A stretch of DNA of 64,000 bases from a virus. Positions 1-64,000 of this stretch are shown here, piece after piece. The notes beneath the pieces are model-generated. The model made no database searches and had not been told where the DNA came from. It was given only the letters and a program-made list of their open reading frames with translations. The stretch spans positions 151,396 to 215,395 of IMG/VR virus record IMGVR_UViG_3300018004_000004, one strand, 5' to 3'. Every line of letters starts with the position of its first letter. The first letter of the stretch is position 1. Made by a program: the position numbers and the translations under genes.

Positions 1-873
1 GTTTCCAAGACAGTTCTTGACATAGTAGAAGACTACGTAACCACTCGAACTGTTGAGCGCTGAGCCGCCCGGAACAAGAGTGTAGTTGGCATTGTTTCCA
101 GCCGTGTCGGTGATGGACGTGATGGGATTCGAGGTGAAATAACCATAGAAAGCGCAACCCAGAACCAACAAACTTCCCGGGGTCAAGTTCATTCCCGCTG
201 TCGTAAGAGGAGTTACAGAACCACCAGCTTGCCCTCCAAAGTCCGTATTCACAACCGCGAGATTATTTACTGGTGAAGCGTTGTAAAAAGAAATCCCGAA
301 CTGTACCCAAGTTGCAGAACCGCTTAATGTGGTGCTAACGGTTGTACTTGAAACGGCAGACGTGACATCGAGATGGGCTCCATACGACGTGTTCGTCTGC
401 CCAAAGCTTCCATCATCAATCATCGGGGTCGAGCCAACAAACGGAAGCGAGCCAGTTGTAGCGTTGGTGCCGTTGCCTACGAAGTTGATTATCGCTTCGT
501 CAGCATACGCAGTAGCAAAACTCGGAACTGACGGAGCAGCCGATGTTCCTGTTGCGGTTACATACGCATCTAACGTATTGGCACCAGCGATATCCCATGC
601 CATGATTCCGCAATACGTAGGCGTTTGTCCGCCGAGAGAAATGACATTAGATGCATTACCTACGCAGTTCACGCAGTAGAAAACTCGCGAATACCAACTG
701 CCAATATGGACAGAGGGCCCAGCCGGAACATAGCTGTTCCCAGCGGTGTCAACGATATAAGGAGTTTGAGCGTTGTAGTTATTCACGCCCACAACAATGA
801 CGTGTCCGGCTGACTGGCTATAAGCAGGAGTACTGTAAGTGCCTCCACCGATGAATGTTGTAGTCGAAGGCAT
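1..873 (-). CDS. Partial fibre/adhesin-like structural protein
   Basis: An open frame of 291 codons runs leftward from the ATG at 873 past the edge of the window, so the C-terminus is missing. The protein is rich in Ser, Thr, Gly and Asn, with no signal peptide or membrane segment. A module appears twice about 200 residues apart: a hydrophobic strand (VIVVGV / LLVLGC), then DTAGN, then a VP(A)G turn, then a Tyr/Val strand ending in K/V-N-C. This suggests tandem beta-sandwich domains of an appendage or adhesin. It sits 7 bp from the collagen-like gene and belongs to the same leftward unit. Its exact role is not known. Confidence 0.75.
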   Translation of the reverse strand, partial: MPSTTTFIGGGTYSTPAYSQSAGHVIVVGVNNYNAQTPYIVDTAGNSYVPAGPSVHIGSWYSRVFYCVNCVGNASNVISLGGQTPTYCGIMAWDIAGANTLDAYVTATGTSAAPSVPSFATAYADEAIINFVGNGTNATTGSLPFVGSTPMIDDGSFGQTNTSYGAHLDVTSAVSSTTVSTTLSGSATWVQFGISFYNASPVNNLAVVNTDFGGQAGGSVTPLTTAGMNLTPGSLLVLGCAFYGYFTSNPITSITDTAGNNANYTLVPGGSALNSSSGYVVFYYVKNCLGN

Positions 874-880
874 AAAGGGA

Positions 881-1837
881 TTATCCGTTGCCGACGAGTG
901 TTAGACACACACCCGCTAGAGTTGAATCTGCTGTTGCTGGGCCATCCACTTCAAGGATGTCCGAAGCAAGGAAAGCGGTATCAGATGCTTGTGTCCAAGT
1001 GCCGACCAGGCCGCCAGAAACACCAGCATCGAACACACAGGTAGCAAATGGTGAACCATTCTTATTGAAGGTGAATGTTGCTGCTGTGCCGCCTGTGCCT
1101 GTTGCCGCGACCTTAGCTACGGCATAAGAAAGCGAAGCACTGACAGGGAAATCTATCGCAATACCTAGCTTGCCATAAAAGAGAATCTGACCATTGGTTC
1201 CAACACCAGGAGCATAAATAGCAAGAGGCTTGGCGCTAATCCCAGGAGATCCTGTCGCTCCGGTTGCGCCTGTAGGTCCTGTAGCACCCGTCGGTCCTGT
1301 CGCACCGGTAGCTCCGGTTGCGCCTGTAGCACCTGTACCTGTTGGTCCAGTAGGTCCTGTTGGGCCTGTTGCTCCAGTTGGTCCAGTAGCTCCTGTTGGT
1401 CCTGGAGGCCCACCACTAGGTCCAGTTGCACCGGTGGGACCTGTAGCACCTGTAGGACCTGTAGCTCCTGTGGCACCTGTAGTACCCGGGCTGGTAGCTG
1501 AGCCAAACACATTGGCAGTTGTGCCGCCTGTGAATGTTGTACAGTTGAAACGATAAAGAGTGTTTTCAGCTATCGGGAAAGTTGTGCTAGGGGTTGCATG
1601 AGCATCCCAGGAAGACACATTATTCCACGTCACACCATTATCAGGTGAGATCTGCAGTTCAAAAACCAGACCGCTAAAGGAACCAGTAGTGACAACTGTA
1701 GCTACTAGTAAGTCAGCAGCATCTGCAACTGACGGCTTCAGGAATGGATAAGAAACGGAGAAACCTGTTCCTGTCGCACCAACCACTAGATGAGAGATAT
1801 GGGTGCGAGCCAGTGCAAGAGTTGTAAGAGTCGGCAT
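881..1837 (-). CDS. Collagen-like repeat tail-fibre protein
   Basis: The 318-residue protein has three parts. The N-terminal domain of about 110 residues is beta-rich and should fix it to the virion. A central stretch of about 85 residues is built of Gly-X-Y triplets, mostly G-P/A-T, as in phage fibres and bacterial BclA-type proteins. The C-terminal domain of about 115 residues is a compact Gly/Ala/Thr-rich beta domain, expected to be a trimeric head. The triplet region should form a triple helix. The order of parts is typical of a trimeric receptor-binding fibre. The target receptor cannot be read from the sequence. Confidence 0.85.
1240..1492 (-). repeat. Collagen-like GXY triplet repeat
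   Basis: The DNA is a run of imperfect 9-bp units encoding G-A/P-T triplets. It forces long repetitive open frames in other phases on both strands, which are not genes. Copy number is likely to vary between related phages by recombination or slippage. Confidence 0.9.
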
Positions 1838-1840
1838 GGG

Positions 1841-2800
1841 TTATCCTGTTACGACGACACCTATCGCAATCGTATTTGTGTGCGGGTTAGTCACGTTGGA
1901 AACTGTGGCAAACAGATTCATACCCTGAAGATCGATACCTTCATTATTGCCAATGAAGAGACCACCAACATTAGAATAGTTAAGAGCACCTGTTCCAGGC
2001 ACTCCACTAACCCAAGAACCTACCGTCACGTTGCCGGCAGTTGTCACAGCCGAGATCACCAAGTCGATTGAAGAAGCAGTATCCAAACCATAGACCAGGA
2101 CTTGGACTCCGCGCGCGCGGACAACAACCCCGCCAACCACGCTAGTACCAGCACCTGTGCCAGAGTAGAGTTCTATAGCGCTGACCGAGTGACGACCAGT
2201 ATCCAGATCTGCGATAGTCATATTGGGTGGGATACCTTGACCGTAGTTGACTTCTCCGGTGCCAGATACCGACATACGAGACAGACTACCTGTGTCTCCA
2301 TAGACAGGAGCAGCTGTTGCGTAGTTGTAACCTTCCTCAAGTACACCACCACCAACCCCAATCGTTACCGGAACGGCATACGAAAGGTTGACTGGCTGGC
2401 CCGATGAGTTATCAATAGGATTGCTCTGGAGCAGCGCCTTATTGCCACTGAACAGAGTAAGGATAGCCGAACGAATGTCCCCAAAGCTGGCACCTCTGCG
2501 AAGAGGAGCATAGGTAACATCGAACTGCTGGCTGGCGCCATTAGCTATCGTGACTGGGTAGGAACCACTGTGGACTGCGACTCTGAAATCGCTGTTGGTA
2601 TAGATACCGGCCGGCTGCGTAACAGCGTCACCATCTGTGCTTGTGCTGAATCCATAGTTCGTTACAGTGACAGACACACCACTGTTATTGGTGAGCACAA
2701 AGCTGAGAGTTTGTGGTGTTGCGTACAGCCCAGGCACCGGACCCTGAACATTCACCTTAGTAAAAGTCAGAGCTGCGGGAGATACTGTGAAGTTAGCCAT
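1841..2800 (-). CDS. Probable virion protein with N-terminal Ig-like domain
   Basis: 319 residues. The first 130 or so resemble an immunoglobulin-type ASH/choice-of-anchor domain: a VSPAALTFTKV opening, then TLSFVLTNNSG and later QFDVTYAP, the usual strand pattern of this fold. The rest is Gly/Val/Thr-rich beta sequence. There is no signal peptide, so assembly into the particle is more likely than export. Its stop lies 3 bp from the start of the collagen-like gene, suggesting co-translation as one fibre or baseplate set. The domain call is by eye and moderate. Confidence 0.65.
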   Translation of the reverse strand: MANFTVSPAALTFTKVNVQGPVPGLYATPQTLSFVLTNNSGVSVTVTNYGFSTSTDGDAVTQPAGIYTNSDFRVAVHSGSYPVTIANGASQQFDVTYAPLRRGASFGDIRSAILTLFSGNKALLQSNPIDNSSGQPVNLSYAVPVTIGVGGGVLEEGYNYATAAPVYGDTGSLSRMSVSGTGEVNYGQGIPPNMTIADLDTGRHSVSAIELYSGTGAGTSVVGGVVVRARGVQVLVYGLDTASSIDLVISAVTTAGNVTVGSWVSGVPGTGALNYSNVGGLFIGNNEGIDLQGMNLFATVSNVTNPHTNTIAIGVVVTG

Positions 2801-2802
2801 TG

Positions 2803-3408
2803 TTACCTCATGAAAAGAGCTTCATTGCCCAGCCAGCGTCTTGAATAAGACATAGCCGAGCTCATGTCACTGACGGCTCTCATACGCAGAGCCTGTGCGG
2901 TTTCCGTGTCCTGATAATCGCCACCCATTTCAATGTGGCGGAGTTTGTAGCCAAACTGACCTAAGAGCTTAGCGCCCTTAGCAGCAAGTAGCCCTACACG
3001 ATAAGAAGCAACTGCTGCTATGAAAGGAACTGTCAAAGGTGCTGCAGGTGCAAGCGCTGCTGGGAGCATGAATCTAGTTGCTGCTCCGATTATAGCTGAT
3101 GCCGCTGGGTAGGATGCTATTCCCACTGAGTTACCCACGAACGTAGGAAGAACTTCCCCACGCTGAGTATGGAAGGAAGAGAATGCTATCTGAGGAACAC
3201 CACCATAAAATCCTGGCCGATCAGAGTGCATCGGTTTCCAGTTATTCTGGAATGGCTTATGTGTTTGCTGGCGCTGAAACTGGACATAAGATTCCTCAGG
3301 TCCGTAGTTTGAGAGATCTTCATCACTCACACCATGTGGGACGTTGGGATTAAAACGACGCGCGACGACGCGAAGAGCATCGTCAGCAAACATAAGTACA
3401 TTTGGCAT
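2803..3408 (-). CDS. Unknown leftward (structural region) protein
   Basis: 201 residues with no family that I recognise. It has an Ala-rich hydrophobic stretch around residues 100-140 (AAVASYRVGLLAAKG) that could be a membrane-active or buried helix, between polar N- and C-terminal parts rich in Arg and Gln. The start overlaps the stop of the next upstream gene by one base, so the two are translationally coupled. It may be a virion or ejected protein. Confidence 0.6.
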   Translation of the reverse strand: MPNVLMFADDALRVVARRFNPNVPHGVSDEDLSNYGPEESYVQFQRQQTHKPFQNNWKPMHSDRPGFYGGVPQIAFSSFHTQRGEVLPTFVGNSVGIASYPAASAIIGAATRFMLPAALAPAAPLTVPFIAAVASYRVGLLAAKGAKLLGQFGYKLRHIEMGGDYQDTETAQALRMRAVSDMSSAMSYSRRWLGNEALFMR

Positions 3409-4151
3409 TAGCCGTGTCTCCGGCCATTCAAACCAAGAACGATCTCACCAGAAGCGTTCATCGCAGTCATGCGATCGGCCATGTCTCCGGAGAGCGGTTC
3501 ATAATCCATCGTGCCGCCAATACCAGGAACCGCAGAAGCAGTAGCTTCTGGCTTACCGTGTCCAAAAGCAACTTGTGCTGCCAATGGAATAGCCGCGGCC
3601 GTCAGATACAAACCCATACGTCCACCAGGGATCTGACTCAGCTTTTCAAACCCACCATAAGCTTTGATAGCGGCCGGGGTCAGCAAACCCAACCCAGCTC
3701 CCACAGTCATCCCTTGAGCTTTATGCCCTTCAGGAGCTACCATGTACCCAAGACCAGCTCCTGCGGTCATCGTAATGAAAGGAGACTTAGCAAAAGGTGC
3801 TGCTAGGGTCTTTGCTTTGGTGAAGAAGCCCATCTCGGGTGTAATAGTTGCTTTTGCTGCAGCCAGACGAGCGGAGAAAGCACCAGCTCGATTACCAACG
3901 ACTCTTTGACCAACGGATCCTGCTAGCTCTGCTCCTCGACCTGCCAATCTTGTTAGGCTGCCGGCTGCCAAGCCAGTACCGGCACCCATCACCACACCCT
4001 CAGTGATGCGATCCATCAAATCGCGGTTAGGATCGCCATAAACAGCCTCTCCCACACCACCAGCCGCGGCTCCAGCCAGTAATCTCCATCTCCATGGAAC
4101 CTTACCGACGAGCTTTGCTGTGGACTCGAAGATGCTGTAGATGCCTGGCAT
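3408..4151 (-). CDS. Gly/Ala-rich probable membrane-active virion protein
   Basis: 247 residues, unusually rich in Gly and Ala, with several short hydrophobic glycine-zipper-like segments (about residues 25-35, 50-75, 120-150 and 160-190). Such sequences are typical of proteins that insert into or cross membranes, for example ejection proteins, but no specific family is recognised. It is coupled to the genes on both sides (1-bp overlap downstream, 2-bp gap upstream). Function is inferred from composition only. Confidence 0.6.
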   Translation of the reverse strand: MPGIYSIFESTAKLVGKVPWRWRLLAGAAAGGVGEAVYGDPNRDLMDRITEGVVMGAGTGLAAGSLTRLAGRGAELAGSVGQRVVGNRAGAFSARLAAAKATITPEMGFFTKAKTLAAPFAKSPFITMTAGAGLGYMVAPEGHKAQGMTVGAGLGLLTPAAIKAYGGFEKLSQIPGGRMGLYLTAAAIPLAAQVAFGHGKPEATASAVPGIGGTMDYEPLSGDMADRMTAMNASGEIVLGLNGRRHG

Positions 4152-4153
4152 TA

Positions 4154-4486
4154 TTACTTCGCGAGTAACCTAGCAGCTTTCTGCATCATACCTGCAAGGC
4201 CTGCTTCACCTTTATTACGCAAAATGTTACCGATCATATTACGGTGACGCCAGTAGCCAGGAACTTTATCAGCCATGCGGCCAATCCCTTGGAAACCACC
4301 CATAGCGCCGAAGCCACGATATGCCCCATAACCTGCTGCACCGACTGCAGCTCCACGAAGAGCTCCACGGGTACGGTTGTCACGGTTAGTCAAGGCACCA
4401 GTCACACCACCAGCTACTACGCTAGGACCCAGCCCGCGGATGAGTTGGAAAGGATAAGAAGACGCCATTTTAGAAAAGACGGGCAT
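4154..4486 (-). CDS. Small Gly/Ala-rich protein
   Basis: 110 residues. Residues 18-70 are glycine-rich with a regular GA/GAA pattern, like the next gene downstream (3408-4151), so the two may work together in the particle or during DNA entry. A basic C-terminus follows. No family is recognised. Confidence 0.6.
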   Translation of the reverse strand: MPVFSKMASSYPFQLIRGLGPSVVAGGVTGALTNRDNRTRGALRGAAVGAAGYGAYRGFGAMGGFQGIGRMADKVPGYWRHRNMIGNILRNKGEAGLAGMMQKAARLLAK

Positions 4487-4498
4487 AGAGACACCTCT

Positions 4499-4861
4499 TT
4501 ACCACTTGAAATACGCTATGATATTACTTCTATTGCTTTCAGCCCAACCTGCCATGACATTACAGTAAGTATGCAAGAGCTTCCTAACTTCTCCAGTTTC
4601 ATGGTCATGATCAACACAGCACTTAGATATAGCTTTTGGAAGTGGTTGGTGACAAAAGCCACATAACCCATGCTGTTCTTTATACATACACTCTTTGTCT
4701 TCGAGCGTAATACCGTATCTCTGCTTCAATAAAGAACTAGCATGCACACGTTGACCCTTTTCAGTCTGACGGTACGCTCGCTTTGCCTTTCTCGCAGCTT
4801 CCCTACCTTTATCAGACGAAAGGTATCGTTCTTGGGCTTGTTTTGCAGCCTCACTTTTCAT
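4499..4861 (-). CDS. Recombination endonuclease VII-like nuclease
   Basis: 120 residues. The C-terminal half matches the endonuclease VII family: CGFC, then VDHDHETGEVR, then LLHTYCN, giving a zinc site (two Cys pairs) and the DHDH catalytic core of the beta-beta-alpha-metal fold. The basic N-terminus (about 45 residues with many Lys/Arg) resembles the DNA-binding leader of mobile HNH-type nucleases. Members of the family either resolve branched DNA before packaging (T4 gp49) or act as homing nucleases. The isolated position between structural genes and the nearby promoter-like motif at 4882-4893 suit either role. Confidence 0.85.
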   Translation of the reverse strand: MKSEAAKQAQERYLSSDKGREAARKAKRAYRQTEKGQRVHASSLLKQRYGITLEDKECMYKEQHGLCGFCHQPLPKAISKCCVDHDHETGEVRKLLHTYCNVMAGWAESNRSNIIAYFKW

Positions 4862-4881
4862 AGCATACCTGGAGCTCAGAT

Positions 4882-4893
4882 CTGATTAGTATA
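4882..4893 (-). promoter_or_regulatory. 12-bp TATACTAATCAG motif, copy 1
   Basis: On the minus strand this site reads TATACTAATCAG, about 20 bp before the ATG of the endonuclease VII gene and just past the stop of the gene at 4901. The same 12 bases occur three more times in the window (10724-10735 minus, 27980-27991 plus, 50992-51003 plus), each pointing toward the next gene. TATACT would serve as a -10 box, but no -35 box is shared, so a phage-specific promoter is likely. Confidence 0.5.
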
Positions 4894-4900
4894 GACAGAC

Positions 4901-5509
4901 TTACAGTGATCTAGGCGTGCGATTGCCACCATAAAGACTACGGTTTGACATGCTGGTAGCGGACTTTCCTTCGCCCGCCTTCATGACTGCTTTATTGGCT
5001 CCCACTGCGGTCGCAAGATCACGACTAGCCTTAAGCGTGCTAACTTCTGTCGCTTCAGTCACCGGCATCATAAATGCTGCTTTCATTCCACCGCGGCCGG
5101 CAAACCTAGGACCTAGTGCTGCATAAGGTACCTCAGTCTTGACAGCTCGACCTTGTTCCACAAGACGGGTCCACGCCTGGACTTCATCATAGGACATTGA
5201 ACCAAAGACGTCGGATATCAGATAGTTCTTTCCTCTTTCCTTAGCTACACGTGCCAACTCAGTACGCATCTGGTATCCGGCGCCCTTCGCTTCGCCGGCA
5301 ATACCCATAACCGTATAACCCTCACCGAACTCTTTATACTTCAACAGACCTAGCTTCTGCTCACCGCGCATCATGCGGATCTGTTTGAATCCAGCTTCCT
5401 CGGTATGAATGAAACGTACGGCCTCAACGCCCTCAGACAGAACTTTACCAGCCTCTTTCTCAGCGGCGAATCCTGCGAACTTTCCGATGACTTTGAAGAA
5501 TGAGCCCAT
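4901..5509 (-). CDS. Possible GNAT-fold protein in virion region
   Basis: 202 residues. Residues 35-115 follow the pattern of GNAT acetyltransferases: beta strands with IRMMRGEQKLG, then GAGYQMRTELARVAKERG, which resembles the acetyl-CoA loop and following helix (motif A), then a strand with YLISDVFGSMS. The N-terminal 15 residues and the Ala/Lys/Ser-rich C-terminal 70 lie outside this. The family call is weak, and many phages carry degenerate versions as structural proteins. A hairpin (5517-5538) lies directly before the start. Confidence 0.5.
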   Translation of the reverse strand: MGSFFKVIGKFAGFAAEKEAGKVLSEGVEAVRFIHTEEAGFKQIRMMRGEQKLGLLKYKEFGEGYTVMGIAGEAKGAGYQMRTELARVAKERGKNYLISDVFGSMSYDEVQAWTRLVEQGRAVKTEVPYAALGPRFAGRGGMKAAFMMPVTEATEVSTLKASRDLATAVGANKAVMKAGEGKSATSMSNRSLYGGNRTPRSL

Positions 5510-5516
5510 ATAGAGA

Positions 5517-5538
5517 AGGGGCGATTCACATCGCCCCT
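5517..5538 (-). promoter_or_regulatory. Hairpin directly upstream of the 4901-5509 gene
   Basis: An 8-bp GC-rich stem (AGGGGCGA / TCGCCCCT) with a 6-base loop ends 7 bases before the ATG at 5509. There is no T-run after it on the minus strand, so it is more likely to affect translation or mRNA stability than to end transcription. Confidence 0.45.
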
Positions 5539-5577
5539 ATGAGGTACAACATTCTGGGATATTCCCAGTGGGGATCC

Positions 5578-6339
5578 TTATTTCTGTACGTCCTCGTAAG
5601 GTACATCGATGACGTCATGAACCATGGAGGCTGTGTTCGATTGGCGACTGGCGAGATCCTTACCCATCTTTCCTTGGGTCTTCAGCTTGCGGGTCTTCGC
5701 GCGCTCGGTACGTTCCATATCATCCAGGATCATACGGCGAGCCGTACGCAGCTCTTGGATGATCTGCATGTTGGCGTGTACGATCTTTTCGTAGGACAAG
5801 GCTTCGCCGGTCTGCAGATCCACTTCCTTCACGGCCAGGTCTGTCATGGAAGCAGCCTTGCCTTCCGACATGATTGTAAGGCAGCGCTGTTCCTGTAAAT
5901 CAAGGACGACCAACTGAGCAATAGAGGAGCGCTCTGTCTCTGAAAGGGTGGCTTCTTCTCTCTCGAGTTCTTTCATCCAACCCACAAAGCGCTCAACAAC
6001 GTAGTTGGCCTCGAACGGGCAGATCTCACCCAGAGGAGCCTTGTGCATCTTCATTAGAGGGCAGGTAGAAGCTACTGGGCAGTGCTCGCCAGCACAACGC
6101 ATTGGTGCGGCGCCAGCCGGGCCCAGGACAAGCCGAGCTTCCTGGTAAATCTGTATGCTCTTCTGTTCCTCAGTGGTAAGCTCAAGGTTACCAGTCGGCA
6201 GGAGCTTAGCAAATCGATCCTGTGTAGACTGGATTGGTGGCAGAGGTGCTTGTACCTTCTCGATCGCCGCTTGGCTAAAGATTACTGGCTCAGGAAGAGG
6301 TTCTTGAACTGCTGGAGTTTCTGTCTTCTTCTTAGGCAT
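5578..6339 (-). CDS. Unknown protein with cysteine cluster
   Basis: 253 residues. After a Pro-rich leader of about 40 residues there is a Cys cluster (CAGEHCPVASTCP, then ICPFE) that could bind zinc or an iron-sulfur centre. The rest is strongly helical and charged, with a Lys/Arg-rich patch (residues 210-230) near the C-terminus. Its start overlaps the stop of the next gene upstream (6339). It does not match a family that I know. DNA or protein binding during packaging or assembly is possible. Confidence 0.6.
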   Translation of the reverse strand: MPKKKTETPAVQEPLPEPVIFSQAAIEKVQAPLPPIQSTQDRFAKLLPTGNLELTTEEQKSIQIYQEARLVLGPAGAAPMRCAGEHCPVASTCPLMKMHKAPLGEICPFEANYVVERFVGWMKELEREEATLSETERSSIAQLVVLDLQEQRCLTIMSEGKAASMTDLAVKEVDLQTGEALSYEKIVHANMQIIQELRTARRMILDDMERTERAKTRKLKTQGKMGKDLASRQSNTASMVHDVIDVPYEDVQK

Positions 6340-6980
6340 TAGATTTCTCGTTCTTCACTAGCTTGGATATCTTCGAGTTCCTCTTTGATCTTTGCTTTCT
6401 CTTCTGGAGTGACATCAGGACCCAGTGTTTCCTTGATAGCTTCTTCGAGTTGCTCTTCGGTGATCTTGATCTTCTTAATGATGATTTTCCCACCTGGGAT
6501 GTCATGAGTACCTTCCTCTAAGGATTCGAGATCTGGAACTATCTTGATAGGAGGCCATGGTTGAGGAGCGACAGGCGGTGGGTTGTAAGGAATGAACGGA
6601 TTGGGATAGATACCACCAGAGTTCGGCACAGGGTCACCAATATACGGTTGTCCCCACGTACTGCCGTTACCGTAGCTATTATCATTTGGAATCACCCAGG
6701 TATATCCATTCATATTGGGCAGAGTGATAGAAATACCAGACTGATTCGGTAGAGCTTCAGTAGTAGTGATAGTTTGGCTTACCTGATACTTAGTAGTATC
6801 TCCGCCGGTTTCAGCTGGCGCCAGGAAGCCAGAAGTAGCCACCATATTTGATGTCTGGAAGTTCTGGGCCTGAGATGTTGGGACTGGTTTCGGATCCCCA
6901 CAGGCCATGTAGCAGCTGATACCGGCCGAGTGTGTGATTGTGTTGAGTACTGCTTGCGCATTCGCGCTTAGTGTTGTCAT
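6339..6980 (-). CDS. Pro-rich protein with acidic helical tail
   Basis: 213 residues. The N-terminal half is Asn/Gly/Pro/Thr-rich. Residues 105-145 are a proline-rich linker (PNPFIPYNPPPVAP), and the last 60 are a charged helix rich in Glu and Lys. No catalytic motif is seen. A structural or scaffolding role fits the neighbourhood but is not shown. Confidence 0.55.
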   Translation of the reverse strand: MTTLSANAQAVLNTITHSAGISCYMACGDPKPVPTSQAQNFQTSNMVATSGFLAPAETGGDTTKYQVSQTITTTEALPNQSGISITLPNMNGYTWVIPNDNSYGNGSTWGQPYIGDPVPNSGGIYPNPFIPYNPPPVAPQPWPPIKIVPDLESLEEGTHDIPGGKIIIKKIKITEEQLEEAIKETLGPDVTPEEKAKIKEELEDIQASEEREI

Positions 6981-6996
6981 CTTCTTACTCCAAATC

Positions 6997-7704
6997 TTAG
7001 GCAGTTACGTGTTGCAGAGCATCCATGACGGCCGAGTGAATCAGCTGTCGCTCCTCAAGAGTCCAATAGTCCCAATAGACCGAGAAGTTCACCCCAGGAC
7101 GCAGTGGGTTATAACGAACGATCACAGGATTAATGATCGTATTCGTGGCAATCGTAATGATCTTGCTAATGTAGGTGACCCACTCCATGAAAGGAACCAG
7201 GTTCTCCACATTGACATTCAAGAAGAAGCGTGTCATACCAGCCTTGCGAAGTTCTTCCTTACGGTGACGATAGTATTGATCAGGTACTAGACCACGGACA
7301 AAGGCCATATCCAACTTAGCATTCTCGACGTAGACATTCTCGCCTGTAGCATAAGGATATAGCTCGGACTGCTCGCCAGTCGGCCGATCGAGAGGATGGC
7401 CGGAGCAATACTCCACAGTCTTGATCCAGGGACGCTTATTGAGTTCCTGAATCATAGTGATACCCGCGGAGTCCAGCGTCGAGTAGTCAATATCTTCAGG
7501 CTTGCCGAACGGGAAGGAGGGATCAACCTTCGATTCTGCCTCAGCCTGCTCCTGTACAGCAGCAGCAAGCCCACCCAGGAACTTCTTCAGTTGTGGCGGG
7601 ATCTCTTGTACAACCTCATTAGGGGTAGCGGCGCCTGTTTGTACCTGGATGCCTTCAGCACCCGGTCCAGCGATTTCAGGTCCGGTGATTTCAGGTTCTG
7701 GCAT
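6997..7704 (-). CDS. Unknown protein with YCSGHP motif
   Basis: 235 residues. After an acidic/Pro-rich leader of about 60 residues comes a folded domain that opens with WIKTVEYCSGHP, a Cys-Ser-Gly-His turn loosely like the SCSGR segment of TYW3-type proteins. It then has alternating beta strands and helices with FFLNVNVENL and VIVRYNP, and ends with a helix. The resemblance is too slight for an enzyme name. Confidence 0.55.
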   Translation of the reverse strand: MPEPEITGPEIAGPGAEGIQVQTGAATPNEVVQEIPPQLKKFLGGLAAAVQEQAEAESKVDPSFPFGKPEDIDYSTLDSAGITMIQELNKRPWIKTVEYCSGHPLDRPTGEQSELYPYATGENVYVENAKLDMAFVRGLVPDQYYRHRKEELRKAGMTRFFLNVNVENLVPFMEWVTYISKIITIATNTIINPVIVRYNPLRPGVNFSVYWDYWTLEERQLIHSAVMDALQHVTA

Positions 7705-7759
7705 TTATATCTCCTATCGATCAAGTCGATCTTATCAGAAAACACTACTGGAGCCAAAG

Positions 7760-8236
7760 TTACGAGAGGTATTTTGAAATGTAAAGACCCACATGGAAGG
7801 TTCCCTTCATCATGCGGGCAGCTGCTACAGCGGATTTGGTGAGGTCAGTACGCGCGGAGGTAATACAGTAGAGGTAGGTTACCATGGCATCCTCAAGGGG
7901 ATTTCGGTACTGGGGATCGAACTTGCGGGTAACTAGGTCTAGCATGTGGCCGAGCAAAAATACAGCTATTGCCCGCTCTTTGCAGAGATCTTTCAGCTCC
8001 TGGACCTTAGGATTCTCATCCAGGTATCTTTTGTACAACGAAATGCCCGACGCGAGGCCAACCTCGACGCTAAACTCAATGGATTCAATATATTTGAGTA
8101 GCTCACGGAGCACGGGCTGCACCGTCCTTAAGTGGTATTCAATCTCGGCGCCTTCTTGTACGTAAGTAGCAGAGTAACAGGAGATACAACCCAGTAATGA
8201 CTCCGCCAATGTACAGCTTTGTCGCGGTATCAACAT
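7760..8236 (-). CDS. Unknown helical protein, start uncertain
   Basis: The frame opens at the ATG at 8236 for 158 residues, but that ATG has no ribosome-binding site and its first 30 codons overlap a better-supported small membrane protein (8139-8249). The protein-like part begins near residue 28 (VQEGAEIEYHL) and is helical with conserved-looking Tyr/Arg patterns. Translation may really start near 8142 at a non-AUG codon (ATT overlapping the TGA of the small gene, AGAAGG 7 bases before). Function unknown. Confidence 0.55.
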   Translation of the reverse strand: MLIPRQSCTLAESLLGCISCYSATYVQEGAEIEYHLRTVQPVLRELLKYIESIEFSVEVGLASGISLYKRYLDENPKVQELKDLCKERAIAVFLLGHMLDLVTRKFDPQYRNPLEDAMVTYLYCITSARTDLTKSAVAAARMMKGTFHVGLYISKYLS

Positions 8237-8249
8237 AAAAGGGGTTCAT
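8139..8249 (-). CDS. Tiny one-helix membrane protein
   Basis: 36 residues: a short polar start, one membrane segment (about residues 13-27, YIGGVITGLYLLLLCY), then RTRRRRD. The positive-inside rule puts the C-terminus in the cytoplasm. A GGAAG sequence lies 11 bases before the ATG. It overlaps the upstream part of the 7760-8236 frame, and its TGA sits where that protein probably begins. Size and shape fit a holin-like or lysis-control protein, but nothing proves it. Confidence 0.5.
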   Translation of the reverse strand: MNPFYVDTATKLYIGGVITGLYLLLLCYLRTRRRRD

Positions 8250-8283
8250 TTTCTGTGACTTCCAAACCGGGAGGTCAAGCAGT

Positions 8284-8333
8284 ATAGAGTACTCTATGAC
8301 CTATAGTATATACCTAAGATCTATTATACTATA
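8284..8333. promoter_or_regulatory. AT-rich intergenic palindromes
   Basis: The 92-bp gap between two leftward genes holds a perfect 14-bp palindrome (ATAGAGTACTCTAT, 8284-8297) and a 9-bp inverted repeat (TATAGTATA 8302-8310 / TATACTATA 8325-8333). The stretch is much richer in A/T than its surroundings and includes TATAAT-like hexamers on the minus strand. It is a likely promoter/operator for the small membrane gene at 8139-8249. Confidence 0.45.
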
Positions 8334-8341
8334 CATCTCTT

Positions 8342-8659
8342 CTATACCTGCCGATCATCCCACCAGTCACAGACAATCGGAGCGTCATCAAACAACTTGA
8401 AGAACGAACCATGAGTTCGACACTGCAAGTTGCCGGTACGTCCGGGCCAATCACCCTCCGTATAACTCACATCACACATCAGATGGTTCAAAAGCCAATC
8501 ATACTGCTCAGAGTTTATTGGACGGTAGATCTGTCCAGGTACGTTGGGTAGAGCATCTTCCCGATCGTACATATAGACAGCATACACCAACGGCCGCGAG
8601 CCAAAGCCAACACGGACGCAGTAATGCTTGATTCCATACGTGAATCGGAAGACAGCCAT
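8342..8659 (-). CDS. Member of EQ[YW][DE]WL paralogue family (short)
   Basis: 105 residues from the ATG at 8659, whose A is shared with the TAA of the upstream gene (TAATG overlap); a longer in-frame start exists but would run into that gene. The motif EQYDWLLNHLMCDVSY is repeated with changes in the proteins at 9027-9386 (EQYEWLLRHYSCMVSY) and 9386-10012 (EQWDWLTNHAHC). Cys and His follow in each (CRTHG / CNNHQC / CQDH), which may bind metal. Function unknown. Confidence 0.7.
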   Translation of the reverse strand: MAVFRFTYGIKHYCVRVGFGSRPLVYAVYMYDREDALPNVPGQIYRPINSEQYDWLLNHLMCDVSYTEGDWPGRTGNLQCRTHGSFFKLFDDAPIVCDWWDDRQV

Positions 8660-9027
8660 TAGGCAGTTAGAGCTAGGAACTTCACCAGAGCACTGGTGCA
8701 CAAAAACTGGATTTGGTTGGTGCCGGCCTGCGTGTACAAAGAGGTCGGAATGATGTTGACAAAGCTGAACACACCAGGACCTACGGAGTATGTAAAATCT
8801 GCATAGCGGCCGAACGAGTCGACGGCCGAGTAGATCACAACATCGTGCGCAGAGGCGTCGGTATTCTGGATGATCAGAACGTCATTCCCCGAGGCGAGGA
8901 AAGCATTCCCATTAGTTACATCAGCCGCGGTGAAGGCCTTGTCCAAAGCCAAAGGTGCTTCGGTACCCGGAGACTGCAGAGTCAGGGCCGGATTGTTGGG
9001 GATGAGTGTCGGATTTGAAAGTGGCAT
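8659..9027 (-). CDS. Probable head decoration/fibre-type structural protein
   Basis: 122 residues, all beta by appearance. The pattern DVTNGNAFLASGNDVLIIQNTDASAH, then GRYADFTYSVGPGVFSF, then a closing hydrophobic strand is common among small phage structural proteins that coat or decorate the capsid. It is inserted between two members of the EQ[YW][DE]WL family and overlaps each by one base, so all three are made together. The structural call is moderate and no direct homologue can be named. Confidence 0.65.
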   Translation of the reverse strand: MPLSNPTLIPNNPALTLQSPGTEAPLALDKAFTAADVTNGNAFLASGNDVLIIQNTDASAHDVVIYSAVDSFGRYADFTYSVGPGVFSFVNIIPTSLYTQAGTNQIQFLCTSALVKFLALTA

Positions 9028-9386
9028 TAGATTTTCCTCTCTTCGTCCATATCAGGCTCGATGTAGACTTCCGGTTCCTGTTGGGTGACGAAGTAGTCTT
9101 TACCGTGCTTTTCCCAGCACTGGTGGTTATTGCAGAAGAAGGTATGGCCGTCGCTTATGTCGGCGCCCACGTAAGAAACCATACAACTGTAGTGTCTCAA
9201 CAGCCATTCATACTGTTCCCTGTTGATCCACTTCCAAAGCTTCCTGGCTTCATACGAATCTTTGTTCATGGCACAGACTTCGTAGACGATCGGATACTGG
9301 AACACTTCCCCGGGCCAGGTAATAGTCTCGAACCCGAACAGCTCGGCGCCAGCCTGGGTGATCCGAATCTGCTCGTGAGTCACCAT
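9027..9386 (-). CDS. Member of EQ[YW][DE]WL paralogue family (middle)
   Basis: 119 residues. It aligns with the product of 8342-8659 from the YEVCAM/YAVYMY strand through INREQYEWLLRHYSCMVSYVGAD and the downstream Cys/His segment FFCNNHQCWEKHG. The acidic C-terminus is its own. The ATG overlaps the stop of the neighbour at 9386. The repeated copies suggest local duplication followed by divergence. Confidence 0.7.
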   Translation of the reverse strand: MVTHEQIRITQAGAELFGFETITWPGEVFQYPIVYEVCAMNKDSYEARKLWKWINREQYEWLLRHYSCMVSYVGADISDGHTFFCNNHQCWEKHGKDYFVTQQEPEVYIEPDMDEERKI

Positions 9387-10012
9387 TAGATCTCTCGTTC
9401 CTCCGCGGCCAGGTGTTCCTGACTAGGCAGGACAACATCCAGCTCGGCGTCGACCTTTGGCTCACTACCAGCCAGAATCCCCTCGGTCTTGGATACCGGC
9501 CGGATGATCCGGGCGTGATCCTGGCACCCAAGGGTAATAAAGGCAGGGCACTTCTCGTCATACCAGGCCACGATCGAGCAATGAGCATGGTTGGTCAGCC
9601 AATCCCACTGTTCAGGGAGGATACGGTGCTTCTTATGCCCTATGTAGTTCCCTTTGGGGCCATTCTTGTGCTCACTGACCCAGGCCTTGATGTGGGCATG
9701 CGCAGAGAAGGCACTCAGGCCACCTAGGGCCTCCGGAGCGAGGACATAATACTCTTTAAGCCCCAAGGGATCAGTTTCTGCTATAGTCGCTTCCTGGGGC
9801 TTTAGAACGCTAAACTGGCCTACCATCAGCTTGGCCGGAAGGGGCCCAAGGATGCTCTCTACGGCTTCTTTCTGGTCCGCGGCCGTCACAGCCGAAGGCT
9901 CAATGAGCTTGGCGTCACCCTCAAAGATGGTTGCCTGGTTGGTCTTAGGGTCAATGAACACAGTCTTCCCATCTTGGGTGTGGTACACGTTTCCAAAGGT
10001 AGGTTCAGACAT
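9386..10012 (-). CDS. Member of EQ[YW][DE]WL paralogue family with N-terminal extension
   Basis: 208 residues. Residues 100-180 carry the family motif (ILPEQWDWLTNHAHCSIVAWY, then LGCQDHARI). The first 100 residues are extra: a Gly/Thr beta start followed by a helical, acidic part. It ends in AAEEREI, almost the same as the end of the 9027-9386 protein (DEERKI). It is the first gene of a coupled run reading to 8342. Confidence 0.65.
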   Translation of the reverse strand: MSEPTFGNVYHTQDGKTVFIDPKTNQATIFEGDAKLIEPSAVTAADQKEAVESILGPLPAKLMVGQFSVLKPQEATIAETDPLGLKEYYVLAPEALGGLSAFSAHAHIKAWVSEHKNGPKGNYIGHKKHRILPEQWDWLTNHAHCSIVAWYDEKCPAFITLGCQDHARIIRPVSKTEGILAGSEPKVDAELDVVLPSQEHLAAEEREI

Positions 10013-10103
10013 AGTGGGGTTACCTCTAACTCCATTGTACTAGAATCAAGCCCCGGTCCAAAAATGTTTCTTCTTATTTCATGCCTTCCCGGAGCGCATC
10101 CAG

Positions 10104-10571
10104 TTAGACTCTTGGAGTACGGTCGACTAACAAAGCGATATTCTTGTCCACGTTGGTCAGGATTTCGACCATCTTGTCAGTCTTACCATTCAGGTTTTCA
10201 ATGCTGATTGCCAGGTGAGCGATGTGATTGCCAGTCAGGGTTTGAAGACTGATGGCATTGGCTTCGCTCTTCTCCTTGGCCTCTCCAGCGATGATCTTGA
10301 TTTCAGAGGCTTGCAAAGCGCCTTCTTTGAGAGCGATCGCTACTTGTTCCACGGCCACCTTCTTGCTTTCTTCCACGGCGTCCAGGACCTTGGCCACAGC
10401 GTCCAGTTGGGCCTTCTGGTTGGCTAGATAGTCGTCCACCCAGCCACGGATCTTGTAGGACCAGCGGGCAGCGAAAGCGATGGCTGCGATGATGGAGCCC
10501 CAGCCAAATACAGCCAGCGGTCCTCTAATGCTTTCCCAGATGTTTGGGGTATTAGGAGCATCGAAATACAT
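10104..10571 (-). CDS. Membrane-anchored coiled-coil protein
   Basis: 155 residues. One membrane segment (about residues 20-38, AVFGWGSIIAAIAFAARW) is followed by more than 100 residues of heptad-like helix with Ala, Lys and Glu. An anchor plus rod of this type is seen in phage spanins, tape-associated proteins and envelope-binding proteins, but there is no lipobox or Pro-rich link to support a spanin. It is the first leftward gene after the divergent region and has a TATACTAATCAG motif 150 bp upstream. Confidence 0.6.
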   Translation of the reverse strand: MYFDAPNTPNIWESIRGPLAVFGWGSIIAAIAFAARWSYKIRGWVDDYLANQKAQLDAVAKVLDAVEESKKVAVEQVAIALKEGALQASEIKIIAGEAKEKSEANAISLQTLTGNHIAHLAISIENLNGKTDKMVEILTNVDKNIALLVDRTPRV

Positions 10572-10723
10572 GGGGATTCCTTTGAAATGTAGACGTTGAT
10601 AGTTCGGAACGCGCGACTCAAAAATAGAGAGCCCCGGATCAGGGTTTTGTCCGTGAGAGAACTGGTTTCCGAACCAGACCCCTTGGGTCTTTGCGTCGTT
10701 GTAAATAAGTCCTGCAGTCTCTG

Positions 10724-10735
10724 CTGATTAGTATA
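10724..10735 (-). promoter_or_regulatory. 12-bp TATACTAATCAG motif, copy 2
   Basis: Reads TATACTAATCAG on the minus strand in the divergent region, 153 bp before the ATG at 10571. It is identical to the copies at 4882, 27980 and 50992. Its distance from the gene would give a long 5' leader. Confidence 0.5.
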
Positions 10736-10847
10736 GATTAATCCCGATCGGCGAGTAGGTGTTGTGATTGGCCGGCGGTTTTGCCGTATCTGGGAGGCCA
10801 ACATGCGAGCTGGAATGGCAAAATGGTGCATGACCAGGTGAAGAGAG

Positions 10848-10873
10848 TGTGAGACTCTTCTCACATTTTGTTT
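10848..10873 (+). terminator. Hairpin with T-rich tail in divergent region
   Basis: Stem TGTGAGA / TCTCACA with loop CTCT, then TTTTGTTT. It has the form of an intrinsic terminator for rightward RNA, yet no rightward gene lies before it. It could end a short leader transcript or act as an operator. Confidence 0.4.
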
Positions 10874-10963
10874 CGAGCCCACCCCGTTCTATCTGAGATC
10901 TGGGTTATCCCTAGTCCCATATAGATCAGGTAGGTGGGTAACTCTAGAACAAGGAGACTTACA

Positions 10964-11131
10964 ATGTTCCATTCATTGAACTTGCATAATCAGATGTTGT
11001 ATTCACAGCTGGCGCGGGAACGTGACATCAACCCAAGGCTCAGTAGTATCAGTGTTGTCCGTGACTGGGCCATCATCTCCAATGAAGTGAATGACCGCCG
11101 TAAGTACGAGATTATCAATCGTACTCGGTAG
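10964..11131 (+). CDS. Small unknown protein, first rightward gene
   Basis: 55 residues from the ATG at 10964, chosen over an earlier in-frame start because AAGGAG lies 8 bases before it. The product is polar and helical with many Arg and Asn. It opens the rightward gene set next to the divergent region, a usual place for early-expressed host-takeover proteins. Confidence 0.6.
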   Translation: MFHSLNLHNQMLYSQLARERDINPRLSSISVVRDWAIISNEVNDRRKYEIINRTR

Positions 11132-11209
11132 TCTGAGTAGTTGCCCTGTAAGTCGAGTGGCGTAGAGTTGTTATCTATTAACCGAAACTATCTATTAAGG
11201 AGACATATC

Positions 11210-11500
11210 ATGTCACAAGTGAGACTGAGTATTCCTTTTGTTGGTGGCGTTACCAAGGTGTACGAGCAACAGGAGTTCAACAAGGAAATGAAGGCGATTG
11301 CGGAGAAGGCCAAGTATGCTTCTCTGGTCGCTGTCGGGCTGGCGTTGGTGGTCGCAGAGGTTGTTACCCGCAAGACTGCCAATGGTCTGACAGAGGCAGC
11401 CAATCTGGTGGCTGATGTGCATGATGACATCACCAAGAAGCAAGTCAAGAACAACGGGCTGCAGTATGAGCTCAGAGTTCTTAGTTCGCACGCTGCCTAG
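11210..11500 (+). CDS. Small membrane-associated protein
   Basis: 96 residues from the ATG at 11210 (TAAGGAG 8 bases before). A hydrophobic segment at about residues 36-54 (ASLVAVGLALVVAEVV) sits between two charged helices. Probably anchored in the inner membrane. No family recognised. Confidence 0.6.
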   Translation: MSQVRLSIPFVGGVTKVYEQQEFNKEMKAIAEKAKYASLVAVGLALVVAEVVTRKTANGLTEAANLVADVHDDITKKQVKNNGLQYELRVLSSHAA

Positions 11501-11559
11501 TCCCCTGTCTGCTATCAGAGGTCACTAATGATAGCAGGCGGATGTACTAGGAGGTTGTC

Positions 11560-11793
11560 ATGAAATATAGTTTGATGTTGGCCTTCTTGCTGTGTGCCCA
11601 GGCTAATGCCAAGGAGCCACCTGAGTTGGTTATCAAGTCGGCGCCGACGCATGCCAAGAAGCACCACAGCATGAAGCCAGCGTACTTGTTGAATCATCCC
11701 AATGATTATGACAAGTGCATATTCACCCCAGAGCAGATGAAGGGCTCTGGATACAACACACTCAACCACATAGAGCAAGTGAAAGGAGCATGA
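11560..11793 (+). CDS. Small exported protein
   Basis: 77 residues. The N-terminus MKYSLMLAFLLCAQANA is a typical signal peptide with a cleavage site after ANA. The mature part of about 60 residues is basic and His/Lys-rich (HAKKHH) with one Cys. AGGAGG lies before the ATG. Probably acts in the periplasm or outside the inner membrane. Confidence 0.65.
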   Translation: MKYSLMLAFLLCAQANAKEPPELVIKSAPTHAKKHHSMKPAYLLNHPNDYDKCIFTPEQMKGSGYNTLNHIEQVKGA

Positions 11794-11795
11794 GC

Positions 11796-12035
11796 ATGCC
11801 AGTGCTTGAACTCTTCAAGACTCTTCGTCCTATCTCTGATGGAACGAAGGATGGGAAGTGGCATCATCATCCTTGTAGCCGGCCGAAGACCAGCTGCAAT
11901 CATCCGACAATGCCATGTGGCAAAGGCGCTGCGTTTGTCGTAGTCTGGACCAATGACTACGAAGCAGTGCTGTGCACAGACTGCGCTATTGAGCTCTTGC
12001 AACTGCAAGAACGTCAATGGCAGAAAGAGGCGTAA
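11796..12035 (+). CDS. Small Cys/His-rich (zinc-binding) protein
   Basis: 79 residues. The ATG at 11796 is preferred to one at 11790 because AAAGGAG is then well spaced. His and Cys residues (WHHHPCSRPKTSCNH, then MPCGKG, then CTDC) suggest one or two zinc sites. No known fold is recognised. Confidence 0.6.
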   Translation: MPVLELFKTLRPISDGTKDGKWHHHPCSRPKTSCNHPTMPCGKGAAFVVVWTNDYEAVLCTDCAIELLQLQERQWQKEA

Positions 12036-12037
12036 TC

Positions 12038-12265
12038 GTGTTCATGAGAACTCAGTTTGAACTCAGCATCATGTCTTGGACTGATCTGCGTACGCATTAC
12101 AATACGTGTGCCAAGTCCAAGGCTTTGACGGAAGCCACAGGCGGGAAGCTCACGGAAGAGGAGCAAGCGTATTTCGATTACCTCTTCTATCTGGTGCAGG
12201 TGCACTGTGAGAATCCCAACAATCGCAAGCCGTTGTCTGAAGTGCTCAAGCATTACAAGCAGTAG
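12038..12265 (+). CDS. Small helical protein
   Basis: 75 residues from a GTG at 12038 with AAGAGG 7 bases before; an ATG two codons later is the alternative. Mostly helical with an aromatic centre (YFDYLFYLVQVHC) and no recognisable motif. It starts 2 bp after the previous stop. Confidence 0.55.
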   Translation: MFMRTQFELSIMSWTDLRTHYNTCAKSKALTEATGGKLTEEEQAYFDYLFYLVQVHCENPNNRKPLSEVLKHYKQ

Positions 12266-12276
12266 AAAGGACAGTC

Positions 12277-12507
12277 ATGATCCCCAATGGTGTTGTGCTG
12301 TGGGTGGCGCCGAATGGCACCACAATGATGAATCGTCTCGGCTACAAATCTGTATCCTATTTGACCTGGCTCATCGACGAAGAAGGTGATCGGGTCAATG
12401 GGTATTCGATGCCGGAAGCCGATGCGTTGGCAGCGATTGAGTTGATCACGGAGTACAATGCACTTCCGTGCAACGATTGCTGCCACATCAAGGCCTATAT
12501 CAAGTAG
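12277..12507 (+). CDS. Small unknown protein
   Basis: 76 residues with AAAGGAC before the ATG. A beta-like N-terminus (GVVLWVAPNGTT) is followed by a helix and a CNDCCH segment that could hold metal. It lies directly before the large RNA polymerase-like gene. Confidence 0.6.
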   Translation: MIPNGVVLWVAPNGTTMMNRLGYKSVSYLTWLIDEEGDRVNGYSMPEADALAAIELITEYNALPCNDCCHIKAYIK

Positions 12508-12555
12508 AAGTGCAGCAGGCATGGCGCTGTATGAGTCCATGCACAAGGAGTAGTG

Positions 12556-15465
12556 ATGAATCAACGTTACCACGTTGTATTCGAAGGAGAGAATAAAGTA
12601 ACAACTCGCCGTCCTTGGAAGGGACGCGGTGTTGAGCTTTATTCCTCCAGCGGTGATCCAGCAAGAGGCATACCAGCGATGTTTGGTTCTCATGAAGTGC
12701 GTCAGTTTCTTGAGAACCTCGGGCCATTCATCGTAGCATCGATGGACAATCCCGCAGTCGCAGCTCAGATCCTTGATGAAGGGTATGTGGTAACAGACCC
12801 TGATTCAGGTGCGAAGAGCAAGTGGTATGTTGGTGGTTATTTCGTCCGCGACGACGGTGCAGTGTATATCATGCTGCCCGAAGTCACAACCGATGCCCAG
12901 TTTCGTTCTAAGCTGGGTTTGCATATTGACCTAAACGATCAGTGGGGCAATAGCTTCAAGGTAGGTAAGTATCTGAAGCGCTTGTTCTCACATCATCGTA
13001 AGTTCATGCAAGGTGAAGTCGTGAAGGAGCTCGACAATGTCGTGCTCGTACGGCTGAAGAGTGGCAAAGTGATCAGTGTGAAATATGCTGATCATGGCGC
13101 GCTCACAGATGGCATGAACCTCGTGTCAACACATTGCATGAAGCTCATGGGTCTTAACAAGACCATGGGTGCTGGCCTTAGGATCACGGCGTTGAGTCCT
13201 AAGGGATTCAGCAAAGGCCATGCGATTGTACTGCCGGAGCTGCAGCATGATGTCGTGCTGTTCAACTCTAAGAAGCTGCTGACAGGTGATCAGTTCACCT
13301 TCGGCATGGATTGGTTGCATAGCGGTGCAGTATTCACTGATATGCAATCAGTCATTAACTTCAGGTTCGCAAACACCAGCTTCTTGTCGCAGTGGGACAA
13401 GGAGTTTCTGGAGACAGTAGTCGATGCTATTGAAGATGAGGATAAGCTGAAGCGTATGCTTCAGTTCTATCATGTGGAGTTCCACAAACAGCGGGACGAT
13501 GACGGAGACATGCAGTTCATTCAGAAGGACAAAGAGTGGGCACTGTTGCGTGCATTGCGCGGTGGTGTGAAGATTCAAGATCACCCAGCGCTTGTGCGTA
13601 AGGTGTTCCATCTATTTGCCGACAAGGTTCGCAACTGCGAAACCAACATTCGTGTGCCTATACCTGAGACAGCAGGTGGTGCACGTTATGCTTTGGTTGA
13701 TCCTACCATCTTCGATATGTGGGGTGATCCCACTCTCGAAGGTACTCTGAAGAATGACCAGGTATATTGCGCTGGCGATGTTGGCAGCGTGGTATTCCAC
13801 AGGCAGCCGAATGCGCATCGTGACGAGCATTATATCGCGCGCGCAACAAGCAATGAATATCTGAAAGCTATGGACACTGGATGTTTCATGTTCATATCCA
13901 AGGATATCATCAAGCCAAGCCTGGCCAAGCTAGGTGGTGGTGATCAGGATGATCGCCTTGTGTATTACAAGGACCCAGCAGTTGTGGAACACTTCAGGCA
14001 ACTGGAGCTGGATCCATATCCCACAGTGCCTCTGGTTGAGAAGCCAGAGCCACCAAAGCGTTCCAATGCATTTGCACACAGACTGCATCGCACACCGATC
14101 TATGATCGGACTCAGCTGCTGATGATGTTGGATCAGATGAAGAACCAGAGTCTGCATATTGGCTTCGTTGTTAATGCTGGTATGCATGACACTGTGCTGA
14201 CGGATAATAGGGCAGAGATCACCAGGAATCTGGAGGCTCTGCCAAAGACACTGAAGAATCAATCTGCCTATGAATGGTTCACAACCAAGTATCAGAACTA
14301 TACGCTGCGTGAACCAATGTCCAGGTTGGAGTTGGTCATTGACGCGGTCAAGAAGACTGGTGCTGATCTGGCTGGTATTCGTGACCAGGTGAAGAAGTTC
14401 AATGACACATTCGAAGTCGTGGCTGAGTTCATGACGCGCGGCGGTAGGTATGATGGGAGAATCCCATTGTCTCGCCGCGGTGACAGCCATCCAGTTATGG
14501 TCCGTACCATTGTGGATGATAAGCTGGATGAACTCAAGCGACTGAGGCAAGACCTGGAAGATATCATCACTGATATCTCTTGGCAAATGATACCGCCAGT
14601 GGCGGAGGAAATACTGACATGCCCGTGCTATGAAGAGCAGGCGACTCAGCTGGCGTATGCCATGCGTCAGGAGTATCGCAATCAGTGGGCCAATCTGAGT
14701 AAGGAGATTGAGCGCACTGGTGACAAGGCAGAAGTAAAGAAGACCATAGATGCGTACATGAAGATCGACAAGGCGATGTATGAGCGCTTCGCTCCACATC
14801 CGCTGATCATCGATGCCATGGTCAAGCTGTATATCATGGTGTATGAATCCAGGAAGCCAGAGGCGCCAAGGGACGAAGATGGTCGTCCTATTAAGTTTGG
14901 TGATGGTATCCTCTGGGGCCCGAGAATGTCCGGCCTGACCCTGCGCATGATGGAGCGCGCAGGGCTGGCTGGGCGGTTCACTGAGATCACATTCGAGGAT
15001 GAAGTCAAACACCTCCGTAAGGAGAGCCTCGATGTGGTTATTGATCAGGGTATTGTACGCCAGGAGGGTACCAATATCTTGGTGGGTACCATTGACCCAA
15101 TGGCCGATGGTGCTAAGAAGGCAGAGAAAGGATGGGTGAAGGTGGCAGCAAGGGATGCATATCCCTATGAACCAGAACCCAGGTACATGATCCTGCGAGT
15201 AGTTAATGGCATGCATGCCAAGGGTGCGTCTCCAGTTGAGATCGCACAGTGGCGTGATCATGCTAACGAACAGGTCGAACTAGTTCCTTTCATCTGGACG
15301 AACCCGGAGAATGAAGAAGAACACGCAGTTCGCGTGGTGCTCAATGGCCAGGATTATGGCTATATCGATCGCAAGGACAACACGTATGTCACTGAAAAGA
15401 CTATGGGTTGGCTATTGCCGGGCACAACACCAAAGACCATGGGAGTATTGGTCTATGAAAGGTAG
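12556..15465 (+). CDS. Single-chain double-psi-beta-barrel RNA polymerase-like protein
   Basis: 969 residues; AAGGAG precedes the ATG at 12556. Two segments match the catalytic barrels shared by multisubunit RNA polymerases, cellular RdRPs (QDE-1) and phage YonO-type enzymes, in the usual order. The first (residues 214-224, SPKGFSKGHAI, Lys216 and Lys220) resembles the beta-like barrel with its two Lys. The second (about 395-475) has GSVVFHRQPNAHRDEH, like R-x-P-x-x-H of beta' and RdRP, then about 40 residues on LGGGDQDDRLVYY, like GGDLDGD. The metal triad is Asp463, Asp465 and Asp466 or missing a member: Arg467 stands where DxDxD expects the third Asp. Helical regions flank the core. Likely role: transcription of phage genes or another template-dependent RNA synthesis. 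The family call is by motif only. Confidence 0.7.
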   Translation: MNQRYHVVFEGENKVTTRRPWKGRGVELYSSSGDPARGIPAMFGSHEVRQFLENLGPFIVASMDNPAVAAQILDEGYVVTDPDSGAKSKWYVGGYFVRDDGAVYIMLPEVTTDAQFRSKLGLHIDLNDQWGNSFKVGKYLKRLFSHHRKFMQGEVVKELDNVVLVRLKSGKVISVKYADHGALTDGMNLVSTHCMKLMGLNKTMGAGLRITALSPKGFSKGHAIVLPELQHDVVLFNSKKLLTGDQFTFGMDWLHSGAVFTDMQSVINFRFANTSFLSQWDKEFLETVVDAIEDEDKLKRMLQFYHVEFHKQRDDDGDMQFIQKDKEWALLRALRGGVKIQDHPALVRKVFHLFADKVRNCETNIRVPIPETAGGARYALVDPTIFDMWGDPTLEGTLKNDQVYCAGDVGSVVFHRQPNAHRDEHYIARATSNEYLKAMDTGCFMFISKDIIKPSLAKLGGGDQDDRLVYYKDPAVVEHFRQLELDPYPTVPLVEKPEPPKRSNAFAHRLHRTPIYDRTQLLMMLDQMKNQSLHIGFVVNAGMHDTVLTDNRAEITRNLEALPKTLKNQSAYEWFTTKYQNYTLREPMSRLELVIDAVKKTGADLAGIRDQVKKFNDTFEVVAEFMTRGGRYDGRIPLSRRGDSHPVMVRTIVDDKLDELKRLRQDLEDIITDISWQMIPPVAEEILTCPCYEEQATQLAYAMRQEYRNQWANLSKEIERTGDKAEVKKTIDAYMKIDKAMYERFAPHPLIIDAMVKLYIMVYESRKPEAPRDEDGRPIKFGDGILWGPRMSGLTLRMMERAGLAGRFTEITFEDEVKHLRKESLDVVIDQGIVRQEGTNILVGTIDPMADGAKKAEKGWVKVAARDAYPYEPEPRYMILRVVNGMHAKGASPVEIAQWRDHANEQVELVPFIWTNPENEEEHAVRVVLNGQDYGYIDRKDNTYVTEKTMGWLLPGTTPKTMGVLVYER

Positions 15466-15528
15466 ACCATATACATGCCCACATTCCATTGTACTCTTTT
15501 CGACGTAGTTGTTTGGATTGACCGGTAT

Positions 15529-15557
15529 TCGGGGCCTATTACCTTTATGGGCCCCGA
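15529..15557 (+). terminator. GC-rich hairpin after the RNA polymerase-like gene
   Basis: Stem TCGGGGCC / GGCCCCGA (8 bp) with a 13-base loop. Two further hairpins follow (TCCCAT/ATGGGA at 15558-15576, GCCCA/TGGGC at 15629-15642), so the 190-bp gap to the next gene is highly structured. No long T-run follows, so termination may be partial or the region may be a 5' leader. Confidence 0.5.
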
Positions 15558-15655
15558 TCCCATTGATTTGATGGGATTTACCATCATTTGATGGGTGTAT
15601 TTAGGCCCTGTTTTATGGTGTAAAATAAGCCCATTTATGGGCACAAGGAGAAGTC

Positions 15656-16096
15656 ATGACTCAACTCAATCGGTATGCATCACGCTCTAACTTCAACAAT
15701 CAGAAGACGTTCGGTCGTCGTTGGACATCGAACTTTCGTCGGCAGTCTGGTCTGATCATTGCTGTGCTCGATCGTGGCTATTTGCCACAGAGCCACAACG
15801 ATCTGCCCAAGCCGTTCTGTTCCTTCAAGGTCGAGACGGACACCGGCAAGCGCTACATCGTGCGCTTGGAAGGCCGGCAGGCCCTGGACTTCACCGGAGA
15901 AGTTGGTCAGCTCATGTACTACGAAGGCGTCTTCAAGGGGCGCTTCGTGGACAAGACTGGCAAATATCACGGTGAGTACTGGTCCGCCACGTTCGCCGAG
16001 ATCGACAACAAGGAAATCGACGAGTATGTTGCTCATCTGACAGCAGTTAAGCTGCGGATGGACAAGGAAGCGCAGGACGCCGCCGAGCAGAAGTAA
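15656..16096 (+). CDS. Unknown protein in own transcription unit
   Basis: 146 residues, ATG preceded by AAGGAG. Basic N-terminus (RSNFNNQKTFGRRW), then a beta-rich middle with a GRQALDFTGEVGQLMYYEGVFKG pattern, then a charged helix. Codon choice is more C/G-ending than in neighbours, and the gene is bounded by hairpins on both sides; both point to strong, separate expression. The middle resembles a small beta barrel, perhaps a nucleic-acid binder. Confidence 0.65.
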   Translation: MTQLNRYASRSNFNNQKTFGRRWTSNFRRQSGLIIAVLDRGYLPQSHNDLPKPFCSFKVETDTGKRYIVRLEGRQALDFTGEVGQLMYYEGVFKGRFVDKTGKYHGEYWSATFAEIDNKEIDEYVAHLTAVKLRMDKEAQDAAEQK

Positions 16097-16120
16097 ATAA
16101 TCAGTGTAGTCAGTGGATCT

Positions 16121-16159
16121 GGGGCTCATCCTAACTGCCTTCATGGCATGGTGAGCCCC
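16121..16159 (+). terminator. Terminator-like hairpin
   Basis: Stem GGGGCTCA / TGAGCCCC (8 bp), extended by an outer CAGTG / CACTG pair (16111-16115 / 16163-16167). It is followed by TGTAAATATT, a weak T-rich tail. It most likely ends the 15656-16096 transcript. The rest of the gap to 16340 shows no gene. Confidence 0.55.
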
Positions 16160-16339
16160 ATTCACTGTGTAAATATTACATGAAGTGCTTTAGATTCACT
16201 GGGATACGCTGAGGTGACCATATTTGGGCAGATGGAGAGAGAAGCACCACCATAGATTCAAGTCCCTGAAATAAAGATAAGGGACTTAGCACCCATGTGT
16301 ATTGAATAGAGATTCGTTGAAAACAAAGGAGTTATAGCC

Positions 16340-16522
16340 ATGGGTATTACGATATGTGAGGCCAAGAGAGCATTGAGGCGTGGGAATGTAGTGATAGATC
16401 CTCGGCCCTTCAATCCTACTGTCTACTATCTCTTTAGGGATATACAAGAAGGACGTACCCACGCGCAGCTGGCCGGTTTTCTGAAGGGCTGTTACATCGC
16501 TCGAGAGATCGAAAGGAGATAG
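16340..16522 (+). CDS. Small basic protein
   Basis: 60 residues, AAAGGAG before the ATG. Arg-rich helices with a PRPFNPTVYYLF centre. No family recognised. Confidence 0.6.
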   Translation: MGITICEAKRALRRGNVVIDPRPFNPTVYYLFRDIQEGRTHAQLAGFLKGCYIAREIERR

Positions 16523-16527
16523 CTACC

Positions 16528-16884
16528 ATGTGCAATAGACTGAGTGATCTGGGATTGAAGGCACTGGAAATCAATAAAGAGGAGAAGACTGTGTTGGTTA
16601 CAGCATTAAAGCTCCTCGATTGCAAAGCCAAGGCCATGCAGCATGATACTGCATCCATGCTGAATGAAGAGCGAGAACTGAACTGTGTTGTCCTCTCTCA
16701 TATCTGTGATCAACTAACAGATAGAATAGAGACGCTGTTTGCTCCGCCGGCGCCTCCTGAAGTGCTCGTTGATCACCATGTGGCCATTCATGGACGCAAC
16801 CCAGGACCAGCTGACCTGGATCCTGTAGTGGATTGTGGCTGTGGGTTTTCCCATCGCCGATCGGAACGCTGCGGTCCGTGGTAA
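16528..16884 (+). CDS. Unknown helical protein
   Basis: 118 residues, with GAAAGGAG before the ATG. A helical N-terminal two-thirds is followed by a Pro-rich turn and a Cys/His-containing tail (VDCGCGFSHRRSERCGPW) that could bind a metal. No family recognised. Confidence 0.55.
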   Translation: MCNRLSDLGLKALEINKEEKTVLVTALKLLDCKAKAMQHDTASMLNEERELNCVVLSHICDQLTDRIETLFAPPAPPEVLVDHHVAIHGRNPGPADLDPVVDCGCGFSHRRSERCGPW

Positions 16885-16894
16885 TACGATATTA

Positions 16895-17054
16895 CCAGAG
16901 GAATGCCCAGATAGTATCTGGGACCGAAGTGTGAGCTAGGTATGCAAGTTCGATCCAATGCCTCTGCCTAGTCATTTCCCGCGGGTTGGGCTGCAACTCA
17001 CACGCTGAAGGCCCACAACAACCTTCCTACATGGTAATGTAGGCATTCCTCTGG
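16895..17054 (+). ncRNA. Candidate structured RNA, multi-branch, 160 nt
   Basis: A perfect 13-bp inverted repeat (CCAGAGGAATGCC 16895-16907 / GGCATTCCTCTGG 17042-17054) closes a region with three more stems: CCCAGA/TCTGGG (16906-16922), GTGTGAG/CTCACAC (16929-16935 / 16997-17003) with inner CTAGGTA/TGCCTAG (16936-16942 / 16965-16971), and CCTACAT/ATGTAGG (17026-17032 / 17037-17043). No frame covers it. It ends 22 bp before the next ATG, so it may be a stand-alone RNA or a leader regulating that gene. It does not match an RNA class that I know. Confidence 0.5.
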
Positions 17055-17076
17055 ACTTGTCTTAAGGAGATTGATC

Positions 17077-17334
17077 ATGTCAGTCTGTGCTTATACGTTG
17101 ATTGAGCTCGAGGCCATTATTGGCAACGAGTTGACTAATCATCCCAACTTCTGTGACTCCAGGAACTATTGGGCCTGGGAAGAATATGTAGCTATCCCTG
17201 CTCTGCGGGGATTTGGCTACAAGATACTCGACAACCACTTCCGTACATTGGAAGGGGATAGCTGTGGTCCTTTGACCCGCGGTATTCGAGTGCAGAGTTC
17301 AACCGGCCTTGTTCGCATGGCCTGGTATGGGTAA
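17077..17334 (+). CDS. Small unknown protein
   Basis: 85 residues from the ATG at 17077 (TAAGGAG 8 bases before). Aromatic-rich (NYWAWEEYVAIPALRGFGY), probably a small globular fold. It lies directly after the structured RNA candidate. Confidence 0.6.
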   Translation: MSVCAYTLIELEAIIGNELTNHPNFCDSRNYWAWEEYVAIPALRGFGYKILDNHFRTLEGDSCGPLTRGIRVQSSTGLVRMAWYG

Positions 17335-17343
17335 GGAGGATAC

Positions 17344-17478
17344 ATGCCCACTTCTGCTGCCATCATACTGATTGCAATAGTACTTGGCCTTGATTATGGC
17401 CTGTGGTTTCTTGTGCTGCCACGTATCAGGCAGCACTCAAAGAAAGGACAATCTGATGTGCGTTCTATGCGCGCGTGA
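17344..17478 (+). CDS. Tiny one-helix membrane protein
   Basis: 44 residues: a membrane segment (about residues 4-26, SAAIILIAIVLGLDYGLWFLV) then a basic tail. AAGGAGG lies 5 bases before the ATG. Its end overlaps the start of the next gene by 23 bp. Confidence 0.55.
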   Translation: MPTSAAIILIAIVLGLDYGLWFLVLPRIRQHSKKGQSDVRSMRA

Positions 17479-17848
17479 GCTGAGCAAGAAGATGCCGCAA
17501 CATCCAGGTGTTACCATCCTCAAGAGCATTGCTCATGAGTTCAAATGCCCTGCAATGAAAGCATTAGAGGATCTCACTCCCTCAGGTTCTGAGTTCGTGA
17601 ACGATCCTACTTTCTGTCATGCCTATCTTCGTAGGCGACTGACCACAGCTTGGGAGTTGCTCAAGCAAAAGACCATTCACCTGCATAATATGCAGAAGCA
17701 GATTGACCTCCTCGAACAAATAATCAAGGAAACTACTAAGTTTGCCCCAACTGAAATGGCGCCACGCACTTGCAAATACACCGACTGTGGCAAGATCACC
17801 ACACGCACAGCCTTTGGCCTATGCACAGAATGTGGGAGGTTCCAATGA
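17456..17848 (+). CDS. Zinc-ribbon-containing helical protein
   Basis: 130 residues from the ATG at 17456 (AAAGGAC before). A CVLC pair opens the protein, a long helix fills the middle (residues 60-100), and a C-terminal ribbon CKYTDC ... CTEC can hold one zinc. Role unknown; nucleic-acid binding is possible. Confidence 0.6.
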   Translation: MCVLCARELSKKMPQHPGVTILKSIAHEFKCPAMKALEDLTPSGSEFVNDPTFCHAYLRRRLTTAWELLKQKTIHLHNMQKQIDLLEQIIKETTKFAPTEMAPRTCKYTDCGKITTRTAFGLCTECGRFQ

Positions 17849-18063
17849 GTGTGTACAAACTGTGTCCCAGTTGCAAAGAAGTGCACGACTGGTCTGTCCC
17901 CTGCAAAGCCATGGCAAAGGCTGAGCAGGATGCAATAGACCATGGCCAGATCTGTGCTGTTCTATTTGCTACCAGCGCAGAGATCGATGGTGTTGATCAT
18001 GGCCATCGTGTTGGCCCATGTCCAAACCTGTCGCAGTATGACGGAGATCGGAGTGATTTATGA
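17845..18063 (+). CDS. Small zinc-binding protein
   Basis: 72 residues from the ATG at 17845, which overlaps the previous stop (ATGA). CPSC near the start and later Cys/His residues suggest a small zinc site. It overlaps the next gene by 4 bp, so the set is translationally coupled. Confidence 0.55.
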   Translation: MSVYKLCPSCKEVHDWSVPCKAMAKAEQDAIDHGQICAVLFATSAEIDGVDHGHRVGPCPNLSQYDGDRSDL

Positions 18064-18359
18064 CCGTTCAGGTCATTGCATCAAAGAAAGGCATTGAGAT
18101 TGGCATAGCCGAGACCACAGTGAATGAGTATCAAGAACCACTGTCTACCTGGTCCGGCCGGCCAGTCAAAGAGCTCACGAATGATGAGCTCCAGCTGTTG
18201 TGGTTCAAGCTCGACAAGTATTTGGATACTCAGATACTTACCGAGATCTACGTCGAGATGAATATGCGTGGAATACCGCGCATTCAATGCACCAACTGCC
18301 GCTGGCCTTTAGTAACAGACCATGATGGCACTTGCTCGCATTGTGGCATCTTGCAATAG
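18060..18359 (+). CDS. Small protein with C-terminal zinc ribbon
   Basis: 99 residues. A mixed N-terminal part is followed by CTNCRWPLVTDHDGTCSHCG, a clear four-Cys ribbon. Probably a nucleic-acid or protein-binding adaptor. Confidence 0.6.
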   Translation: MTVQVIASKKGIEIGIAETTVNEYQEPLSTWSGRPVKELTNDELQLLWFKLDKYLDTQILTEIYVEMNMRGIPRIQCTNCRWPLVTDHDGTCSHCGILQ

Positions 18360-18367
18360 GAGAGCAC

Positions 18368-18463
18368 ATGATATATACGATCGTAGGTGTGCTCTTGATG
18401 TTTGTCTTCAGCCTCGTCACTCCCAGGAAAGGAGGACCCAATGATTTCATGGGTCGCAAGTAA
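18368..18463 (+). CDS. Tiny one-helix membrane protein
   Basis: 31 residues: MIYTIVGVLLMFVFSLV then a basic, Gly-rich tail. AGGAG lies 5 bases before the ATG. It overlaps the next gene. Confidence 0.45.
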   Translation: MIYTIVGVLLMFVFSLVTPRKGGPNDFMGRK

Positions 18464-18767
18464 GCTACTCGCTACGTTGTTCCCGCCCAAAGCCAAGAAG
18501 ATCAAGAAGATACATGGCCTTGATACTTGGCTGCTCTTCAGAGCACTTGAGGACGGACATCTTCAGCCAGAGCCAACAGGGTTAGTGTTGGCTAATGGCA
18601 CACAGATCCCCGATGATTCGGGGTGCGGCCGCGTGTTCGAGTATCGACAGGGTTGGTTCAAGAAACCAACCATCATCAAGGATCACAGAGGTGAACACCG
18701 TGTATCTCACAGGCAAAATGAACGGGATAACATTCAACGTTCAGATCTTACCTACGGGCAGGCGTGA
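18441..18767 (+). CDS. Unknown small protein
   Basis: 108 residues from the ATG at 18441, with GGAGG 4 bases before. Amphipathic N-terminus with Lys-rich stretch (PPKAKKIKKI), then a mixed polar region. The last 20 residues overlap the next gene. No family recognised. Confidence 0.5.
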   Translation: MISWVASKLLATLFPPKAKKIKKIHGLDTWLLFRALEDGHLQPEPTGLVLANGTQIPDDSGCGRVFEYRQGWFKKPTIIKDHRGEHRVSHRQNERDNIQRSDLTYGQA

Positions 18768-18909
18768 TCAGGAAGCCAAGGCTGAGGATATTAAGCCTTA
18801 TCCTGGCGCCGCGACCTTCAATGAAAACCATCCTGTCTCTGCTGATCCAGAGGATGTGAAGCAGAGCATTCCCAGGAAACAAGTGCATCGTGTCAAAAGA
18901 AAGAGGTGA
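18700..18909 (+). CDS. Small basic protein
   Basis: 69 residues from a GTG at 18700 (AGAGG 8 bases before); an ATG at 18718 is the alternative. Beta-like start then Lys/Arg-rich tail (RKQVHRVKRKR). It overlaps the previous gene by 68 bp. Confidence 0.45.
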   Translation: MYLTGKMNGITFNVQILPTGRRDQEAKAEDIKPYPGAATFNENHPVSADPEDVKQSIPRKQVHRVKRKR

Positions 18910-18913
18910 GCTC

Positions 18914-19279
18914 ATGCAGTTCATCAAGACCTGGATTCTCAGGTATAAGCTCGCGCGCATTTTCAAGCGCGCTGAGCAAGCTGTTGATCTCGGCCGTCAG
19001 CCGGGAGATGAGGTGTTTGTTCAGCTGTATGAACAGGCACTGAAGCTGGCATTGTGGCATCATGCCCAGTTCAAAGACTTCGTCATTGCAGCCGAGGTGC
19101 CGGCCCTGGCCGACTTGGAAAAACTAACGATCAAGCCGGTGCCAGTAGACAATACCCAGAAAGCAAAGCTGGCAGTTCTTATTGCTGCGGCTTTGCCTGT
19201 GGTGCTTGGCACTCTGACCGGCATTGGAATCGGAACATGTCATCTTTGGATGCATCTGTTCCGGTTGATCGGAGGCTAG
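18914..19279 (+). CDS. Small membrane protein
   Basis: 121 residues from the ATG at 18914 (AAGAGGTGAG before). A cytoplasmic helical part is followed by a hydrophobic C-terminal segment (LAVLIAAALPVVLGTLTGIGIG), so it is a tail-anchored protein. Part of a run of membrane proteins up to 21.9 kb. Confidence 0.6.
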   Translation: MQFIKTWILRYKLARIFKRAEQAVDLGRQPGDEVFVQLYEQALKLALWHHAQFKDFVIAAEVPALADLEKLTIKPVPVDNTQKAKLAVLIAAALPVVLGTLTGIGIGTCHLWMHLFRLIGG

Positions 19280-19280
19280 T

Positions 19281-19601
19281 ATGTTGCTGCCTGCTGGCGT
19301 TGCAGTAGTCATAATACTGGCCATCCGTAACTTCTGGCGTAACAACTTCTCTCAGGCTCCCAAGTATGTGAAGCAGAGAGAAGAGGACGCCAAGCGCTTG
19401 GCTGATCCTGCCAACAAGCTGCCTACCTTCAAGGAGGCAGCAGACACGATTGTGAAGACATACAAGGCGCCTGAATCTGAGCGCATACAGTGGCGCCAAG
19501 AGTGGGCACAGAAGCAAACAAGCCTTGAGAACAAGGCTGTTGCCTTGGCATTCGGTATTCTGATTGCCATGCTTGCTATAGGCGCGCTGCTGGCCCATTA
19601 G
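19281..19601 (+). CDS. Two-helix membrane protein
   Basis: 106 residues. Membrane segments lie at each end (about 4-15 and 88-104) with a charged loop of about 70 residues between. GGAGG precedes the ATG, which lies 2 bp after the previous stop. Confidence 0.6.
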   Translation: MLLPAGVAVVIILAIRNFWRNNFSQAPKYVKQREEDAKRLADPANKLPTFKEAADTIVKTYKAPESERIQWRQEWAQKQTSLENKAVALAFGILIAMLAIGALLAH

Positions 19602-19612
19602 AAAGGAGGCCT

Positions 19613-19990
19613 ATGATCATTGAGATCCTAGCAGTTGTTGGCTATGAAGTAGTCACAACTGCAGCTGCGATGCTGGGCCTCAAAGCTTTATCTGGCAACA
19701 ATATACAACGCCAGATGCTTGGCCTCAAACAACCAAAGAGATTGCCCGTTGTTGATGGCTATCTCAAGCGTCAGCTTGGTGGGACCACCAAGATGGAAGA
19801 AAGACTGTCTCGAAAGGCAGTCAAGGTCATCAATCATATCAGCCAGTATCAGGCATTCCGAATGCTCCTGATCATGGCAGGGAGGAAGATCCGTGAGGCA
19901 CAAGCTAACGTGGAAACACGTCCTCGTGGTAGCCGCGGCGATTTTGGTGCCTGGAGCGCTCACAGCTACAGGCGCTTACTTGGCCTATAA
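19613..19990 (+). CDS. Unknown membrane-associated protein
   Basis: 125 residues, AAAGGAGG before the ATG. A hydrophobic N-terminus (IIEILAVVGYEVVTTAAAMLGL) is followed by a basic helical region. The last 32 codons overlap another small gene in a different frame (19893-20033). Confidence 0.5.
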   Translation: MIIEILAVVGYEVVTTAAAMLGLKALSGNNIQRQMLGLKQPKRLPVVDGYLKRQLGGTTKMEERLSRKAVKVINHISQYQAFRMLLIMAGRKIREAQANVETRPRGSRGDFGAWSAHSYRRLLGL

Positions 19991-20033
19991 GGCCTTCAAG
20001 AACAAACAGTCCAAAGGAAAGGAGACGTCATGA
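19893..20033 (+). CDS. Tiny one-helix membrane protein in overlap
   Basis: 46 residues from a GTG with GGAGG 7 bases before. One membrane segment (about residues 9-33, HVLVVAAAILVPGALTATGAYLA) then a Lys-rich tail. It overlaps the end of 19613-19990 and its TGA overlaps the ATG at 20030. Confidence 0.5.
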   Translation: MRHKLTWKHVLVVAAAILVPGALTATGAYLAYKAFKNKQSKGKETS

Positions 20034-20239
20034 AGTCTTTGCTTACTTTCATCCTGGCATTCATCGCAACAGTTCTGTCTTGCATGCTTGCCATTCGACT
20101 GTGCCAACTGCAGGATGCTTTCTTGCCTGCTTTCCGCGTGCGCCGGCAGATTCATGGAATGAGAGCCGGTCGACTCGCAGCTGACACAGAAGCAAAGCTA
20201 CGCGCTATATTCATCAACAAGCCCAAGCGCGTGGCGTAG
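20030..20239 (+). CDS. Small membrane-anchored basic protein
   Basis: 69 residues: an N-terminal membrane segment (LLTFILAFIATVLSCMLAI) then a basic helix. AAGGAG precedes the ATG. Confidence 0.55.
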   Translation: MKSLLTFILAFIATVLSCMLAIRLCQLQDAFLPAFRVRRQIHGMRAGRLAADTEAKLRAIFINKPKRVA

Positions 20240-20265
20240 TACAAATCTGCATTCGAAAGGACAAC

Positions 20266-20496
20266 ATGAGTACCATCAATCGCATCGTGCTCGGAGTAGC
20301 TGGCCTGATCTGCCTGATCATGGGTGTCTACTCCTGTGTCGCGATCACGAAGGGAGACAATCAGTGGCTCAAACATTCACTCCAACAGCTGCATCCGCTG
20401 CAGCTGCTGGGTTCGGTTTTTGGGCGTTGGTCTGGGGCATTGCGCTCAAGCTGGACACGATCGCAGGCCTCTTCGGCTTCAGGGACCGTGGTCTAA
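20266..20496 (+). CDS. Small membrane protein, C-terminus doubtful
   Basis: 76 residues. A good ribosome site (GAAAGGAC) and a clear membrane segment (residues 6-27) support the start. From residue 33 on it overlaps the 20364-20717 gene and looks like an out-of-frame reading, so the real protein may be little more than the helix. Confidence 0.45.
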   Translation: MSTINRIVLGVAGLICLIMGVYSCVAITKGDNQWLKHSLQQLHPLQLLGSVFGRWSGALRSSWTRSQASSASGTVV

Positions 20497-20717
20497 GCCG
20501 GCGCATTCGCCTCTGGATCAACGAGAACAAGGGATTGAGCCTGTGCATTACTGAGGTCACCAACTTCAGTATCCATGGGATTACCAATCCCGATGCCGTC
20601 ACATTTGCCATTGGCGGCACTCTATTCAACTTCTTGTTCGTGTTCGTATTCAATCCAATCATGCTCATGATTGAGGGCAAGAAACGACCGATCAAGAATA
20701 ACAGGGTGGCTGCGTAG
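20364..20717 (+). CDS. Membrane protein with two hydrophobic segments
   Basis: 117 residues from a GTG with GGGAG 7 bases before. Hydrophobic stretches at about residues 10-30 and 83-105 frame a polar middle. No family recognised. A terminator-like hairpin follows. Confidence 0.55.
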   Translation: MAQTFTPTAASAAAAGFGFWALVWGIALKLDTIAGLFGFRDRGLSRRIRLWINENKGLSLCITEVTNFSIHGITNPDAVTFAIGGTLFNFLFVFVFNPIMLMIEGKKRPIKNNRVAA

Positions 20718-20733
20718 TACATGTCAGCCACCC
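20704..20733 (+). terminator. Hairpin after the 20364-20717 gene
   Basis: Stem GGGTGGCT / AGCCACCC (8 bp) with a 14-base loop, followed by TTTCCC. The left arm lies in the last codons of the gene. A weak intrinsic terminator. Confidence 0.4.
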
Positions 20734-20751
20734 TTTCCCAAGGTGACTGAC

Positions 20752-21180
20752 ATGAATATGACTGAAGCCATCATCATGTTTGCCATTCAGCACAGAGCCT
20801 ATGCTACACCAAAGGGCTCGTACAACATGTGCTGTACGTCTGTACAAGAGTTCACTGACTTCCTGTCATACCATGGCGTGAAAGGCGTGGCCTTGGAGTA
20901 CTCATTCGATGTGATGAGCAGAAACAAGGATGAGTATATCAATCCAAATCCACGCGCGTACAGATGGAACAAGAAGAAAGCCGAATACCACATGATTGTG
21001 GATCTCGGCTTCTGTTATTTGGATTGGACCGCCAGGCAGTATTGTGCCATCCTGCCATTTCCCTACATCATTCCGAAAAGAAAGGAGGATGCTAATGAAG
21101 TGGAGCGTTTATTGGACAGCACTTGTAGGCGCGCTATTCGGCGCGCTCTATTTGAAGAACAACCACAATCACAAGGATAA
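20752..21180 (+). CDS. Possible papain/transglutaminase-fold cysteine enzyme
   Basis: 142 residues from the ATG at 20752. The order Cys27-Cys28 (YNMCCTSVQEF), His80 (YHMIVDLG) and Asp91 (LDWTARQY) is that of papain-like and transglutaminase-like enzymes, where H-x-h-V-x-h-G and D-x-TARQ follow the nucleophile. The region after it (ILPFPYI) also fits. Substrate unknown: it could process a protein or act on the cell wall. The call rests on motif order only. Confidence 0.5.
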   Translation: MNMTEAIIMFAIQHRAYATPKGSYNMCCTSVQEFTDFLSYHGVKGVALEYSFDVMSRNKDEYINPNPRAYRWNKKKAEYHMIVDLGFCYLDWTARQYCAILPFPYIIPKRKEDANEVERLLDSTCRRAIRRALFEEQPQSQG

Positions 21181-21481
21181 GACTGTTCAATGGAATCTGG
21201 GCAAGTCCATCATTGAATGCGTCCTGCTTGTGTTGGCTGTGGCATTCATGCCAGCAGTCATCGCTATCTATGGATCCATGTGGATCACCAAGGGCATTAA
21301 ACGCCCTGGTTTCAAGATCTTAGTGGGATTCAGCGTTGGCACAGCCCTGATGATTATCATGGGCTGGGCGCTGGAAGTCCTGGTGCTGATAGGTGTATTC
21401 GGCATCGACATTCTGTCCGATGATTTCCTCGGCTTCATGGCCGAGCGGAAACAGCAAAAGAGAGGAGTCGTAGCAGCATGA
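21095..21481 (+). CDS. Three-helix membrane protein
   Basis: 128 residues from the ATG at 21095 (AAAGGAGG before). Hydrophobic segments at about residues 7-20, 35-60 and 70-105 alternate with short basic loops. Stop overlaps the start of the next gene by 4 bp. No family recognised. Confidence 0.6.
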   Translation: MKWSVYWTALVGALFGALYLKNNHNHKDKTVQWNLGKSIIECVLLVLAVAFMPAVIAIYGSMWITKGIKRPGFKILVGFSVGTALMIIMGWALEVLVLIGVFGIDILSDDFLGFMAERKQQKRGVVAA

Positions 21482-21729
21482 AGAACTGGCTCAAAGAGAA
21501 CTGGACTTATGTTGCATTGGGCACATTCGCGGCGCTAGTTGTTGGCGCCATTGTCGTGGCCAAGGTGACTCACGTTCCGCTGAATGATGCTGACATGGAA
21601 GCACTGAAGAACTTCCAGTCTTCATTGGCTGAGAACACAGCCAAGCATGGCTTCAACAATAGCATGGCTATTGTGGAGCAGGGCAAGCATCAGGTCCTGG
21701 TAACCGCGGACAAGATCAAAGAACTGTGA
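21478..21729 (+). CDS. Small membrane-anchored protein
   Basis: 83 residues. A membrane segment (residues 10-30, YVALGTFAALVVGAIVVAKV) is followed by a polar helical domain that should lie outside the cytoplasm. GAGGAG precedes the ATG. Confidence 0.6.
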   Translation: MKNWLKENWTYVALGTFAALVVGAIVVAKVTHVPLNDADMEALKNFQSSLAENTAKHGFNNSMAIVEQGKHQVLVTADKIKEL

Positions 21730-21866
21730 CACTCGAACAGTTCGAGGGGATCCTTGCTTTGTTCTTTGTCCTGTATTTGCTCTTGCGCGCCAGGCGCAAA
21801 GAGTTAGGACTCAAGGATCACCTAGATCCAATGCCATGGATTAGGAAGCACATCTTCCCGGAGTGA
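21726..21866 (+). CDS. Tiny one-helix membrane protein
   Basis: 46 residues from a GTG overlapping the previous TGA. Segment GILALFFVLYLLLRARRK fits a membrane helix with a positive inner end. Short polar tail after it. Confidence 0.5.
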   Translation: MTLEQFEGILALFFVLYLLLRARRKELGLKDHLDPMPWIRKHIFPE

Positions 21867-21880
21867 GAAAGGAGGTCATC

Positions 21881-23494
21881 ATGGACAAGAAGGAAATGGC
21901 TGATGAACTGATCTATGCTATATTCCAAACCCTAAAGAATCATGCGATTAACTTCTTGCTTGATGGCCTTGTTCTCAAACCGTTATCCAAATCGATTGCT
22001 GCTAAGATGCAGCCCAGCCCGTATAAGGGAGCGAGCGCATTGTTATCTGCTCGCATGATGTCCAAGAAGACTGTTGATGGTGCCATCCTTGAGGGCCCAA
22101 CAGAGGCAGGCTATGCCAAGTATGCTATTCGCAAGGGCATGCCAGGCCCAGGACAGAAGAGATTGGCAATCGAGAATGAACCGCACACCGTTGATGATTT
22201 TGATGGTGTGATTGAGGAAGGCTATGGCAAAGGCAAGAAAGAACTCATCTACACAGGCCAAGCCGCCATCAAAGTTGGAGAAGAAAGATTCCTCGGCAAA
22301 GTCAACATTCATAAGCACACTGCTGACAAAGCCGGGCTCCACTGGGATTTTGTTGCGGAAGGCGTTAAGCCTGGGACACAGCAGTTCGAAGTTAACATCC
22401 CTACTGGCCGATGCAAAGGACGCTATGCCTTTGTTACCACGGCCAAAGGCATGCTCATTACCCGCCTCAAGGACAGGAGCGTCCTCATCGAGAAGCCGAC
22501 ATTCCATCTCAAAGGCGAAGACCTTCTGAGAGAGCTCGACAAGAATCCCAGTGGCACAATAGCAGAGTGGAAACCAGATGGTTCACTCGCGAATGTGGCC
22601 ATTAGTGGGCAACGGGCTATCTTTAGAAGTCATCGGGATACAGGCGAACCTTACTACGATAAACTGCCAGGACTAGAAGATCTGAGCAACCGTAGTGGAT
22701 TCCTATCCAATCGCCTGTTCTTCCCGGGACCCAACCTGGATGGAACGGTGTTACGAGGGGAACTGTTCCATCCAGAAGGGGCTGCTCGAGTTGGTGGTAT
22801 TCTGAATAGCATGCCGGACAAGGCTATTCAGTTCCAGACAGAGCATGGCCCAGTGACATTCATTGTATGGGACGAGCTGAAGCACAATGGCAGAGATATA
22901 TCCAAGCTGCCTTACGCAGAGAGGAGAGCGATCTATGTCGCGGACGTCAATAGCATTCGACACTTCAACGGGCTTTGGTCGTACGTGCCAGCTCGTACCC
23001 GAGCTTTCCTTTCGTTTTACAGGGATATCGTCAACGATCCTCGTGGCCTGCCCTACGCCGAAGGTATTGTCCTCAAGGATGGAAGTAGCCCAGCTGGTGA
23101 ACCATGGCGCAAGGTCAAGTTCCGCGACACCGTGGATGTCAAGATTGTTGATGTTCTTGAGGGAACTGGTAAGTACGAAGGATCGGCCGGCAAGCTTCTG
23201 GTTCAGACAGCAGGAGGAGGACGCGGAGAAGTTGGTTCTTTCGCCATGCCTGATTGGCAGCGAAAGCAGATCCTGATTGATAAGGATCTGGTCAAGGGGC
23301 AGGTGATTGAGATCTATGCCCAAGAGATAACCAAGGCTGGTGCTCCGCGCGCTGGTGTCATGCTGCGATTCCATCCAAGCAAGAGCGAGTATGCATTCGA
23401 TCTCGAATCGAAAGCTATTGCTGATGTGGATGGCAGGACACCAAATGAAGTGAAGTATGCAATGAAGACAGCCGCAGGCTGGAGGAAGAAATGA
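21881..23494 (+). CDS. ATP-dependent DNA ligase with N-terminal phosphoesterase-like domain
   Basis: 537 residues from the ATG at 21881 (AAAGGAGG before). Residues 140-215 resemble the 3'-phosphoesterase domain of bacterial LigD: HKHTADKAGLHWDF gives His144, His146, Asp149, His154 and Asp156, followed by an AFVTTAKG strand. The ligase core starts at EWKPDGS with the nucleotide-binding Lys231 (motif I), then LRGELF (motif III), AEGIVLK (motif IV) and WRKVKF (motif V), and a C-terminal OB-like domain. LigD itself has the order polymerase-esterase-ligase or similar in NHEJ; here only the end-cleaning and sealing parts are joined. Likely role: repair of phage DNA ends or nicks. Confidence 0.85.
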   Translation: MDKKEMADELIYAIFQTLKNHAINFLLDGLVLKPLSKSIAAKMQPSPYKGASALLSARMMSKKTVDGAILEGPTEAGYAKYAIRKGMPGPGQKRLAIENEPHTVDDFDGVIEEGYGKGKKELIYTGQAAIKVGEERFLGKVNIHKHTADKAGLHWDFVAEGVKPGTQQFEVNIPTGRCKGRYAFVTTAKGMLITRLKDRSVLIEKPTFHLKGEDLLRELDKNPSGTIAEWKPDGSLANVAISGQRAIFRSHRDTGEPYYDKLPGLEDLSNRSGFLSNRLFFPGPNLDGTVLRGELFHPEGAARVGGILNSMPDKAIQFQTEHGPVTFIVWDELKHNGRDISKLPYAERRAIYVADVNSIRHFNGLWSYVPARTRAFLSFYRDIVNDPRGLPYAEGIVLKDGSSPAGEPWRKVKFRDTVDVKIVDVLEGTGKYEGSAGKLLVQTAGGGRGEVGSFAMPDWQRKQILIDKDLVKGQVIEIYAQEITKAGAPRAGVMLRFHPSKSEYAFDLESKAIADVDGRTPNEVKYAMKTAAGWRKK

Positions 23495-23652
23495 AGGCCT
23501 TTCTAGTTACCATACTTGGCGATGGCCCAAAGCAGAAGAAAGAGCTCCTCATTGGCACGGAGCCAACGTCATCCGCAGCGAGAGAGAGGGCTCTTCGCAT
23601 GTTTGGTGAACCGTGGATTCCCACGCGTGTTGTCGTTGAGGACATACGCTGA
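23491..23652 (+). CDS. Small unknown protein
   Basis: 53 residues; GGAGG lies 5 bases before the ATG, and the start overlaps the ligase stop (ATGA). Beta start, basic helix, beta end (TRVVVEDI): a compact small fold. Confidence 0.6.
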   Translation: MKAFLVTILGDGPKQKKELLIGTEPTSSAARERALRMFGEPWIPTRVVVEDIR

Positions 23653-23677
23653 TTTGGCGGTGGTGCATCGTTTCCAG

Positions 23678-23711
23678 AAGGGTGTGTCTACCTCAACTGG
23701 GACTCACCCTT
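23678..23711 (+). terminator. Hairpin with T-run
   Basis: Stem AAGGGTG / CACCCTT with a 20-base loop, followed by TTGGTTT. A likely weak terminator in the 80-bp gap after the ligase group. Confidence 0.45.
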
Positions 23712-23732
23712 TTGGTTTAAAGGAGGTGCATA

Positions 23733-23855
23733 ATGCACACAGCAGCTGAGATGATGGCGCAGTTAGCAATCCTCTGCTTTATTTGGGCTGGTGCGGAATG
23801 GCGCCTGGAATACTGGCGCCCAAAGAAGGAAGTATGGACACATATCAAGTATTGA
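23733..23855 (+). CDS. Tiny membrane-associated protein
   Basis: 40 residues with an ideal ribosome site (AAAGGAGG). A short hydrophobic segment (AQLAILCFIWAGAEW) and a basic tail. It overlaps the next start by 22 bp. Confidence 0.5.
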   Translation: MHTAAEMMAQLAILCFIWAGAEWRLEYWRPKKEVWTHIKY

Positions 23856-24217
23856 GTCCATACGCAATGCTGTCCAACTGGATGCGTATAATGGATGCGC
23901 ATCCTTCAGTTGAGGACTTCAAGGACTTCGAAGAGGAGTTCAAGAAGAGGTTCGTTGAGAAAGGAGCATCAGATGTCCTGGCTATCACTAGCGAAGAAGG
24001 AACCAGTGAGCGAATCGAGCAACCAAGCACTACCAGCACCGGCTGGGTCGACGGAGACCAAGATCTCTTCGGAGATTACATATGCAGAACCCCTGCAGAT
24101 CTTGGTTGTCATCAGCACACTGTCGAAGACCGGTTTGGTAGTGCTCACCGAAGCGAAAGATTTGGTGGGCGCGCAGAGGGTAACGCGGCGCTTCAGCGAC
24201 TGTCCCGCGCTGTATAA
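23834..24217 (+). CDS. Small protein; second half overlaps another gene
   Basis: 127 residues if read to its stop. The first 48 (MDTYQVLSPYAMLSNWMRIMD and an acidic helix) look like real protein. Beyond 23973 the frame overlaps 23973-24518 for 245 bp, and its reading there is low in hydrophobic residues. Either a long overlap or a lost stop codon explains this. Confidence 0.45.
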   Translation: MDTYQVLSPYAMLSNWMRIMDAHPSVEDFKDFEEEFKKRFVEKGASDVLAITSEEGTSERIEQPSTTSTGWVDGDQDLFGDYICRTPADLGCHQHTVEDRFGSAHRSERFGGRAEGNAALQRLSRAV

Positions 24218-24518
24218 GCCCATTGCCGGCTGGCCCAAGGACACAGCATGGATCACTCATAATCAGAAGATTATGACTGTGATTGATGTGCGTCCGTTCG
24301 GCAAACGGAGTTATGTGAAGTATCCGTTCACGCCGGAGGAAGTTGTGGCCATGACCAAGAAGCCTCAACAGAAGCTGATTGAGCTGGTTGAGGGTGGACC
24401 ATCTGCGAACAGCGAGGCAGTCGCCAAGCTGTTGGCTCAATGGCAAGAGGAGGATAAAGAACTGGCTCAAGCCAATCGCCGACCGCACAGGCCGGAGTTG
24501 CAGACTACGTCCGCATAA
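23973..24518 (+). CDS. Unknown protein
   Basis: 181 residues from the ATG at 23973 (AAAGGAG 7 bases before). A Ser/Pro/Ala-rich leader is followed by a folded domain with beta strands (ILVVISTLS, TVIDVRPFGKRSYVKYPF) and a charged helical tail. No family recognised. Confidence 0.6.
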   Translation: MSWLSLAKKEPVSESSNQALPAPAGSTETKISSEITYAEPLQILVVISTLSKTGLVVLTEAKDLVGAQRVTRRFSDCPALYKPIAGWPKDTAWITHNQKIMTVIDVRPFGKRSYVKYPFTPEEVVAMTKKPQQKLIELVEGGPSANSEAVAKLLAQWQEEDKELAQANRRPHRPELQTTSA

Positions 24519-24524
24519 CGAGAT

Positions 24525-24578
24525 TACCAGCAGAAGATCGCTGGTAGTGTAGTACAAATCAAGCACCCTAACAGGGTG
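24525..24578 (+). promoter_or_regulatory. Two hairpins before the 24597 gene
   Basis: TACCAGC / GCTGGTA (24525-24531 / 24540-24546) and CACCCT / AGGGTG (24564-24569 / 24573-24578) follow each other. Neither has a T-run. Together with the strong ribosome site after them they mark the start of a separate unit. Confidence 0.4.
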
Positions 24579-24596
24579 AGAAAAAGGAGTACATCC

Positions 24597-24926
24597 ATGG
24601 CGTATTTGAATCGTTTGCTGCCTCGTATGACTCGCGCCCAGGCCAACCTGGTTGCGCCGGTCACCGAGCAATATGCTCGCGCGCACGTTGTCCGCGTGCT
24701 CGGCGAGGGTCTCACGAAGGACAAGGACGGGCTGTCTTGCATTACCGTCCGCGTTCTGACGAGCGAAAAGCCTGGGCAACCGTTGCAGTTGGTGGCCAAG
24801 GATATTCTGGCACAGCAGTTGGCGCAGTTCGCGAAGGACGGACAGTCCTTCTCGTTCACGGCTAATGTGTCGGGTCGTATCCAGCCGTATCTGTTCTGCA
24901 CCGGTCTGGACGCGCTCGAGCAGTAA
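24597..24926 (+). CDS. Unknown protein, likely well expressed
   Basis: 109 residues with AAAAAGGAG before the ATG. Codon use favours C/G-ending codons much more than its neighbours do, as in 15656-16096 and 33789-34232. Arg-rich N-terminus (NRLLPRMTRAQ), then a beta-rich fold. It may be an abundant nucleic-acid binding protein; no family recognised. Confidence 0.6.
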   Translation: MAYLNRLLPRMTRAQANLVAPVTEQYARAHVVRVLGEGLTKDKDGLSCITVRVLTSEKPGQPLQLVAKDILAQQLAQFAKDGQSFSFTANVSGRIQPYLFCTGLDALEQ

Positions 24927-24954
24927 AGGGCGCCGATCAGCAGTAAAGGTAGAG

Positions 24955-25077
24955 GTGCCGGACAGTGCCGAGGCAACTCGACGTTATGTCTGGTTAAACG
25001 GCTCTAGCTCGGGCAACGGCCTCTATTCTCCTCTAATCAACAACAACACCTCTGGAAGGAGTGTGCTGCATGAATGA
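24955..25077 (+). CDS. Possible very small protein
   Basis: 40 residues from a GTG with AAAGG 6 bases before. Ser/Asn-rich with no clear fold. It ends overlapping the next gene. Weakly supported. Confidence 0.3.
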   Translation: MPDSAEATRRYVWLNGSSSGNGLYSPLINNNTSGRSVLHE

Positions 25078-25456
25078 ATACAGGGATGGTTTCCGAGAAG
25101 TGCAACGGGATGTAGTGTGGACATTGCCACGGATTTTCCTTGTGGCTTTGATCGCACTAGTCGTGATCTATGGTCTCGGATTCCTGGCGACAGGTGGCGA
25201 TCTTGCCATCTATCGTTTCTGGGCCCCCAAACAGGCGAATGCTCAGCGTGTGGTATTCGAGAACACACAGAGCTACGTCCAAGGGAAAGTGGAGTATCTC
25301 ACGCGTCTTCGCTTTCAGTACCAACAGGCACTGATCGATAAAGAAGACACCCGCGCCGCCGGGCTTCGTACGTTGATTCTGGACGAAGCATCCACGGTTG
25401 ACAATGACAAACTTCCGCCTGATCTTCGGGCGTTCATCTCACGACTGAAGGAGTGA
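25070..25456 (+). CDS. Membrane-anchored protein with extracytoplasmic helix
   Basis: 128 residues. A basic start is followed by a membrane segment (about residues 20-45, PRIFLVALIALVVIYGLGFLATG) and then about 80 residues of polar, mostly helical sequence expected outside the cytoplasm. It pairs with the exported protein encoded 3 bp downstream. Confidence 0.6.
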   Translation: MNEYRDGFREVQRDVVWTLPRIFLVALIALVVIYGLGFLATGGDLAIYRFWAPKQANAQRVVFENTQSYVQGKVEYLTRLRFQYQQALIDKEDTRAAGLRTLILDEASTVDNDKLPPDLRAFISRLKE

Positions 25457-25459
25457 GCC

Positions 25460-26014
25460 TTGAATCTATTCTTCAAGTTCTTCGGTGTGCTTCTGCTGGG
25501 CTTCTTCTTGCAGCAGTCTGACGGCTGCGAGGACAACCAAGCTACCAAGACAGAGAACAAGGTAGCCGAACAGCAAGCGCAATCTCTGGAACAAGCTATT
25601 CAGCAGGTTGGAATGCCTGGCATTACCAACTTTACTGAGAAGAAGCTTGTTCGAAAGCTGTACGAACTGCGTGACCAGAATGGCCTCGCAACATACACAT
25701 ACGTCCCAGACATGAATGGGCGTATGTGGCATCTGTGCGATTCCATTGGTTACGGCTTGCCTTACGGCGTCCAGTTCACGAATCCCGAGCGCCGCGCACC
25801 AAACGCAAGCTATACGCAGTACGGCTACAACATACCCCAGGCAGAGCCAAATGGGCTCTTCATGCCACCGACGGCTGAAGGCACATGGGTTATCTGCATG
25901 GATCCGGCCAAGAAAGGCGAAATCGCACCGGTGTACGTCGAGCCGCGCGTGATCGTCAGTCCGTTCAAGCTTGCAGCTGCCGGCGAATACATGCCAGCGG
26001 CCGCAGCAAAGTAG
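25460..26014 (+). CDS. Exported protein, possible lipoprotein
   Basis: 184 residues from a TTG with GAAGGAG before it. The N-terminus (NLFFKFFGVLLLGFFLQQSDGC) is a signal sequence; Cys at about residue 23 might be lipid-modified but the preceding residues (SDG) are a poor lipobox. The mature part has a helical linker, then an aromatic, Gly/Pro-rich domain with conserved-looking Cys. Role unknown, probably at the envelope. Confidence 0.6.
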   Translation: MNLFFKFFGVLLLGFFLQQSDGCEDNQATKTENKVAEQQAQSLEQAIQQVGMPGITNFTEKKLVRKLYELRDQNGLATYTYVPDMNGRMWHLCDSIGYGLPYGVQFTNPERRAPNASYTQYGYNIPQAEPNGLFMPPTAEGTWVICMDPAKKGEIAPVYVEPRVIVSPFKLAAAGEYMPAAAAK

Positions 26015-26036
26015 TACAACGATCGAACAACAAGCG

Positions 26037-26067
26037 AGAGGGAGGGTAGAACCTCCCTCTTTAGTTT
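26037..26067 (+). terminator. Intrinsic terminator
   Basis: Stem AGAGGGAGG / CCTCCCTCT (9 bp) with a 6-base loop, followed by TTAGTTT. It ends the 25070-26014 pair. Confidence 0.75.
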
Positions 26068-26075
26068 GGAGGCCC

Positions 26076-26318
26076 ATGAGTAACGGATTACAGACCTTCG
26101 TGTTCAACTTCCATATCAGGCAGAACGGAGTTGTAAACACAAAGACGGAGGAGAAGGATTGCATTGACTGGACGGAGGCGCATTTGCATTTTCTTACGCG
26201 CTGCCGTGATCTTGGTATCCGCGGGGAAGGTCTGACTGCCTGTTCCTTCTGCAGGAAGGACAGCCCCGAAGGAGCATGTTGCTTCGGCGGTATGACTATG
26301 AAGGACACACTCCTATGA
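26076..26318 (+). CDS. Small Cys-containing protein
   Basis: 80 residues from the ATG at 26076 (TGGAGG 4 bases before). CSFCRK and CCFGG could make a zinc site. Its stop overlaps the next ATG. Confidence 0.55.
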   Translation: MSNGLQTFVFNFHIRQNGVVNTKTEEKDCIDWTEAHLHFLTRCRDLGIRGEGLTACSFCRKDSPEGACCFGGMTMKDTLL

Positions 26319-26476
26319 AGATGTTCTGGTGGGTGATCATCTTCACTGAAGATAGGCACGGCCTGATTTGGTTCACCCACGCTGATCTTGAGCTGCACCT
26401 GTTCTGTGGTAAGTGCGGCTTCTGTAATCGACATGGCTGGAGAGCAGACATGTTCGAAACCTTTTGGATGTGGTAA
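26315..26476 (+). CDS. Small Cys/His protein
   Basis: 53 residues starting within the previous stop. Aromatic-rich with LFCGKCGFCNRHGW, a likely single zinc site. Confidence 0.55.
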   Translation: MKMFWWVIIFTEDRHGLIWFTHADLELHLFCGKCGFCNRHGWRADMFETFWMW

Positions 26477-26484
26477 GGAGGACG

Positions 26485-26604
26485 ATGATCCAAACGCTTA
26501 AGAAGTACTGGAGATGGTACCTAGTATCAGGACTGTCATTCGTAGCAGGGCTGTTCGTTGGGATAACCCTTGCCGTGTATGTCCTGATCAACGCTTTCCA
26601 CTGA
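26485..26604 (+). CDS. Tiny one-helix membrane protein
   Basis: 39 residues with AAGGAGG before the ATG: a basic, Trp-containing start, then one long membrane segment (SGLSFVAGLFVGITLAVYVL). Confidence 0.55.
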   Translation: MIQTLKKYWRWYLVSGLSFVAGLFVGITLAVYVLINAFH

Positions 26605-26661
26605 GTTTCTAGGCTGAATAAGCCTGGAATGTAGTCAAATCCCCAACTGAAAAGGCAACTA

Positions 26662-27900
26662 ATGAGAAAAGCAGTTCTCCTGATTGCTGCCTTGATGTTT
26701 GTTGTTGCACCCGCCGTGTCAGCATGCGACACGGCGTGTAAGACTGGGTATCACTGGGTTTGGACCAACCAGGCTAAGGACCAAGGTTCTTGCCAGCCGG
26801 ATCCGACTCCCACGCCGACACCCAGCACCAACACAAACACGAACAGCAACAGCAATAGCAACGCGAACAGCAACTCGAATACCAACAAGCAGTCGCAAGG
26901 CCAAGGCCAGGGCCAGACGCAGGGACAAGGCCAAGGACAGCAACAGACTGCTACTGGTGGCGCCGGTGGTCAAGGCGGCCAGGGAGGAGCAGGTGGTAAT
27001 GGATACGGTGGGTCAGTTTCTGGTTCTGGGAACTCTCACAATACTAATACCAACACTGCTACCACTGGCCCTTCAACGGCTACTGCTACTAGTGGTGATT
27101 CGAATGCTACTTCCACGTCCGCGGCCAGTAACAATGGCAACGGATCCAACAATGCAAGTTACTCCAGTACGGAGAACGTGCAGGCTTCGAAGATCCCGGT
27201 GGCCACAGCTTATGCTGGCACTCCGGCTCCGACTGCCCTTTGTGCCTTAGGCTATGGTGGTGGTGTTCAAACCATGGGCTTTGGCATCAGCGGCGGTGGC
27301 GCCAGGATTGATCAGAACTGTGCCATCCTCGAGGCAGCAAGGCAGGGTGCAACGTACGCTGGCAAGTTGGCCTTTTGCAAGCTCTACGTATCAAACAAGA
27401 ACGTTAAGAAAGCAGGGTATACTCTCTCTGATTGTCTGGGAGACACCCTCAACGTTCCGCCCCCAGCCCCAGAGCCGAAGGTCTCCGAGGTTGTCCCTCC
27501 AACTCCCACCACCCGAGTCTTGGTGCAGATCGATCCGAACCCTGCACCCAAGATCACTCCTCCTATGGTAACTGATCAGCCGAACATTCCGCCGGCTGTG
27601 GTCCAACAGGATGAGTCGAAGACACTCGCGCGCGTAGGTACGTTCCATCTGACCACGCAGTATACAGATGGTGCGTGTCCTACGAAGTTCGTGTGTCTCT
27701 CCGCGGCCGCCAAGGCAGTGCTTGATCAAGCCATTGCCAAGGCCAAGGCCAATCCGACCATACAGGTCGTAGTGGAAGGGAACCTGCGCAATGCAGGCGC
27801 CAGCGCTAGATACATGGCGAAGTCAATCGATCGCAGCCGGATCCTAGTTCGATCCGATGACGATTCGACTGATAACGTCGACATCTACGTCTGGCAGTAG
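26662..27900 (+). CDS. Exported low-complexity protein with OmpA-like C-terminus
   Basis: 412 residues. Signal peptide (1-21, cleaved after VSA), then a small Cys-rich part (CDTACKTGYHW, CQP), then about 120 residues of low complexity: Pro/Thr, Asn/Ser repeats, Gln/Gly repeats and Gly-rich. A Cys-containing domain (about 190-265) follows, then a Pro-rich linker. The last 80 residues resemble an OmpA-type peptidoglycan-binding domain: LDQAIAKAKANPTIQVVVEGN, then RNAGASARYMAKSI and RILVRSDDDSTDNVDIYV. The layout suits a protein that reaches through the periplasm and holds the wall. The OmpA call is weak to moderate. Confidence 0.6.
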   Translation: MRKAVLLIAALMFVVAPAVSACDTACKTGYHWVWTNQAKDQGSCQPDPTPTPTPSTNTNTNSNSNSNANSNSNTNKQSQGQGQGQTQGQGQGQQQTATGGAGGQGGQGGAGGNGYGGSVSGSGNSHNTNTNTATTGPSTATATSGDSNATSTSAASNNGNGSNNASYSSTENVQASKIPVATAYAGTPAPTALCALGYGGGVQTMGFGISGGGARIDQNCAILEAARQGATYAGKLAFCKLYVSNKNVKKAGYTLSDCLGDTLNVPPPAPEPKVSEVVPPTPTTRVLVQIDPNPAPKITPPMVTDQPNIPPAVVQQDESKTLARVGTFHLTTQYTDGACPTKFVCLSAAAKAVLDQAIAKAKANPTIQVVVEGNLRNAGASARYMAKSIDRSRILVRSDDDSTDNVDIYVWQ

Positions 27901-27947
27901 CTTGTCTGGGCAGGAGTTTAACCGTTCTCCCTGCTCGGCAAAAATAG

Positions 27948-27978
27948 CTGGGGTAGATGCCGACTAGCTCTACCCCAG
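27948..27978 (+). terminator. Intrinsic terminator-like hairpin
   Basis: Stem CTGGGGTAGA / TCTACCCCAG (10 bp), 11-base loop, followed by TTATACTAAT. It ends the exported-protein gene and abuts the next promoter-like motif. Confidence 0.65.
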
Positions 27979-27979
27979 T

Positions 27980-27991
27980 TATACTAATCAG
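27980..27991 (+). promoter_or_regulatory. 12-bp TATACTAATCAG motif, copy 3
   Basis: Reads TATACTAATCAG on the plus strand, directly after a terminator hairpin and 41 bp before the ATG at 28021. Placement between an end signal and a new gene supports a promoter role. Confidence 0.55.
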
Positions 27992-28020
27992 GGATAATCC
28001 CCTGACAATATGGAGCTTAT

Positions 28021-28311
28021 ATGCCATGCGAACGCTGTGGCAATGCATCGCATTGCACCACAGAGCATGTGAAGGAAACAGCCGTGCACGTCGTATTACG
28101 AGACGGCACCCACGATTTTGACCCTGATAGCTTTGTCTCCAACGTCCATTCGTTAGATAATAAGACGTTGTATGACAACTGCATCGAAATGCAGAAGGCG
28201 TTTGCCAGGGTAGTTACGACATCATGGCCATCGGTCATGCGTTGCGCATGGATGGTCGGGGTTTATGAAAGGGAGGCCAAACACAGGCAGCAGAGATGGA
28301 TCGTAAAGTAG
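28021..28311 (+). CDS. Small Cys/His protein
   Basis: 96 residues. CERCGNASHCTTEH at the start could bind zinc; a mixed fold follows. Only a weak TGGAG lies before the ATG. It opens the unit that carries the RlpA-like gene. Confidence 0.55.
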   Translation: MPCERCGNASHCTTEHVKETAVHVVLRDGTHDFDPDSFVSNVHSLDNKTLYDNCIEMQKAFARVVTTSWPSVMRCAWMVGVYEREAKHRQQRWIVK

Positions 28312-28346
28312 CTGCCAGGATCACATCTAAACTTAAGGAGAACCGC

Positions 28347-28880
28347 ATGCAGAAACTACTTCGGGTAGTAGTATTCTTACTACTCGCCGTAAGCCTGCTG
28401 TGGACGCCCCCGACGTTCGCAGCACAATACCACCATGCCAGTCACGTAAAACTAGTTTACTGTGACTTTCATGTTTGCCTGGAGAAGCCCCACTATATAG
28501 GGAAGGCTTCTTTCTATGGCAAACATTACTGGCAAGGTCGCAAGATGGCGAACGGTAATCGTTTTGATTATCGCAAGCCGTCTATTGCTACCTGGGGTAT
28601 TCCCCTAGGTACCATGGTCCGTGTGACAAACCTACGCAATGGCAAGTCCATTGTGGTTGAGGTCACTGACCGGGGCCCTGCTCATAGCCTTCATAGAGTC
28701 GCAGACCTGTCTCAGGCTGCGGCCGAAGCCCTGGACTACGTCAAAGATGGAATGACGACGGTGATGATCCAGGTAGTTGTGCCAGTAGACACTGAGGTAG
28801 CAGTACTTGACACTACCTTGGTGGAATCACCTGAACTTGTGAGCCTCGAGCCCCCTATTGTGGTGGCTGGAAAGGACTAG
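28347..28880 (+). CDS. RlpA-like double-psi-beta-barrel exported protein
   Basis: 177 residues from the ATG at 28347 (TAAGGAG 7 bases before). A signal peptide (1-25, TFAA) leads into the RlpA core: GKASFYGKHYWQGRKMANG, then FDYRKPSIATWGIPLGTMVRVTN, then VVEVTDRGPA and ADLSQAAAEAL. These are the conserved parts of RlpA, which in bacteria cuts or binds peptidoglycan without stem peptides. There is no SPOR domain; the last 40 residues are acidic and extended. In a phage this could help wall breakage at lysis or remodel the wall. Confidence 0.85.
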   Translation: MQKLLRVVVFLLLAVSLLWTPPTFAAQYHHASHVKLVYCDFHVCLEKPHYIGKASFYGKHYWQGRKMANGNRFDYRKPSIATWGIPLGTMVRVTNLRNGKSIVVEVTDRGPAHSLHRVADLSQAAAEALDYVKDGMTTVMIQVVVPVDTEVAVLDTTLVESPELVSLEPPIVVAGKD

Positions 28881-28883
28881 CCG

Positions 28884-29114
28884 ATGAGTGCAATCAAAGG
28901 CTCAGTTCGTAACTTCCTTCTTGGCAGGCCCGAACCTGTCAAGAAGGAAACTCCCGCGGATAAGCTTGCGCCCAGTCTGTGGGAGAAGAAGCAGCAAGTA
29001 TACAATGCCATCCGTAAGTATCAGGATGGCGAGTACAACAATCGCTGCGTCCTGGTTGGCCAGCTTGATGTTGCATTGAGCGGGCTCTATGATGAGCTCG
29101 TGAAGATCTTGTGA
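28884..29114 (+). CDS. Small unknown protein
   Basis: 76 residues, helical and basic at the N-terminus, acidic at the end. The start lies 3 bp after the previous stop. No family recognised. Confidence 0.55.
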   Translation: MSAIKGSVRNFLLGRPEPVKKETPADKLAPSLWEKKQQVYNAIRKYQDGEYNNRCVLVGQLDVALSGLYDELVKIL

Positions 29115-29299
29115 TGCTCTACCCACTTTCACCCGACATAGTCGCAGAGCTGCAGAAGCAAAGCCACGCTTGGAAGTGGTGTTTTCACTGCAAGCACAAA
29201 GGCAAATCAGAATGGAAACCTGCTGTGCAGTATTGTCCTGACTGCAAGCAGGTATTCTGTAAAGATCATTTGTCTTGTGCATGTGGCTCGGATGACTAG
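29114..29299 (+). CDS. Small zinc-finger protein
   Basis: 61 residues with ATG overlapping the previous TGA. Cys/His pattern CFHCKHK, CPDCKQVFCKDH, CACG can bind two zinc ions, like a small treble-clef or B-box-type finger. Confidence 0.6.
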   Translation: MLYPLSPDIVAELQKQSHAWKWCFHCKHKGKSEWKPAVQYCPDCKQVFCKDHLSCACGSDD

Positions 29300-29308
29300 G
29301 AGATCATA

Positions 29309-29692
29309 GTGTCCAAACCACTCATAACAATACCAGCTGGATCCAGAGTTCTGTTGATAGAGGATTCTGGTGCTCGTATTGAATGGTTTCGTGAGCGTAT
29401 TACTGAACGGCTGGATGTCGCTTGGACTCCCGAGATGGCACTAGAGCGCGCCGGACACTGTCTGGAATACGATTTGATCTTCTTGGATCACGATGCCAAG
29501 TGGAATGATCCTCGTGTTACATTCTACGAGGCAGCATTGAGAATGGAACAACTTGAGTACCCAGGCACTGTGGTGATTCATTCACTCAATACGCCTGGCG
29601 CCAAGCGAATGGAGTATGCTTTGGGTCGGAATGCCAAGGTTGTACTATTGCGGTATGGCACATTCGAAATCGAGGTGAAGCATGGCTCTTGA
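29309..29692 (+). CDS. Cyclic-phosphate-processing receiver (cREC) domain protein
   Basis: 127 residues from a GTG (AGGAG 7 bases before). The fold is a receiver domain: VLLIEDSGARIEWFRERI, then YDLIFLDHDAKW, then TVVIHSLNTPGAKRM. The IHS-x-N-x-PGA-x-RM segment is the mark of the cREC family, proposed from gene neighbourhoods to deal with 2',3'-cyclic phosphates at RNA ends. That fits the Pnk and RNA ligase genes in this window (36422, 42654, 47342). Activity is inferred. Confidence 0.75.
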   Translation: MSKPLITIPAGSRVLLIEDSGARIEWFRERITERLDVAWTPEMALERAGHCLEYDLIFLDHDAKWNDPRVTFYEAALRMEQLEYPGTVVIHSLNTPGAKRMEYALGRNAKVVLLRYGTFEIEVKHGS

Positions 29693-30380
29693 GGAAGTGA
29701 TTCAGAGCCTATGGGTAAGCGGTAAACTCTCACCTATGGAGCACCTTTCAATAAGCTCCTACTTAAGGCATGGACATGAGTTCCATCTGTACACGTACGA
29801 GCCTGTTGATAACATCCCTCCTGGCACTATCGTAAAGGATGCGAATAGCATCATACCTTTGGATATGTACGATCCAAAGGACTTTACTTCTCTCGCTCTG
29901 TTCTCCGATTTCTTCCGTTACAAGCTGTTGCTTGATTGTGGTGGTTGGTGGTCAGATACAGACGCAGTGTGCATGCACACGTTTGACTTTGACTCACCTT
30001 ATGTATTCTCGTCCGAGGATACTAAGGAAGATGGTTGGCAAGTCAACGGAGGCACCATCAAAGCACCAAAGAACAGCGACGTCATGGCTTATTGCTGGCG
30101 GCGTTGTTTGGATACAGATCCACACACGGAACTGTGGGGAGTGTGCGGTCCTACATTGATCGCACAAGCCGTGAAGAAGATGTGGTTAGTCAGGTATGTG
30201 CAAGCTCCACATATCTTCTGTTCAGTGCCATGGTGGATGGTGTGGGACTTCAAGGACTTGGCATTCAAACCTGATCCGCTGGCATATGCCGTCCACTTGT
30301 GGAATGCAATGTGGATCCAGGAACAGATGGATAAGAGTTTGATACCAACAAGTCTGAAGGAGGCAGCGTATGGCTCTTGA
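29682..30380 (+). CDS. GT32-type glycosyltransferase
   Basis: 232 residues. Residues 70-95 carry FSDFFRYKLLLDCGGWWSDTDAV, the sugar-binding DXD region of the glycosyltransferase family with this name (SD-x-x-R-Y...GG-x-Y-x-D-x-D). The N-terminal part (IQSLWVSGKLSPMEHLSISSYL) is also typical of the family. A possible substrate is phage DNA, a virion protein or host surface sugar; the sequence does not tell. It overlaps both neighbours by about 10 bp. Confidence 0.85.
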   Translation: MALEEVIQSLWVSGKLSPMEHLSISSYLRHGHEFHLYTYEPVDNIPPGTIVKDANSIIPLDMYDPKDFTSLALFSDFFRYKLLLDCGGWWSDTDAVCMHTFDFDSPYVFSSEDTKEDGWQVNGGTIKAPKNSDVMAYCWRRCLDTDPHTELWGVCGPTLIAQAVKKMWLVRYVQAPHIFCSVPWWMVWDFKDLAFKPDPLAYAVHLWNAMWIQEQMDKSLIPTSLKEAAYGS

Positions 30381-31080
30381 GGACATTCGAGCACCAGGAC
30401 GTCATGGAGCAAACATATACCGCATTGTCTATCGCTTCCTGCATGCTAACATTGGGAAGCCTTGGGCTAGCGTGTATTCCCGTTTGTGCGCCGTGGCCGA
30501 TTCACGCACGTACAAAGGCGAAGAGATCCGTCGTTGTATCGGCTATGAAGTCGATATCAATGGCTTCAGGACGAAGCGTTGGCGCAATGATCTCTTCGTC
30601 GATGACGGTGGTATCCTGCGTGAGTTCAAGCAGGATCCCTGGAAGACGAGTTGGGACAGGGCAAGGAAGAATGCCTCTGTCACACGAATCCTCTTCGCGA
30701 AGGATGGGCCTGATCTCTGGTATGAGATTACAGAGATCCCTGACGGGCCGCGCGCATCTAAGTACACCAAGATGCACAAGACCTGGTTCAGGGTCCTGCG
30801 TACGATCGTAAAGGACACGCGTCCTTTGGATGAATGGGAGATTGAACGTGCTAAGATGGGTCTTACCAAGGCACAGCAAGGCAAGAAGAAGTGGTACAAG
30901 GAGATCTCGACTGAGACGTACCACAGGACACAGGTAGGAAGCAAGCTACTGCATATTCTCCAGATAGTGGCTGCGAAGCGCAATCCACCTGGGTATAAGA
31001 TCCTTCGGCTCGAGTATCACTGGAACCATGCCAAGGATGAGCACTCTATGAGTGCTTATGTTTCCGGACAAAGTCAATAA
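30370..31080 (+). CDS. Unknown basic protein
   Basis: 236 residues, rich in Lys/Arg/Trp. A segment HGANIYRIVYRFLHANIGKPWASVYSRLC begins the domain, then alternating strands and helices. It starts with MALEDIRAPG, echoing the MALEEVIQS start of the previous gene. No family recognised. Confidence 0.6.
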   Translation: MALEDIRAPGRHGANIYRIVYRFLHANIGKPWASVYSRLCAVADSRTYKGEEIRRCIGYEVDINGFRTKRWRNDLFVDDGGILREFKQDPWKTSWDRARKNASVTRILFAKDGPDLWYEITEIPDGPRASKYTKMHKTWFRVLRTIVKDTRPLDEWEIERAKMGLTKAQQGKKKWYKEISTETYHRTQVGSKLLHILQIVAAKRNPPGYKILRLEYHWNHAKDEHSMSAYVSGQSQ

Positions 31081-31109
31081 TCAGGAACGTACTGAACGTT
31101 CCAAGCATA

Positions 31110-31200
31110 AGCAGGACTGTCATGGTTTGGCCTCACTGATTATGTAGCACGTTAGTGGCCATACCTTAAGCCTTGTGTTATCATAGGCTTCAGTCCTGCT
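31110..31200 (+). ncRNA. Candidate structured RNA, three-way junction, 91 nt
   Basis: A perfect 10-bp repeat (AGCAGGACTG 31110-31119 / CAGTCCTGCT 31191-31200) encloses GGCC(T)CACT / AGTGGCC with one bulge, extended by GGT/ACC, and AAGCCT / AGGCTT (31169-31174 / 31185-31190 approximately). The base of the stem is followed by TTACGTGTTTTT, like a terminator tail. It lies in a 163-bp gap without a gene. Not a tRNA (no T-loop). It matches no RNA class that I know. Confidence 0.5.
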
Positions 31201-31243
31201 TTACGTGTTTTTGGAGATGTATTCTGCAATAGGGGTGATGCAT

Positions 31244-31639
31244 ATGTCAACACTCAGAAATGCCTGGCAACGTTTCCTGCATTGGGATTTGGCGTACGCT
31301 GTCCGAGATTGGTTCGTCCAGATCTACCTCGAACGCGTTGTCCAATACCATGCTGTGACCAGCCAGGTCCTGTTCGACTTTAAGAACGGCGAATGGGAAG
31401 AGCTGATCAGTGGTCCAGAAGACGATCGCACCAGTGGATTGGTGCACGTATTCATCGATCAGATGCTAGCCACCGGCGACCCAGCAAAGCTGGTGATCGT
31501 AGTTCATACTCGCCAGGACAGTGGGTATGTCATGGGTATGACCCACGAGAAGAAACACAAGACATTCTTCTTCAGGGCCGGCACGTATGAAATGGCCCAG
31601 GCTTTCACAGACATCTGTCTGTGGATCAAGGAGGCATAG
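31244..31639 (+). CDS. Unknown protein
   Basis: 131 residues; the ATG at 31244 has AGGGGTG 6 bases before. Helical, aromatic N-terminal half, then beta strands (LVIVVHTRQDSGYVMGM) and a helix. No family recognised. First gene after the structured RNA candidate. Confidence 0.55.
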   Translation: MSTLRNAWQRFLHWDLAYAVRDWFVQIYLERVVQYHAVTSQVLFDFKNGEWEELISGPEDDRTSGLVHVFIDQMLATGDPAKLVIVVHTRQDSGYVMGMTHEKKHKTFFFRAGTYEMAQAFTDICLWIKEA

Positions 31640-31747
31640 ATGGTGAGCTCGATCCTTCTTGGATTAGCCGCCCTTTGTCTCTGGTTGGCAGGTGCTATTC
31701 GCTTCCCAGAGGCTTTTGGGCTGCGAACCCGAAAGAGAGGCCACTAA
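31640..31747 (+). CDS. Tiny one-helix membrane protein
   Basis: 35 residues: SSILLGLAALCLWLAGAI is a membrane segment, then a basic tail (RTRKRGH). AAGGAGG lies before the ATG. The stop overlaps the next ATG. Confidence 0.5.
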   Translation: MVSSILLGLAALCLWLAGAIRFPEAFGLRTRKRGH

Positions 31748-31974
31748 TGGCCAAGTTGAAGGCAAACGTTCGCCCACGGCGCTGCAAACGCGACACACGT
31801 GTGTTTAAGGGCACGTGCTCGAACTGCCGCGACAAGAAAGTGGATGTAACCAAGGTCAAAGGCAGTCAGGTATGCATGGATAAGTGCCTGTCTGGCCTGA
31901 TCATGGACAGACCGAAGGTATCTGATCCAGGCATCCTTCAGATACTGAAAGATGGCGTGCTCGGCACAAGTTAA
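31747..31974 (+). CDS. Small zinc-binding basic protein
   Basis: 75 residues. A Lys/Arg-rich start, then CSNCRDKK and CMDKC, a likely zinc site. Confidence 0.55.
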   Translation: MAKLKANVRPRRCKRDTRVFKGTCSNCRDKKVDVTKVKGSQVCMDKCLSGLIMDRPKVSDPGILQILKDGVLGTS

Positions 31975-31980
31975 GGCTCT

Positions 31981-32475
31981 ATGCTCTACAAATGTAAGAG
32001 ATCAGGATGTAAGAACAGATTCTCCCGGAAAGGTATAGGAAAAGGGAGAAAACTATACTGTTCAGAGGAATGCGCCGATTTCATGCGCAACCAAAGATGG
32101 CGCCTTAAACATCCCGATAAGAGACGCCAATATTTGAACGAATGGCAGGAACAAAACCTTCCATTTCTTATGTTCTGGACGGCGAAGGGCAGAGCATCAA
32201 AGAAGCACTTAGATTTTGACATTGATGTCTCTGATGTCATTATTCCTGAGTTCTGTCCGGTGCTTGGTATTAGATTAGAGACCAAGCGCAATAAAGCAAC
32301 CAGGTTCACTACTTCACCTTCCCTTGACAGGATAGATTCGACCAAGGGTTATGTGAAGGGTAATGTGCGCGTTATCTCCGCGCGCGCCAACTGTTTGAAG
32401 AACAATGCTACAGTTGAAGAACTGGAGATGGTTCTGGCTGATTTAAGGGCCATTACTGGAGGATCCCATGGGTGA
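31981..32475 (+). CDS. HNH-type endonuclease, probably mobile
   Basis: 164 residues. An N-terminal zinc finger (CKRSGCKNRF ... KLYCSEEC) is followed by a basic helix and the segment TSPSLDRIDSTKGYVKGNVRVISARANCLKNNAT, which marks a large group of phage HNH-like nucleases (D-R-I-D and N-V-x-V-I-S). FCPVLGI adds another Cys. Such genes usually move by homing and are not tied to the pathway around them. Confidence 0.8.
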   Translation: MLYKCKRSGCKNRFSRKGIGKGRKLYCSEECADFMRNQRWRLKHPDKRRQYLNEWQEQNLPFLMFWTAKGRASKKHLDFDIDVSDVIIPEFCPVLGIRLETKRNKATRFTTSPSLDRIDSTKGYVKGNVRVISARANCLKNNATVEELEMVLADLRAITGGSHG

Positions 32476-32575
32476 TAACTTAGCAGGGCCTCTCGTAAGG
32501 GAAGCTATCAACCTATGCTTCCTCATACTTGTTCTCTGGGGCGCTTGGCGTCTACTAAGAAAGAAGCATAAGTGA
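32468..32575 (+). CDS. Tiny one-helix membrane protein
   Basis: 35 residues: polar start, membrane segment (INLCFLILVLWGAWRLL), then RKKHK. GGAGG precedes the ATG. It overlaps both neighbours. Confidence 0.5.
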   Translation: MGDNLAGPLVREAINLCFLILVLWGAWRLLRKKHK

Positions 32576-32784
32576 TGCCAATCATACTTATGCTGATTTC
32601 TTATTGCCTCCCCAGAAGAAATATAAAGACGTTTCTTTCTGGACAACTGCCACCATCTAAGTGGGATGATACCTTGCCAGTATGGAAGAGATACAGAGCG
32701 AAGTACTCACAAAGGACCTTACAAGCTATTCATCCGAAACCTCCCATTGATTTGGAACCTCTTTGGGAAGATGTGGAGGTGTAA
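32575..32784 (+). CDS. Small unknown protein
   Basis: 69 residues, hydrophobic start then basic and Pro-rich. The ATG overlaps the previous TGA. Weak support, but codon use looks like its neighbours. Confidence 0.4.
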   Translation: MPIILMLISYCLPRRNIKTFLSGQLPPSKWDDTLPVWKRYRAKYSQRTLQAIHPKPPIDLEPLWEDVEV

Positions 32785-33313
32785 TATCTACTTTTTTTTC
32801 GATGCCAACAGGTACTCATCTGTATTCACCCGGAAAGCCATACAGAACAAAGAGATAGGCAGTCTCTGGCTGACTTCCTGGCGTGATGTAGATACCAACG
32901 TGCGACACGACATAGCGTACAAAGCCGAGACTAACAATCAGGCTGAGTACACCAGCATGCTGAACATCCTTAAGCATATCCGTGCCAACGCTCCTGGCAT
33001 ACGTCACTGGCTGTCAGAGGCTACCATCATTGGTGACTCCCAGCTGGTGATTAACCAGATGACTGGCGAGTATGCCATTAAGGAAGAAGGACTTAGACCT
33101 CTGTTTCTGGAGGCGGTCAACCTCGTACACGTGTTGAAGGAAGAGTTCGACATCGTGGTACGTTTTTATTGGGTCCCGCGGGAGCTGAATAATGAAGCTC
33201 TCGATCTCACCGCCAGGCTGAAAGATCTTCCTTCTCATCTACCTGTGACGGCCGAGGATATCGTGAAGGGACAAGCTGATGCAGAAGACCAGGGAAACGG
33301 AACTGAACCCTGA
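32771..33313 (+). CDS. RNase H-like protein
   Basis: 180 residues if started at the ATG at 32771. The four acidic residues of RNase HI are in place: Asp11 (YFFFDAN), Glu59 (NNQAEYTS), Asp89 (IIGDSQLVI) and Asp145 (NNEALDLTAR), with the helix after N-Q-A-E and the strand V-R-F-Y-W-V-P-R-E-x-N that are standard for the family. It should cut RNA in RNA-DNA hybrids, for example primers. The start is unsure: no well-spaced ribosome site precedes 32771, and a run of eight T follows the start. Confidence 0.8.
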   Translation: MWRCNIYFFFDANRYSSVFTRKAIQNKEIGSLWLTSWRDVDTNVRHDIAYKAETNNQAEYTSMLNILKHIRANAPGIRHWLSEATIIGDSQLVINQMTGEYAIKEEGLRPLFLEAVNLVHVLKEEFDIVVRFYWVPRELNNEALDLTARLKDLPSHLPVTAEDIVKGQADAEDQGNGTEP

Positions 33314-33698
33314 TCTGGTCGTTGGCAGGGAAACTACCATCGACCGGCTGGGAAGGATCGTCTCCGATGCTGTCGAGCAGAAGAAGACGACCTTCCCTCA
33401 GCAAGTAATGTTGCTTCGGTCCTACGCCAGGAAGTTGTGCCCTGTCTACATGAACTGTCGCAGGGAGAACTGGTGTTGGCTGTGCAACTCTGGCGAGCGG
33501 GGTGTTTACAACCGCGGCGCGCTATGTTTGGAGTGTAAGCTGCTCGATAACTCCGCGCGTCTTCACTACAACAAGACATTGGTGCAGATCTCACAGACCG
33601 CGCACAATCACACGGACCAAAGCGTGCCTATGAATGAGATCGGCAACAGTACTACAGAATCCAGTGAATGGCCGCGTGAGCGGACTACTCTGGGTTAG
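33279..33698 (+). CDS. Protein with Cys-rich zinc motif
   Basis: 139 residues. A helical N-terminal half is followed by CPVYMNCRRENWCWLCNSGERGVYNRGALCLECK, which can bind one or two zinc ions. The last 40 residues are polar and disordered-looking. No family recognised. Confidence 0.55.
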   Translation: MQKTRETELNPDLVVGRETTIDRLGRIVSDAVEQKKTTFPQQVMLLRSYARKLCPVYMNCRRENWCWLCNSGERGVYNRGALCLECKLLDNSARLHYNKTLVQISQTAHNHTDQSVPMNEIGNSTTESSEWPRERTTLG

Positions 33699-33717
33699 GT
33701 GGTTGCAGGAAGCAGGC

Positions 33718-33756
33718 AAGCTAGGGCATAGACACCTGCCGTTTATGCTCTAGCTT
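33718..33756 (+). terminator. Long hairpin terminator
   Basis: Stem AAGCTAGGGCATA / TATGCTCTAGCTT (13 bp with one G-U) and a 13-base loop. No clear T-run, but it separates two units with different codon use. Confidence 0.55.
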
Positions 33757-33788
33757 CCTGTATCTATCTCGATTAGGAGAATCAGACC

Positions 33789-34232
33789 ATGAGTCAGAAC
33801 AACAGACAGTACCGCGGCGCCACGGTCGCGGAGTTCATTCCACAGGATCAGTTGGAAGAGATCAAGAAGTTTGCTCTCGGCCCTCAGACCTTGGAAGGGA
33901 AACTGGCGCTGTACGCGAAGTACGCCACGGAGCATGAGGTGGCCAATCCGAAGGATCCGAAGCGAAAGGATCGTCGGAGCCGTCTCGGTTCCTTCATCAA
34001 CAAGATGTTCAATACCGAGCTCGTTCTGCCTTCCACTGGCCGGCGTCAGCAGATCGGCAAAGCGATCAAGTTCGGGAAGGAATATCTCCAGGATCACTCC
34101 GATGTGTCCGTGTATTACGCGGCCGCCATGGGAGCTGCCCTCGAGTACCGCGAATGGATGGCCTGTATTGGCGGCCTTTCCGAAGCGCAACAGCTCGCAG
34201 TTCTGAACAACGACCAAGAGATCCCAGCGTAA
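33789..34232 (+). CDS. Unknown protein, likely well expressed
   Basis: 147 residues; TAGGAG before the ATG. Mainly helical and basic in the middle (DPKRKDRRSRLGSFINKMF), acidic at the end. Codon use leans to C/G-ending codons as in 15656-16096 and 24597-24926, and hairpins bound the gene. Possibly an abundant nucleic-acid binding protein. Confidence 0.6.
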   Translation: MSQNNRQYRGATVAEFIPQDQLEEIKKFALGPQTLEGKLALYAKYATEHEVANPKDPKRKDRRSRLGSFINKMFNTELVLPSTGRRQQIGKAIKFGKEYLQDHSDVSVYYAAAMGAALEYREWMACIGGLSEAQQLAVLNNDQEIPA

Positions 34233-34273
34233 TCTGATCTGTAACAGATCACGTGCTCTTAGAAAGGAGTATC

Positions 34274-34540
34274 ATGGTACGGCTAGGTGATCGAGTCAAA
34301 GACGAAATCAGTGGATTCACTGGTATCGTCACGGGACGCTTCGAATATTTGTATGGTTGCGTCCGTGCTTTTGTCCAGCCTGAAAAGATGGACAAAGGCA
34401 AACTACTTGACGGTAATACCTTTGATGAGGATCAGCTGATCGTTGTCAAAGCAGCAGTGAGAGAAGGGGTTCCACCAAAGTCCAAGGTTCCAACTGGTGG
34501 TCCCCGAAGTCTCCGTGAAGTAGCTGGCGAGCGTCGCTAA
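34274..34540 (+). CDS. Small SH3/KOW-like protein
   Basis: 88 residues from the ATG at 34274 (AAAGGAG before). GDRVKDEISGFTGIVTGRFEYLYGCVRAFVQP is typical of small barrels that bind RNA or protein (a KOW/SH3-like turn). Basic tail. The fold call is moderate. The 35171-35407 protein opens in a similar way. Confidence 0.55.
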   Translation: MVRLGDRVKDEISGFTGIVTGRFEYLYGCVRAFVQPEKMDKGKLLDGNTFDEDQLIVVKAAVREGVPPKSKVPTGGPRSLREVAGERR

Positions 34541-34568
34541 GTACTAGCGTAGCTCAGTTCACGAGTTG

Positions 34569-34637
34569 GGAGGGTGGTTCGGAGACGGCACGGACTAATA
34601 ACATCCGTGCTGTGTCCAACCATCTTCCTCTTTGTTT
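34569..34637 (+). terminator. Large hairpin with T-run
   Basis: Outer stem GGAGGGTGGTT / AACCATCTTCC (11 bp, two G-U) and inner GCACGGA / TCCGTGC, followed by TCTTTGTTT. A strong intrinsic terminator for 34274-34540. Confidence 0.7.
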
Positions 34638-34657
34638 GATCATAGAAGGGGTCTTTC

Positions 34658-34849
34658 ATGCAACGTAATAAGTTAGCTGAAGCCCAGCTGATGTGTCTGC
34701 TAGCTCTTCTCCTTAGCGCGCTTTTGCTGCTGGGGAATATCTATCAGATGACAGTCATTGCAGAGCAGAAGATTCGTATCAAACAGCTCTGGCAAGATGC
34801 ACAGCCCTGTATCATGAAGGGTGTGATGCCTCATGCCTCTCGACGTTAG
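34658..34849 (+). CDS. Small membrane protein
   Basis: 63 residues. One membrane segment (about residues 10-27, LMCLLALLLSALLLLGNIY) and a basic tail. It overlaps the next gene by 17 bp. Confidence 0.55.
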   Translation: MQRNKLAEAQLMCLLALLLSALLLLGNIYQMTVIAEQKIRIKQLWQDAQPCIMKGVMPHASRR

Positions 34850-35183
34850 ACCAGGAACACCCTTTGTTCGGGTATATAGCGTAAAGCATTTGGATTCTTT
34901 GATTCAGCGGGAGAAGCATATCTTCCAGCTGATTATGAACGATCGTCCCCCGGGCCCATCGCAAGTCAGACCAGATGGTACTCACGAGGTTGTGATGACT
35001 GTCCGACCAAAGGGCTTCTTTGCCAGTTGGTCGGCAGAATGTAGGCAATCAGATTTCGGATATGAGTTGCTCTCTCGTGTCCTCGGTGACTGGAAAGGCA
35101 AGTATGATGTTACTGTCTATTGCTTTGATCCAGACTGGTCGGCCCATGAAATAGCCCAGGAGATCTTGGAGTGGGGAACCTAG
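34833..35183 (+). CDS. Unknown protein
   Basis: 116 residues of mixed alpha/beta character (VVMTVRPKGFFASW, YDVTVYCFDPDWSAHEIAQEIL). No family recognised. Confidence 0.55.
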   Translation: MPLDVRPGTPFVRVYSVKHLDSLIQREKHIFQLIMNDRPPGPSQVRPDGTHEVVMTVRPKGFFASWSAECRQSDFGYELLSRVLGDWKGKYDVTVYCFDPDWSAHEIAQEILEWGT

Positions 35184-35407
35184 TAAAAGGAAGCTTTGTA
35201 CGCCGTCGTGAAGACGGGTGTATTGGCGTCGTATCAGAAGTACGACCGGATGGCTATGCTTATGTCCGGTGGCTGCTCAGCTGGGATGAGACAGTGAGAG
35301 CTGCCCGGTATTGGTTGGACTACGTCAACATGGGAGATGTAGAAGAGCTGCCCGGCAATGAAGTGACGGAGCCGTTGTTCGACATAAAGAGATTGATCTT
35401 GGGATGA
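35171..35407 (+). CDS. Small SH3-like protein
   Basis: 78 residues from a GTG at 35171. VKGSFVRRREDGCIGVVSEVRPDGYAYVRWL is a small-barrel pattern like that of 34274-34540. The start overlaps the previous gene by 13 bp and has no good ribosome site. Confidence 0.5.
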   Translation: MGNLVKGSFVRRREDGCIGVVSEVRPDGYAYVRWLLSWDETVRAARYWLDYVNMGDVEELPGNEVTEPLFDIKRLILG

Positions 35408-35447
35408 CGAGAGTCATTCCAATACTCCGCACCATGGAAGGAGCAGT

Positions 35448-35807
35448 ATGGCTGAAAAGCAGATGAAGGTGCTCTGTCGCGAGCATTTCTTCGACCTACT
35501 TGATAGTGGGCACGAGGAGTTTCGCATCAAGACAGTGACACCTGGGAAGAACAGGCGCGAGATTCAGGAGGACGCTCCTTTTGATAAGGACGACCCGATG
35601 AGTTACGTGCTTGTGAATCTCATTTTCGATGAGATCACCATCTTTGCCAAGGGTGATTTCTCGGCCCACGACATCGCCGAGGCGCAACGAGTCTACGGCG
35701 GAATCGAATCGAGCAGCTTCCAAGCTCAGATCGATCGACTGAAGAATGACGTCAAGGAGCTCAAGCAGCAGTTGTTAGTGCTCTCGAAGCTCCTTCAACC
35801 GGCGTAA
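35448..35807 (+). CDS. Unknown protein with C-terminal coiled coil
   Basis: 119 residues; GGAG before the ATG. An alpha/beta N-terminal domain and a C-terminal coiled coil (about residues 88-116, IDRLKNDVKELKQQLLVLSKLL). Likely a dimer or trimer. Confidence 0.6.
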   Translation: MAEKQMKVLCREHFFDLLDSGHEEFRIKTVTPGKNRREIQEDAPFDKDDPMSYVLVNLIFDEITIFAKGDFSAHDIAEAQRVYGGIESSSFQAQIDRLKNDVKELKQQLLVLSKLLQPA

Positions 35808-35819
35808 AGGACAGCTATG

Positions 35820-35849
35820 GCAGGGCCTATTCCCGGAACCGGGCCCTGC
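35820..35849 (+). terminator. GC-rich hairpin
   Basis: Stem GCAGGGCC / GGCCCTGC with an inner CCCGG/CCGGG pair. No T-run. Lies between 35448-35807 and the next gene. Confidence 0.5.
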
Positions 35850-35860
35850 TATAACCACAC

Positions 35861-36148
35861 ATGAAAAAGGAAAGCAAACTCTTTATCCAAGATTTACATT
35901 GGGCAGTTCAGCAGACAGCTCTGGCCATGCTTGCGCTTTTCAGCATGTTTGCAGGTGGCTATAACATATCTCTGCTGAGTGAAGCCCTCGATCCTAAGAA
36001 GCCCGGCCAGCCGGCCGCGGACTATGTAGGAAGTCTTATGGGCAATGTCTTCATGGCTTTAGTGATTGGCATTATCTGTATTGTGTGGTATCGTATACGT
36101 AAGCGGAACTACAATGAGGGCCGCCAACAAGAGGACAACGATGGCTAA
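35861..36148 (+). CDS. Two-helix membrane protein
   Basis: 95 residues. Membrane segments at about 18-38 (ALAMLALFSMFAGGYNISLL) and 60-80 (FMALVIGIICIVWY). Basic then acidic tail. No family recognised. Confidence 0.55.
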   Translation: MKKESKLFIQDLHWAVQQTALAMLALFSMFAGGYNISLLSEALDPKKPGQPAADYVGSLMGNVFMALVIGIICIVWYRIRKRNYNEGRQQEDNDG

Positions 36149-36425
36149 GTACGAAGTTCGGCTGTACTACAAAGGCAGGGCGGACTGGGACACAGAGTTC
36201 TTTGACGCTACCAGCCACACTGGAGCACGAAATGAAGCTGCCAAGATTGCGAAGCAGCATCATGCTGATCATCACTGCGTAGGTCAGCCGACGCCTCAGG
36301 ATGAGTACAAGCATTCTGGTCCTCTCTCGAAGACCAAGATCTCTGCCCTTGGGACGAACCCCAAGGAGCAAGTGGCTGCTGTTGAAACCATGTTTGGCAT
36401 CAACAGCAAGAAGAAGAAAGAATGA
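36141..36425 (+). CDS. Small basic protein
   Basis: 94 residues. YEVRLYYKGRADWDTEFFDATS, then a helix AARNEAAKIAKQHH-like, then Lys-rich tail (SKKKKE). It overlaps the end of the previous gene by 8 bp and the start of the kinase by 4 bp. Confidence 0.55.
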   Translation: MAKYEVRLYYKGRADWDTEFFDATSHTGARNEAAKIAKQHHADHHCVGQPTPQDEYKHSGPLSKTKISALGTNPKEQVAAVETMFGINSKKKKE

Positions 36426-37402
36426 CCGACGAACTTGTCAGCAATCAGTTTATACCTTGGCCTCTTGTCAGCAATCAGTTTATACCTTGGCCTCTTGGAA
36501 AAGAGAAGCCAAAGAGAAAGTGCAAGATTATCGTTAATATAGGTCTGCCTGGCTGCGGGAAGACTACGGAAACCCGTGAGCTCATGAAGACCGACGGTAA
36601 TCTGATGAGGGTTAATCGAGATGATCTTCGGAATATGCTCTTCTCCCGTTGGAAGGGGCGTAAGGAGTCGGTTGTCACCGACCTCGAGGCACAGGCTATC
36701 AGAGCTGCTATCCATTATGGATACGACATCATTATCGATGACACCAACCTCAATCCGGGTACCTTGGCGAAGTGGAAGAATCTGGCCAACGAGCTCGGAG
36801 TTCCTCTGGTGGAGAAAAGCTTCGACGTTCCGATCGAGGTGTGCATCGAAAGGGATGTACAGAGAACTGGCCGAGCTCATGTGGGACGTGGAGTTATAGA
36901 GAATATGGCCCTGACTTATGGGCTTATTCCTAAACTCGATCCTGAACAGAAGGTCGTGATCTTTGACATGGATGGCACCATGGCAGATCAGACCGTTCGC
37001 AGGCAGTACATTGAAGGCGAGCACAAGGATTACGATCTGTACTACAACTATGTGAGTATCCTGGGTGATACTCCTGTTGGAGTAGTCATTGACTGGTGCA
37101 ATGCCTGCTATGCAGATGGGCTGATAGTCCTTGTCGTTTCCGGCCGGCCGGCAGATAGGGCAAGCGATGCTACAGTTGACTGGCTTCGTATGTATGGCGT
37201 CAACTATCATCGCCTCTTCATGCGCCCCGGAGGGGACTTCCGAGATGATGACATCATCAAACAGGAGATCCTGGACAAGATCCTGAAGTGGATCAACAAG
37301 GATCAGATCCTGTTTTCCGTGGACGACCGCCCACGAATCATTCGTATGTGGCAACTGAATGGTATTACATGCTATGATGTTGGGAAGGGAGTCGAGTTCT
37401 GA
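36422..37402 (+). CDS. pnk: Polynucleotide kinase / 3'-phosphatase
   Basis: 326 residues, laid out like T4 PseT. The N-terminal kinase has the P-loop GLPGCGKTT (41-49) and IIIDDTNLNP. The C-terminal phosphatase has the HAD motif FDMDGTMAD (Asp182, Asp184), VVSGRPADR and SVDDRPRI. It should put a phosphate on 5'-OH ends and remove 2',3'-cyclic or 3' phosphates, making cut tRNAs fit for RNA ligase (genes at 42654 and 47342). A perfect 30-bp tandem repeat near the start gives VSNQFIPWPL twice. Confidence 0.92.
   Translation: MTDELVSNQFIPWPLVSNQFIPWPLGKEKPKRKCKIIVNIGLPGCGKTTETRELMKTDGNLMRVNRDDLRNMLFSRWKGRKESVVTDLEAQAIRAAIHYGYDIIIDDTNLNPGTLAKWKNLANELGVPLVEKSFDVPIEVCIERDVQRTGRAHVGRGVIENMALTYGLIPKLDPEQKVVIFDMDGTMADQTVRRQYIEGEHKDYDLYYNYVSILGDTPVGVVIDWCNACYADGLIVLVVSGRPADRASDATVDWLRMYGVNYHRLFMRPGGDFRDDDIIKQEILDKILKWINKDQILFSVDDRPRIIRMWQLNGITCYDVGKGVEF
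36434..36493 (+). repeat. Perfect 30-bp tandem duplication
   Basis: Two exact copies (36434-36463 and 36464-36493) lie in frame in the 5' end of the kinase gene. Perfect identity means that the duplication is recent or under selection, and it adds ten residues before the kinase domain. Confidence 0.9.
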
Positions 37403-37530
37403 TGTTTCAGAGATCACGCTGGATGCATTGGAAGGGCCCTCGATGGGTAACTGGTAACACCTGGCTGAAACGAATCGTTAAGACCAGGAATGGACCCAGG
37501 ACGGCTGATAATGTGGTACCGCGTTCTTGA
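37402..37530 (+). CDS. Trp/Arg-rich microprotein
   Basis: 42 residues, starting in the stop of the kinase gene (TGATG). Basic with five Trp (RSRWMHWKGPRWVTGNTWLKR). A member, by composition, of the scattered Trp/Arg-rich set found between here and 62 kb. Confidence 0.5.
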   Translation: MFQRSRWMHWKGPRWVTGNTWLKRIVKTRNGPRTADNVVPRS

Positions 37531-37645
37531 AGGTTTGTTCTGTGTCTTTGCTGGGGCAATCGTGGGTAGCTTGGCCGTCGCTTACCTTGCTGCCCACGCC
37601 CTAGGCAAAGGTCTCATTGAGATGGTGAAAGGACTCATCCGATGA
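37511..37645 (+). CDS. Tiny one-helix membrane protein
   Basis: 44 residues; one membrane segment (LFCVFAGAIVGSLAVAYLAAHAL) followed by a short basic end. It overlaps both neighbours. Confidence 0.5.
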   Translation: MWYRVLEGLFCVFAGAIVGSLAVAYLAAHALGKGLIEMVKGLIR

Positions 37646-37794
37646 AGAAGATTTGGGCTGTGATCAAAGAGATAGGTTCCTTGTGGATCCTGATTGGAAT
37701 GGTGTTTGGAGTCTGGGGCTTTGGCCTTTACAAGTATACCCACCAAGCACATCAGCCTGTATGCCACTGTGAGTGTAATCATGCCGTACGTTGA
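37642..37794 (+). CDS. Tiny membrane protein with Cys cluster
   Basis: 50 residues. A membrane segment (LWILIGMVFGVWGFGLY) is followed by HQAHQPVCHCECNH, which may bind a metal. ATG overlaps the previous stop. Confidence 0.5.
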   Translation: MKKIWAVIKEIGSLWILIGMVFGVWGFGLYKYTHQAHQPVCHCECNHAVR

Positions 37795-37915
37795 TTACGT
37801 AGCAGCTGCTGGCCTCATAGTTGCTGGTATCTGCCTTGCATATCTTTGCTGGACTTGTTCTGGTGATGCTGCAGAGGCTGCCAAAGCTGCATGGAAAGCT
37901 AAGCTAGGAAAGTAA
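37781..37915 (+). CDS. Tiny one-helix membrane protein
   Basis: 44 residues: membrane segment (YVAAAGLIVAGICLAYLCW) then an Ala/Lys helix. Overlaps the previous gene by 14 bp. Confidence 0.5.
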   Translation: MPYVDYVAAAGLIVAGICLAYLCWTCSGDAAEAAKAAWKAKLGK

Positions 37916-37916
37916 G

Positions 37917-38192
37917 ATGCCTCAGATCAGAAAGACTCTCTGGATGATTTATCATGAGCGGCCGGATGGGACGACTTGCCTGGCAAAGAATCCCGAAGGA
38001 TCATTTGGCTTTACTGATCCTACTCTCGGCGCCGCGTGTGTAGCACGTCTTCAGGCAAGCATCTATGGCTTCAAGCCAAAGGTCAGGCTGGAGAATCTAT
38101 TCATTGATACGCGCTATCCCATGATCATCGACCCTGAATATGTCGATGTCAGCTACAACGCCGAGAGCTTTCAGTTGCCTTTGATTCAGTAA
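37917..38192 (+). CDS. Small unknown protein
   Basis: 91 residues. AGGAAAG before the ATG. Mixed alpha/beta; no motif recognised. Ends 6 bp before tRNA-His. Confidence 0.55.
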   Translation: MPQIRKTLWMIYHERPDGTTCLAKNPEGSFGFTDPTLGAACVARLQASIYGFKPKVRLENLFIDTRYPMIIDPEYVDVSYNAESFQLPLIQ

Positions 38193-38197
38193 GCTGT

Positions 38198-38273
38198 GGT
38201 GGATATAGGACAGCGGTTAGTCCGCCGGATTGTGGCTCCGGACACGTCGGTTCGAATCCGACTATCCACCCCA
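38198..38273 (+). tRNA. tRNA-His(GTG)
   Basis: Cloverleaf complete: acceptor GTGGATA/TATCCAC, D stem GGAC/GTCC, anticodon stem CCGGA/TCCGG with loop TTGTGGC, T arm GTCGG-TTCGAAT-CCGAC. C73 and CCA are encoded. The base before the acceptor is G and can pair with C73, so G-1 of tRNA-His is present in the DNA, as in bacteria. Confidence 0.97.
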
Positions 38274-38288
38274 TACCAAGGAGGAAGC

Positions 38289-38639
38289 TTGCGATTAGCT
38301 ATGTTGTTCCTGCTGTTTGCATCTCCTTTGCTTGGCGGCCCGCGCGTCATCAAAGGCCAAAAGGTTCCTGATCAGAAAAGAACACTGGAGATTCAACATG
38401 CCCTGGTCGAGAAAGGTTACCTATCCCAAGCCCAAGTCACCGGGCATTGGGATGCAGAAACTCGCGATGCTTGTAGCCAGATTGCTCGTGAGCATCACTG
38501 GCAATCAAGGCACGTCCCAGACGCCAGGACGTTGATATTCCTGGGCTTGTCCAAGGGCAATCCTGAGGTGCTGTTGCAACCCAATCATTTGGACTACAAC
38601 AAAGGCGCCCCAGATGTGGTTCCTGAGGACGAGCAATGA
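38289..38639 (+). CDS. Exported peptidoglycan-binding-like protein
   Basis: 116 residues from a TTG with AAGGAGG 4 bases before. Signal peptide (RLAMLFLLFASPLLG), then a segment like the PG_binding_1 fold: IQHALVEKGYLSQAQVTGHWDAETRDACSQIAREHHW. The end is acidic. It should act at the cell wall. It sits between tRNA-His and a Trp-rich microprotein. Confidence 0.65.
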   Translation: MRLAMLFLLFASPLLGGPRVIKGQKVPDQKRTLEIQHALVEKGYLSQAQVTGHWDAETRDACSQIAREHHWQSRHVPDARTLIFLGLSKGNPEVLLQPNHLDYNKGAPDVVPEDEQ

Positions 38640-38752
38640 AATGGTGGCAACGAATAGTAAGTAATAATCATAGCTGGATACGATTGCGTTGGAGACGACA
38701 TATTCGTAGGCTTAGAGAGCCTACTTCTGATGTCTATCCGAGGTCATTTTGA
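38636..38752 (+). CDS. Trp/Arg-rich microprotein (MKWW type)
   Basis: 38 residues, ATG in the previous stop (ATGA). MKWWQRIV, then SWIRLRWRRHIRRL: five Trp in all with the Arg-rich middle. Shares the MKWW start with 44363, 47083 and nearly with 46575. Confidence 0.5.
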   Translation: MKWWQRIVSNNHSWIRLRWRRHIRRLREPTSDVYPRSF

Positions 38753-38961
38753 TGAGTGTAACTGCTAATGGAATATTGATGGCAAAGCCACCCTTCCCGA
38801 AGATCACAGCCGTAGCAATCCGCGGCGGCAAGAGATACGAAAAGGATCTTGCACAGCATTTTAAGATGGTAGCATTCTGGAATATATTCCCATATTGGAA
38901 CGCTCCAGATGCTATGTATGTAGCCTGGGCCAATCGAGTTATACCTTTGGAGGGACAATGA
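38752..38961 (+). CDS. Small unknown protein
   Basis: 69 residues, ATG overlapping the previous TGA. Basic first half and aromatic second half (FWNIFPYWNAPDAMYVAW). No family recognised. Confidence 0.5.
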   Translation: MSVTANGILMAKPPFPKITAVAIRGGKRYEKDLAQHFKMVAFWNIFPYWNAPDAMYVAWANRVIPLEGQ

Positions 38962-39230
38962 GTGCGTTCGAAAGACGTGAGAGAGGGAAGTGGGCATTCA
39001 AAGCAGTACCCGCTACCGATCTCACTACACTTGCGATCGGGCCTATCAATGCAGTCGTCAAGAACGGCTGCACGCAGGCCGAGGCAAGTATAGATGCAAA
39101 CTATGGCACAGTTACAGCTCGTGCCTATTTCAACTGCCGGGGCTACCTAGCAGTAGAGTATCGTGGCATTCGTCGCGGTGAAGAGACGAATGATAACAAT
39201 AACATGCCAAGGTCCAAGAAGGAGGACTAA
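38958..39230 (+). CDS. Small unknown protein
   Basis: 90 residues, with TGGAGGG before the ATG. Beta-rich with a VTARAYFNCRGYLAVEYRGIRRG segment and an acidic/basic tail. No family recognised. Confidence 0.55.
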   Translation: MSAFERRERGKWAFKAVPATDLTTLAIGPINAVVKNGCTQAEASIDANYGTVTARAYFNCRGYLAVEYRGIRRGEETNDNNNMPRSKKED

Positions 39231-39418
39231 TGCAGGCAGAGTTTAGACTGACTGGAAACAATGGAGCCAACAACACTAATAGTGTTGTACGTGCTATCTT
39301 GGTCCAGGTAAATGACGTACCACTTGATGCTTCTCCGAAGCTCATCACAAAGTTACAGAAGGCAGCTTCGGATTTCGAGAAGGCAATGCAAGATCTCATC
39401 CCGAAGAAGGAGGCCTGA
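39230..39418 (+). CDS. Small unknown protein
   Basis: 62 residues, beta start and helical end. AAGGAGG before the ATG, with one-base overlaps on each side. Confidence 0.55.
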   Translation: MQAEFRLTGNNGANNTNSVVRAILVQVNDVPLDASPKLITKLQKAASDFEKAMQDLIPKKEA

Positions 39419-39573
39419 TGCAAGGCAAATGCACCAGTGGTGTAGGCAGTTACCGCCGGCACAAGTGGCAGGAAGATCAGACGTGCCGTCGTTGTGGCAA
39501 GAAACGCAACCCGAAGGCTGGGGACAAGATGTTCCGCGTTTCAATCGATCGCAGTAAGAAGGAGAAGGACTAA
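39418..39573 (+). CDS. Small zinc-binding basic protein
   Basis: 51 residues. C at 5, then HKW and CRRCGKK make a small zinc site; Lys-rich tail. AAGGAGG before the ATG. Confidence 0.55.
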   Translation: MQGKCTSGVGSYRRHKWQEDQTCRRCGKKRNPKAGDKMFRVSIDRSKKEKD

Positions 39574-40061
39574 TGGGGCACAAAGACGCCCGAGCAATAC
39601 AGCAGCTGCAAGGCGTGAAGAAGGATGATCCCTTCGACACGGACGAGAAGAAGATCAAGGAGCTGCGTAAGCAGCGTGATCCGGCCCTTGGAGTGATCGC
39701 TGTCAATCGCTTCGACTTCATCGACGCTTTGTTCCGCGCGTATGATACGGAAGTTGCCGCGGTTGCACAGCTTGGGCCAGCTTGCTCAGCTTTGCTGAAG
39801 CGCGCCGAAGAGGCCGAACTGCGCTGCCGCGAGCTGACTGGAGAAGTTCAGCAGCTTAAAGCGCAGAATGCCAAGCTGAATGCGATCGTTGCGGATCCTC
39901 ATGGCGACTTCGGAGAAGCACCAAGTGAGGAAGCAACTCTGAATGCCGATGCAGAAGCCGATCGGCTAGAAGATTCTATTCTGCCGCCGGTGGCGCAAGC
40001 TGCTGAGGCAGTTATGGAAAGCGAAACAGCTCCCGGAGTTCCTCCGGTAGAAGCATCGTAA
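39573..40061 (+). CDS. Coiled-coil protein with acidic tail
   Basis: 162 residues. A basic start, a helical domain, a coiled coil (about 80-108, LKRAEEAELRCRELTGEVQQLKAQN) and an acidic, Ala/Pro-rich tail. C/G-ending codons are frequent. No family recognised. Confidence 0.55.
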   Translation: MGHKDARAIQQLQGVKKDDPFDTDEKKIKELRKQRDPALGVIAVNRFDFIDALFRAYDTEVAAVAQLGPACSALLKRAEEAELRCRELTGEVQQLKAQNAKLNAIVADPHGDFGEAPSEEATLNADAEADRLEDSILPPVAQAAEAVMESETAPGVPPVEAS

Positions 40062-40062
40062 C

Positions 40063-41034
40063 ATGAAGATTACACGCAACTTGACCGTCCCGACCGGCAA
40101 TATTTGCGTGGCCGAGGGAGAAAAGGGACTCTTGGAGTTCCTCTCCCTCGGTGATTATGGCAAAGACGTGAACTTGAACCAGCATAAAGCCGTCAAGCAT
40201 CAGGCTCTTATGCCATTGACGGAGAAGTGGGTGGTGACAATATCCACCCAGTATGGCTGCTCCATGGGATGTAAGTTCTGTGACGTCCCAAAGGTCGGCG
40301 CAGGCAGGAACGCAACGTTCTTTGACCTTACCGGCCAGATCTTGGAAGCTGTACATCTCCATTCTGAGATTACTCAGACCAAGCGTCTGAATGTTCACTT
40401 TGCGTGCATGGGAGAACCAACCTGGAATCCCAACGTGCTTGACTGCGCCAAGTGGCTCCACACGCACATGAATGACGATTACAACATTCATCCTGTGGTA
40501 TCAACCATGATGCCTAAGAGGAATGAGTGGCTGAAGACTTTCATCCATACCTGGATGCGGATCAAGAACCGTTTGTATAACGGTAATGCCGGTCTCCAGA
40601 TAAGCGTGAACTCTACCAATGAGCTGGAGCGCTTGGATATGTTCCGCTGTAATGCGTGCAGTCTCGCCGAGATCGCGCATGTCATGGACGGGATCATTCC
40701 TTTCGGAAGGAAGATAACCTTGAACTTTGCTGTGGCCAACTATGAGATAGACCCAAAGGTCCTTCTCTGCTACTTTGACCCAGCCCTCTACACGATTAAG
40801 CTTACGCCGATGCATAAGACGGAGACAGCTTTAGCTCATGGTATTGAGACAATGGGCGATTATACTGACTTCCATCCTTACCTACATCATGAGGAAGCTT
40901 TGAAGGCGGCCGGCTATGAAGTGCTTACTTTCATTGCTTCGGCCGAGGAAGATCTGGGACGGATTACTTGTGGTAATGCAATCCTCTCAGGCACATTGCC
41001 TTTGACTGAATACCAGGAGACACACTCCAACTGA
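40063..41034 (+). CDS. RlmN/Cfr-like radical SAM protein
   Basis: 323 residues. STQYGCSMGCKFCDVPKVGAGRN places the iron-sulfur Cys at 66, 70 and 73 in the context of RlmN and Cfr (STQ-x-GC-x-x-x-C-x-FC...G-x-x-RN). FACMGEP matches FMGMGEP of the family. Near the C-terminus, ITCGNAI (Cys303) stands where RlmN has the methyl-carrying Cys (AACGQ). RlmN methylates A2503 of 23S rRNA and A37 of some tRNAs. Target here unknown; with the tRNA genes around it a tRNA or rRNA target is likely. Confidence 0.8.
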   Translation: MKITRNLTVPTGNICVAEGEKGLLEFLSLGDYGKDVNLNQHKAVKHQALMPLTEKWVVTISTQYGCSMGCKFCDVPKVGAGRNATFFDLTGQILEAVHLHSEITQTKRLNVHFACMGEPTWNPNVLDCAKWLHTHMNDDYNIHPVVSTMMPKRNEWLKTFIHTWMRIKNRLYNGNAGLQISVNSTNELERLDMFRCNACSLAEIAHVMDGIIPFGRKITLNFAVANYEIDPKVLLCYFDPALYTIKLTPMHKTETALAHGIETMGDYTDFHPYLHHEEALKAAGYEVLTFIASAEEDLGRITCGNAILSGTLPLTEYQETHSN

Positions 41035-41044
41035 AAGGAATAAT

Positions 41045-41233
41045 ATGTGGATCACTCGGCTACTGAAGAAGTGGCATGTGCTACATTCCTGGGAGAAGTG
41101 GATCTTTGATCGTAAGGAATACACAGCATACATTTGGACTCCACCTGGGTGTTACACCCACATAACGGAATACTGGCACCGCACTTGTAGTGCCTGTGGT
41201 ACATCGCAGACCAAGACGGTCATCCCACAATGA
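41045..41233 (+). CDS. Trp-rich microprotein with CxxC
   Basis: 62 residues. WHVLHSWEKWIFDRKEYTAYIW fits the pattern of the Trp/Arg-rich set (W...W-I-F-D-R-K-x-Y); a CSAC pair lies near the end. It overlaps the next start by 4 bp. Confidence 0.5.
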   Translation: MWITRLLKKWHVLHSWEKWIFDRKEYTAYIWTPPGCYTHITEYWHRTCSACGTSQTKTVIPQ

Positions 41234-42321
41234 GCCAAGATCTAAAAGAGATAGGGTTTTATACCCTATCTGATGCTCGAGCTGCGTCTGCATCAGCCAC
41301 GTCGCCTCTCAAACGTTGTGAGCTGATACTTACTGGACGCTGCAACTTCAGGTGTCCTTACTGCCGGCGCATAGGCGGTGAGGACCTAGACTACTATAAA
41401 GCTAAGGACATCATCCGCTTGTGGGCCGATGACAAACTGGAAGCTATTCGGTTCTCTGGCGGCGAGCCTACGCTTTATCCTTACCTGGCCAAGCTATGCC
41501 GTTTCTCTGAACGGTCAGGCATCAAGAAGATTGCTGTGTCTACGAACGGCTCGGCTAAGCCTGAGCTATATCAGCACCTTATCTTGAATGGGGTCAATGA
41601 CTTCTCTGTCTCTCTGGACGCTTGCTGTGCAGAGGATGGAGATAAGATGGCCGGTGGGATAAAAGGATCCTGGGAGCAGGTAGTAGATAACATCTTCTAC
41701 TTGTCCGAGCGGGTCTACACCACCGTAGGTGTAGTACTTACGGAGCAGAATGCTGACAAGATCAATGACATCATCAAGTTTGCTGATGGCCTAGGAGTGT
41801 CAGATATTCGGATCATCCCCGCGGCACAGAACGGCGACAAGTTTAAGACCGTCCAAGTAGACCCAGAGCTACTAGCCAAGTATCCGATCCTAAGGTATCG
41901 GGTCGGTAACTTTCAGTCTGGCTGGTCTGTCCGAGGTTTGGGGGTCACAGATGCTCATCGATGTGGCCTAGTCTTGGATGACATGGCTATTTTGGATGGG
42001 ATGCATTACCCTTGTATCATTTACTTGCGCGAATCTGGGCAGCCAATCGGCAAGGTTGGCCCGGGCATGCGAGAAGAGCGCGAACAGTGGTATAAGAATC
42101 ATGACGTCTACAGAGATCGTATCTGTAACATGAACTGCTTAGACGTCTGCGCTGCTTACAACAGGAAGTTTAGGGAGCTGAATCCTTGCTCGATAGAATC
42201 GAATCTGGTTACTTCGACTGGCTTACGTGGAGAATCGGAACTCCCCTTGACATCTTCGGAGTCAAGTGCAGGACTTACAGCCTCATCGCTAACGCAGATA
42301 AGTTCCGAGCCGCTGCGGTAG
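41230..42321 (+). CDS. Radical SAM enzyme with SPASM/twitch-like C-terminus
   Basis: 363 residues. CNFRCPYC (Cys38, 42, 45) is the radical SAM site in MoaA-like form, followed by IRFSGGEPTLYP and VSTNGS. The C-terminal third has more Cys (HRCGLVLDD, YPCIIYL, CNMNCLDVCAAYN), which fits extra iron-sulfur clusters of SPASM or twitch type. Such enzymes modify peptides or small molecules. The last 45 residues are Ser-rich and overlap another gene. Substrate unknown. Adjacent to the RlmN-like gene. Confidence 0.85.
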   Translation: MSQDLKEIGFYTLSDARAASASATSPLKRCELILTGRCNFRCPYCRRIGGEDLDYYKAKDIIRLWADDKLEAIRFSGGEPTLYPYLAKLCRFSERSGIKKIAVSTNGSAKPELYQHLILNGVNDFSVSLDACCAEDGDKMAGGIKGSWEQVVDNIFYLSERVYTTVGVVLTEQNADKINDIIKFADGLGVSDIRIIPAAQNGDKFKTVQVDPELLAKYPILRYRVGNFQSGWSVRGLGVTDAHRCGLVLDDMAILDGMHYPCIIYLRESGQPIGKVGPGMREEREQWYKNHDVYRDRICNMNCLDVCAAYNRKFRELNPCSIESNLVTSTGLRGESELPLTSSESSAGLTASSLTQISSEPLR

Positions 42322-42473
42322 GCTGGTGTCCTGGCGATTTAACAGCCTGCCGGCCGAAAGAGGGACATAAGGCCGTCATGTATTTTGTGAATGGTGAACA
42401 CTTCTGGTTCCATCTCAGGGACCATGAGTTCGAAGCGATCTTTGGGAGGATCAATGATCAAGGACAACTTTAA
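42186..42473 (+). CDS. Small unknown protein overlapping the radical SAM gene
   Basis: 95 residues from a TTG with GGGAG 9 bases before. FDWLTWRIGTPLDIFGVKCRTYSLIANADKFRAAAVGW looks like real folded protein. It overlaps the radical SAM gene for 136 bp in another frame. Confidence 0.5.
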   Translation: MLDRIESGYFDWLTWRIGTPLDIFGVKCRTYSLIANADKFRAAAVGWCPGDLTACRPKEGHKAVMYFVNGEHFWFHLRDHEFEAIFGRINDQGQL

Positions 42474-42654
42474 CCGTACGATCCGAACCGCGGATAAAAC
42501 GGTGATCAACATCTCCGCGCAGCACGTCGGAGAGTTTCCAGAATGTGAGTTGAGAGCAGGTATATCACCATTCTATTTTCTCTTGACTACAGCACAGGTG
42601 AAGAAACTCATCAAAGCTTTGCAAGCTTATCTAACTTACAGGGAGAAACAGTGA
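42454..42654 (+). CDS. Small unknown protein
   Basis: 66 residues from the ATG at 42454 (GGGAGG 5 bases before). Beta N-terminus, helical C-terminus. It overlaps the previous gene by 20 bp. Confidence 0.55.
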   Translation: MIKDNFNRTIRTADKTVINISAQHVGEFPECELRAGISPFYFLLTTAQVKKLIKALQAYLTYREKQ

Positions 42655-43937
42655 TGGATGGTTGGGAAGGGGGCTTTGACGCTCCCGCAGTAAAAAGCAC
42701 GCATCAATGCGAGATCGTAAAGGTGTATCCCAAGGTACACCCGAATGCAGACAGATTGGAGGTCGCAGAAGTAGGTGGCTATTCCGTATGTGTGGGTAAG
42801 GGGGATTTTTGGGACGGTGAACTCGGGATATACATCCCTCCGGATAGTATCGTACCCGCGATCCCGGGGTTCAGCTTTGTGTGGGAAGGTAAAGGCTACA
42901 TTCCCGATTCGATTCCTGCTGGCAGCACGGCGGTTCCTGAAGTACCCCAGAAATACCGCAGAATCAAAGCTAAGACTCTTCGCGGAGTAATCTCCGAAGG
43001 TCTTTTGATTCCTATTCCGCAGACGAAGGACTTCATCGATCAACAAGGTGAGTGCTTCTTCAAAGAAGGAGATGACGTTGCGAAGGTCCTTGGTGTTACC
43101 CACTACGATCCACCGGATACGACGTCGTTGGGCGGCGATACCGAAGCTGCCCCTGGAAAGAGCGGAAAGAAGAGACGTTATCCGAAGTCTCTACGCGGAT
43201 GGTTTCGCTTCTTACTATCGAAAGTGGCTTTTTGGCGGCATCCGGTGGATGCCCAAGAGAGTACGAGCCTGGATATCCCAGACTACGACGTCGACGCCTG
43301 GCAGAAGTTCCGTGGAGCCCTGATAGAAGGCGAAGAAGTATGGATCACCGAGAAGATCCACGGGGCTAATAGCCGATTTGTTTATATAAGAGAAGCTGGT
43401 AGTGCTGCTTACGCTGGTCGTATGTACTGCGGTAGCCACCACCAATGGAAGAAGGAACTTCCTGGTTCTGCTTGGTGGACTTGCCTCAAACAGAACCTCT
43501 GGATCGAGGAGTTCTGTAGGCAATATCCCGGTCATGTTCTATATGGTGAACTGGTTCCTACCCAGAAGCCTTACATGTACGGGCAGAAGGATGGCAAGTA
43601 CCGTTTGTTCGCCTTCGACGTCTTTGATCTTTCTCGGCGTTGCTTTCTGAGCTACTCCGATCTCCTTGATCTGACGTGGTGCCATCTGTACGCGGAAGGC
43701 GAAGACTTCCAAGCGCGCGGCATCTTGAATGAAGTCCACTGGGTACCTACACTCTTTAGAGGGCCGTATGACCCTGGCGCCATGAGGACCTTGGCTGAGG
43801 GAGTTTCCATGGTTCCTCATGCCAGTCACATTCGTGAAGGGATGATCATTAAGCCTCTCACGGAACGTCGCGACAATCGTATGGGTCGCGTGATCATGAA
43901 GCTCAAGTCCGTGAAGTTCCTGGAGAAGGACAAATGA
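42654..43937 (+). CDS. RNA ligase with N-terminal OB-like domain (Rnl5/DraRnl type)
   Basis: 427 residues. The first 150 form an OB-type domain: CEIVKVYPKVHPNADRLEVAEVGGYSVCV, then GELGIYIPPDSIVP, as in Deinococcus-type RNA ligases. The ligase core has ITEKIHGANSRFVY with nucleotidyl Lys234 (K-x-x-G), YGELV, REGMIIKPL (motif IV) and MKLKSVKFLE (motif V). The Deinococcus enzyme seals 3'-OH/5'-phosphate nicks with an RNA 3' end. A basic loop (about 165-190) separates the domains. Works with Pnk at 36422. Confidence 0.85.
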   Translation: MDGWEGGFDAPAVKSTHQCEIVKVYPKVHPNADRLEVAEVGGYSVCVGKGDFWDGELGIYIPPDSIVPAIPGFSFVWEGKGYIPDSIPAGSTAVPEVPQKYRRIKAKTLRGVISEGLLIPIPQTKDFIDQQGECFFKEGDDVAKVLGVTHYDPPDTTSLGGDTEAAPGKSGKKRRYPKSLRGWFRFLLSKVAFWRHPVDAQESTSLDIPDYDVDAWQKFRGALIEGEEVWITEKIHGANSRFVYIREAGSAAYAGRMYCGSHHQWKKELPGSAWWTCLKQNLWIEEFCRQYPGHVLYGELVPTQKPYMYGQKDGKYRLFAFDVFDLSRRCFLSYSDLLDLTWCHLYAEGEDFQARGILNEVHWVPTLFRGPYDPGAMRTLAEGVSMVPHASHIREGMIIKPLTERRDNRMGRVIMKLKSVKFLEKDK

Positions 43938-44176
43938 AGGGACCAGAAGGCCAAGATTTAGCTGATTTGCTCGAAGATGGTAGTGACGAGCATATTCAGG
44001 TACGAAGAATCAAAGAGTACCTCTTGACCGAGGAGCAGAAGAAGCAACTCTATGATGCAAACTACGACCTCTCCGACGTCCTTAATGGACGGACCCTCCC
44101 TGATTTCGAGTCCGCAGTCGAAGCTATGTTCGCCGACTGGAACGCTAAGCTCGGTCGACATATATTCGGCTTTTGA
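43934..44176 (+). CDS. Small acidic protein, possible frameshift donor
   Basis: 80 residues, acidic and helical. It ends GGC TTT TGA C. The next reading frame (+1) is open from before this point to 44366 and reads as protein (DRGIWWACDQIAKTIESDLQ). TTT TGA C is the type of site where ribosomes slip +1, as in bacterial RF2 (CTT TGA C), giving a possible 143-residue product. Confidence 0.55.
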   Translation: MKGPEGQDLADLLEDGSDEHIQVRRIKEYLLTEEQKKQLYDANYDLSDVLNGRTLPDFESAVEAMFADWNAKLGRHIFGF

Positions 44177-44366
44177 CAGAGGGATCTGGTGGGCTTGTGA
44201 TCAGATTGCTAAGACGATCGAGTCAGATCTTCAGGTTAGGGAAAGCCATGGTTGGCCTCTCGATTATAAAACGCTATTTTCCAACACGATGGCGTTTATT
44301 TGCGGACAGAATAATCGAAAACGAGACGGAAGTCAAGTGGCCTCCGCCCAAGTAAGTCAACCATGA
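44085..44366 (+). CDS. Downstream frame without a good start (frameshift product?)
   Basis: 93 residues if read from the ATG at 44085, which has no ribosome site and lies inside 43934-44176. The part after 44172 is convincing protein (FDRGIWWACDQIAKTIESD, then HGWPLDYKTLFSNTMAFICGQ). The best explanation is +1 frameshifting from 43934-44176; a sequencing error or a mutation is the alternative. Confidence 0.4.
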   Translation: MDGPSLISSPQSKLCSPTGTLSSVDIYSAFDRGIWWACDQIAKTIESDLQVRESHGWPLDYKTLFSNTMAFICGQNNRKRDGSQVASAQVSQP

Positions 44367-44497
44367 AATGGTGGGCTAGGCTTTATCCAGATGGACCTTT
44401 GTGCATAGTTACGCGCAAAACGACATTCGCTACAATCGTTTGTCGTGACGTCCGACGTGTATGGAATAGTGTCGTTCTCGTCTACCGGTCCATTTAA
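44363..44497 (+). CDS. Trp/Arg-rich microprotein (MKWW type)
   Basis: 44 residues, ATG in the previous stop. MKWWARLYPDGP, then a beta-like, Val/Arg-rich end (VCRDVRRVWNSVVLVYRSI). Confidence 0.45.
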   Translation: MKWWARLYPDGPLCIVTRKTTFATIVCRDVRRVWNSVVLVYRSI

Positions 44498-44534
44498 CAC
44501 GCTGTTGTAGTAGTACATCCGAAAGGAGAAGTAC

Positions 44535-45836
44535 ATGAAGCGAATGGTATCGCTAGCTATGCTGGCGATTCTCTTGCTTGTTCCTGCGGTCGTTATGGGC
44601 CAGACCTGTGATGCTACAGTGGCCGATGACGCCGGAGGTATTCTCAATACCGCCCAGATGGCTCAGATCGCGAGCGAAGCTGGCTCCTTGATCAATCAGG
44701 GCGCCGATGTGCGAGTTCGCGTCACTGGAACTACCGCCAATCTGGATCAAACTGAGGCCCAGTACGAGCACTCCTGTCCATCGTGGCAGGGTGCAAGTGG
44801 CGGCCGTAAGAACAGTTTGGTCGTATTGATGGTGTCTCCATCCAGTCGTAAGTTGGGCATTTACTATGGGTCAGCATTCAAATATGCCTTCGACGAGCAC
44901 TGGGTCCGCATTAAGTCAGACTACATGGTCCCCAAGTTCCGGGATCATGACTGGACAGGTGGCTTTATTGCCACCGAGCAACAGCTAGCAGCCAGGCTAA
45001 CAGCTGCTAAGGATGAATCAGTTCATCCAGTTGCTGCTACTACAGTAGTCACTGAGCCACCGACTGACTACTCCGGCCTTTGGTCGGCATTCAAATGGGC
45101 ACTCTTGATCCTTGCCTTAGTTCTATTCTGCTACGGCATCTGGGAGTATTACAGCTGGTGTAAACGCCGGCGTGAAGCTGCCAAGGCCGCGCAACAAGCG
45201 GCTTCGATCAGGCGTAATCTTGCCGCTCGGCGTATCAGTCGATTTAAGTCATTCGTAAATGCTTCTAATCAAGCACTTTACGATCGCGCCGTAGATGAGT
45301 TCGGCCGACTGTCGAACTCCGAAAGCACCAATCCTGATACTGATGGGCTTACACCTCAACAGTATTACAACATCGAGCGGCTCTACAAGTCTGTGTGCAA
45401 CGACCTGGATGAGGTAGCTTATCCTACAGGGCAAGAGACAGTAGATGTACCGGCTGGGGTAACTTGCAGTCATCCTTCTGACGAAGCTATGACTGGAGTC
45501 GAATCAGCTGGTGATGCTCCTGTTGATAGCACCACTTATGTCCCGGTGATCATCGATAACTCGCGCGTCAATGAGGCGCCCGAAACCGAACCGTCGACTT
45601 ACAATCCGTTCCTACATGAGACCCCAACGGTCCAGGAGGATCCGGAGCCAAGTCCTGATGATGACAATGGTGGTTCAAGTAGCTTCACTGAATCGTCCGG
45701 CTCGAGTTCGAGCAGTGACGATGGTGGTGGAAGCTCGAGCTGGAGCAGTGAATCCAGCGATTCTGGTGGTTCATCTGACTTTTCCTTCGGCGGCGGAGGA
45801 GATTCAGGTGGTGGTGGAGGAAGCGACAGCTTCTAA
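44535..45836 (+). CDS. TPM-domain membrane protein with Ser/Gly-rich tail
   Basis: 433 residues; AAAGGAG before the ATG. Signal peptide (1-22), then a TPM (TLP18.3/YgcG) domain at about 28-155: VADDAGGILNTAQMAQIASEAG, VRVRVTG, NSLVVLMVSPSSRKLGIYYG. One membrane helix (about 186-206), a basic helical cytoplasmic region, and a tail of Ser, Gly, Glu and Asp ending in GGGG repeats, as in cellular YgcG-like proteins. Cellular relatives sit at membranes and often lie near stress or PspA-type genes. A PspA-like gene follows 8 bp downstream here. Confidence 0.85.
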   Translation: MKRMVSLAMLAILLLVPAVVMGQTCDATVADDAGGILNTAQMAQIASEAGSLINQGADVRVRVTGTTANLDQTEAQYEHSCPSWQGASGGRKNSLVVLMVSPSSRKLGIYYGSAFKYAFDEHWVRIKSDYMVPKFRDHDWTGGFIATEQQLAARLTAAKDESVHPVAATTVVTEPPTDYSGLWSAFKWALLILALVLFCYGIWEYYSWCKRRREAAKAAQQAASIRRNLAARRISRFKSFVNASNQALYDRAVDEFGRLSNSESTNPDTDGLTPQQYYNIERLYKSVCNDLDEVAYPTGQETVDVPAGVTCSHPSDEAMTGVESAGDAPVDSTTYVPVIIDNSRVNEAPETEPSTYNPFLHETPTVQEDPEPSPDDDNGGSSSFTESSGSSSSSDDGGGSSSWSSESSDSGGSSDFSFGGGGDSGGGGGSDSF

Positions 45837-45844
45837 GGAGAACT

Positions 45845-46516
45845 ATGACCACGTTCATACAAAAGCTGCGCGTAGTAACTTTGGGGACAGCTCACGACTT
45901 GCTCGACAAGGCGATTGATCTGAACTCTCCGAGCGCTCTGCGCCAGTATGTCAGGGATCTTGAAGATGCCCTGGCCAAACTCACGAACGAAGCTGCTGTG
46001 CAAGCCGGGCAGATTCGAACTCTTACTCGCGAACAGGGTGACCTGAGCACGAGGATCTCGACCGACAAGACATTGGCTGCAAAGTATTTGCAGTCCAATC
46101 CTTCGTTGGCGCGCGTCAAGGCTTCTGACGCTGTTATGGCTCAGAAGGAGCTGGATAGTATTAACCAGCAACTTGTTGCGCAGAAAGAACTTAGCAACAA
46201 GCTTGATGCCAGTGTGACTGCGCTTGACGCGAAGCACACCGAAATGCTCTCTAACGTACGTAGGTTAGAGAGTATGGATCGTCAATCCAAGGCTCAAGAA
46301 CAAGCTGCTTCTGCTCTTACCTCGGCCGGCAAGACTCTGGCCGGTGGAGCAGATGTCTCGATCGACAATATCGAGCAGAAGATAGAGGCACGAAATGACG
46401 TTGCCGCGGAGAAGTTTAGCCGCGCAATGGGTTCCTTTGCCTCTCCAGAAGATCCAGAGCACACAGCTGCTGTGGACGAACTGTTGGCGTCGCTCACCCC
46501 TACGCCGGCAGCGTAG
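45845..46516 (+). CDS. PspA/IM30-like (ESCRT-III-type) protein
   Basis: 223 residues; AAGGAG before the ATG. The N-terminus (TTFIQKLRVVTLGTAHDLLDKAID) and the following ALRQYVRDLEDALAKLTNEAAVQ fit PspA/Vipp1 helices 0-1. Long coiled coil to about residue 150, then an Ala/Gly link and a short helical end. PspA proteins coat and stabilise damaged inner membrane. Together with the TPM protein upstream this could keep the host membrane intact until lysis or guard it from other phages. The family call is good; the role in the phage is inferred. Confidence 0.8.
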   Translation: MTTFIQKLRVVTLGTAHDLLDKAIDLNSPSALRQYVRDLEDALAKLTNEAAVQAGQIRTLTREQGDLSTRISTDKTLAAKYLQSNPSLARVKASDAVMAQKELDSINQQLVAQKELSNKLDASVTALDAKHTEMLSNVRRLESMDRQSKAQEQAASALTSAGKTLAGGADVSIDNIEQKIEARNDVAAEKFSRAMGSFASPEDPEHTAAVDELLASLTPTPAA

Positions 46517-46536
46517 TTAGAACCCCCGACTAAATG

Positions 46537-46566
46537 AAGGGAGGGAGCAATCCCTCCCTTTGTTTT
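46537..46566 (+). terminator. Strong intrinsic terminator
   Basis: Stem AAGGGAGGGA / TCCCTCCCTT (10 bp) with a GCAA loop, followed by TGTTTT. Ends the TPM-PspA pair. Confidence 0.85.
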
Positions 46567-46574
46567 GGAGCTTT

Positions 46575-46676
46575 ATGATAAAATGGTGGATGAGACATAT
46601 CAACGGCGGAATCAGATTGTTTGATCGCCGGTGGCGTAAGCACTACAACGCCATTTATTGGAGGAGATCTCTCTAA
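46575..46676 (+). CDS. Trp/Arg-rich microprotein
   Basis: 33 residues: MIKWWMRHI, then RLFDRRWRKHYNAIYWRR. TTGGAG lies before the ATG. Shares R-L/F-F-D-x-(R)-K-x-Y-like order with 41045, 52165 and 58278. Confidence 0.5.
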   Translation: MIKWWMRHINGGIRLFDRRWRKHYNAIYWRRSL

Positions 46677-47086
46677 TGTGGAATCCTTTCAGGAAGCCCG
46701 AGACTAAAGATCTTAAGATTACGGCGGAGCCTAAGTATAATCGAGATGCTATTTGCTCTGCTGTATACCGTGTGTTGAATGCCAGGTTGACTCATTATAA
46801 TGACTTGATTATCTGGCTGAGCCACAACTATGACGTAACGTCTTGGGGTCCCAGGCTCGAGCAGAGTCAAAAAGATATTGATGCCATTCGTAGATGGGCT
46901 GAGGCTTTACCACGTACTCCAGTAAGATCAGAGTATCTACACTGGCTTGATTATTACGAGCGCGGGTTGAATGAAGCTTGGAAAGAACTGCGCACTCAGG
47001 ACCACAAGAAGGAAATGGATCATTACGACAGAGAGTCTAGAGAGAAGTATGACGCATCTTTAGACCTCGACATCCCAAAGCCATGA
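46676..47086 (+). CDS. Unknown helical protein
   Basis: 136 residues; GGAGGAG before the ATG. Mostly helical with many Trp, Tyr, Arg and Glu (WGPRLEQSQKDIDAIRRWAEAL). Starts MWNPF, loosely like the microproteins around it. No family recognised. Confidence 0.55.
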   Translation: MWNPFRKPETKDLKITAEPKYNRDAICSAVYRVLNARLTHYNDLIIWLSHNYDVTSWGPRLEQSQKDIDAIRRWAEALPRTPVRSEYLHWLDYYERGLNEAWKELRTQDHKKEMDHYDRESREKYDASLDLDIPKP

Positions 47087-47226
47087 AATGGTGGAGATGG
47101 TGCCGGGCCTCTTGCGGTAAGGGCTTCTATTTGGTTAGCCGCCGCTACCGTCACAATGATTTCTTCGATGTCAAGAGATGGCACTTGATATTCGGGGCAC
47201 ATAAGGATTTCAAGAGGATCGTATGA
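47083..47226 (+). CDS. Trp/Arg-rich microprotein (MKWW type)
   Basis: 47 residues: MKWWRWCRASCGKGFYLVSRR, then FFDVKRWHLIFGAH. ATG in the previous stop. Strongly basic. Confidence 0.5.
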   Translation: MKWWRWCRASCGKGFYLVSRRYRHNDFFDVKRWHLIFGAHKDFKRIV

Positions 47227-47345
47227 GTTGGTGGTTCCTCGGACGTGGCGGCGATTGGAGAGGAAGATGTCTCCGTATCTGGCGCCGCAAGTACATTCGA
47301 AAACTCAGGAAGTCATTTCCTGAGAACTACAAAGGATCGATATGA
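47223..47345 (+). CDS. Trp/Arg-rich microprotein (MSWW type)
   Basis: 40 residues: MSWWFLGRGGDWRGRCLRIWRR, then KYIRKLRKSF. Similar in start and end (MSWW...LRKSF) to 50196-50315, so these two are likely duplicates. Confidence 0.5.
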   Translation: MSWWFLGRGGDWRGRCLRIWRRKYIRKLRKSFPENYKGSI

Positions 47346-48562
47346 AACTACCTGAACTGCTCAACACTGAGCTTCTCTGGGAGCATATCCTGAAGGGAGT
47401 AGTCTCCAGGACACAGCACCCTCAGTATCCTGAGCTCTGGGTATATAACTATACTCATGTGGCTCAGCATGACAACGTCTGGGATGACGTAACAGAACAG
47501 TGCCGCGGCTTGATTTGCCGACAGGACTGCGCTACTAGTGATTGGCATATGTGGCTCCTGAATCATCAGGAGGTCATTGCCAGGCCATTCCGTAAGTTCT
47601 TTAATCTGAACACAGGCTTCCGCCCAGAGACTCTCGAAGCTAACCTTCCGTCCTGGAAGCCTCGAGTCCTTGAAAAGCTCGATGGGTCTCTGGGAATCCT
47701 ATTCTGGCATACACACTTCCGAGAGGCTTTCATTGCCACCCGCGGGTCGTTTGCCTCCGAACAAGCTATCTGGGCCACTAAGTGGTACCGAGCTAGGTTT
47801 GGTAACTGGCCTGTTGCTGACTCGGCCAGCTGGCCAAAAGGCTACACGCCTCTCTTTGAAATCATCTACGATGAGAACAGGATTGTGGTGAACTATGACT
47901 ACCAAGCCCTTGTTCTTCTGGGCCTCGTCAACATCGCTACTGGTGCTGAGCTACCGCCTGAGGAAGTGGTTCTCTGGGCAAATAAGAACGGCCTACGAGT
48001 GCCCACTGAATATGCCAAGTCACTTGAGGAATGTAAATCCGAAGAGAGCAAGAATATTGAAGGTTTTGTTCTCCAGTATTGGAATCCCGAAACCAAAGTG
48101 CCCTTTCGGCTCAAGATCAAGACGGAGGATTATATAAGGCTTCACAAGGTGATTACTGGCCTGAATCCTAAAGGAGTATGGGAACATCTCTCTGAAGGAT
48201 ACGACCCGGCAGCTCTTTGGATGCCTGCCCTTCAGAATAAGCAGTTCGTAAGCTGGTGTCAAGGATGGATCAAGACATTCCAGGATCTTTATGCCAAGTA
48301 CGAGAGTGAAGCGATTACTGCGTTTGGCCAGGCATCAATCAAGGCTCTTGCGGGACTGCGGTTGGAAAAGTCCCCTGACGCAAGGCTTGTTCGGAAGCAC
48401 TATGCTCTGGCTTTTCAGGCGGAGGACTCGAAGTATCAGCCCACCTTCTTTGCCATGCTGGACGGCAAGGATTTCAAGAAGTGTCTCTGGGCCTTGTTAG
48501 AACCTAAAATCCAAGGGAAGGATGTGTTCATTCGCGATGCAGACACCAACAACGGAATATAG
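47342..48562 (+). CDS. T4 Rnl1-like RNA ligase
   Basis: 406 residues. Rnl1 features: ARPFRKFFNLN, then LEKLDGSLGIL with the nucleotidyl Lys112 (motif I K-x-D-G), FEIIYDENRIVVNY, NIEGFVLQYW (motif IV) and RLKIKTEDYIRLHK (motif V). The helical C-terminal 130 residues match the tRNA-contacting domain expected of Rnl1. It should reseal tRNAs cut in the anticodon loop by host defence nucleases after Pnk has repaired the ends. This is a second RNA ligase next to the Rnl5-type at 42654. Confidence 0.9.
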   Translation: MKLPELLNTELLWEHILKGVVSRTQHPQYPELWVYNYTHVAQHDNVWDDVTEQCRGLICRQDCATSDWHMWLLNHQEVIARPFRKFFNLNTGFRPETLEANLPSWKPRVLEKLDGSLGILFWHTHFREAFIATRGSFASEQAIWATKWYRARFGNWPVADSASWPKGYTPLFEIIYDENRIVVNYDYQALVLLGLVNIATGAELPPEEVVLWANKNGLRVPTEYAKSLEECKSEESKNIEGFVLQYWNPETKVPFRLKIKTEDYIRLHKVITGLNPKGVWEHLSEGYDPAALWMPALQNKQFVSWCQGWIKTFQDLYAKYESEAITAFGQASIKALAGLRLEKSPDARLVRKHYALAFQAEDSKYQPTFFAMLDGKDFKKCLWALLEPKIQGKDVFIRDADTNNGI

Positions 48563-48755
48563 TCCGATCGTGCAGTGGCGTCTTAACGAGAAGCTCCAGG
48601 GGAGCTACTACGTTAAGTATGGCACTGGAGATATTGCCTGGAAGAAGATTGACACGGATACTGCTCAGATGTTGCTAGCAGTAGGTTGCGTATCTTTGCC
48701 TCCACTTCTGGCCGGGCCGGCATACACAGGCAGAATGGTACAAGTCTACGTATGA
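48537..48755 (+). CDS. Small unknown protein
   Basis: 72 residues from the ATG at 48537 (an ATG at 48522 is the alternative, closer to AGGGAAGG). Aromatic beta start (YYVKYGTGDIAWKKI) then a Leu/Ala-rich end. It lies between the RNA ligase and Thg1 genes and overlaps both. Confidence 0.5.
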   Translation: MQTPTTEYSPIVQWRLNEKLQGSYYVKYGTGDIAWKKIDTDTAQMLLAVGCVSLPPLLAGPAYTGRMVQVYV

Positions 48756-49459
48756 GCGACGGTATTGGGATACGGATGAAGGAGCAGTATGAGAATAGGT
48801 CTCTTTGCTTATTGCCGAGACGCACTTATACCATCATCCGTGCCGACGGGAAAGCCTTCCATTCCTATACTCGAAAGCTCAGCCGTCCTTTTGATAGCCT
48901 GCTCATCCAGTGCATGGATCGGGCGGCTATCACGATGTGCGAGAGTATACAAGGGACGAATCTTGGGTATGTACAGTCCGACGAGATATCGCTGATTCTG
49001 ACGGACTTTGCTACCAAAGACACGGCGGCCTGGTATGACAACAACTTACAGAAGATTGTATCTGTCGCGGCCAGCATCGCTACGATGGCTTTTAACGAGA
49101 GGGCCCGAGAGCTTGGGCTTCATCCAACGGCTACGTTTGATGCTCGGGCGTTCGTTATACCCGATCGCGAAGAAGTTATGAACTACTTCGTGTGGCGCCA
49201 GCAAGACGCAACACGAAATAGCATTCAGTCTGTAGCTCAGTCAATGTACTCGCCAAAGGAACTGCATGGCAAGAACTGTGATATGCTACAGGAGATGATC
49301 TTCCAGAAAGGAACGAACTGGAATGACTTGGCGCCCATTCTCAAGCACGGCCGCGCAATCATTAAAACTGAACAGGGCTGGGAAGCCGATAGCAACACCC
49401 CTGTATTTACTCAAGATAGAGCATATCTTGGCCAAAGGATACCAGTTCCCGGGTACTAA
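48752..49459 (+). CDS. Thg1-like 3'-5' nucleotide transferase
   Basis: 235 residues. IIRADGKAFHSYTRK (Asp32) and LGYVQSDEISLIL (Asp77) are the two metal-binding parts of the Thg1 family, with the palm fold shared with polymerases; MYSPKELHGKN and FQKGTNWND also match. Eukaryotic Thg1 adds G-1 to tRNA-His; bacterial, archaeal and phage relatives (TLPs) repair truncated 5' ends of tRNAs with the 3' side as guide. The tRNA-His here already encodes G-1, so 5'-end repair is more likely. Confidence 0.9.
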   Translation: MSDGIGIRMKEQYENRSLCLLPRRTYTIIRADGKAFHSYTRKLSRPFDSLLIQCMDRAAITMCESIQGTNLGYVQSDEISLILTDFATKDTAAWYDNNLQKIVSVAASIATMAFNERARELGLHPTATFDARAFVIPDREEVMNYFVWRQQDATRNSIQSVAQSMYSPKELHGKNCDMLQEMIFQKGTNWNDLAPILKHGRAIIKTEQGWEADSNTPVFTQDRAYLGQRIPVPGY

Positions 49460-49461
49460 GA

Positions 49462-49488
49462 AGAGCAACTGGTTGATCTGGTTGCTCT
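49462..49488 (+). terminator. Hairpin after Thg1 gene
   Basis: Stem AGAGCAAC / GTTGCTCT with an 11-base loop. No T-run; may only slow or protect the mRNA. Confidence 0.4.
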
Positions 49489-49516
49489 GTCATGTACCCA
49501 GACGGAGAAGAGATCT

Positions 49517-50074
49517 ATGGCGGTAGTTCCTGTCCGTAAGCCTGTATTCACGCTGCCTGGGGTTGTTCTAAGCAATCCCAAGTATGCTCATAACGTAGCA
49601 TCTGCTATTCGTGCTTGCAGCTGCTTTGGTATTACCACAATGCTCTGGACGGGGAAGCGTGTTGATCCAACTACCATGGATCGTCTTCCCCGTGAAGAGC
49701 GAATGAAGGGGTATAAAGATGTCTACTGGGAGACGAACGAACGCCCATTTGATCTTTTTCCTGACTCGGTCCCAGTCTGCGTTGAGCTTGTGCCACACGC
49801 TGAGAACCTTGCATCATTCGATCATCCGGAGAAAGCTCTTTACGTCTTCGGACCCGAAGACGGGTCAGTCACTCAAGTATTTCGAATGCATTGCCATCGC
49901 TTCATCTTCATTCCTTCTGCGCATTGTCTCAACCTGTCGGCGGCCCTCAATGTGATTCTATACGATCGACGGGTCAAGCGTATTGCTGCGGGACTCGAGA
50001 GTCCCGTTATGGCTGAAATACTCCAGGAAACGCGCGGAGGTAACATCGATGTTCCCGGATGGGACGGGAAATGA
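49517..50074 (+). CDS. SpoU-family RNA 2'-O-methyltransferase
   Basis: 185 residues; GGAGAAGAG before the ATG. SPOUT motifs in order: NPKYAHNVASAIRACSCFG (motif 1), ALYVFGPEDGSV (motif 2) and FIPSAHCLNLSAALNVILYD (motif 3). This is the trefoil-knot fold that methylates ribose in tRNA or rRNA. There is no extra RNA-binding domain. In this setting tRNA is the likely target, perhaps to block anticodon nucleases. Confidence 0.9.
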   Translation: MAVVPVRKPVFTLPGVVLSNPKYAHNVASAIRACSCFGITTMLWTGKRVDPTTMDRLPREERMKGYKDVYWETNERPFDLFPDSVPVCVELVPHAENLASFDHPEKALYVFGPEDGSVTQVFRMHCHRFIFIPSAHCLNLSAALNVILYDRRVKRIAAGLESPVMAEILQETRGGNIDVPGWDGK

Positions 50075-50199
50075 AGCGACTACCGCCTTATGAGAAGCCT
50101 TATCCTAAATGGACTGTCTGGGAGAAGTTACTAAGTAAGCCCAGGTGGGGATACATTGGACGTCTCTTGCTTCCCAGATATCCAAAGGATCTACGATGA
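50071..50199 (+). CDS. Trp-containing basic microprotein
   Basis: 42 residues: Pro/Lys-rich start (KRLPPYEKPYPKWTVWEK) then a basic end (RWGYIGRLLLPRYPKDLR). ATG in the previous stop. Confidence 0.45.
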   Translation: MKRLPPYEKPYPKWTVWEKLLSKPRWGYIGRLLLPRYPKDLR

Positions 50200-50315
50200 G
50201 TTGGTGGTGTATTTTTGGTTCTTTGGCAGGTGGCCGGCGAATATGTCGTATTCAGCTTCGCAAGAATATTCGCTATTGGCGAGGGAGATGGCCCACACTG
50301 CGGAAGAGTTTCTAG
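50196..50315 (+). CDS. Trp/Arg-rich microprotein (MSWW type)
   Basis: 39 residues: MSWWCIFGSLAGGRRICRIQLRK, then RYWRGRWPTLRKSF. Similar to 47223-47345 at both ends. ATG in the previous stop. Confidence 0.5.
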   Translation: MSWWCIFGSLAGGRRICRIQLRKNIRYWRGRWPTLRKSF

Positions 50316-50323
50316 GAGGACGC

Positions 50324-50515
50324 ATGGACGTTGGCAAAGTCAAAGGCGCGATCAATGAGATCTTTGAGAGCCTGAGCATCGAGCAGCTTCTCAAGTTCCG
50401 CGATCGCATGAAGGTAGTACATGCCGAGCAGCTGGCGGCAATCAACGCAACCCTGGCAAAGAAGGGCCACGTTGAACCACACCTGGTGAATGTGCAAGAG
50501 CACAACAGTGAATAA
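50324..50515 (+). CDS. Small helical protein
   Basis: 63 residues from the ATG at 50324 (AGGAGG 4 bases before). Almost fully helical with leucine heptads (INEIFESLSIEQLLKFRDRM), probably a small coiled coil. Confidence 0.5.
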   Translation: MDVGKVKGAINEIFESLSIEQLLKFRDRMKVVHAEQLAAINATLAKKGHVEPHLVNVQEHNSE

Positions 50516-50999
50516 GATCTCTGAGTTCCAAGGTCCTTGGAGAGAGTTCTCTAACTTTGAGGGCCCGCCGGTGCAGTATGGAATGATGATCTACGATCAT
50601 ATAGAAAATGCATACCATGCTGCTAAGTCCTTGGATTTCAACGTTCGGCGGAAGTTCATGCACCTACCGGCCGCTGAAGCCAAGAAGCTGGGACGAGAGA
50701 TAGAATGCCGGGCTGACTGGGAGAAGGTCAAGCTTGCAGTTATGGAGATTCTCGTGCGGGAGAAGTTCCTACACCGTAAGCCTTTAGGCCTTTTGCTCGC
50801 CAGCGGCAATATGATCATCGAAGAAGGCAACACTTGGCATGACAACTACTGGGGTAGCTGTCGATGCCCGAAGTGTGCTGACAAGGAAGCCTACAATCAC
50901 CTGGGCAATCTTTTGATGAAGCTCCGTGGTGAGATGCAAAACTTCGATATGATCTATCGACAAAGAGAGTACATAGAGAAGGCGTCCCTTCTATACTAA
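50508..50999 (+). CDS. NADAR/YbiA-family N-glycosidase-like protein
   Basis: 163 residues from a GTG at 50508. ISEFQGPWREFSNFEGPPVQYGMMIYDHIENAYHAAKSLD and NTWHDNYWGSC, then NHLGNLLMKLRGEM, are the family signatures (YbiA/DUF1768). YbiA-type enzymes cut N-glycosidic bonds in riboflavin precursors; others of the family remove ADP-ribose from nucleic acid. In a phage, a role against ADP-ribosylating or NAD-based defence is plausible but not shown. Confidence 0.85.
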   Translation: MNKISEFQGPWREFSNFEGPPVQYGMMIYDHIENAYHAAKSLDFNVRRKFMHLPAAEAKKLGREIECRADWEKVKLAVMEILVREKFLHRKPLGLLLASGNMIIEEGNTWHDNYWGSCRCPKCADKEAYNHLGNLLMKLRGEMQNFDMIYRQREYIEKASLLY

Positions 51000-51003
51000 T
51001 CAG
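50992..51003 (+). promoter_or_regulatory. 12-bp TATACTAATCAG motif, copy 4
   Basis: Reads TATACTAATCAG on the plus strand, covering the TAA of the NADAR gene and lying 43 bp before the ATG at 51035, which starts a new unit. Confidence 0.55.
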
Positions 51004-51034
51004 TTCATGAGACTTAGGTTCGTTTAAGGGTACC

Positions 51035-51667
51035 ATGAAACTCCTCCCCACAATCGGCTTAGCACTGACTCTGCTGGTAGCTCCCGTGTTCGCTCAAGCT
51101 CCGGCCACGCCGGCGCCACAAGCACGTGTGGAGTACAATCTTTCCATGTGTAAACCGCATCATTTTGCGTTTGCGCATGCTATAATGAATACAGATGAGA
51201 AGAGTGTAACTACCTTCTACATCGATACCATTTCTCCTGGCCCCGATCAGTACGTCAAGCAGAAGAACCTGGTTATCTTCACCGTTGACACGAAGGAAGA
51301 TCTCGATGGAGGTGCTAAGCATTTTCACTCCATTGATATCTTCAAGGATGCTGAGGACAAGGATGTCAAAGCAGACTTAGACATGTTCACGTTGAAGGAC
51401 AGATTCGTTGGGATACTAGGAGTAGGTACAGATATTCATTATGTGTTTTACGGTGCTATTGGAACCGAACTACACATGACTGATGACTCAGACACGAACA
51501 TAGCATTTTGTAGCGCGCTGGGCGCAGTCGATAAGAGTGATCTGATGACTCTATTAGTTGACTGGTTGTTAGGTGCAAAGGTGACCGTACCAAAGGCTGC
51601 TCCAAAGGCTGCTCCAAAGGACGACGGAATCATAGAACCTCAATCAGTATCGATGGCTAAGACATAA
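51035..51667 (+). CDS. Exported protein of unknown function
   Basis: 210 residues. Signal peptide (1-20, VFA), then a mixed domain (CKPHHFAFAHAIMN, VTTFYIDTISPGPDQYVKQKNLVIFTVD) and a tail with two APKA repeats. One pair of Cys may form a disulfide. Its own promoter-like motif and a strong terminator make it a single-gene unit. Confidence 0.6.
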   Translation: MKLLPTIGLALTLLVAPVFAQAPATPAPQARVEYNLSMCKPHHFAFAHAIMNTDEKSVTTFYIDTISPGPDQYVKQKNLVIFTVDTKEDLDGGAKHFHSIDIFKDAEDKDVKADLDMFTLKDRFVGILGVGTDIHYVFYGAIGTELHMTDDSDTNIAFCSALGAVDKSDLMTLLVDWLLGAKVTVPKAAPKAAPKDDGIIEPQSVSMAKT

Positions 51668-51721
51668 GGCCGACATTTTGAACGTGTCGGCCCGTTACGA
51701 CCGACTGGTGGACCGTGTTGG

Positions 51722-51746
51722 GCTGAGAAGACCTCGCATTCTCAGC
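51722..51746 (+). other. Hairpin in 3' region
   Basis: Stem GCTGAGAA / TTCTCAGC with a 9-base loop, upstream of the main terminator. Confidence 0.45.
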
Positions 51747-51763
51747 TCCTCAACCCCCGAAAG

Positions 51764-51792
51764 ACCCTCCAGCTTCGGCTTGGAGGGTTTTT
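51764..51792 (+). terminator. Strong intrinsic terminator (UUCG loop)
   Basis: ACCCTCCA-GC-TTCG-GC-T-TGGAGGGT stem with one bulge, followed by TTTT. Ends 51035-51667. Confidence 0.85.
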
Positions 51793-51809
51793 CATTTTAA
51801 GGAGAGACT

Positions 51810-51995
51810 ATGTCAGAAGAAGTCCATAAGCACTATCACAGTGATGGTATTGGGATAGGCACAATCATTGCAGGTATCCTGTCATGGTTGAAGTGGCACA
51901 GCATCGGCTGGCTCATTATCCATGCTTTGTTTGGGTGGTTGTATGTTATCTACTACCTGATCAAGTTCGGATTTCCGTATCAGTTGTTCCAATGA
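51810..51995 (+). CDS. Small membrane protein
   Basis: 61 residues; AAGGAGAG before the ATG. His-rich start (HKHYHSDG), then two hydrophobic stretches (IGTIIAGILSWL and IGWLIIHALFGWLYVIYYLI). Stop overlaps the next ATG. Confidence 0.55.
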   Translation: MSEEVHKHYHSDGIGIGTIIAGILSWLKWHSIGWLIIHALFGWLYVIYYLIKFGFPYQLFQ

Positions 51996-52168
51996 AGAAA
52001 GTCTTTAAGGTCCGCCTTGGTAATGACGGGGCGGAGAACTACCTCGAGAGACAGTACTTAAGAGGTCCGTGGGAGATAGGCGAGTGGGTCAAGGTAACGA
52101 TCCAATCTGTCCGCCGTAAGAAGGCAGTGTGTCGAAAGAAACCTGGAATCGTCCTTATCGGTTCATGA
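51992..52168 (+). CDS. Small basic protein
   Basis: 58 residues. VFKVRLGNDGAENYLERQYL then a basic beta segment (VKVTIQSVRRKKAVCRKK). No family recognised. Confidence 0.5.
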   Translation: MKKVFKVRLGNDGAENYLERQYLRGPWEIGEWVKVTIQSVRRKKAVCRKKPGIVLIGS

Positions 52169-52296
52169 AGTGCGCAATGCTGCGCGCGGACTTTTATCGA
52201 TTGGATCCGAATATCTGGGGCCACCTGCGCTGCACCTGGAGGTTCTTTGATAAGTACGTCATGTTTCGAAGGATCGGCAGATGGATGCTCCCTTAG
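52165..52296 (+). CDS. Trp/Arg-rich microprotein
   Basis: 43 residues; ATG in the previous stop. CTWRFFDKYVMFRRIGRWM holds the shared W-x-x-F-D-K-Y-type order, close to SWRFWGKYGGKR of the next protein. Confidence 0.5.
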   Translation: MKCAMLRADFYRLDPNIWGHLRCTWRFFDKYVMFRRIGRWMLP

Positions 52297-52433
52297 CTCC
52301 GATTAAGACCATATCCAGGTTCTACAAAGGACATTGGTTGAGGCTAGCTATTAGCTGGCGCTTCTGGGGTAAGTATGGCGGTAAGCGCATCGAAGCGCAA
52401 ATCAGGAAATGGAAAGAGGAAGCATTTGGATAA
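52281..52433 (+). CDS. Trp/Arg-rich microprotein
   Basis: 50 residues; overlaps the previous one by 16 bp. HWLRLAISWRFWGKYGGKRI, then a charged helix (QIRKWKEEAFG). Confidence 0.5.
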   Translation: MDAPLAPIKTISRFYKGHWLRLAISWRFWGKYGGKRIEAQIRKWKEEAFG

Positions 52434-52707
52434 GCAACAAATCAACGTAGGTGTTGGCGGAGTTATGAGTGTGCCGGCACCAGCACCAGTTCTAATGGAA
52501 AGTTTCGAACAGCTCGAACAAGAGCTTTTGAATGGGCATTCGAACTTCATTATGTGCTATGAGGCACATAAGACGGATCCTGAGACTAAAATCCAGGAGA
52601 CGATCACGATCAAGAATGAGATGCCGATTCCCAATGATGAGCCTATGGCTTTCGCCCTTGTGGAGTTGGCAATGCGGAATCCTAGGGTTAGGATTCTGAA
52701 GGTTTGA
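52426..52707 (+). CDS. Unknown small protein
   Basis: 93 residues from a TTG with AGAGG 6 bases before; an earlier ATG at 52375 overlaps more of the previous gene. Helix (ESFEQLEQELLNGHSNFIMCYEAH), then beta strands and an Ala/Arg end. It stops 3 bp before the RNase P RNA. Confidence 0.5.
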   Translation: MDKQQINVGVGGVMSVPAPAPVLMESFEQLEQELLNGHSNFIMCYEAHKTDPETKIQETITIKNEMPIPNDEPMAFALVELAMRNPRVRILKV

Positions 52708-52710
52708 GAG

Positions 52711-53353
52711 ATTGGTGGGCCGGACGGCCGCGGGCGCAAGCTCGAGGAAAATAGGGCCATCATAGAGCAAAGGAACCGATGAAAGTCGGGGGTCGAAAGG
52801 CTACGAGGTACGGGAGGTTACTAACCTAATCCCTTCCTGATGCAAACCCAAATAGGACGGTGAGACTGCTCGTCGTTGTAACCCGTCGGGTAGGGTGCAT
52901 TGGACAATCTAATGAATACGTACAAAACTCGGAAAGCGAGAAATCAGAAACGTTGGAGAAAGAGCCCAGCGGGCATTAAATACCTGAAGAGTAAGGCTTT
53001 CCGAGATAGTACGCGTGAGTCAAATAGGAAACGTGATAGGGAATATCGAGCTGAAATCCAGAGAAGGGTTAGAGCCGAGAAACTAAGGAGAGGTTGTAAG
53101 AGGTGTAAGTATCACAAACACTTCGCTGCCTTAGAGTTCCATCATCGGAATCCTAAGCTCAAAAAGTTTAGATTGTCCGAAAGCAGAAACTACTCTTGGC
53201 CTATGGTCCAGAAAGAAATGGCAAAGTGCGATGTTTTATGCGCTAACTGCCACGCCATTCTGGAGTTCAGAAAGCTACAGAGGAAAGCTTCTGCTTAGAC
53301 GGATGGCCGTCGCCTCGCAAGAGGCACAGGAGCCCTTTTATAGGCCCACCAGT
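52711..53353 (+). ncRNA. rnpB: RNase P RNA with an HNH gene inserted in the P18 region
   Basis: Conserved parts of bacterial RNase P RNA occur in order. P1: ATTGGTGGGCC 52711-52721 / GGCCCACCAGT 53343-53353. P2: GACGGCC 52723-52729 / GGCCGTC 53305-53311. P3: CGGGC-GCAA-GCTCG. Then GAGGAAAATAGGGC (CR-I) and, at the far end, CACAGGAGCCCTTTTA (CR-V), which pair as P4 with a single bulged U (52752), exactly as in known RNase P. CR-II (CATAGAGCAAAGGAACCG), a P11/P12-like part (GTCGAAAGGCTACG, GGGAGGTTACTAACC), CR-IV (GCAAACCCAAATAGG), P15 (GACGG/CCGTC), CGGGTAGGGTGCATTGG and, after the HNH frame, TTAGACGGATGGCCGTC complete it. Without the insert it is about 255 nt, with P8, P9 and L15 GGU lacking. 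It should cut 5' leaders from the tRNAs around it. Confidence 0.9.
52912..53298 (+). CDS. HNH endonuclease encoded within RNase P RNA
   Basis: 128 residues from the ATG at 52912 (a TTG at 52900 is the alternative). Very basic N-terminus (about 60 residues of Lys/Arg), then CKRCKYHKHFAALEFHHRNP and CDVLCANCHAILEF: two Cys pairs for zinc and the HH-x-N core of the HNH family. The stop TAG is part of the conserved TTAGACGGATGG stretch of the RNase P RNA, so gene and RNA share bases. A homing gene that uses a non-essential stem (P18) as its site is the likely origin. Confidence 0.85.
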   Translation: MNTYKTRKARNQKRWRKSPAGIKYLKSKAFRDSTRESNRKRDREYRAEIQRRVRAEKLRRGCKRCKYHKHFAALEFHHRNPKLKKFRLSESRNYSWPMVQKEMAKCDVLCANCHAILEFRKLQRKASA

Positions 53354-53368
53354 ACAGATCGGAGAACC

Positions 53369-53701
53369 GTGGCTAATCAACAGCCTAGATATGATCCTCC
53401 AGGAGGAGTAGAAGCTCTTCTGACTGCTCTTGAGAAGTCTCTTCGCAATGGCTATTATAGCGTTGAGGCAGAAGAGAAAGATCTGGTTGATGCGAAGAAA
53501 GATCTGGCTAATAAGAAAGCATCTTATGAGTATGCGCTGGCTTCTGTGGCAGAACATGAGATGAAGGTAAAGAAAGCTCGCCGTAAAGCAGCGGAGATTG
53601 TCAATGCTCTCGGCAAGCTGGATTGTCCTGAAGAAGTTATCAAGGCGTCGTGTAAGCCTTTGAATGCACATGACATTGCTGAATGGATTAGGGCCGAGTA
53701 G
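53369..53701 (+). CDS. Coiled-coil protein ending inside tRNA-Ile
   Basis: 110 residues from a GTG with GGAG 5 bases before, 15 bp after the RNase P RNA. Helical with heptads (VEAEEKDLVDAKKDLANKKASYEYALASVAEHEMKV region). The last three codons and TAG lie in the acceptor stem of tRNA-Ile, so cutting the tRNA removes the end of the mRNA. Confidence 0.6.
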   Translation: MANQQPRYDPPGGVEALLTALEKSLRNGYYSVEAEEKDLVDAKKDLANKKASYEYALASVAEHEMKVKKARRKAAEIVNALGKLDCPEEVIKASCKPLNAHDIAEWIRAE

Positions 53702-53767
53702 CTCAGTTGGTAGAGCAGGCGGTCGATAACCGCCAGGTCGTAGGTTCGAATCCTACCTCGACCACCA
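53692..53767 (+). tRNA. tRNA-Ile(GAT), with odd bases
   Basis: D arm GCTC/GAGC, anticodon stem GGCGG/CCGCC with loop TCGATAA (anticodon GAT), T arm GTAGG-TTCGAAT-CCTAC, A73 and CCA encoded. Two oddities: the acceptor GGCCGAG/CTCGACC has a C3-A70 mismatch, and base 33 is C where U is nearly universal. It may be impaired or have a special use. Overlaps the upstream CDS by 10 bp. Confidence 0.9.
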
Positions 53768-53782
53768 GTTTGAAAGGTGAGC

Positions 53783-53971
53783 ATGAAACACATGGTTTGT
53801 AGTGTGGGTCCAAGACGTTACATCATCCGCGATGAAGCGGGTAACGTATTGAAGGATGAGCAGATAGAGTTGATTCAGTTCCGTGATGCTGATGGAAATA
53901 CAAAGTATATCAACCCTGTTCATTCACTCGCCTGGTCAAGTATGATGGATTTGTACAGAAAGGAGTCCTGA
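53783..53971 (+). CDS. Small unknown protein
   Basis: 62 residues; AAAGGTGAG before the ATG. Beta-rich (RRYIIRDEAGNVLKDEQIELIQF). Stop overlaps the next ATG. Confidence 0.55.
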   Translation: MKHMVCSVGPRRYIIRDEAGNVLKDEQIELIQFRDADGNTKYINPVHSLAWSSMMDLYRKES

Positions 53972-54132
53972 TGTTAGGTAGGGACTATGCTGGAGAGATG
54001 GTGAGAACTCGACAAGCCAAATCAGCCATTCTGGCTGTTTTGGGCGTCTGGGTTGCCATCGTCTTAGGTAACATACTCTTTTGGGGCGGATTGATCTACG
54101 CTGCTGTTCACTTCGCTCGCAAATATTGGTAG
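53971..54132 (+). CDS. Small one-helix membrane protein
   Basis: 53 residues; AAAGGAG before the ATG. Charged start, one long membrane segment (ILAVLGVWVAIVLGNILFWGGLIYAAV), basic end. Confidence 0.55.
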   Translation: MLGRDYAGEMVRTRQAKSAILAVLGVWVAIVLGNILFWGGLIYAAVHFARKYW

Positions 54133-54139
54133 TATCTAA

Positions 54140-54228
54140 GCGGGAATGGCGAAAATGGTAGCCGCGGAGGACTTAAAATCCTCTGGGTCTGATCCCCCGT
54201 GTAGGTTCGAGTCCTACTTCCCGCTCCA
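54140..54228 (+). tRNA. tRNA-Leu(TAA)
   Basis: Class II tRNA: acceptor GCGGGAA/TTCCCGC, anticodon stem GAGGA/TCCTC with loop CTTAAAA, long variable arm (GGGTCTGATCCCCC), T arm GTAGG-TTCGAGT-CCTAC, CCA encoded. Base 73 is T where Leu tRNAs usually have A, which may weaken charging by LeuRS. Confidence 0.93.
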
Positions 54229-54254
54229 AAAACAAGGAGAGGATAAACAATCCC

Positions 54255-54842
54255 ATGTTGACTGTGTTCCTGGTGATTGCCGGAATCATTTTGCTTCTGG
54301 CAGTTCTTTCAGTTCTCGGCAGTTTGAACAAGTACCTCAGGGCTAAGACTGCGCTGGTCGAGGCTAAGACCGCGTTAGTCGAAGCCGAGACTGAGGATTT
54401 CCTGAATCAAGAACCTGAAGACGAAGACGAAGATCTGGACGAAGGTCCGGATTACAACCCATACGAAGAGGGGCTCGGCGAACGGACAACGATCGATCCG
54501 GCCATCCTTTTGAAGATGCTTGCCCTAGCGCGCGCACTGCGAGCACATCGACAAGCACAAGAACAAGTACAGACCGCTGATCAGACTGAACCAGCTCCCG
54601 ATCCGGAAACGGCAGAAGTGCCGGCCGGCGTGACAGCTGAAGCAGTCGGAATCACCGGAACAACTGGTCCCGTGGCAGATCCGGCAACGGATCCGACTCC
54701 GGACCCCACAATGACTGATCAGACAACGGCTCCGGCAACGGATGCGACGCAGACTGATCCAACGCCTGTTACCGTCCCTGACGCAACTGGCGATTCAACA
54801 GCAGTCGATCCGACAACCGAAACTGGATCTCCAGTCGGATGA
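54255..54842 (+). CDS. Membrane-anchored acidic low-complexity protein
   Basis: 195 residues. N-terminal membrane segment (VFLVIAGIILLLAVLSVLG), a short helical repeat (AKTALVEAKTALVEAETE), an acidic stretch and a long tail of Asp, Thr, Pro and Ala. The tail should be unfolded. Function unknown. Confidence 0.6.
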   Translation: MLTVFLVIAGIILLLAVLSVLGSLNKYLRAKTALVEAKTALVEAETEDFLNQEPEDEDEDLDEGPDYNPYEEGLGERTTIDPAILLKMLALARALRAHRQAQEQVQTADQTEPAPDPETAEVPAGVTAEAVGITGTTGPVADPATDPTPDPTMTDQTTAPATDATQTDPTPVTVPDATGDSTAVDPTTETGSPVG

Positions 54843-54853
54843 GAAGAGGCTAA

Positions 54854-55126
54854 ATGCCTCCTGCAACGTTCATTATAGTAAGGAACGAAGCCGATCAGGC
54901 AGTTAGGACATACCGTAACCAGATGGTCTGGGGACAGTTCTTGTTTCGAGCTCTGCGGCGCGAGCTAAAGGGCAAATCAAAACAGGAAATCCTAACTGCC
55001 TGTGAGGCAGTTCGCGGGGAGATAGAACAGAGGTCTCTGCATATCCCCCACGATCGAATGATGCTCCTTAAGGAGCTTGGTAAGATTAGAGAAGAGTTTC
55101 TTGGGGCCACTAACTCAACTGGTTAG
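54854..55126 (+). CDS. Small helical protein ending inside tRNA-Lys
   Basis: 90 residues, mostly helical and basic (RRELKGKSKQEILTACEAVRGEIEQR). Its last seven codons lie in the tRNA, with the TAG in the D loop (23-bp overlap). Confidence 0.55.
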   Translation: MPPATFIIVRNEADQAVRTYRNQMVWGQFLFRALRRELKGKSKQEILTACEAVRGEIEQRSLHIPHDRMMLLKELGKIREEFLGATNSTG

Positions 55127-55180
55127 AGTACCAGCCTCTTAAGCTGGGAGTTCAGGGTTCGAATCCCTGGTGGCCCACCA
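55104..55180 (+). tRNA. tRNA-Lys(CTT)
   Basis: Acceptor GGGCCAC/GTGGCCC, D arm ACTC/GAGT, anticodon stem CCAGC/GCTGG with loop CTCTTAA, T arm CAGGG-TTCGAAT-CCCTG, A73 and CCA encoded. Overlaps the upstream CDS by 23 bp. Confidence 0.96.
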
Positions 55181-55194
55181 ATATTGGAGGTAGT

Positions 55195-55311
55195 ATGTCG
55201 CGACAAGGAAAACCCTGTATATTTCAGCGGTGGTGCTGGTATGATGGTTGGAGGCACTACTTCTTTGGCGCGATCTACTTTTGGAATGTGATTACGAAAG
55301 AAGGGGCCTAA
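55195..55311 (+). CDS. Trp-rich microprotein
   Basis: 38 residues; TGGAGG before the ATG. FQRWCWYDGWRHYFFGAIYFWN is a dense aromatic run with Arg and His, like the other members of the set. Confidence 0.5.
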   Translation: MSRQGKPCIFQRWCWYDGWRHYFFGAIYFWNVITKEGA

Positions 55312-55646
55312 TGAACGTTTGGGTTAGTCCCTGGCGGTGCGATCCTCCTCATAGGATTTCGCACCCCGAGAAGTTGGACGAGTTAACTCGTTTACTTGCC
55401 AAAGGATGGGGTAAAGGACATCCTGCATTAGTAGGTTATCCTTATGGCGAGCGGATTCAGCTCCTATCTGGGAGCCATCGAATCGTAGCTGCCCAACGCG
55501 CGCACTTGAAAGCCATTCCTCTAGTTCTTTGGTCCGCTGAGCAGGTTGAAGCTTGCTGGGGTGATCTCGATCTCTGGAAGCAAATCATGGACGCCCCACC
55601 GGTAAACGGATTGGAGTTCGGTTATGTCATTCAAAGAGTTCCATGA
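55311..55646 (+). CDS. ParB/sulfiredoxin-fold-like protein
   Basis: 111 residues. PHRISHPEKLDELTRLLAKGWGKGHPALVGYPYGERIQLLSGSHR, then IVAAQRAHLKAIPLVLW: the GSHR-x-x-AA-x-x-A-x-x-x-IP pattern is that of ParB-like nuclease/NTPase domains. The ATG overlaps the previous stop. No DNA-binding helix-turn-helix follows. Role unknown. Confidence 0.7.
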   Translation: MNVWVSPWRCDPPHRISHPEKLDELTRLLAKGWGKGHPALVGYPYGERIQLLSGSHRIVAAQRAHLKAIPLVLWSAEQVEACWGDLDLWKQIMDAPPVNGLEFGYVIQRVP

Positions 55647-55722
55647 GAAGTACCACGGCGCAATCATCTTGGTGATTGTAATGATCCTTGGTATAATCCT
55701 TATATGTACCGCGGGTAGGTAA
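55624..55722 (+). CDS. Tiny one-helix membrane protein
   Basis: 32 residues: charged start, then AIILVIVMILGIILICTAG. Overlaps the ParB-like gene by 23 bp and ends directly before the next ATG. Confidence 0.5.
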   Translation: MSFKEFHEKYHGAIILVIVMILGIILICTAGR

Positions 55723-56289
55723 ATGGACTGGTTTACAGCCGACCCACATTTGGGTCACTTCAACATCATCAAGTACTGCAATCGTCCTTTCAAGGACGTC
55801 GACCATATGGGGACGGTGATCATTGATAATATCAATGAACGTGTCGCGACGAACGATCGACTGTATATCCTGGGAGATATTGCGAATAAGGAAGTGTACG
55901 TCCAGGACTTCGTCAAAAGGGTCTCCTGTAAGAATCTTTTCGTTGTCCCTGGCAACCACGATAAAGAAAAGATCCTCCTTCGATACTTTAAGGTATTGCC
56001 TCAATGCTACTTGTATCGCGCCCCTGGAGAGGATTACAGGATAGTTCTATGCCACTATGCAATGCGCGTTTGGGAACATTCTCACCATGGCGCCGGCATG
56101 CTGTATGGTCATTCACACGGTGGACTTCCACCTGTTCCTGGAGCCCCCTCCTTCGATATCGGCGTGGACGCATGGGAATACAGGCCTCTGTCCTTAACCG
56201 AAGTCAAAGCCGAAATGAAGAGACTATGCGCTCTGGCGCTAGCCAATAGAGAGTTCATGCATCATGACGGTGAAGAAGAGGGCTCTTAG
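55723..56289 (+). CDS. Calcineurin-like metallophosphoesterase
   Basis: 188 residues. Motifs in order: FTADPHLGHFNIIKYCNRPF (Asp7, His9), LYILGDI, VVPGNHD, LCHYAM and YGHSH. This is the phage/bacterial single-domain phosphoesterase type; substrates of relatives range from cyclic nucleotides to RNA ends. Its last codons and TAG lie in tRNA-Met (10-bp overlap). RNA 2',3'-cyclic phosphate is a reasonable guess here. Confidence 0.88.
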   Translation: MDWFTADPHLGHFNIIKYCNRPFKDVDHMGTVIIDNINERVATNDRLYILGDIANKEVYVQDFVKRVSCKNLFVVPGNHDKEKILLRYFKVLPQCYLYRAPGEDYRIVLCHYAMRVWEHSHHGAGMLYGHSHGGLPPVPGAPSFDIGVDAWEYRPLSLTEVKAEMKRLCALALANREFMHHDGEEEGS

Positions 56290-56357
56290 CTTAGATGGCC
56301 TAAAGCGCCGGCCTCATAAGCCGGGGATCCCTGGTTCGAATCCAGGAGAGCCCACCA
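56280..56357 (+). tRNA. tRNA-Met or -Ile2 (CAT)
   Basis: Acceptor GGGCTCT/AGAGCCC, D arm GCTT/AAGC, anticodon stem CCGGC/GCCGG with loop CTCATAA, T arm CCTGG-TTCGAAT-CCAGG, A73 and CCA encoded. The paired first base and lack of the GGG/CCC anticodon stem rule out an initiator. Elongator Met or lysidine-type Ile cannot be told apart here. Confidence 0.95.
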
Positions 56358-56371
56358 AGAAAGGAAGTGCA

Positions 56372-56668
56372 ATGTTCGCAGTCGTATTGTTTGAGTCACG
56401 AAATCAATGGGCCTCATTGGCCAGTCAGCCGGGAGGCACATGTGCTTTTCCGTTTGTGCCACCCTATGCTACACTTTATGATGGGTTTGGTAAACCCGAT
56501 CCAGGACTGAAGACTCTTGCAGAAGCAAAGGCAAGAGTCGAAGTTTGGGTAGATAAGAATAAGCCCACGCGATTTAAGGCTTACGTCATCGACCTGGAAA
56601 AGGACAAGATAGTCGCCACGACTGGCGAACTGAATGTCCCGTCACTGAAGTGGAAGGCTTTGAAGTAA
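56372..56668 (+). CDS. Small unknown protein
   Basis: 98 residues from the ATG at 56372 (AAAGGAAG before). Beta-rich with a helix AEAKARVEVWVDKN and a strand FKAYVIDLEKDKIVATT. No family recognised. Confidence 0.6.
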   Translation: MFAVVLFESRNQWASLASQPGGTCAFPFVPPYATLYDGFGKPDPGLKTLAEAKARVEVWVDKNKPTRFKAYVIDLEKDKIVATTGELNVPSLKWKALK

Positions 56669-56673
56669 CGAGT

Positions 56674-56723
56674 TTAGGGGAAATATTACGCCCCTAATGT
56701 AGTGCCCCTCACCCTATCGGGTG
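56674..56723 (+). promoter_or_regulatory. Two hairpins upstream of ssb
   Basis: TTAGGGG / CCCCTAA (56674-56680 / 56691-56697) and CACCC-TATC-GGGTG (56710-56723). No T-run. They separate ssb from the previous gene; the second ends 14 bp before the ATG and could affect ssb translation. Confidence 0.45.
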
Positions 56724-56737
56724 GGACAGGAGGTAGT

Positions 56738-57136
56738 ATGTCGTTTGATTTGAACAAAGTGATGCTGATCGGTCGTGTTGGTCGCGATCCTGAGAGCAAA
56801 ACTGCAGGTAGCACAACTCTGTCTTCGTTCTCGGTTGCCACGTCGTACGGCACCGGTGACAAGCAGAAGACTGAATGGCATCAAGTTACCGCTTGGGAGA
56901 AGCTGGGTGAGTTTGCCCAGAACTATCTCCACAAGGGTGACAAGGTGTACGTCGAAGGCCGTATCTCCTACAACATCGTTGGAGAAGGTAAGGAAAAGAA
57001 GACGTACGCCCAAATCACGGCCACGAGCCTGATCAACCTGAGCCCAAAGCCGGCTGACGGCTCCACGGCTAACTCCAGCTCTGCTGCACCTGCGGCCCCG
57101 GCTGCTGCTGCAACGGACGAAGATATCCCGTTCTAA
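56738..57136 (+). CDS. ssb: Single-stranded DNA-binding protein
   Basis: 132 residues; AGGAGG before the ATG. OB fold of the bacterial type: NKVMLIGRVGRDPE, then FSVATS, TEWHQVTAWEKLGEFAQNYLHKGDKVYVEGRI, and KKTYAQITATSL. An Ala/Ser linker leads to the acidic tip DEDIPF, which binds partner proteins. Used in replication and recombination. C/G-ending codons and flanking hairpins suggest strong expression. Confidence 0.97.
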   Translation: MSFDLNKVMLIGRVGRDPESKTAGSTTLSSFSVATSYGTGDKQKTEWHQVTAWEKLGEFAQNYLHKGDKVYVEGRISYNIVGEGKEKKTYAQITATSLINLSPKPADGSTANSSSAAPAAPAAAATDEDIPF

Positions 57137-57162
57137 GGAACGAGACAACTTCAAAGAAGATT

Positions 57163-57192
57163 AGGGGGAAGAGGTCTTCCCCCTTTCTTTTA
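57163..57192 (+). terminator. Intrinsic terminator after ssb
   Basis: Stem GGGGGAA / TTCCCCC with loop GAGGTC, followed by TTTCTTTT. Confidence 0.8.
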
Positions 57193-57205
57193 GAAAGGAA
57201 TGATG

Positions 57206-57310
57206 ATGACACCTTTCATGTGTTTCCTGGTCGGTATAGTCGTTGGACTTCTGCTGGCCGCCGTCATTTGCATCATAGCTTTGTTCTTGATCGGAATCAC
57301 TTCGGATTAG
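57206..57310 (+). CDS. Tiny one-helix membrane protein
   Basis: 34 residues from the third of three tandem ATGs (GAAAGGA is best placed for it). Almost wholly a hydrophobic helix (FMCFLVGIVVGLLLAAVICI). Confidence 0.5.
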   Translation: MTPFMCFLVGIVVGLLLAAVICIIALFLIGITSD

Positions 57311-57319
57311 GAGACCAGA

Positions 57320-58039
57320 ATGCCGAAACTGCTGGCGTGGAATCTTTCCCGCCTGAAAACGAAATCCCGCCCGTTGACCGGGCCACTTCCTGAGCTCTAT
57401 GTCAGGGAACTTACACGCATGGTGGAGGAGCTAAATGGCGTCTACCTTTCTGGGATACAAGTGGGGGATCCGCGGAGATTCGCTATCCCTAACCCTCGCT
57501 TCAAAGATTTCCCGATATTGTACAATCCTGAGATTATTGCACAGGACGACCCCATACGAGGAGAAGGTGAAGGGTGTCTTAGCTTTCCCGGCTTGTGGGT
57601 TCCGGTATCACGGTACACATACGTTACAGTGAGGTATCGAGATGGCCAATGGCAAGAGAGAACTGCCGTATTTGGTAATGAGGATCCCAATACTGAGGAA
57701 GCGCTCCTTGCTAAGGCTGTCCAGCACGAAGTAGCTCACATGGATGGCATTGTCCTCCATGATCGTATTGCGGACCCACAGAAGAGGATAAAGATCTATG
57801 CTCAGATTCTTCGGGAGTCCCTTGCCCAGAACAGATCTAGAGGGATACCTCAACTTTTGGAAGGCCCATCCGAAATGGATCCTCTTACTGTGTCGATCGT
57901 CGCGGTTTCTCCGGAGCCGGTACTCGGCGATCAAGAGCAAGCGAGTGTTGGAAATGATGAAACTGTTCATGAGCCCAATGTGAATGGAGATCAACCCAGT
58001 GAAGTGGAAAACACCGCCTCCGAAGCCAGTAACTCCTGA
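57320..58039 (+). CDS. def: Peptide deformylase with acidic C-terminal extension
   Basis: 239 residues. All three motifs are present: VYLSGIQVG (Gln47), EGCLSFPG (Cys86) and QHEVAHMDG (His136, Glu137, His140), giving the metal site. It removes formyl groups from new proteins. Residues 165-239 are an extra, acidic, disordered-looking tail not found in cellular enzymes. Phage deformylases are known from marine phages, where they may favour phage proteins. Confidence 0.93.
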   Translation: MPKLLAWNLSRLKTKSRPLTGPLPELYVRELTRMVEELNGVYLSGIQVGDPRRFAIPNPRFKDFPILYNPEIIAQDDPIRGEGEGCLSFPGLWVPVSRYTYVTVRYRDGQWQERTAVFGNEDPNTEEALLAKAVQHEVAHMDGIVLHDRIADPQKRIKIYAQILRESLAQNRSRGIPQLLEGPSEMDPLTVSIVAVSPEPVLGDQEQASVGNDETVHEPNVNGDQPSEVENTASEASNS

Positions 58040-58226
58040 GGGCGCTACTTACTACTGTAAGACATTCGCCTGGTTGCCTCATCAGGCTTCCGATGGATAT
58101 ACCTACTGGCTAGAGAGCGTCTACGTACAAATGAAGTTCATGCATGGCCGCGTCTCCGGCCGAAGGTATTGGTATATCGCAGAGTGGATAGGAAACAAGG
58201 CTCCTGAAGGCGAAGTGGATAGCTAA
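57984..58226 (+). CDS. Small aromatic protein ending inside tRNA-Cys
   Basis: 80 residues, starting within the deformylase tail (56-bp overlap). Aromatic second half (YTYWLESVYVQMKFMHGRV, RRYWYIAEWIG). The last nine codons and TAA lie in tRNA-Cys (27-bp overlap). Confidence 0.55.
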   Translation: MEINPVKWKTPPPKPVTPEGATYYCKTFAWLPHQASDGYTYWLESVYVQMKFMHGRVSGRRYWYIAEWIGNKAPEGEVDS

Positions 58227-58274
58227 CGGTCTGCAAAACCGTCGTAGCTGGTTCGAGTCCAGCCGGGAGCTCCA
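58200..58274 (+). tRNA. tRNA-Cys(GCA)
   Basis: Acceptor GCTCCTG/CGGGAGC (one T-G), anticodon stem ACGGT/ACCGT with loop CTGCAAA, T arm GCTGG-TTCGAGT-CCAGC, T73 (normal for Cys) and CCA encoded. D stem is short (GGC/GCT). Overlaps the upstream CDS by 27 bp. Confidence 0.93.
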
Positions 58275-58277
58275 GAC

Positions 58278-58418
58278 ATGGTTCCACAGTGGATGAGAGA
58301 TATGCAGGAAAGCTTCAGAGTGGGATGGCTTAGTCGTTATCCCTGGCGCTGGAGCTATCGCCTCTTCCACAGCAAGTACATCTTTTTTGGTTGTTACCAA
58401 GGAAAGCGGTACAAATGA
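58278..58418 (+). CDS. Trp/Arg-rich microprotein
   Basis: 46 residues, 3 bp after tRNA-Cys. VGWLSRYPWRWSYRLFHSKYIFF holds the shared R-L-F-x-x-K-Y order. Basic, Lys-rich end. Confidence 0.5.
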   Translation: MVPQWMRDMQESFRVGWLSRYPWRWSYRLFHSKYIFFGCYQGKRYK

Positions 58419-58741
58419 AATACCTCTGGGAGTTGCTGGTATCTACCGTTCGCAACAATGGCCGGCCTATTCATACTCGGTGCCACCGCGTTTGGGATGG
58501 CCACGTGAAGAAGATATCAGGCGGACTGACCATTATGCACCCAACCATCGGATATTGGGTAAATGAGGGCCAGACGCTAAAAGAGCGAATGATCCCAGTT
58601 CGCATTATTTGCACAAAGAGCCAGTTTGTCGAAATATTGAAGATGACCCGAAAGTTCTACGAACAGACGGCCATCACCTGGTACCGGCTTTCGTCGGAAG
58701 CCGGTTTTTACGACGGAAACCAGGAAACCCTGCCTGAGTGA
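58415..58741 (+). CDS. Unknown small protein
   Basis: 108 residues from the ATG at 58415 in the previous stop. Mixed fold with VRIICTKSQFVEILKMTRKFYEQTAITWYRL. No family recognised. Confidence 0.55.
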   Translation: MKYLWELLVSTVRNNGRPIHTRCHRVWDGHVKKISGGLTIMHPTIGYWVNEGQTLKERMIPVRIICTKSQFVEILKMTRKFYEQTAITWYRLSSEAGFYDGNQETLPE

Positions 58742-58766
58742 AAATCACAGAAAAGAGGAAAATAGC

Positions 58767-59027
58767 ATGTTAGGCGACCGAGAGGTTATTCCCGGTACGA
58801 TGAAGATTCGTGTGTTTTACCCGAATCCGCTTCCGGGTACATATTCGGGAAGTCCGCTAGACGGTATTTCCATCGAATACAACGTGACGTACCTTTTCAA
58901 GAATGACCCGATTTACCACGAACTCGTGTTTGTGGACGATAAGAACGTAAGGCGCCAAATCATCGGTTTGCCTTATATCCTCGAGGAGATCCTTGAAAAG
59001 GCAGACGGAGTGGACGGACAACTCTAA
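58767..59027 (+). CDS. Unknown small protein
   Basis: 86 residues; AGAGGAAAA before the ATG. Beta-rich (MKIRVFYPNPLPG, ISIEYNVTYLF) with a C-terminal helix. No family recognised. Confidence 0.55.
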   Translation: MLGDREVIPGTMKIRVFYPNPLPGTYSGSPLDGISIEYNVTYLFKNDPIYHELVFVDDKNVRRQIIGLPYILEEILEKADGVDGQL

Positions 59028-59226
59028 GATTCTCAAGAAATGGACTGTAAGGAATGAAGGCTCTTCAGTCCAATATCGCGTTTGGAGCACTTTGCACTGC
59101 GGATTCATCAGATTCGAAAAGCTGAGGTGGCCAACGCGCGAGCCAAAATGGCCAAAGGCCCCGCATCGACTTTTTCTAACTAAAAGGCTATTTTGGAACT
59201 TTCTATGGCGAAGATTCGAAGTTTAA
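58993..59226 (+). CDS. Trp/Arg-rich small protein
   Basis: 77 residues from a TTG with GAGGAG before. Basic with seven Trp (LRWPTREPKWPKAPHR, LFWNFLWRRFEV). The largest of the Trp/Arg-rich set. Overlaps both neighbours. Confidence 0.45.
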   Translation: MKRQTEWTDNSKILKKWTVRNEGSSVQYRVWSTLHCGFIRFEKLRWPTREPKWPKAPHRLFLTKRLFWNFLWRRFEV

Positions 59227-59390
59227 ACCGCGTGGCCTACCCACTGCGGAGCAAATCGAGTCCATTGAGAGTAGCTAAGCGGAAACAGATACTAGGCTGG
59301 CGTTGTCCTCCCTGGTTTGTGTTCTGGCAGTTCACTCAGAGATGGCGTGAGTTTCAAACACCAAGAGGAAAGGAAATAGAACTAGGATGA
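59205..59390 (+). CDS. Trp/Arg-rich microprotein
   Basis: 61 residues from the ATG at 59205 (a TTG at 59193 is the alternative). Basic first half, then GWRCPPWFVFWQFTQRWREF. Ends overlapping the MoxR-like gene. Confidence 0.45.
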   Translation: MAKIRSLNRVAYPLRSKSSPLRVAKRKQILGWRCPPWFVFWQFTQRWREFQTPRGKEIELG

Positions 59391-60460
59391 TCAATACCAT
59401 CGCTTGTACGCCAGGTAAGCTCCCCAAGCTACTTGACTATCTGTACAAGTTGAAGTATGCTGCATTCTTGTGGGGCGAGCCTGGTGTAGGTAAGTCAATG
59501 TCCATCTGGGACTGGACTAAGGACAGAAAGATGAGACTGGAAGATATCCGGCTGACACAGTTGGATGGACCAGATCTCAGAGGTCTACAGTGGATCGATG
59601 AGAAGACTGGTATCACCCGGGCTTTCCGTCCGGAGTTCTTCCCGATCGAAGATGTCCCTGGCTGTATCTTCCTGGATGAGCTGACTGCCGCGGAACCGCG
59701 GATGCAAGCAACAGCATACCAGCTAGTCCTTGACCGTAAGATTGGCAAGTATGAACTTCCTTCTCAGTGGATGGTCCTGGGCGCCGGCAACAGTCCTGAG
59801 GATGGCGCCATCAGTTATAAGATGGGATCCGCATTGTCGGATCGCTTCGTCCACATCCACGTGGTGGCAGATCCTATTGACTGGGGTAACTGGGCAATGG
59901 AACACAATGTCCATGTCACAGTACTGGCTTTCATTCGTGTGAAGCCTCAGTTCCTTACCTGTGTCGGCGGCGTAGCGAAGACGAACCAGTTGATTGTTCC
60001 GTCTCCTCGTAGCTGGGCACGCGTCTCTGAAGTGATGCACACAGTAGAGGATAAGACATCCAACTCTATTCTTATCAATGGTATAGTGGGTGAAGCTGCC
60101 GCAGTAGAGTTCATCCATACCACTGAGGAGATCGGTGAGCTTCCGACCATGGAAGATCTGCTGAGCCACCAGAGGCCTGAGTTTGCAGTCAAGCACATCC
60201 CGAATAAGATTGCTTGTCTCTATGGTCTTGCTTATAGCATGGCTGCCTACGTTACGCGGCCGGACCAAATCAGCAAGGCTATGTTTATCTTTGACGCGCT
60301 CCGTCATAAGGTCACCAATCAGCCGGTGGCTGAGATCGAAACGCTGGCAAATGAAATGATCCTGGCAAAGGCGGTGAAACTTGGTATCATTGAACAGGTT
60401 GTCCGCACAGAGGGGTATCTTAACTACGCCCCGCGTGCCAAAGAAATCGTCCGAAGTTAA
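59387..60460 (+). CDS. MoxR-type AAA+ ATPase
   Basis: 357 residues. Walker A GEPGVGKS (30-37), Walker B CIFLDEL, sensor-like LGAGNSPEDG and an Arg in ALSDRFVHI. The order fits the MoxR group, chaperone-like ATPases that work with a VWA protein. The VWA-metallopeptidase gene follows at once and overlaps it, a pairing that is common in bacteria and now and then in phages. Likely task: remodelling or activating a protein complex. Confidence 0.85.
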   Translation: MINTIACTPGKLPKLLDYLYKLKYAAFLWGEPGVGKSMSIWDWTKDRKMRLEDIRLTQLDGPDLRGLQWIDEKTGITRAFRPEFFPIEDVPGCIFLDELTAAEPRMQATAYQLVLDRKIGKYELPSQWMVLGAGNSPEDGAISYKMGSALSDRFVHIHVVADPIDWGNWAMEHNVHVTVLAFIRVKPQFLTCVGGVAKTNQLIVPSPRSWARVSEVMHTVEDKTSNSILINGIVGEAAAVEFIHTTEEIGELPTMEDLLSHQRPEFAVKHIPNKIACLYGLAYSMAAYVTRPDQISKAMFIFDALRHKVTNQPVAEIETLANEMILAKAVKLGIIEQVVRTEGYLNYAPRAKEIVRS

Positions 60461-61691
60461 GAAGTCAGGGCTGAATCAGGACCAGAAGAAGGACATGGTC
60501 ACACTACTCATTCGAAGACTCGTTACTCGAGACTCCGGTGTAGCTGGCCTGGTTCTCTGGGTTCCGACGGCCCTGGGAAGAGACGATCAACATGCTTATG
60601 CGTACACAGACGGTACCTCTATATACTTCTGTGATCCATTCTTCACTGTCGACGAGTCCGTCCAATATGCGATCATCTTGCACGAACTCCTCCACATTGT
60701 ACTCCGACACGCACATCGGACCAGGCAAATACGGCTGTCTAAGGGAGATAAGTTTAGCCCGGACATCGCCAACGCTTGCGCGGATGCTATTGTCATACGC
60801 GCGATCATGCAGCAGAAAAAGATCGGACCGCTGTCTGTGGTCAATCCTTACATTATCACCGCTGAAAACCTTGTTAGTGCGGAGGATCTTAAGAAGGTCC
60901 CCGCTCCTCAGTGGACATTTGAAATGCTTTACAACTACGTCGAAAAGCGGGTTGATAAAGCAGTCCGTGACTTTATTAATCAGCATGCCAAAGAGTTAAG
61001 CGATGATCTCATCCCGCCGAACCAAGATTCAGCAGCTGATCCACACATGGATGAAGTCCAAACACGCGTATGGAAGGAACGACTTAAGCGTGCTGCTTAT
61101 GGTTCTGAGCCGGGGTCTTTTCTGCGCGAGGTTCTCAAGGACCTACCAGATTCTACGACGCCATGGGAAAAGCATTTCAGAGACTTCATGGTCTCACACG
61201 TCATGCCCACCACCTGTCTTGATTGGGGCCGCCCTTCACGACGACTACTTGCGTCAAAAGGAAGGCTTGGCTATTACGAACCAGGAATCCAGCGAGAGCT
61301 CGGAGTAAAGAGGGCTGGTATCTGTATTGATACCTCGGGCTCGATCGATGATCCTCTATTGCAGATCTTCATCGCCGAGACCAACTCCATTATGGAGCAG
61401 ACTGGGTGTTCGGTCGTTGTTATCTGTGCTGACGCCGCGGTCCAAAGCGTCCAGGTGTTCCAGCAATCCATAGACGCACACTATGAATGCAAGGGCGGAG
61501 GTGGAACTGATTTCCGGCCGGCATTGAAAGAGATGGAGAAGTATGACGTAGACTGTTGTGTCTACCTCACTGACATGGCCGGAACATTCCCGGATAAAGC
61601 TCCGCCCTTCCCTGTGATGTGGGCTACATGTGTTGATCAAGACCCTCCGTTTGGCCGCAAGGTCTACGTGGATCCATTGATAGGCCGATGA
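60435..61691 (+). CDS. VWA-like metallopeptidase-type protein (DUF2201)
   Basis: 418 residues from a GTG at 60435. N-terminal zinc-peptidase-like domain with LHELLHIVLRH (His83, Glu84, His87), then a helical linker, then a VWA-like domain with the metal site ICIDTSGSID (Asp299) and GGGGTDFRPAL. This is the DUF2201 layout found next to MoxR ATPases. It may act as a protease or as a metal-dependent binder under control of the ATPase upstream. Confidence 0.85.
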   Translation: MPKKSSEVKKSGLNQDQKKDMVTLLIRRLVTRDSGVAGLVLWVPTALGRDDQHAYAYTDGTSIYFCDPFFTVDESVQYAIILHELLHIVLRHAHRTRQIRLSKGDKFSPDIANACADAIVIRAIMQQKKIGPLSVVNPYIITAENLVSAEDLKKVPAPQWTFEMLYNYVEKRVDKAVRDFINQHAKELSDDLIPPNQDSAADPHMDEVQTRVWKERLKRAAYGSEPGSFLREVLKDLPDSTTPWEKHFRDFMVSHVMPTTCLDWGRPSRRLLASKGRLGYYEPGIQRELGVKRAGICIDTSGSIDDPLLQIFIAETNSIMEQTGCSVVVICADAAVQSVQVFQQSIDAHYECKGGGGTDFRPALKEMEKYDVDCCVYLTDMAGTFPDKAPPFPVMWATCVDQDPPFGRKVYVDPLIGR

Positions 61692-61825
61692 GTACAAGAG
61701 ATAGCATGCGACTGTTCGCCAAACTATCAACCATTCGATTCATATTTGTCGGATGGCTTTTGCGTACACGTGCTCCATATGTTAGACTGTGTTATCTGAG
61801 GCACAGGATCGATGGACACTGGTGA
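61688..61825 (+). CDS. Basic microprotein
   Basis: 45 residues; ATG in the previous stop. RLFAKLSTIRFIFVGWLLRTRAPYVRLCYLRHRI is Arg-rich and amphipathic with a possible short membrane part. Fewer Trp than others in the set. Confidence 0.4.
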   Translation: MSTRDSMRLFAKLSTIRFIFVGWLLRTRAPYVRLCYLRHRIDGHW

Positions 61826-62010
61826 GCTTCGGAATAGGTAAGCGCTGTGGCAAGTGGTTGTTCATGCGACTGACCTGCAGCCGGTGGGTTTTCCGGGCCA
61901 GTGCTAGATTCAGGGTTGTCGAGAGATTTTATTCTCGATACAAACCTATGCGTTGTTCTTTATGTAGTGCAGGAGTGTCGCATGAAAGATCACTTTTATC
62001 TGATTACTGA
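61822..62010 (+). CDS. Basic Trp-containing microprotein
   Basis: 62 residues from a GTG overlapping the previous TGA. KWLFMRLTCSRWVFRASARFRVVERFYSRY is Arg/aromatic-rich. The end overlaps the next gene by 29 bp. Weak. Confidence 0.4.
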   Translation: MSFGIGKRCGKWLFMRLTCSRWVFRASARFRVVERFYSRYKPMRCSLCSAGVSHERSLLSDY

Positions 62011-62173
62011 CTCAGTCGAAGACGACGTGCAAGGTAGTAAGGAGAATACTATCCGTGGCGCGCGCAAGACCAAGTCAGCAATGGAACATTCGTTAACTCC
62101 TAGTGGATGTCATGCTTCGGACGATGGACCCATGCCCGACGTGCACATCTACAGGATTGAGAGGATCGCTTGA
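61982..62173 (+). CDS. Small polar protein
   Basis: 63 residues from the ATG at 61982. Acidic first half (LITDSVEDDVQGS), mixed after. Its stop overlaps the TTG start of the next gene. Confidence 0.45.
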   Translation: MKDHFYLITDSVEDDVQGSKENTIRGARKTKSAMEHSLTPSGCHASDDGPMPDVHIYRIERIA

Positions 62174-62595
62174 AAGAACATATCACGGCAGCAGTAGAAG
62201 CATTGAAAGACTTCCGTCCCCGCGGCAACTACGTTGTCTGTGTCCCCTGGGATCTAGATGCAATGAAGATCCAGAAGGCAGAGAGCCAGGCGTTTAGCAT
62301 GGACGAAGCTGCCTATGTGCGAGAGGAACGTCTTCGTTTTGCAGTACTTAAGGTGGGCCCAGGTGATCATCAGGAAGGTACACTGCTTCCTATTGACCTT
62401 CATCCCGGCGATATTATTGTGACGAATGTCACATCTCAATGTTTGCGTGAGGACTTTGAACAACCTCGGTTCATCATCAACGGACAACCTATTTTCTTGT
62501 TTGATGGCCGCATGATTGATCATGCCTCCGGAGATATCTTCGGAGTAGTTGGACACACTGCCCTCACAGAAGCGGAGGAAAAGTTCGGTGTCTGA
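62170..62595 (+). CDS. GroES-like co-chaperonin
   Basis: 141 residues from a TTG. RPRGNYVVCVPWDLDAMKI, then RFAVLKVGPGDHQEGTLLPIDLHPGDIIVTN, then a closing strand FGVVGHTA: the order (opening strand, mobile-loop region, G-x-GD turn, P-GD-x-V) is that of GroES/Cpn10 and T4 gp31. It could replace or adapt host GroES for folding phage proteins. The call is moderate. Confidence 0.65.
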   Translation: MKEHITAAVEALKDFRPRGNYVVCVPWDLDAMKIQKAESQAFSMDEAAYVREERLRFAVLKVGPGDHQEGTLLPIDLHPGDIIVTNVTSQCLREDFEQPRFIINGQPIFLFDGRMIDHASGDIFGVVGHTALTEAEEKFGV

Positions 62596-63688
62596 TGAGA
62601 AGCATGTCGCCTTATTTTACAAAGAGGGGACGTCTGACAAAGAGTATCATGTTCATCTTGTCCCCAAAGGAACGGGATACGTTGTTCGCATCGAATACGG
62701 GCGACGCGGTAGTTCGCTCACGAGTTCAGACAAAACTCCTAGCCCGGTGGATCTGGACACGGCGAACGCCATATTCGATAAACAAGTGCACGAGAAAAAA
62801 CTCAAGGGGTATTCTGAGGGTGCTGGTCAGGCGCCTTATGTGGGTAGTGACAAGGAGGATAAGATCTCAGGCTACCTGCCTCAGCTCTTGAACCCTATCG
62901 ATGATGCACTGGTGGAGTATTACTTCAAGAATAAGACATATTGTCTCCAAGAGAAGAAGGATGGCAAAAGGATTATACTCAAACGCACGGGTAAAACCGT
63001 TGAAGCCATCAATCGTAAGGGCCTTTATGTCGGTTTCGCTGCGAGCATTGAACAAGCAGCGCTTGCTCTACAGGGAGATTATGTAATCGATGGAGAGATG
63101 ATCGGAGAGGTCTACTATGCCTTCGATATTCTGGCCGCCAGCAAGAAAGGATCGGCCGCCAAGGACACTACTCAGCTGCCTTATGAGGAGCGATACGATA
63201 TTCTATCTGAGCTACTCGAGGATGCTGATGCAGCTATTCAAGTTGTGCCAGCCGCCTTCACTGAAGCTAAGAAGCGTATCCTCTTCAACAAGCTTAAGGA
63301 CCAAGGAGTAGAGGGTGTTGTCTTCAAAGATATCACCGCTCTCTATGTGCCTGGGCGTCCAGCCAGCAAGGGACCCCAGACTAAGTACAAGTTCACTCAG
63401 ACTTGCACTTGCCAGGTCACAGCGGTCAATGAGAAAGGAAAGCGAAGTGTCTATATCGCGTGTCTCGACGGCACTACATTGGTGGAAGTGGGAAAGGTTA
63501 CTATTCTACCGAACTTCCCTGTCCCTAAAGTTGGGACCCTTGTGGAGGTCAAGTATCTTTATAGGCACGTCCACGGTGCCTTGTACCAACCGATATATCT
63601 TGGCGAAAGGGACGACATCGACCAAGCTGATCAAGTTTCTACGCTTAAAATCAAAGAAGGAGTTGACCTAGATGACGATGAGAGCTAG
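62588..63688 (+). CDS. DNA ligase with N-terminal WGR-like domain
   Basis: 366 residues from a GTG at 62588 (GGAGG 10 bases before). Residues 1-75 resemble a WGR domain: VALFYKEGTSDKEYHVHLV, then YVVRIEYGRRGSS. WGR domains bind DNA ends, as in PARP proteins. The ligase core has LQEKKDGKRIIL (Lys123, motif I), VIDGEMIG (motif III), VEGVVFKD (motif IV) and TKYKFTQ (motif V), and an OB domain. This is the second ATP-dependent DNA ligase in the window, with a different helper domain from the one at 21881. Confidence 0.88.
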   Translation: MSDEKHVALFYKEGTSDKEYHVHLVPKGTGYVVRIEYGRRGSSLTSSDKTPSPVDLDTANAIFDKQVHEKKLKGYSEGAGQAPYVGSDKEDKISGYLPQLLNPIDDALVEYYFKNKTYCLQEKKDGKRIILKRTGKTVEAINRKGLYVGFAASIEQAALALQGDYVIDGEMIGEVYYAFDILAASKKGSAAKDTTQLPYEERYDILSELLEDADAAIQVVPAAFTEAKKRILFNKLKDQGVEGVVFKDITALYVPGRPASKGPQTKYKFTQTCTCQVTAVNEKGKRSVYIACLDGTTLVEVGKVTILPNFPVPKVGTLVEVKYLYRHVHGALYQPIYLGERDDIDQADQVSTLKIKEGVDLDDDES

Positions 63689-63863
63689 GATGTACATAGA
63701 AATGAAGGGGTTACGCCGGAAGGCTCGGCGGCTGACAAAGGAACTGTCAAAGCGGTTCCATGCCCCAGGCCCCAAGACCTCTGAGTGGTTGGCCACCGAA
63801 GACGAGCTGGCTATCACCATGAAGTCTATTACTCGCTTGCGGAACCAGTGGGCATGCCGATAA
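63672..63863 (+). CDS. Small basic helical protein
   Basis: 63 residues; overlaps the ligase end by 17 bp. Lys/Arg-rich helix (KGLRRKARRLTKELSKRF) then a mixed end. No family recognised. Confidence 0.5.
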   Translation: MTMRARMYIEMKGLRRKARRLTKELSKRFHAPGPKTSEWLATEDELAITMKSITRLRNQWACR

Positions 63864-64000
63864 AGCGATCCTCGCTTGGCCTGGAAGTGGTCATTAGGAC
63901 CCTCCAGAAGGCTGTCAGAGACACGAACGACCTGTACCTGGATGTTTATGCTAACGAGCAGCTAGGGCAGCACTCAGCGGCTCTCAGCACGATTATGAGG
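63854..64000 (+). CDS. Partial gene, cut by the window edge
   Basis: The first 49 codons of a frame from the ATG at 63854, open to the end. Helical and polar (LEVVIRTLQKAVRDTNDLYLDVY). Identity unknown. Confidence 0.5.
   Translation, partial: MPIKRSSLGLEVVIRTLQKAVRDTNDLYLDVYANEQLGQHSAALSTIMR

What the first reader, a model, noticed from the sequence alone, without database searches (positions are those of the whole stretch)
52711..53353. Phage RNase P RNA with an HNH nuclease gene built into it
All five conserved regions of bacterial RNase P RNA can be read in order, P1 and P2 close across the insert, and P4 forms with its single bulged U. An HNH frame of about 128 codons sits between the P15-P17 part and the TTAGACGGATG part, where P18 normally is, and its stop codon is inside the conserved RNA. 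RNase P RNA is normally a cellular gene; a phage copy carrying a nuclease gene, next to tRNAs that need 5' cutting, would be a notable new arrangement.
Basis: partly seen in the sequence, partly recalled or inferred. Interest (0 to 1): 0.95.

Follow-up and report, generated by a model that had tools for sequence, protein, structure and literature searches.

The report
Phage RNase P RNA hosting nuclease gene
A large phage carries its own copy of the RNA enzyme that trims tRNAs, with a DNA-cutting nuclease gene lodged inside it; the gene's messenger RNA is predicted to fold into a closed module that leaves the enzyme's shape intact, and a second phage shows the same trick at another position.

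Summary
Window 52711-53353 is a phage-encoded bacterial class A RNase P RNA (RF00010, E 4.5e-15 for the 5' part). A 128-codon HNH endonuclease gene splits it between the P15-P17 domain and the TTAGACGGATG block. P1 (11 bp), P2 (7 bp) and P4 (8 bp plus bulged U) close across the insert: 26/26 pairs, with at most 22 in 3000 shuffles.

Phage RNase P RNA is not unique to this phage: 49 of 50 chosen IMG/VR records carry one, and P4 covaries across 39 versions with every pair kept. I found no paper describing it.

A 360-kb phage (L035) has a second HNH gene inside its RNase P RNA, at another site and probably from another HNH lineage. In both, the insert is predicted to fold as two abutting closed domains spanning it almost exactly. 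Predicted pairing with the ribozyme is nearly nil (3.4 and 0.05 pairs, against 31 and 37 after synonymous recoding). None of 14 HNH genes elsewhere comes as low.

Best reading: an intron-less homing gene whose own coding RNA is the scaffold that lets the host ribozyme fold. Ribozyme activity, transcript state and homing are inferred, not shown. The window RNA has one change at an otherwise invariant position (53330).

The parts
52711..52898 (+). 5' part of phage RNase P RNA (P1 5' strand to P15-P17 and L15)
   Evidence: RF00010 E 4.5e-15
53295..53353 (+). 3' part of phage RNase P RNA (CR IV TTAGACGGATG, P2 3' strand, hairpin, CR V, P1 3' strand)
   Evidence: in-register RF00010 alignment; P1/P2/P4 pairing across insert
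52711..52721 (+). P1 5' strand, pairs with 53343-53353 (11 bp)
   Evidence: MFE fold
52723..52729 (+). P2 5' strand GACGGCC, pairs with 53305-53311 (7 bp)
   Evidence: not in the predicted MFE fold
52749..52757 (+). P4 5' strand AAA(U)AGGGC with bulged U at 52752; pairs with 53332-53339 GCCCUUUU
   Evidence: 8/8 Watson-Crick pairs, several double changes against other P4 versions
52899..53294 (+). HNH-bearing insert (boundary uncertain by a few nt; TGC occurs at both ends)
   Evidence: empty-site equivalents in P18-less phage RNAs, e.g. L227 GGGTTGAGAGC|TTAGACGGATGG
52912..53298 (+). HNH endonuclease ORF, 128 aa, stop codon inside conserved RNA
   Evidence: PHROG HNH E 1.4e-23; 54% identical to HNH next to rnpB in L030
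52900..53180 (+). RNA domain 1 of insert, closed by 13-bp helix 52900-52912/53168-53180 (11 perfect bp 52902-52912/53168-53178)
   Evidence: bpp 0.97, 0 of 99 synonymous shuffles
53181..53296 (+). RNA domain 2 of insert, closed by 8-bp helix 53181-53188/53289-53296, abutting domain 1
   Evidence: bpp 0.96, 0 of 99 synonymous shuffles
53330..53330 (+). G at a CR V position that is A in the other 38 phage versions compared (ACAGGA instead of ACAGAA; E. coli A351 by my own alignment)
53692..53767 (+). tRNA-Ile, first of five tRNA genes downstream of the RNase P RNA gene (53692-58274)
   Evidence: ARAGORN

Best explanation
This is a phage-encoded class A type RNase P RNA gene that has been invaded, without any intron, by a small HNH homing-type endonuclease gene. 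The site is the P15/CR IV junction, where P18 sits in cellular RNAs and where many phage RNAs have nothing. The transcript stays one RNA. The leader and coding sequence of the HNH gene fold into two abutting closed domains: the leader pairs with mid-ORF, and the next bases pair with the ORF's 3' end. This brings the ribozyme's two halves together in place of P18 and keeps the coding RNA from pairing with the ribozyme core. The ribozyme would use host RnpA to trim the phage's many tRNAs. The HNH protein would cut empty rnpB alleles of co-infecting phages so that repair copies the gene in. Shown: the RNA's identity, the pairing across the insert, the HNH gene, and (by prediction) the insulated fold in two phages. 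Inferred: activity, an unspliced transcript, homing.
For: RF00010 hit; P1/P2/P4 closing across the insert, 26/26 pairs versus max 22 in 3000 shuffles; P4 kept in 39 distinct phage versions, 100% paired versus 68% shuffled, max 75%. Insert insulation: predicted insert-flank pairs 3.4 versus 30.9+-14 in synonymous shuffles, 0/99, and 0/100 with arm codons fixed. Second case L035: RF00010 spans the insert at 118 bits, 0.05 versus 36.6+-11.8 pairs, 0/150, with helices of 12 and 7 bp bounding exactly the 331-nt insert. 14 HNH genes not inside rnpB have 9-89 such pairs, including the closest relative L030 at 28.7. Tree: window+L030 clade 98/95, L035 outside a 22-row clade (94/88). No intron match at E<=1 across 52201-53900. 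31 tRNAs in the record.
Against: No transcript, activity or homing data. CR V position 53330 is G where all 38 other phage versions have A. P2 does not form in the predicted secondary structure (probability 0.03), though it is absent from the predicted fold with the insert removed too. No close relative with an empty site was found. Only two cases of an HNH inside rnpB among the records examined. No obvious ribosome-binding site for the ORF.
Confidence: 0.7

Rival explanations
1. IVS-like excision: a host double-strand RNase (RNase III) cuts in the closing helices, the coding piece is lost or translated separately, and the RNase P RNA works as two pieces held by P1, P2 and P4, as fragmented 23S rRNA does.
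For: Closed helices at the insert ends; L035 has nearly continuous helices of 12, 5 and 8 bp at its 5' end; the Coxiella 23S IVS with an S23p ORF is excised this way (PMC4990558).
Against: Window closing helices are short (13 and 8 bp) compared with the 28-bp Coxiella stem; two separate domains rather than one long terminal stem; the 3' helix uses bases of the conserved TTAGA.
Confidence: 0.15
2. The insert has inactivated the RNA; what remains is a decaying rnpB pseudogene that only houses an HNH gene.
For: A-to-G at an otherwise invariant CR V position; no activity data; below RF00010 gathering score.
Against: 26/26 pairs of P1, P2, P4 intact; the other conserved blocks are kept; insert fold insulated from the ribozyme far beyond chance, which a pseudogene would not need.
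Confidence: 0.11
3. The insert is a self-splicing intron carrying an HNH gene.
For: HNH genes are carried by group I introns in some phages (e.g. I-PfoP3I, PMC3428280, abstract).
Against: About 383 of 396 insert bases are coding, leaving no room for an intron core outside the ORF; no Rfam intron match at E<=1 with lax filters.
Confidence: 0.02
4. The HNH protein is an RNA-guided or RNA-bound partner of this RNA (IscB/HEARO-like), not a homing nuclease.
For: HNH gene and structured RNA in one transcript.
Against: 128-aa protein matching ordinary phage HNH families, too short for the RuvC-HNH architecture of IscB (my knowledge); the RNA is RNase P, not an omega RNA; L035's HNH is at another site and falls elsewhere in the tree.
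Confidence: 0.02

Closest known systems
Bacterial RNase P RNA class A (Rfam RF00010, rnpB)
   Same: Conserved regions in order, P1, P2, P4 with bulged U, P15-P17
   Different: Phage-encoded, reduced specificity domain, no recognisable P18, interrupted by a protein gene; one otherwise invariant CR V base changed
Intervening sequences (IVS) of 23S rRNA with S23p ORF (Coxiella, Leptospira; PMC4990558)
   Same: About 400-nt ORF-bearing insert in a structural RNA, no intron, ends brought together by base pairing
   Different: Host RNA is RNase P RNA of a phage; ORF is an HNH nuclease; two abutting domains closed by leader and coding sequence instead of one terminal stem; excision not shown
Homing-endonuclease-bearing insertions in CPR rRNA genes (PMC11270868)
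   Same: Mobile nuclease genes inside structural RNA genes
   Different: Those are mostly LAGLIDADG, often in group I introns and removed from the RNA
Free-standing HNH endonucleases of phages (phrog_2255, phrog_3106)
   Same: Protein family
   Different: Here the gene lies inside a ribozyme gene and its RNA is folded shut; HNH genes outside rnpB that I tested are not

Membership tests
RNase P RNA, bacterial class A | Significant covariance-model match | tested here: met
   RF00010 E 4.5e-15 on the 5' part, below gathering score
RNase P RNA, bacterial class A | P4 with bulged U formed by CR I and CR V | tested here: met
   8/8 pairs across the insert, covarying with relatives
RNase P RNA, bacterial class A | P1 and P2 closing the catalytic domain | tested here: met
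   11 and 7 bp
RNase P RNA, bacterial class A | Invariant nucleotides of the conserved regions | tested here: inconclusive
   Conserved blocks present, but 53330 is G for A
RNase P RNA, bacterial class A | Cleaves pre-tRNA with RnpA | not testable with these tools
   needs an in vitro assay
HNH endonuclease | HNH profile match with zinc-type cysteines and HH/NCH motif | tested here: met
   phrog_2255 E 1.4e-23; C..C...FHH...C.VLCANCH kept in three proteins; Pfam HNH below cut-off
Homing endonuclease | Cuts the empty allele of its own site | not testable with these tools
   insertion at conserved sites in two phages is suggestive only
Group I/II intron | Intron core | tested here: not met
   no Rfam intron match at E<=1; insert almost all coding
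rRNA-type IVS | Insert ends joined by base pairing, no splicing signals | tested here: met
   (predicted structure)
rRNA-type IVS | Lies in rRNA | tested here: not met
   host RNA is RNase P RNA, so not filed as an rRNA IVS
rRNA-type IVS | Excision without ligation by RNase III | not testable with these tools
   needs RNA data
HEARO/IscB omega RNA system | RuvC-HNH protein with omega RNA | tested here: not met
   128-aa HNH-only protein; RNA matches RNase P

The most novel reading that the evidence does not exclude
A class of mobile elements that invade functional RNAs without splicing: the nuclease's own coding sequence is under selection to fold into a closed scaffold, so the host ribozyme keeps working and one transcript serves as enzyme and messenger. 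RNase P RNAs of large phages would be a recurrent home.
Probability: 0.5. Interest if true: 0.92.

Novelty: new variant of a known kind. Interest (0 to 1): 0.87.

Why it matters
If true, a phage carries its own tRNA-trimming ribozyme, and a homing nuclease found a way into a functional RNA gene that needs neither intron nor intein. It gives a direct test of whether one RNA can be a protein-coding message and a working RNase P ribozyme. It also shows that viral RNase P RNAs, apparently undescribed in the open papers searched, are common in large phages and vary freely in P4, usually the most conserved helix.

Tried and rejected
Blastn of the region and of three other phage rnpB genes against named phages found no phage rnpB: no match for the window, L031 or L040, and for L205 only a Salmonella genome record. 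The HNH query in bacterial genomes gave no relative. RF00010 over 50 records of other HNH relatives gave two hits, one about 13 kb from the HNH gene and one weak and, on reading, spurious (L201), so this HNH family at large is not tied to rnpB. An insert-removed covariance search was not possible; pairing tests were used instead. The UCUAAUGAAU that Rfam aligned to CR IV just before the ORF I take as a chance extension, since the true CR IV lies after the insert. Group I intron and HEARO readings rejected (see rivals). Promoter scan uninformative (2 found, 3.2 expected from shuffles).

Full report
OBSERVATION. The window is the last 64 kb of a 215,395-bp virus record. Rfam finds class A RNase P RNA at 52730-52917 with E 4.5e-15. 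The hit stops where an open frame begins: ATG 52912 to TAG 53296-53298, 128 codons, HNH endonuclease by PHROGs (E 1.4e-23). The remaining conserved parts (TTAGACGGATG, ACAG..., the 3' strands of P1 and P2) follow the ORF. Alone they score only 7.2 bits, but in register. Across the insert, P1 (11 bp), P2 (7 bp) and P4 (8 bp, bulged U 52752) all pair. The ordered sum is 26 of 26, while 3000 shuffles of the 3' segment reach at most 22. A second record of the same phage (L008/L027, 99.99% identical) has the same arrangement.

PHAGE RNASE P RNA IS REAL AND COMMON. Pattern scans of IMG/VR gave dozens of RNase P RNAs in contigs of up to 463 kb. Of 50 chosen records, 49 match RF00010 at E<=1e-3 and 35 pass the gathering score. 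Some of the small contigs in the scans look like cellular or prophage-edge rnpB and were left out of that set. Several records carry phage hallmark genes: L035's has a Gp23 capsid protein (1.3e-95) and a terminase (5.7e-20); the window's record has a portal-like match (E 7.7e-11, under the family cut-off). Many of the RNAs sit in tRNA arrays. P4, the most conserved helix, occurs in 39 distinct versions, and all eight pairs form in each: 100%, against 68% (maximum 75%) when partners are shuffled. The window's 5' strand pairs with its own 3' strand at 8/8 and with others' at 3.9 on average, at most 5. None of 40 records encodes RnpA, so host RnpA would be needed. I found no paper on phage RNase P RNA in the open library; subscription papers were not searched.

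THE INSERT SITE. Many phage RNAs lack P18 and read GGGTNG..GC|TTAGA directly; L227 has GGGTTGAGAGC|TTAGACGGATGG. The window reads GGGTAGGGTGC|[insert]|TTAGACGGATGG. So the insert lies exactly at this junction.

SECOND CASE. In L035 (360-kb phage) RF00010 spans 650 nt at 118 bits. A different HNH gene lies inside the specificity domain, between GTGAAACG and GGCAATCTC, a block that is continuous in L046 and others. The window HNH groups with that of L030 (54% identity; support 98/95), whose gene starts 8 nt after the end of its RNase P RNA. L035's HNH falls outside a 22-row clade holding them (94/88). The tree's bootstrap had not fully settled, so independence is likely, not certain.

THE FOLD. 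The window insert is far more structured than shuffles (z -6.66). It forms two abutting closed domains, 52900-53180 and 53181-53296. The closing helices have pair probabilities of 0.97 and 0.96 in the full RNA and about 0 in synonymous shuffles. Expected pairs between insert and ribozyme are 3.4, against 30.9+-14 (0/99); about two of the 3.4 come from the 3' helix using TT of the flank. With arm codons held fixed the shuffles still give 27+-13 (0/100). L035's insert is also two abutting domains, with helices of 12 and 7 bp covering exactly its 331 nt, and 0.05 pairs against 36.6+-11.8 (0/150). Fourteen HNH genes elsewhere have 9-89 such pairs and mostly lie within their shuffles (only 12 shuffles each, and three of the 14 fall below all of theirs). 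In both embedded cases the start codon lies at the end of the first helix's 5' arm, which may also hold back translation (inference).

MECHANISM. Shown by sequence: RNase P RNA, pairing across the insert, HNH gene. Shown by prediction: the closed, insulated fold in both cases. Inferred: that the fold exists because the ribozyme must work with the insert in place; that the transcript is not spliced; that the HNH protein homes into empty rnpB. Excision as in rRNA IVS (PMC4990558) is the main rival.

CAUTIONS. The window RNA has G at 53330, where 38 other phage versions have A, so its activity is not certain. P2 is not in the predicted minimum-energy fold, with or without the insert; P4, a pseudoknot, is outside what such folding can model. 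Secondary-structure prediction is not experiment. Only two embedded cases are known.

Noticed in passing
L058 9782, L084 9038, L094 12495, L125 (minus strand): Very small phage RNase P RNAs (158 nt where Rfam spans them: G071, G072, G077; 73-79 bits) with P4 intact and almost no specificity domain, in phage contigs up to 328 kb.
   Followed up: partly
L013, L030, L032, L044, L208, L213, L225, L233, L237, L244, L247, L248, L255, L257: HNH genes lie within 3 kb of phage RNase P RNA genes in 14 other loci; in L030 (8 nt) and L013 (about 50 nt) directly after the RNA.
   Followed up: partly
window 48686-49459 and 38199-38273: Phage tRNA-His guanylyltransferase (phrog_4717 E 2.1e-75) upstream of the RNase P RNA gene, and a phage tRNA-His; both concern the tRNA-His 5' end.
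   Followed up: no
window 42651-43937, 47342-48562, 57320-58039: Two RNA ligases and a peptide deformylase near the RNase P RNA and tRNA genes: a translation and RNA-repair neighbourhood.
   Followed up: no
G000:C1:63610-72483 (outside the window): A second cluster of 25 tRNA genes in the same phage record.
   Followed up: no
L040 about 3040-3340: A P18-less phage RNase P RNA with a long insertion without ORF on the P3 side (CR I lies far from P1), seen in the sequence printed.
   Followed up: no
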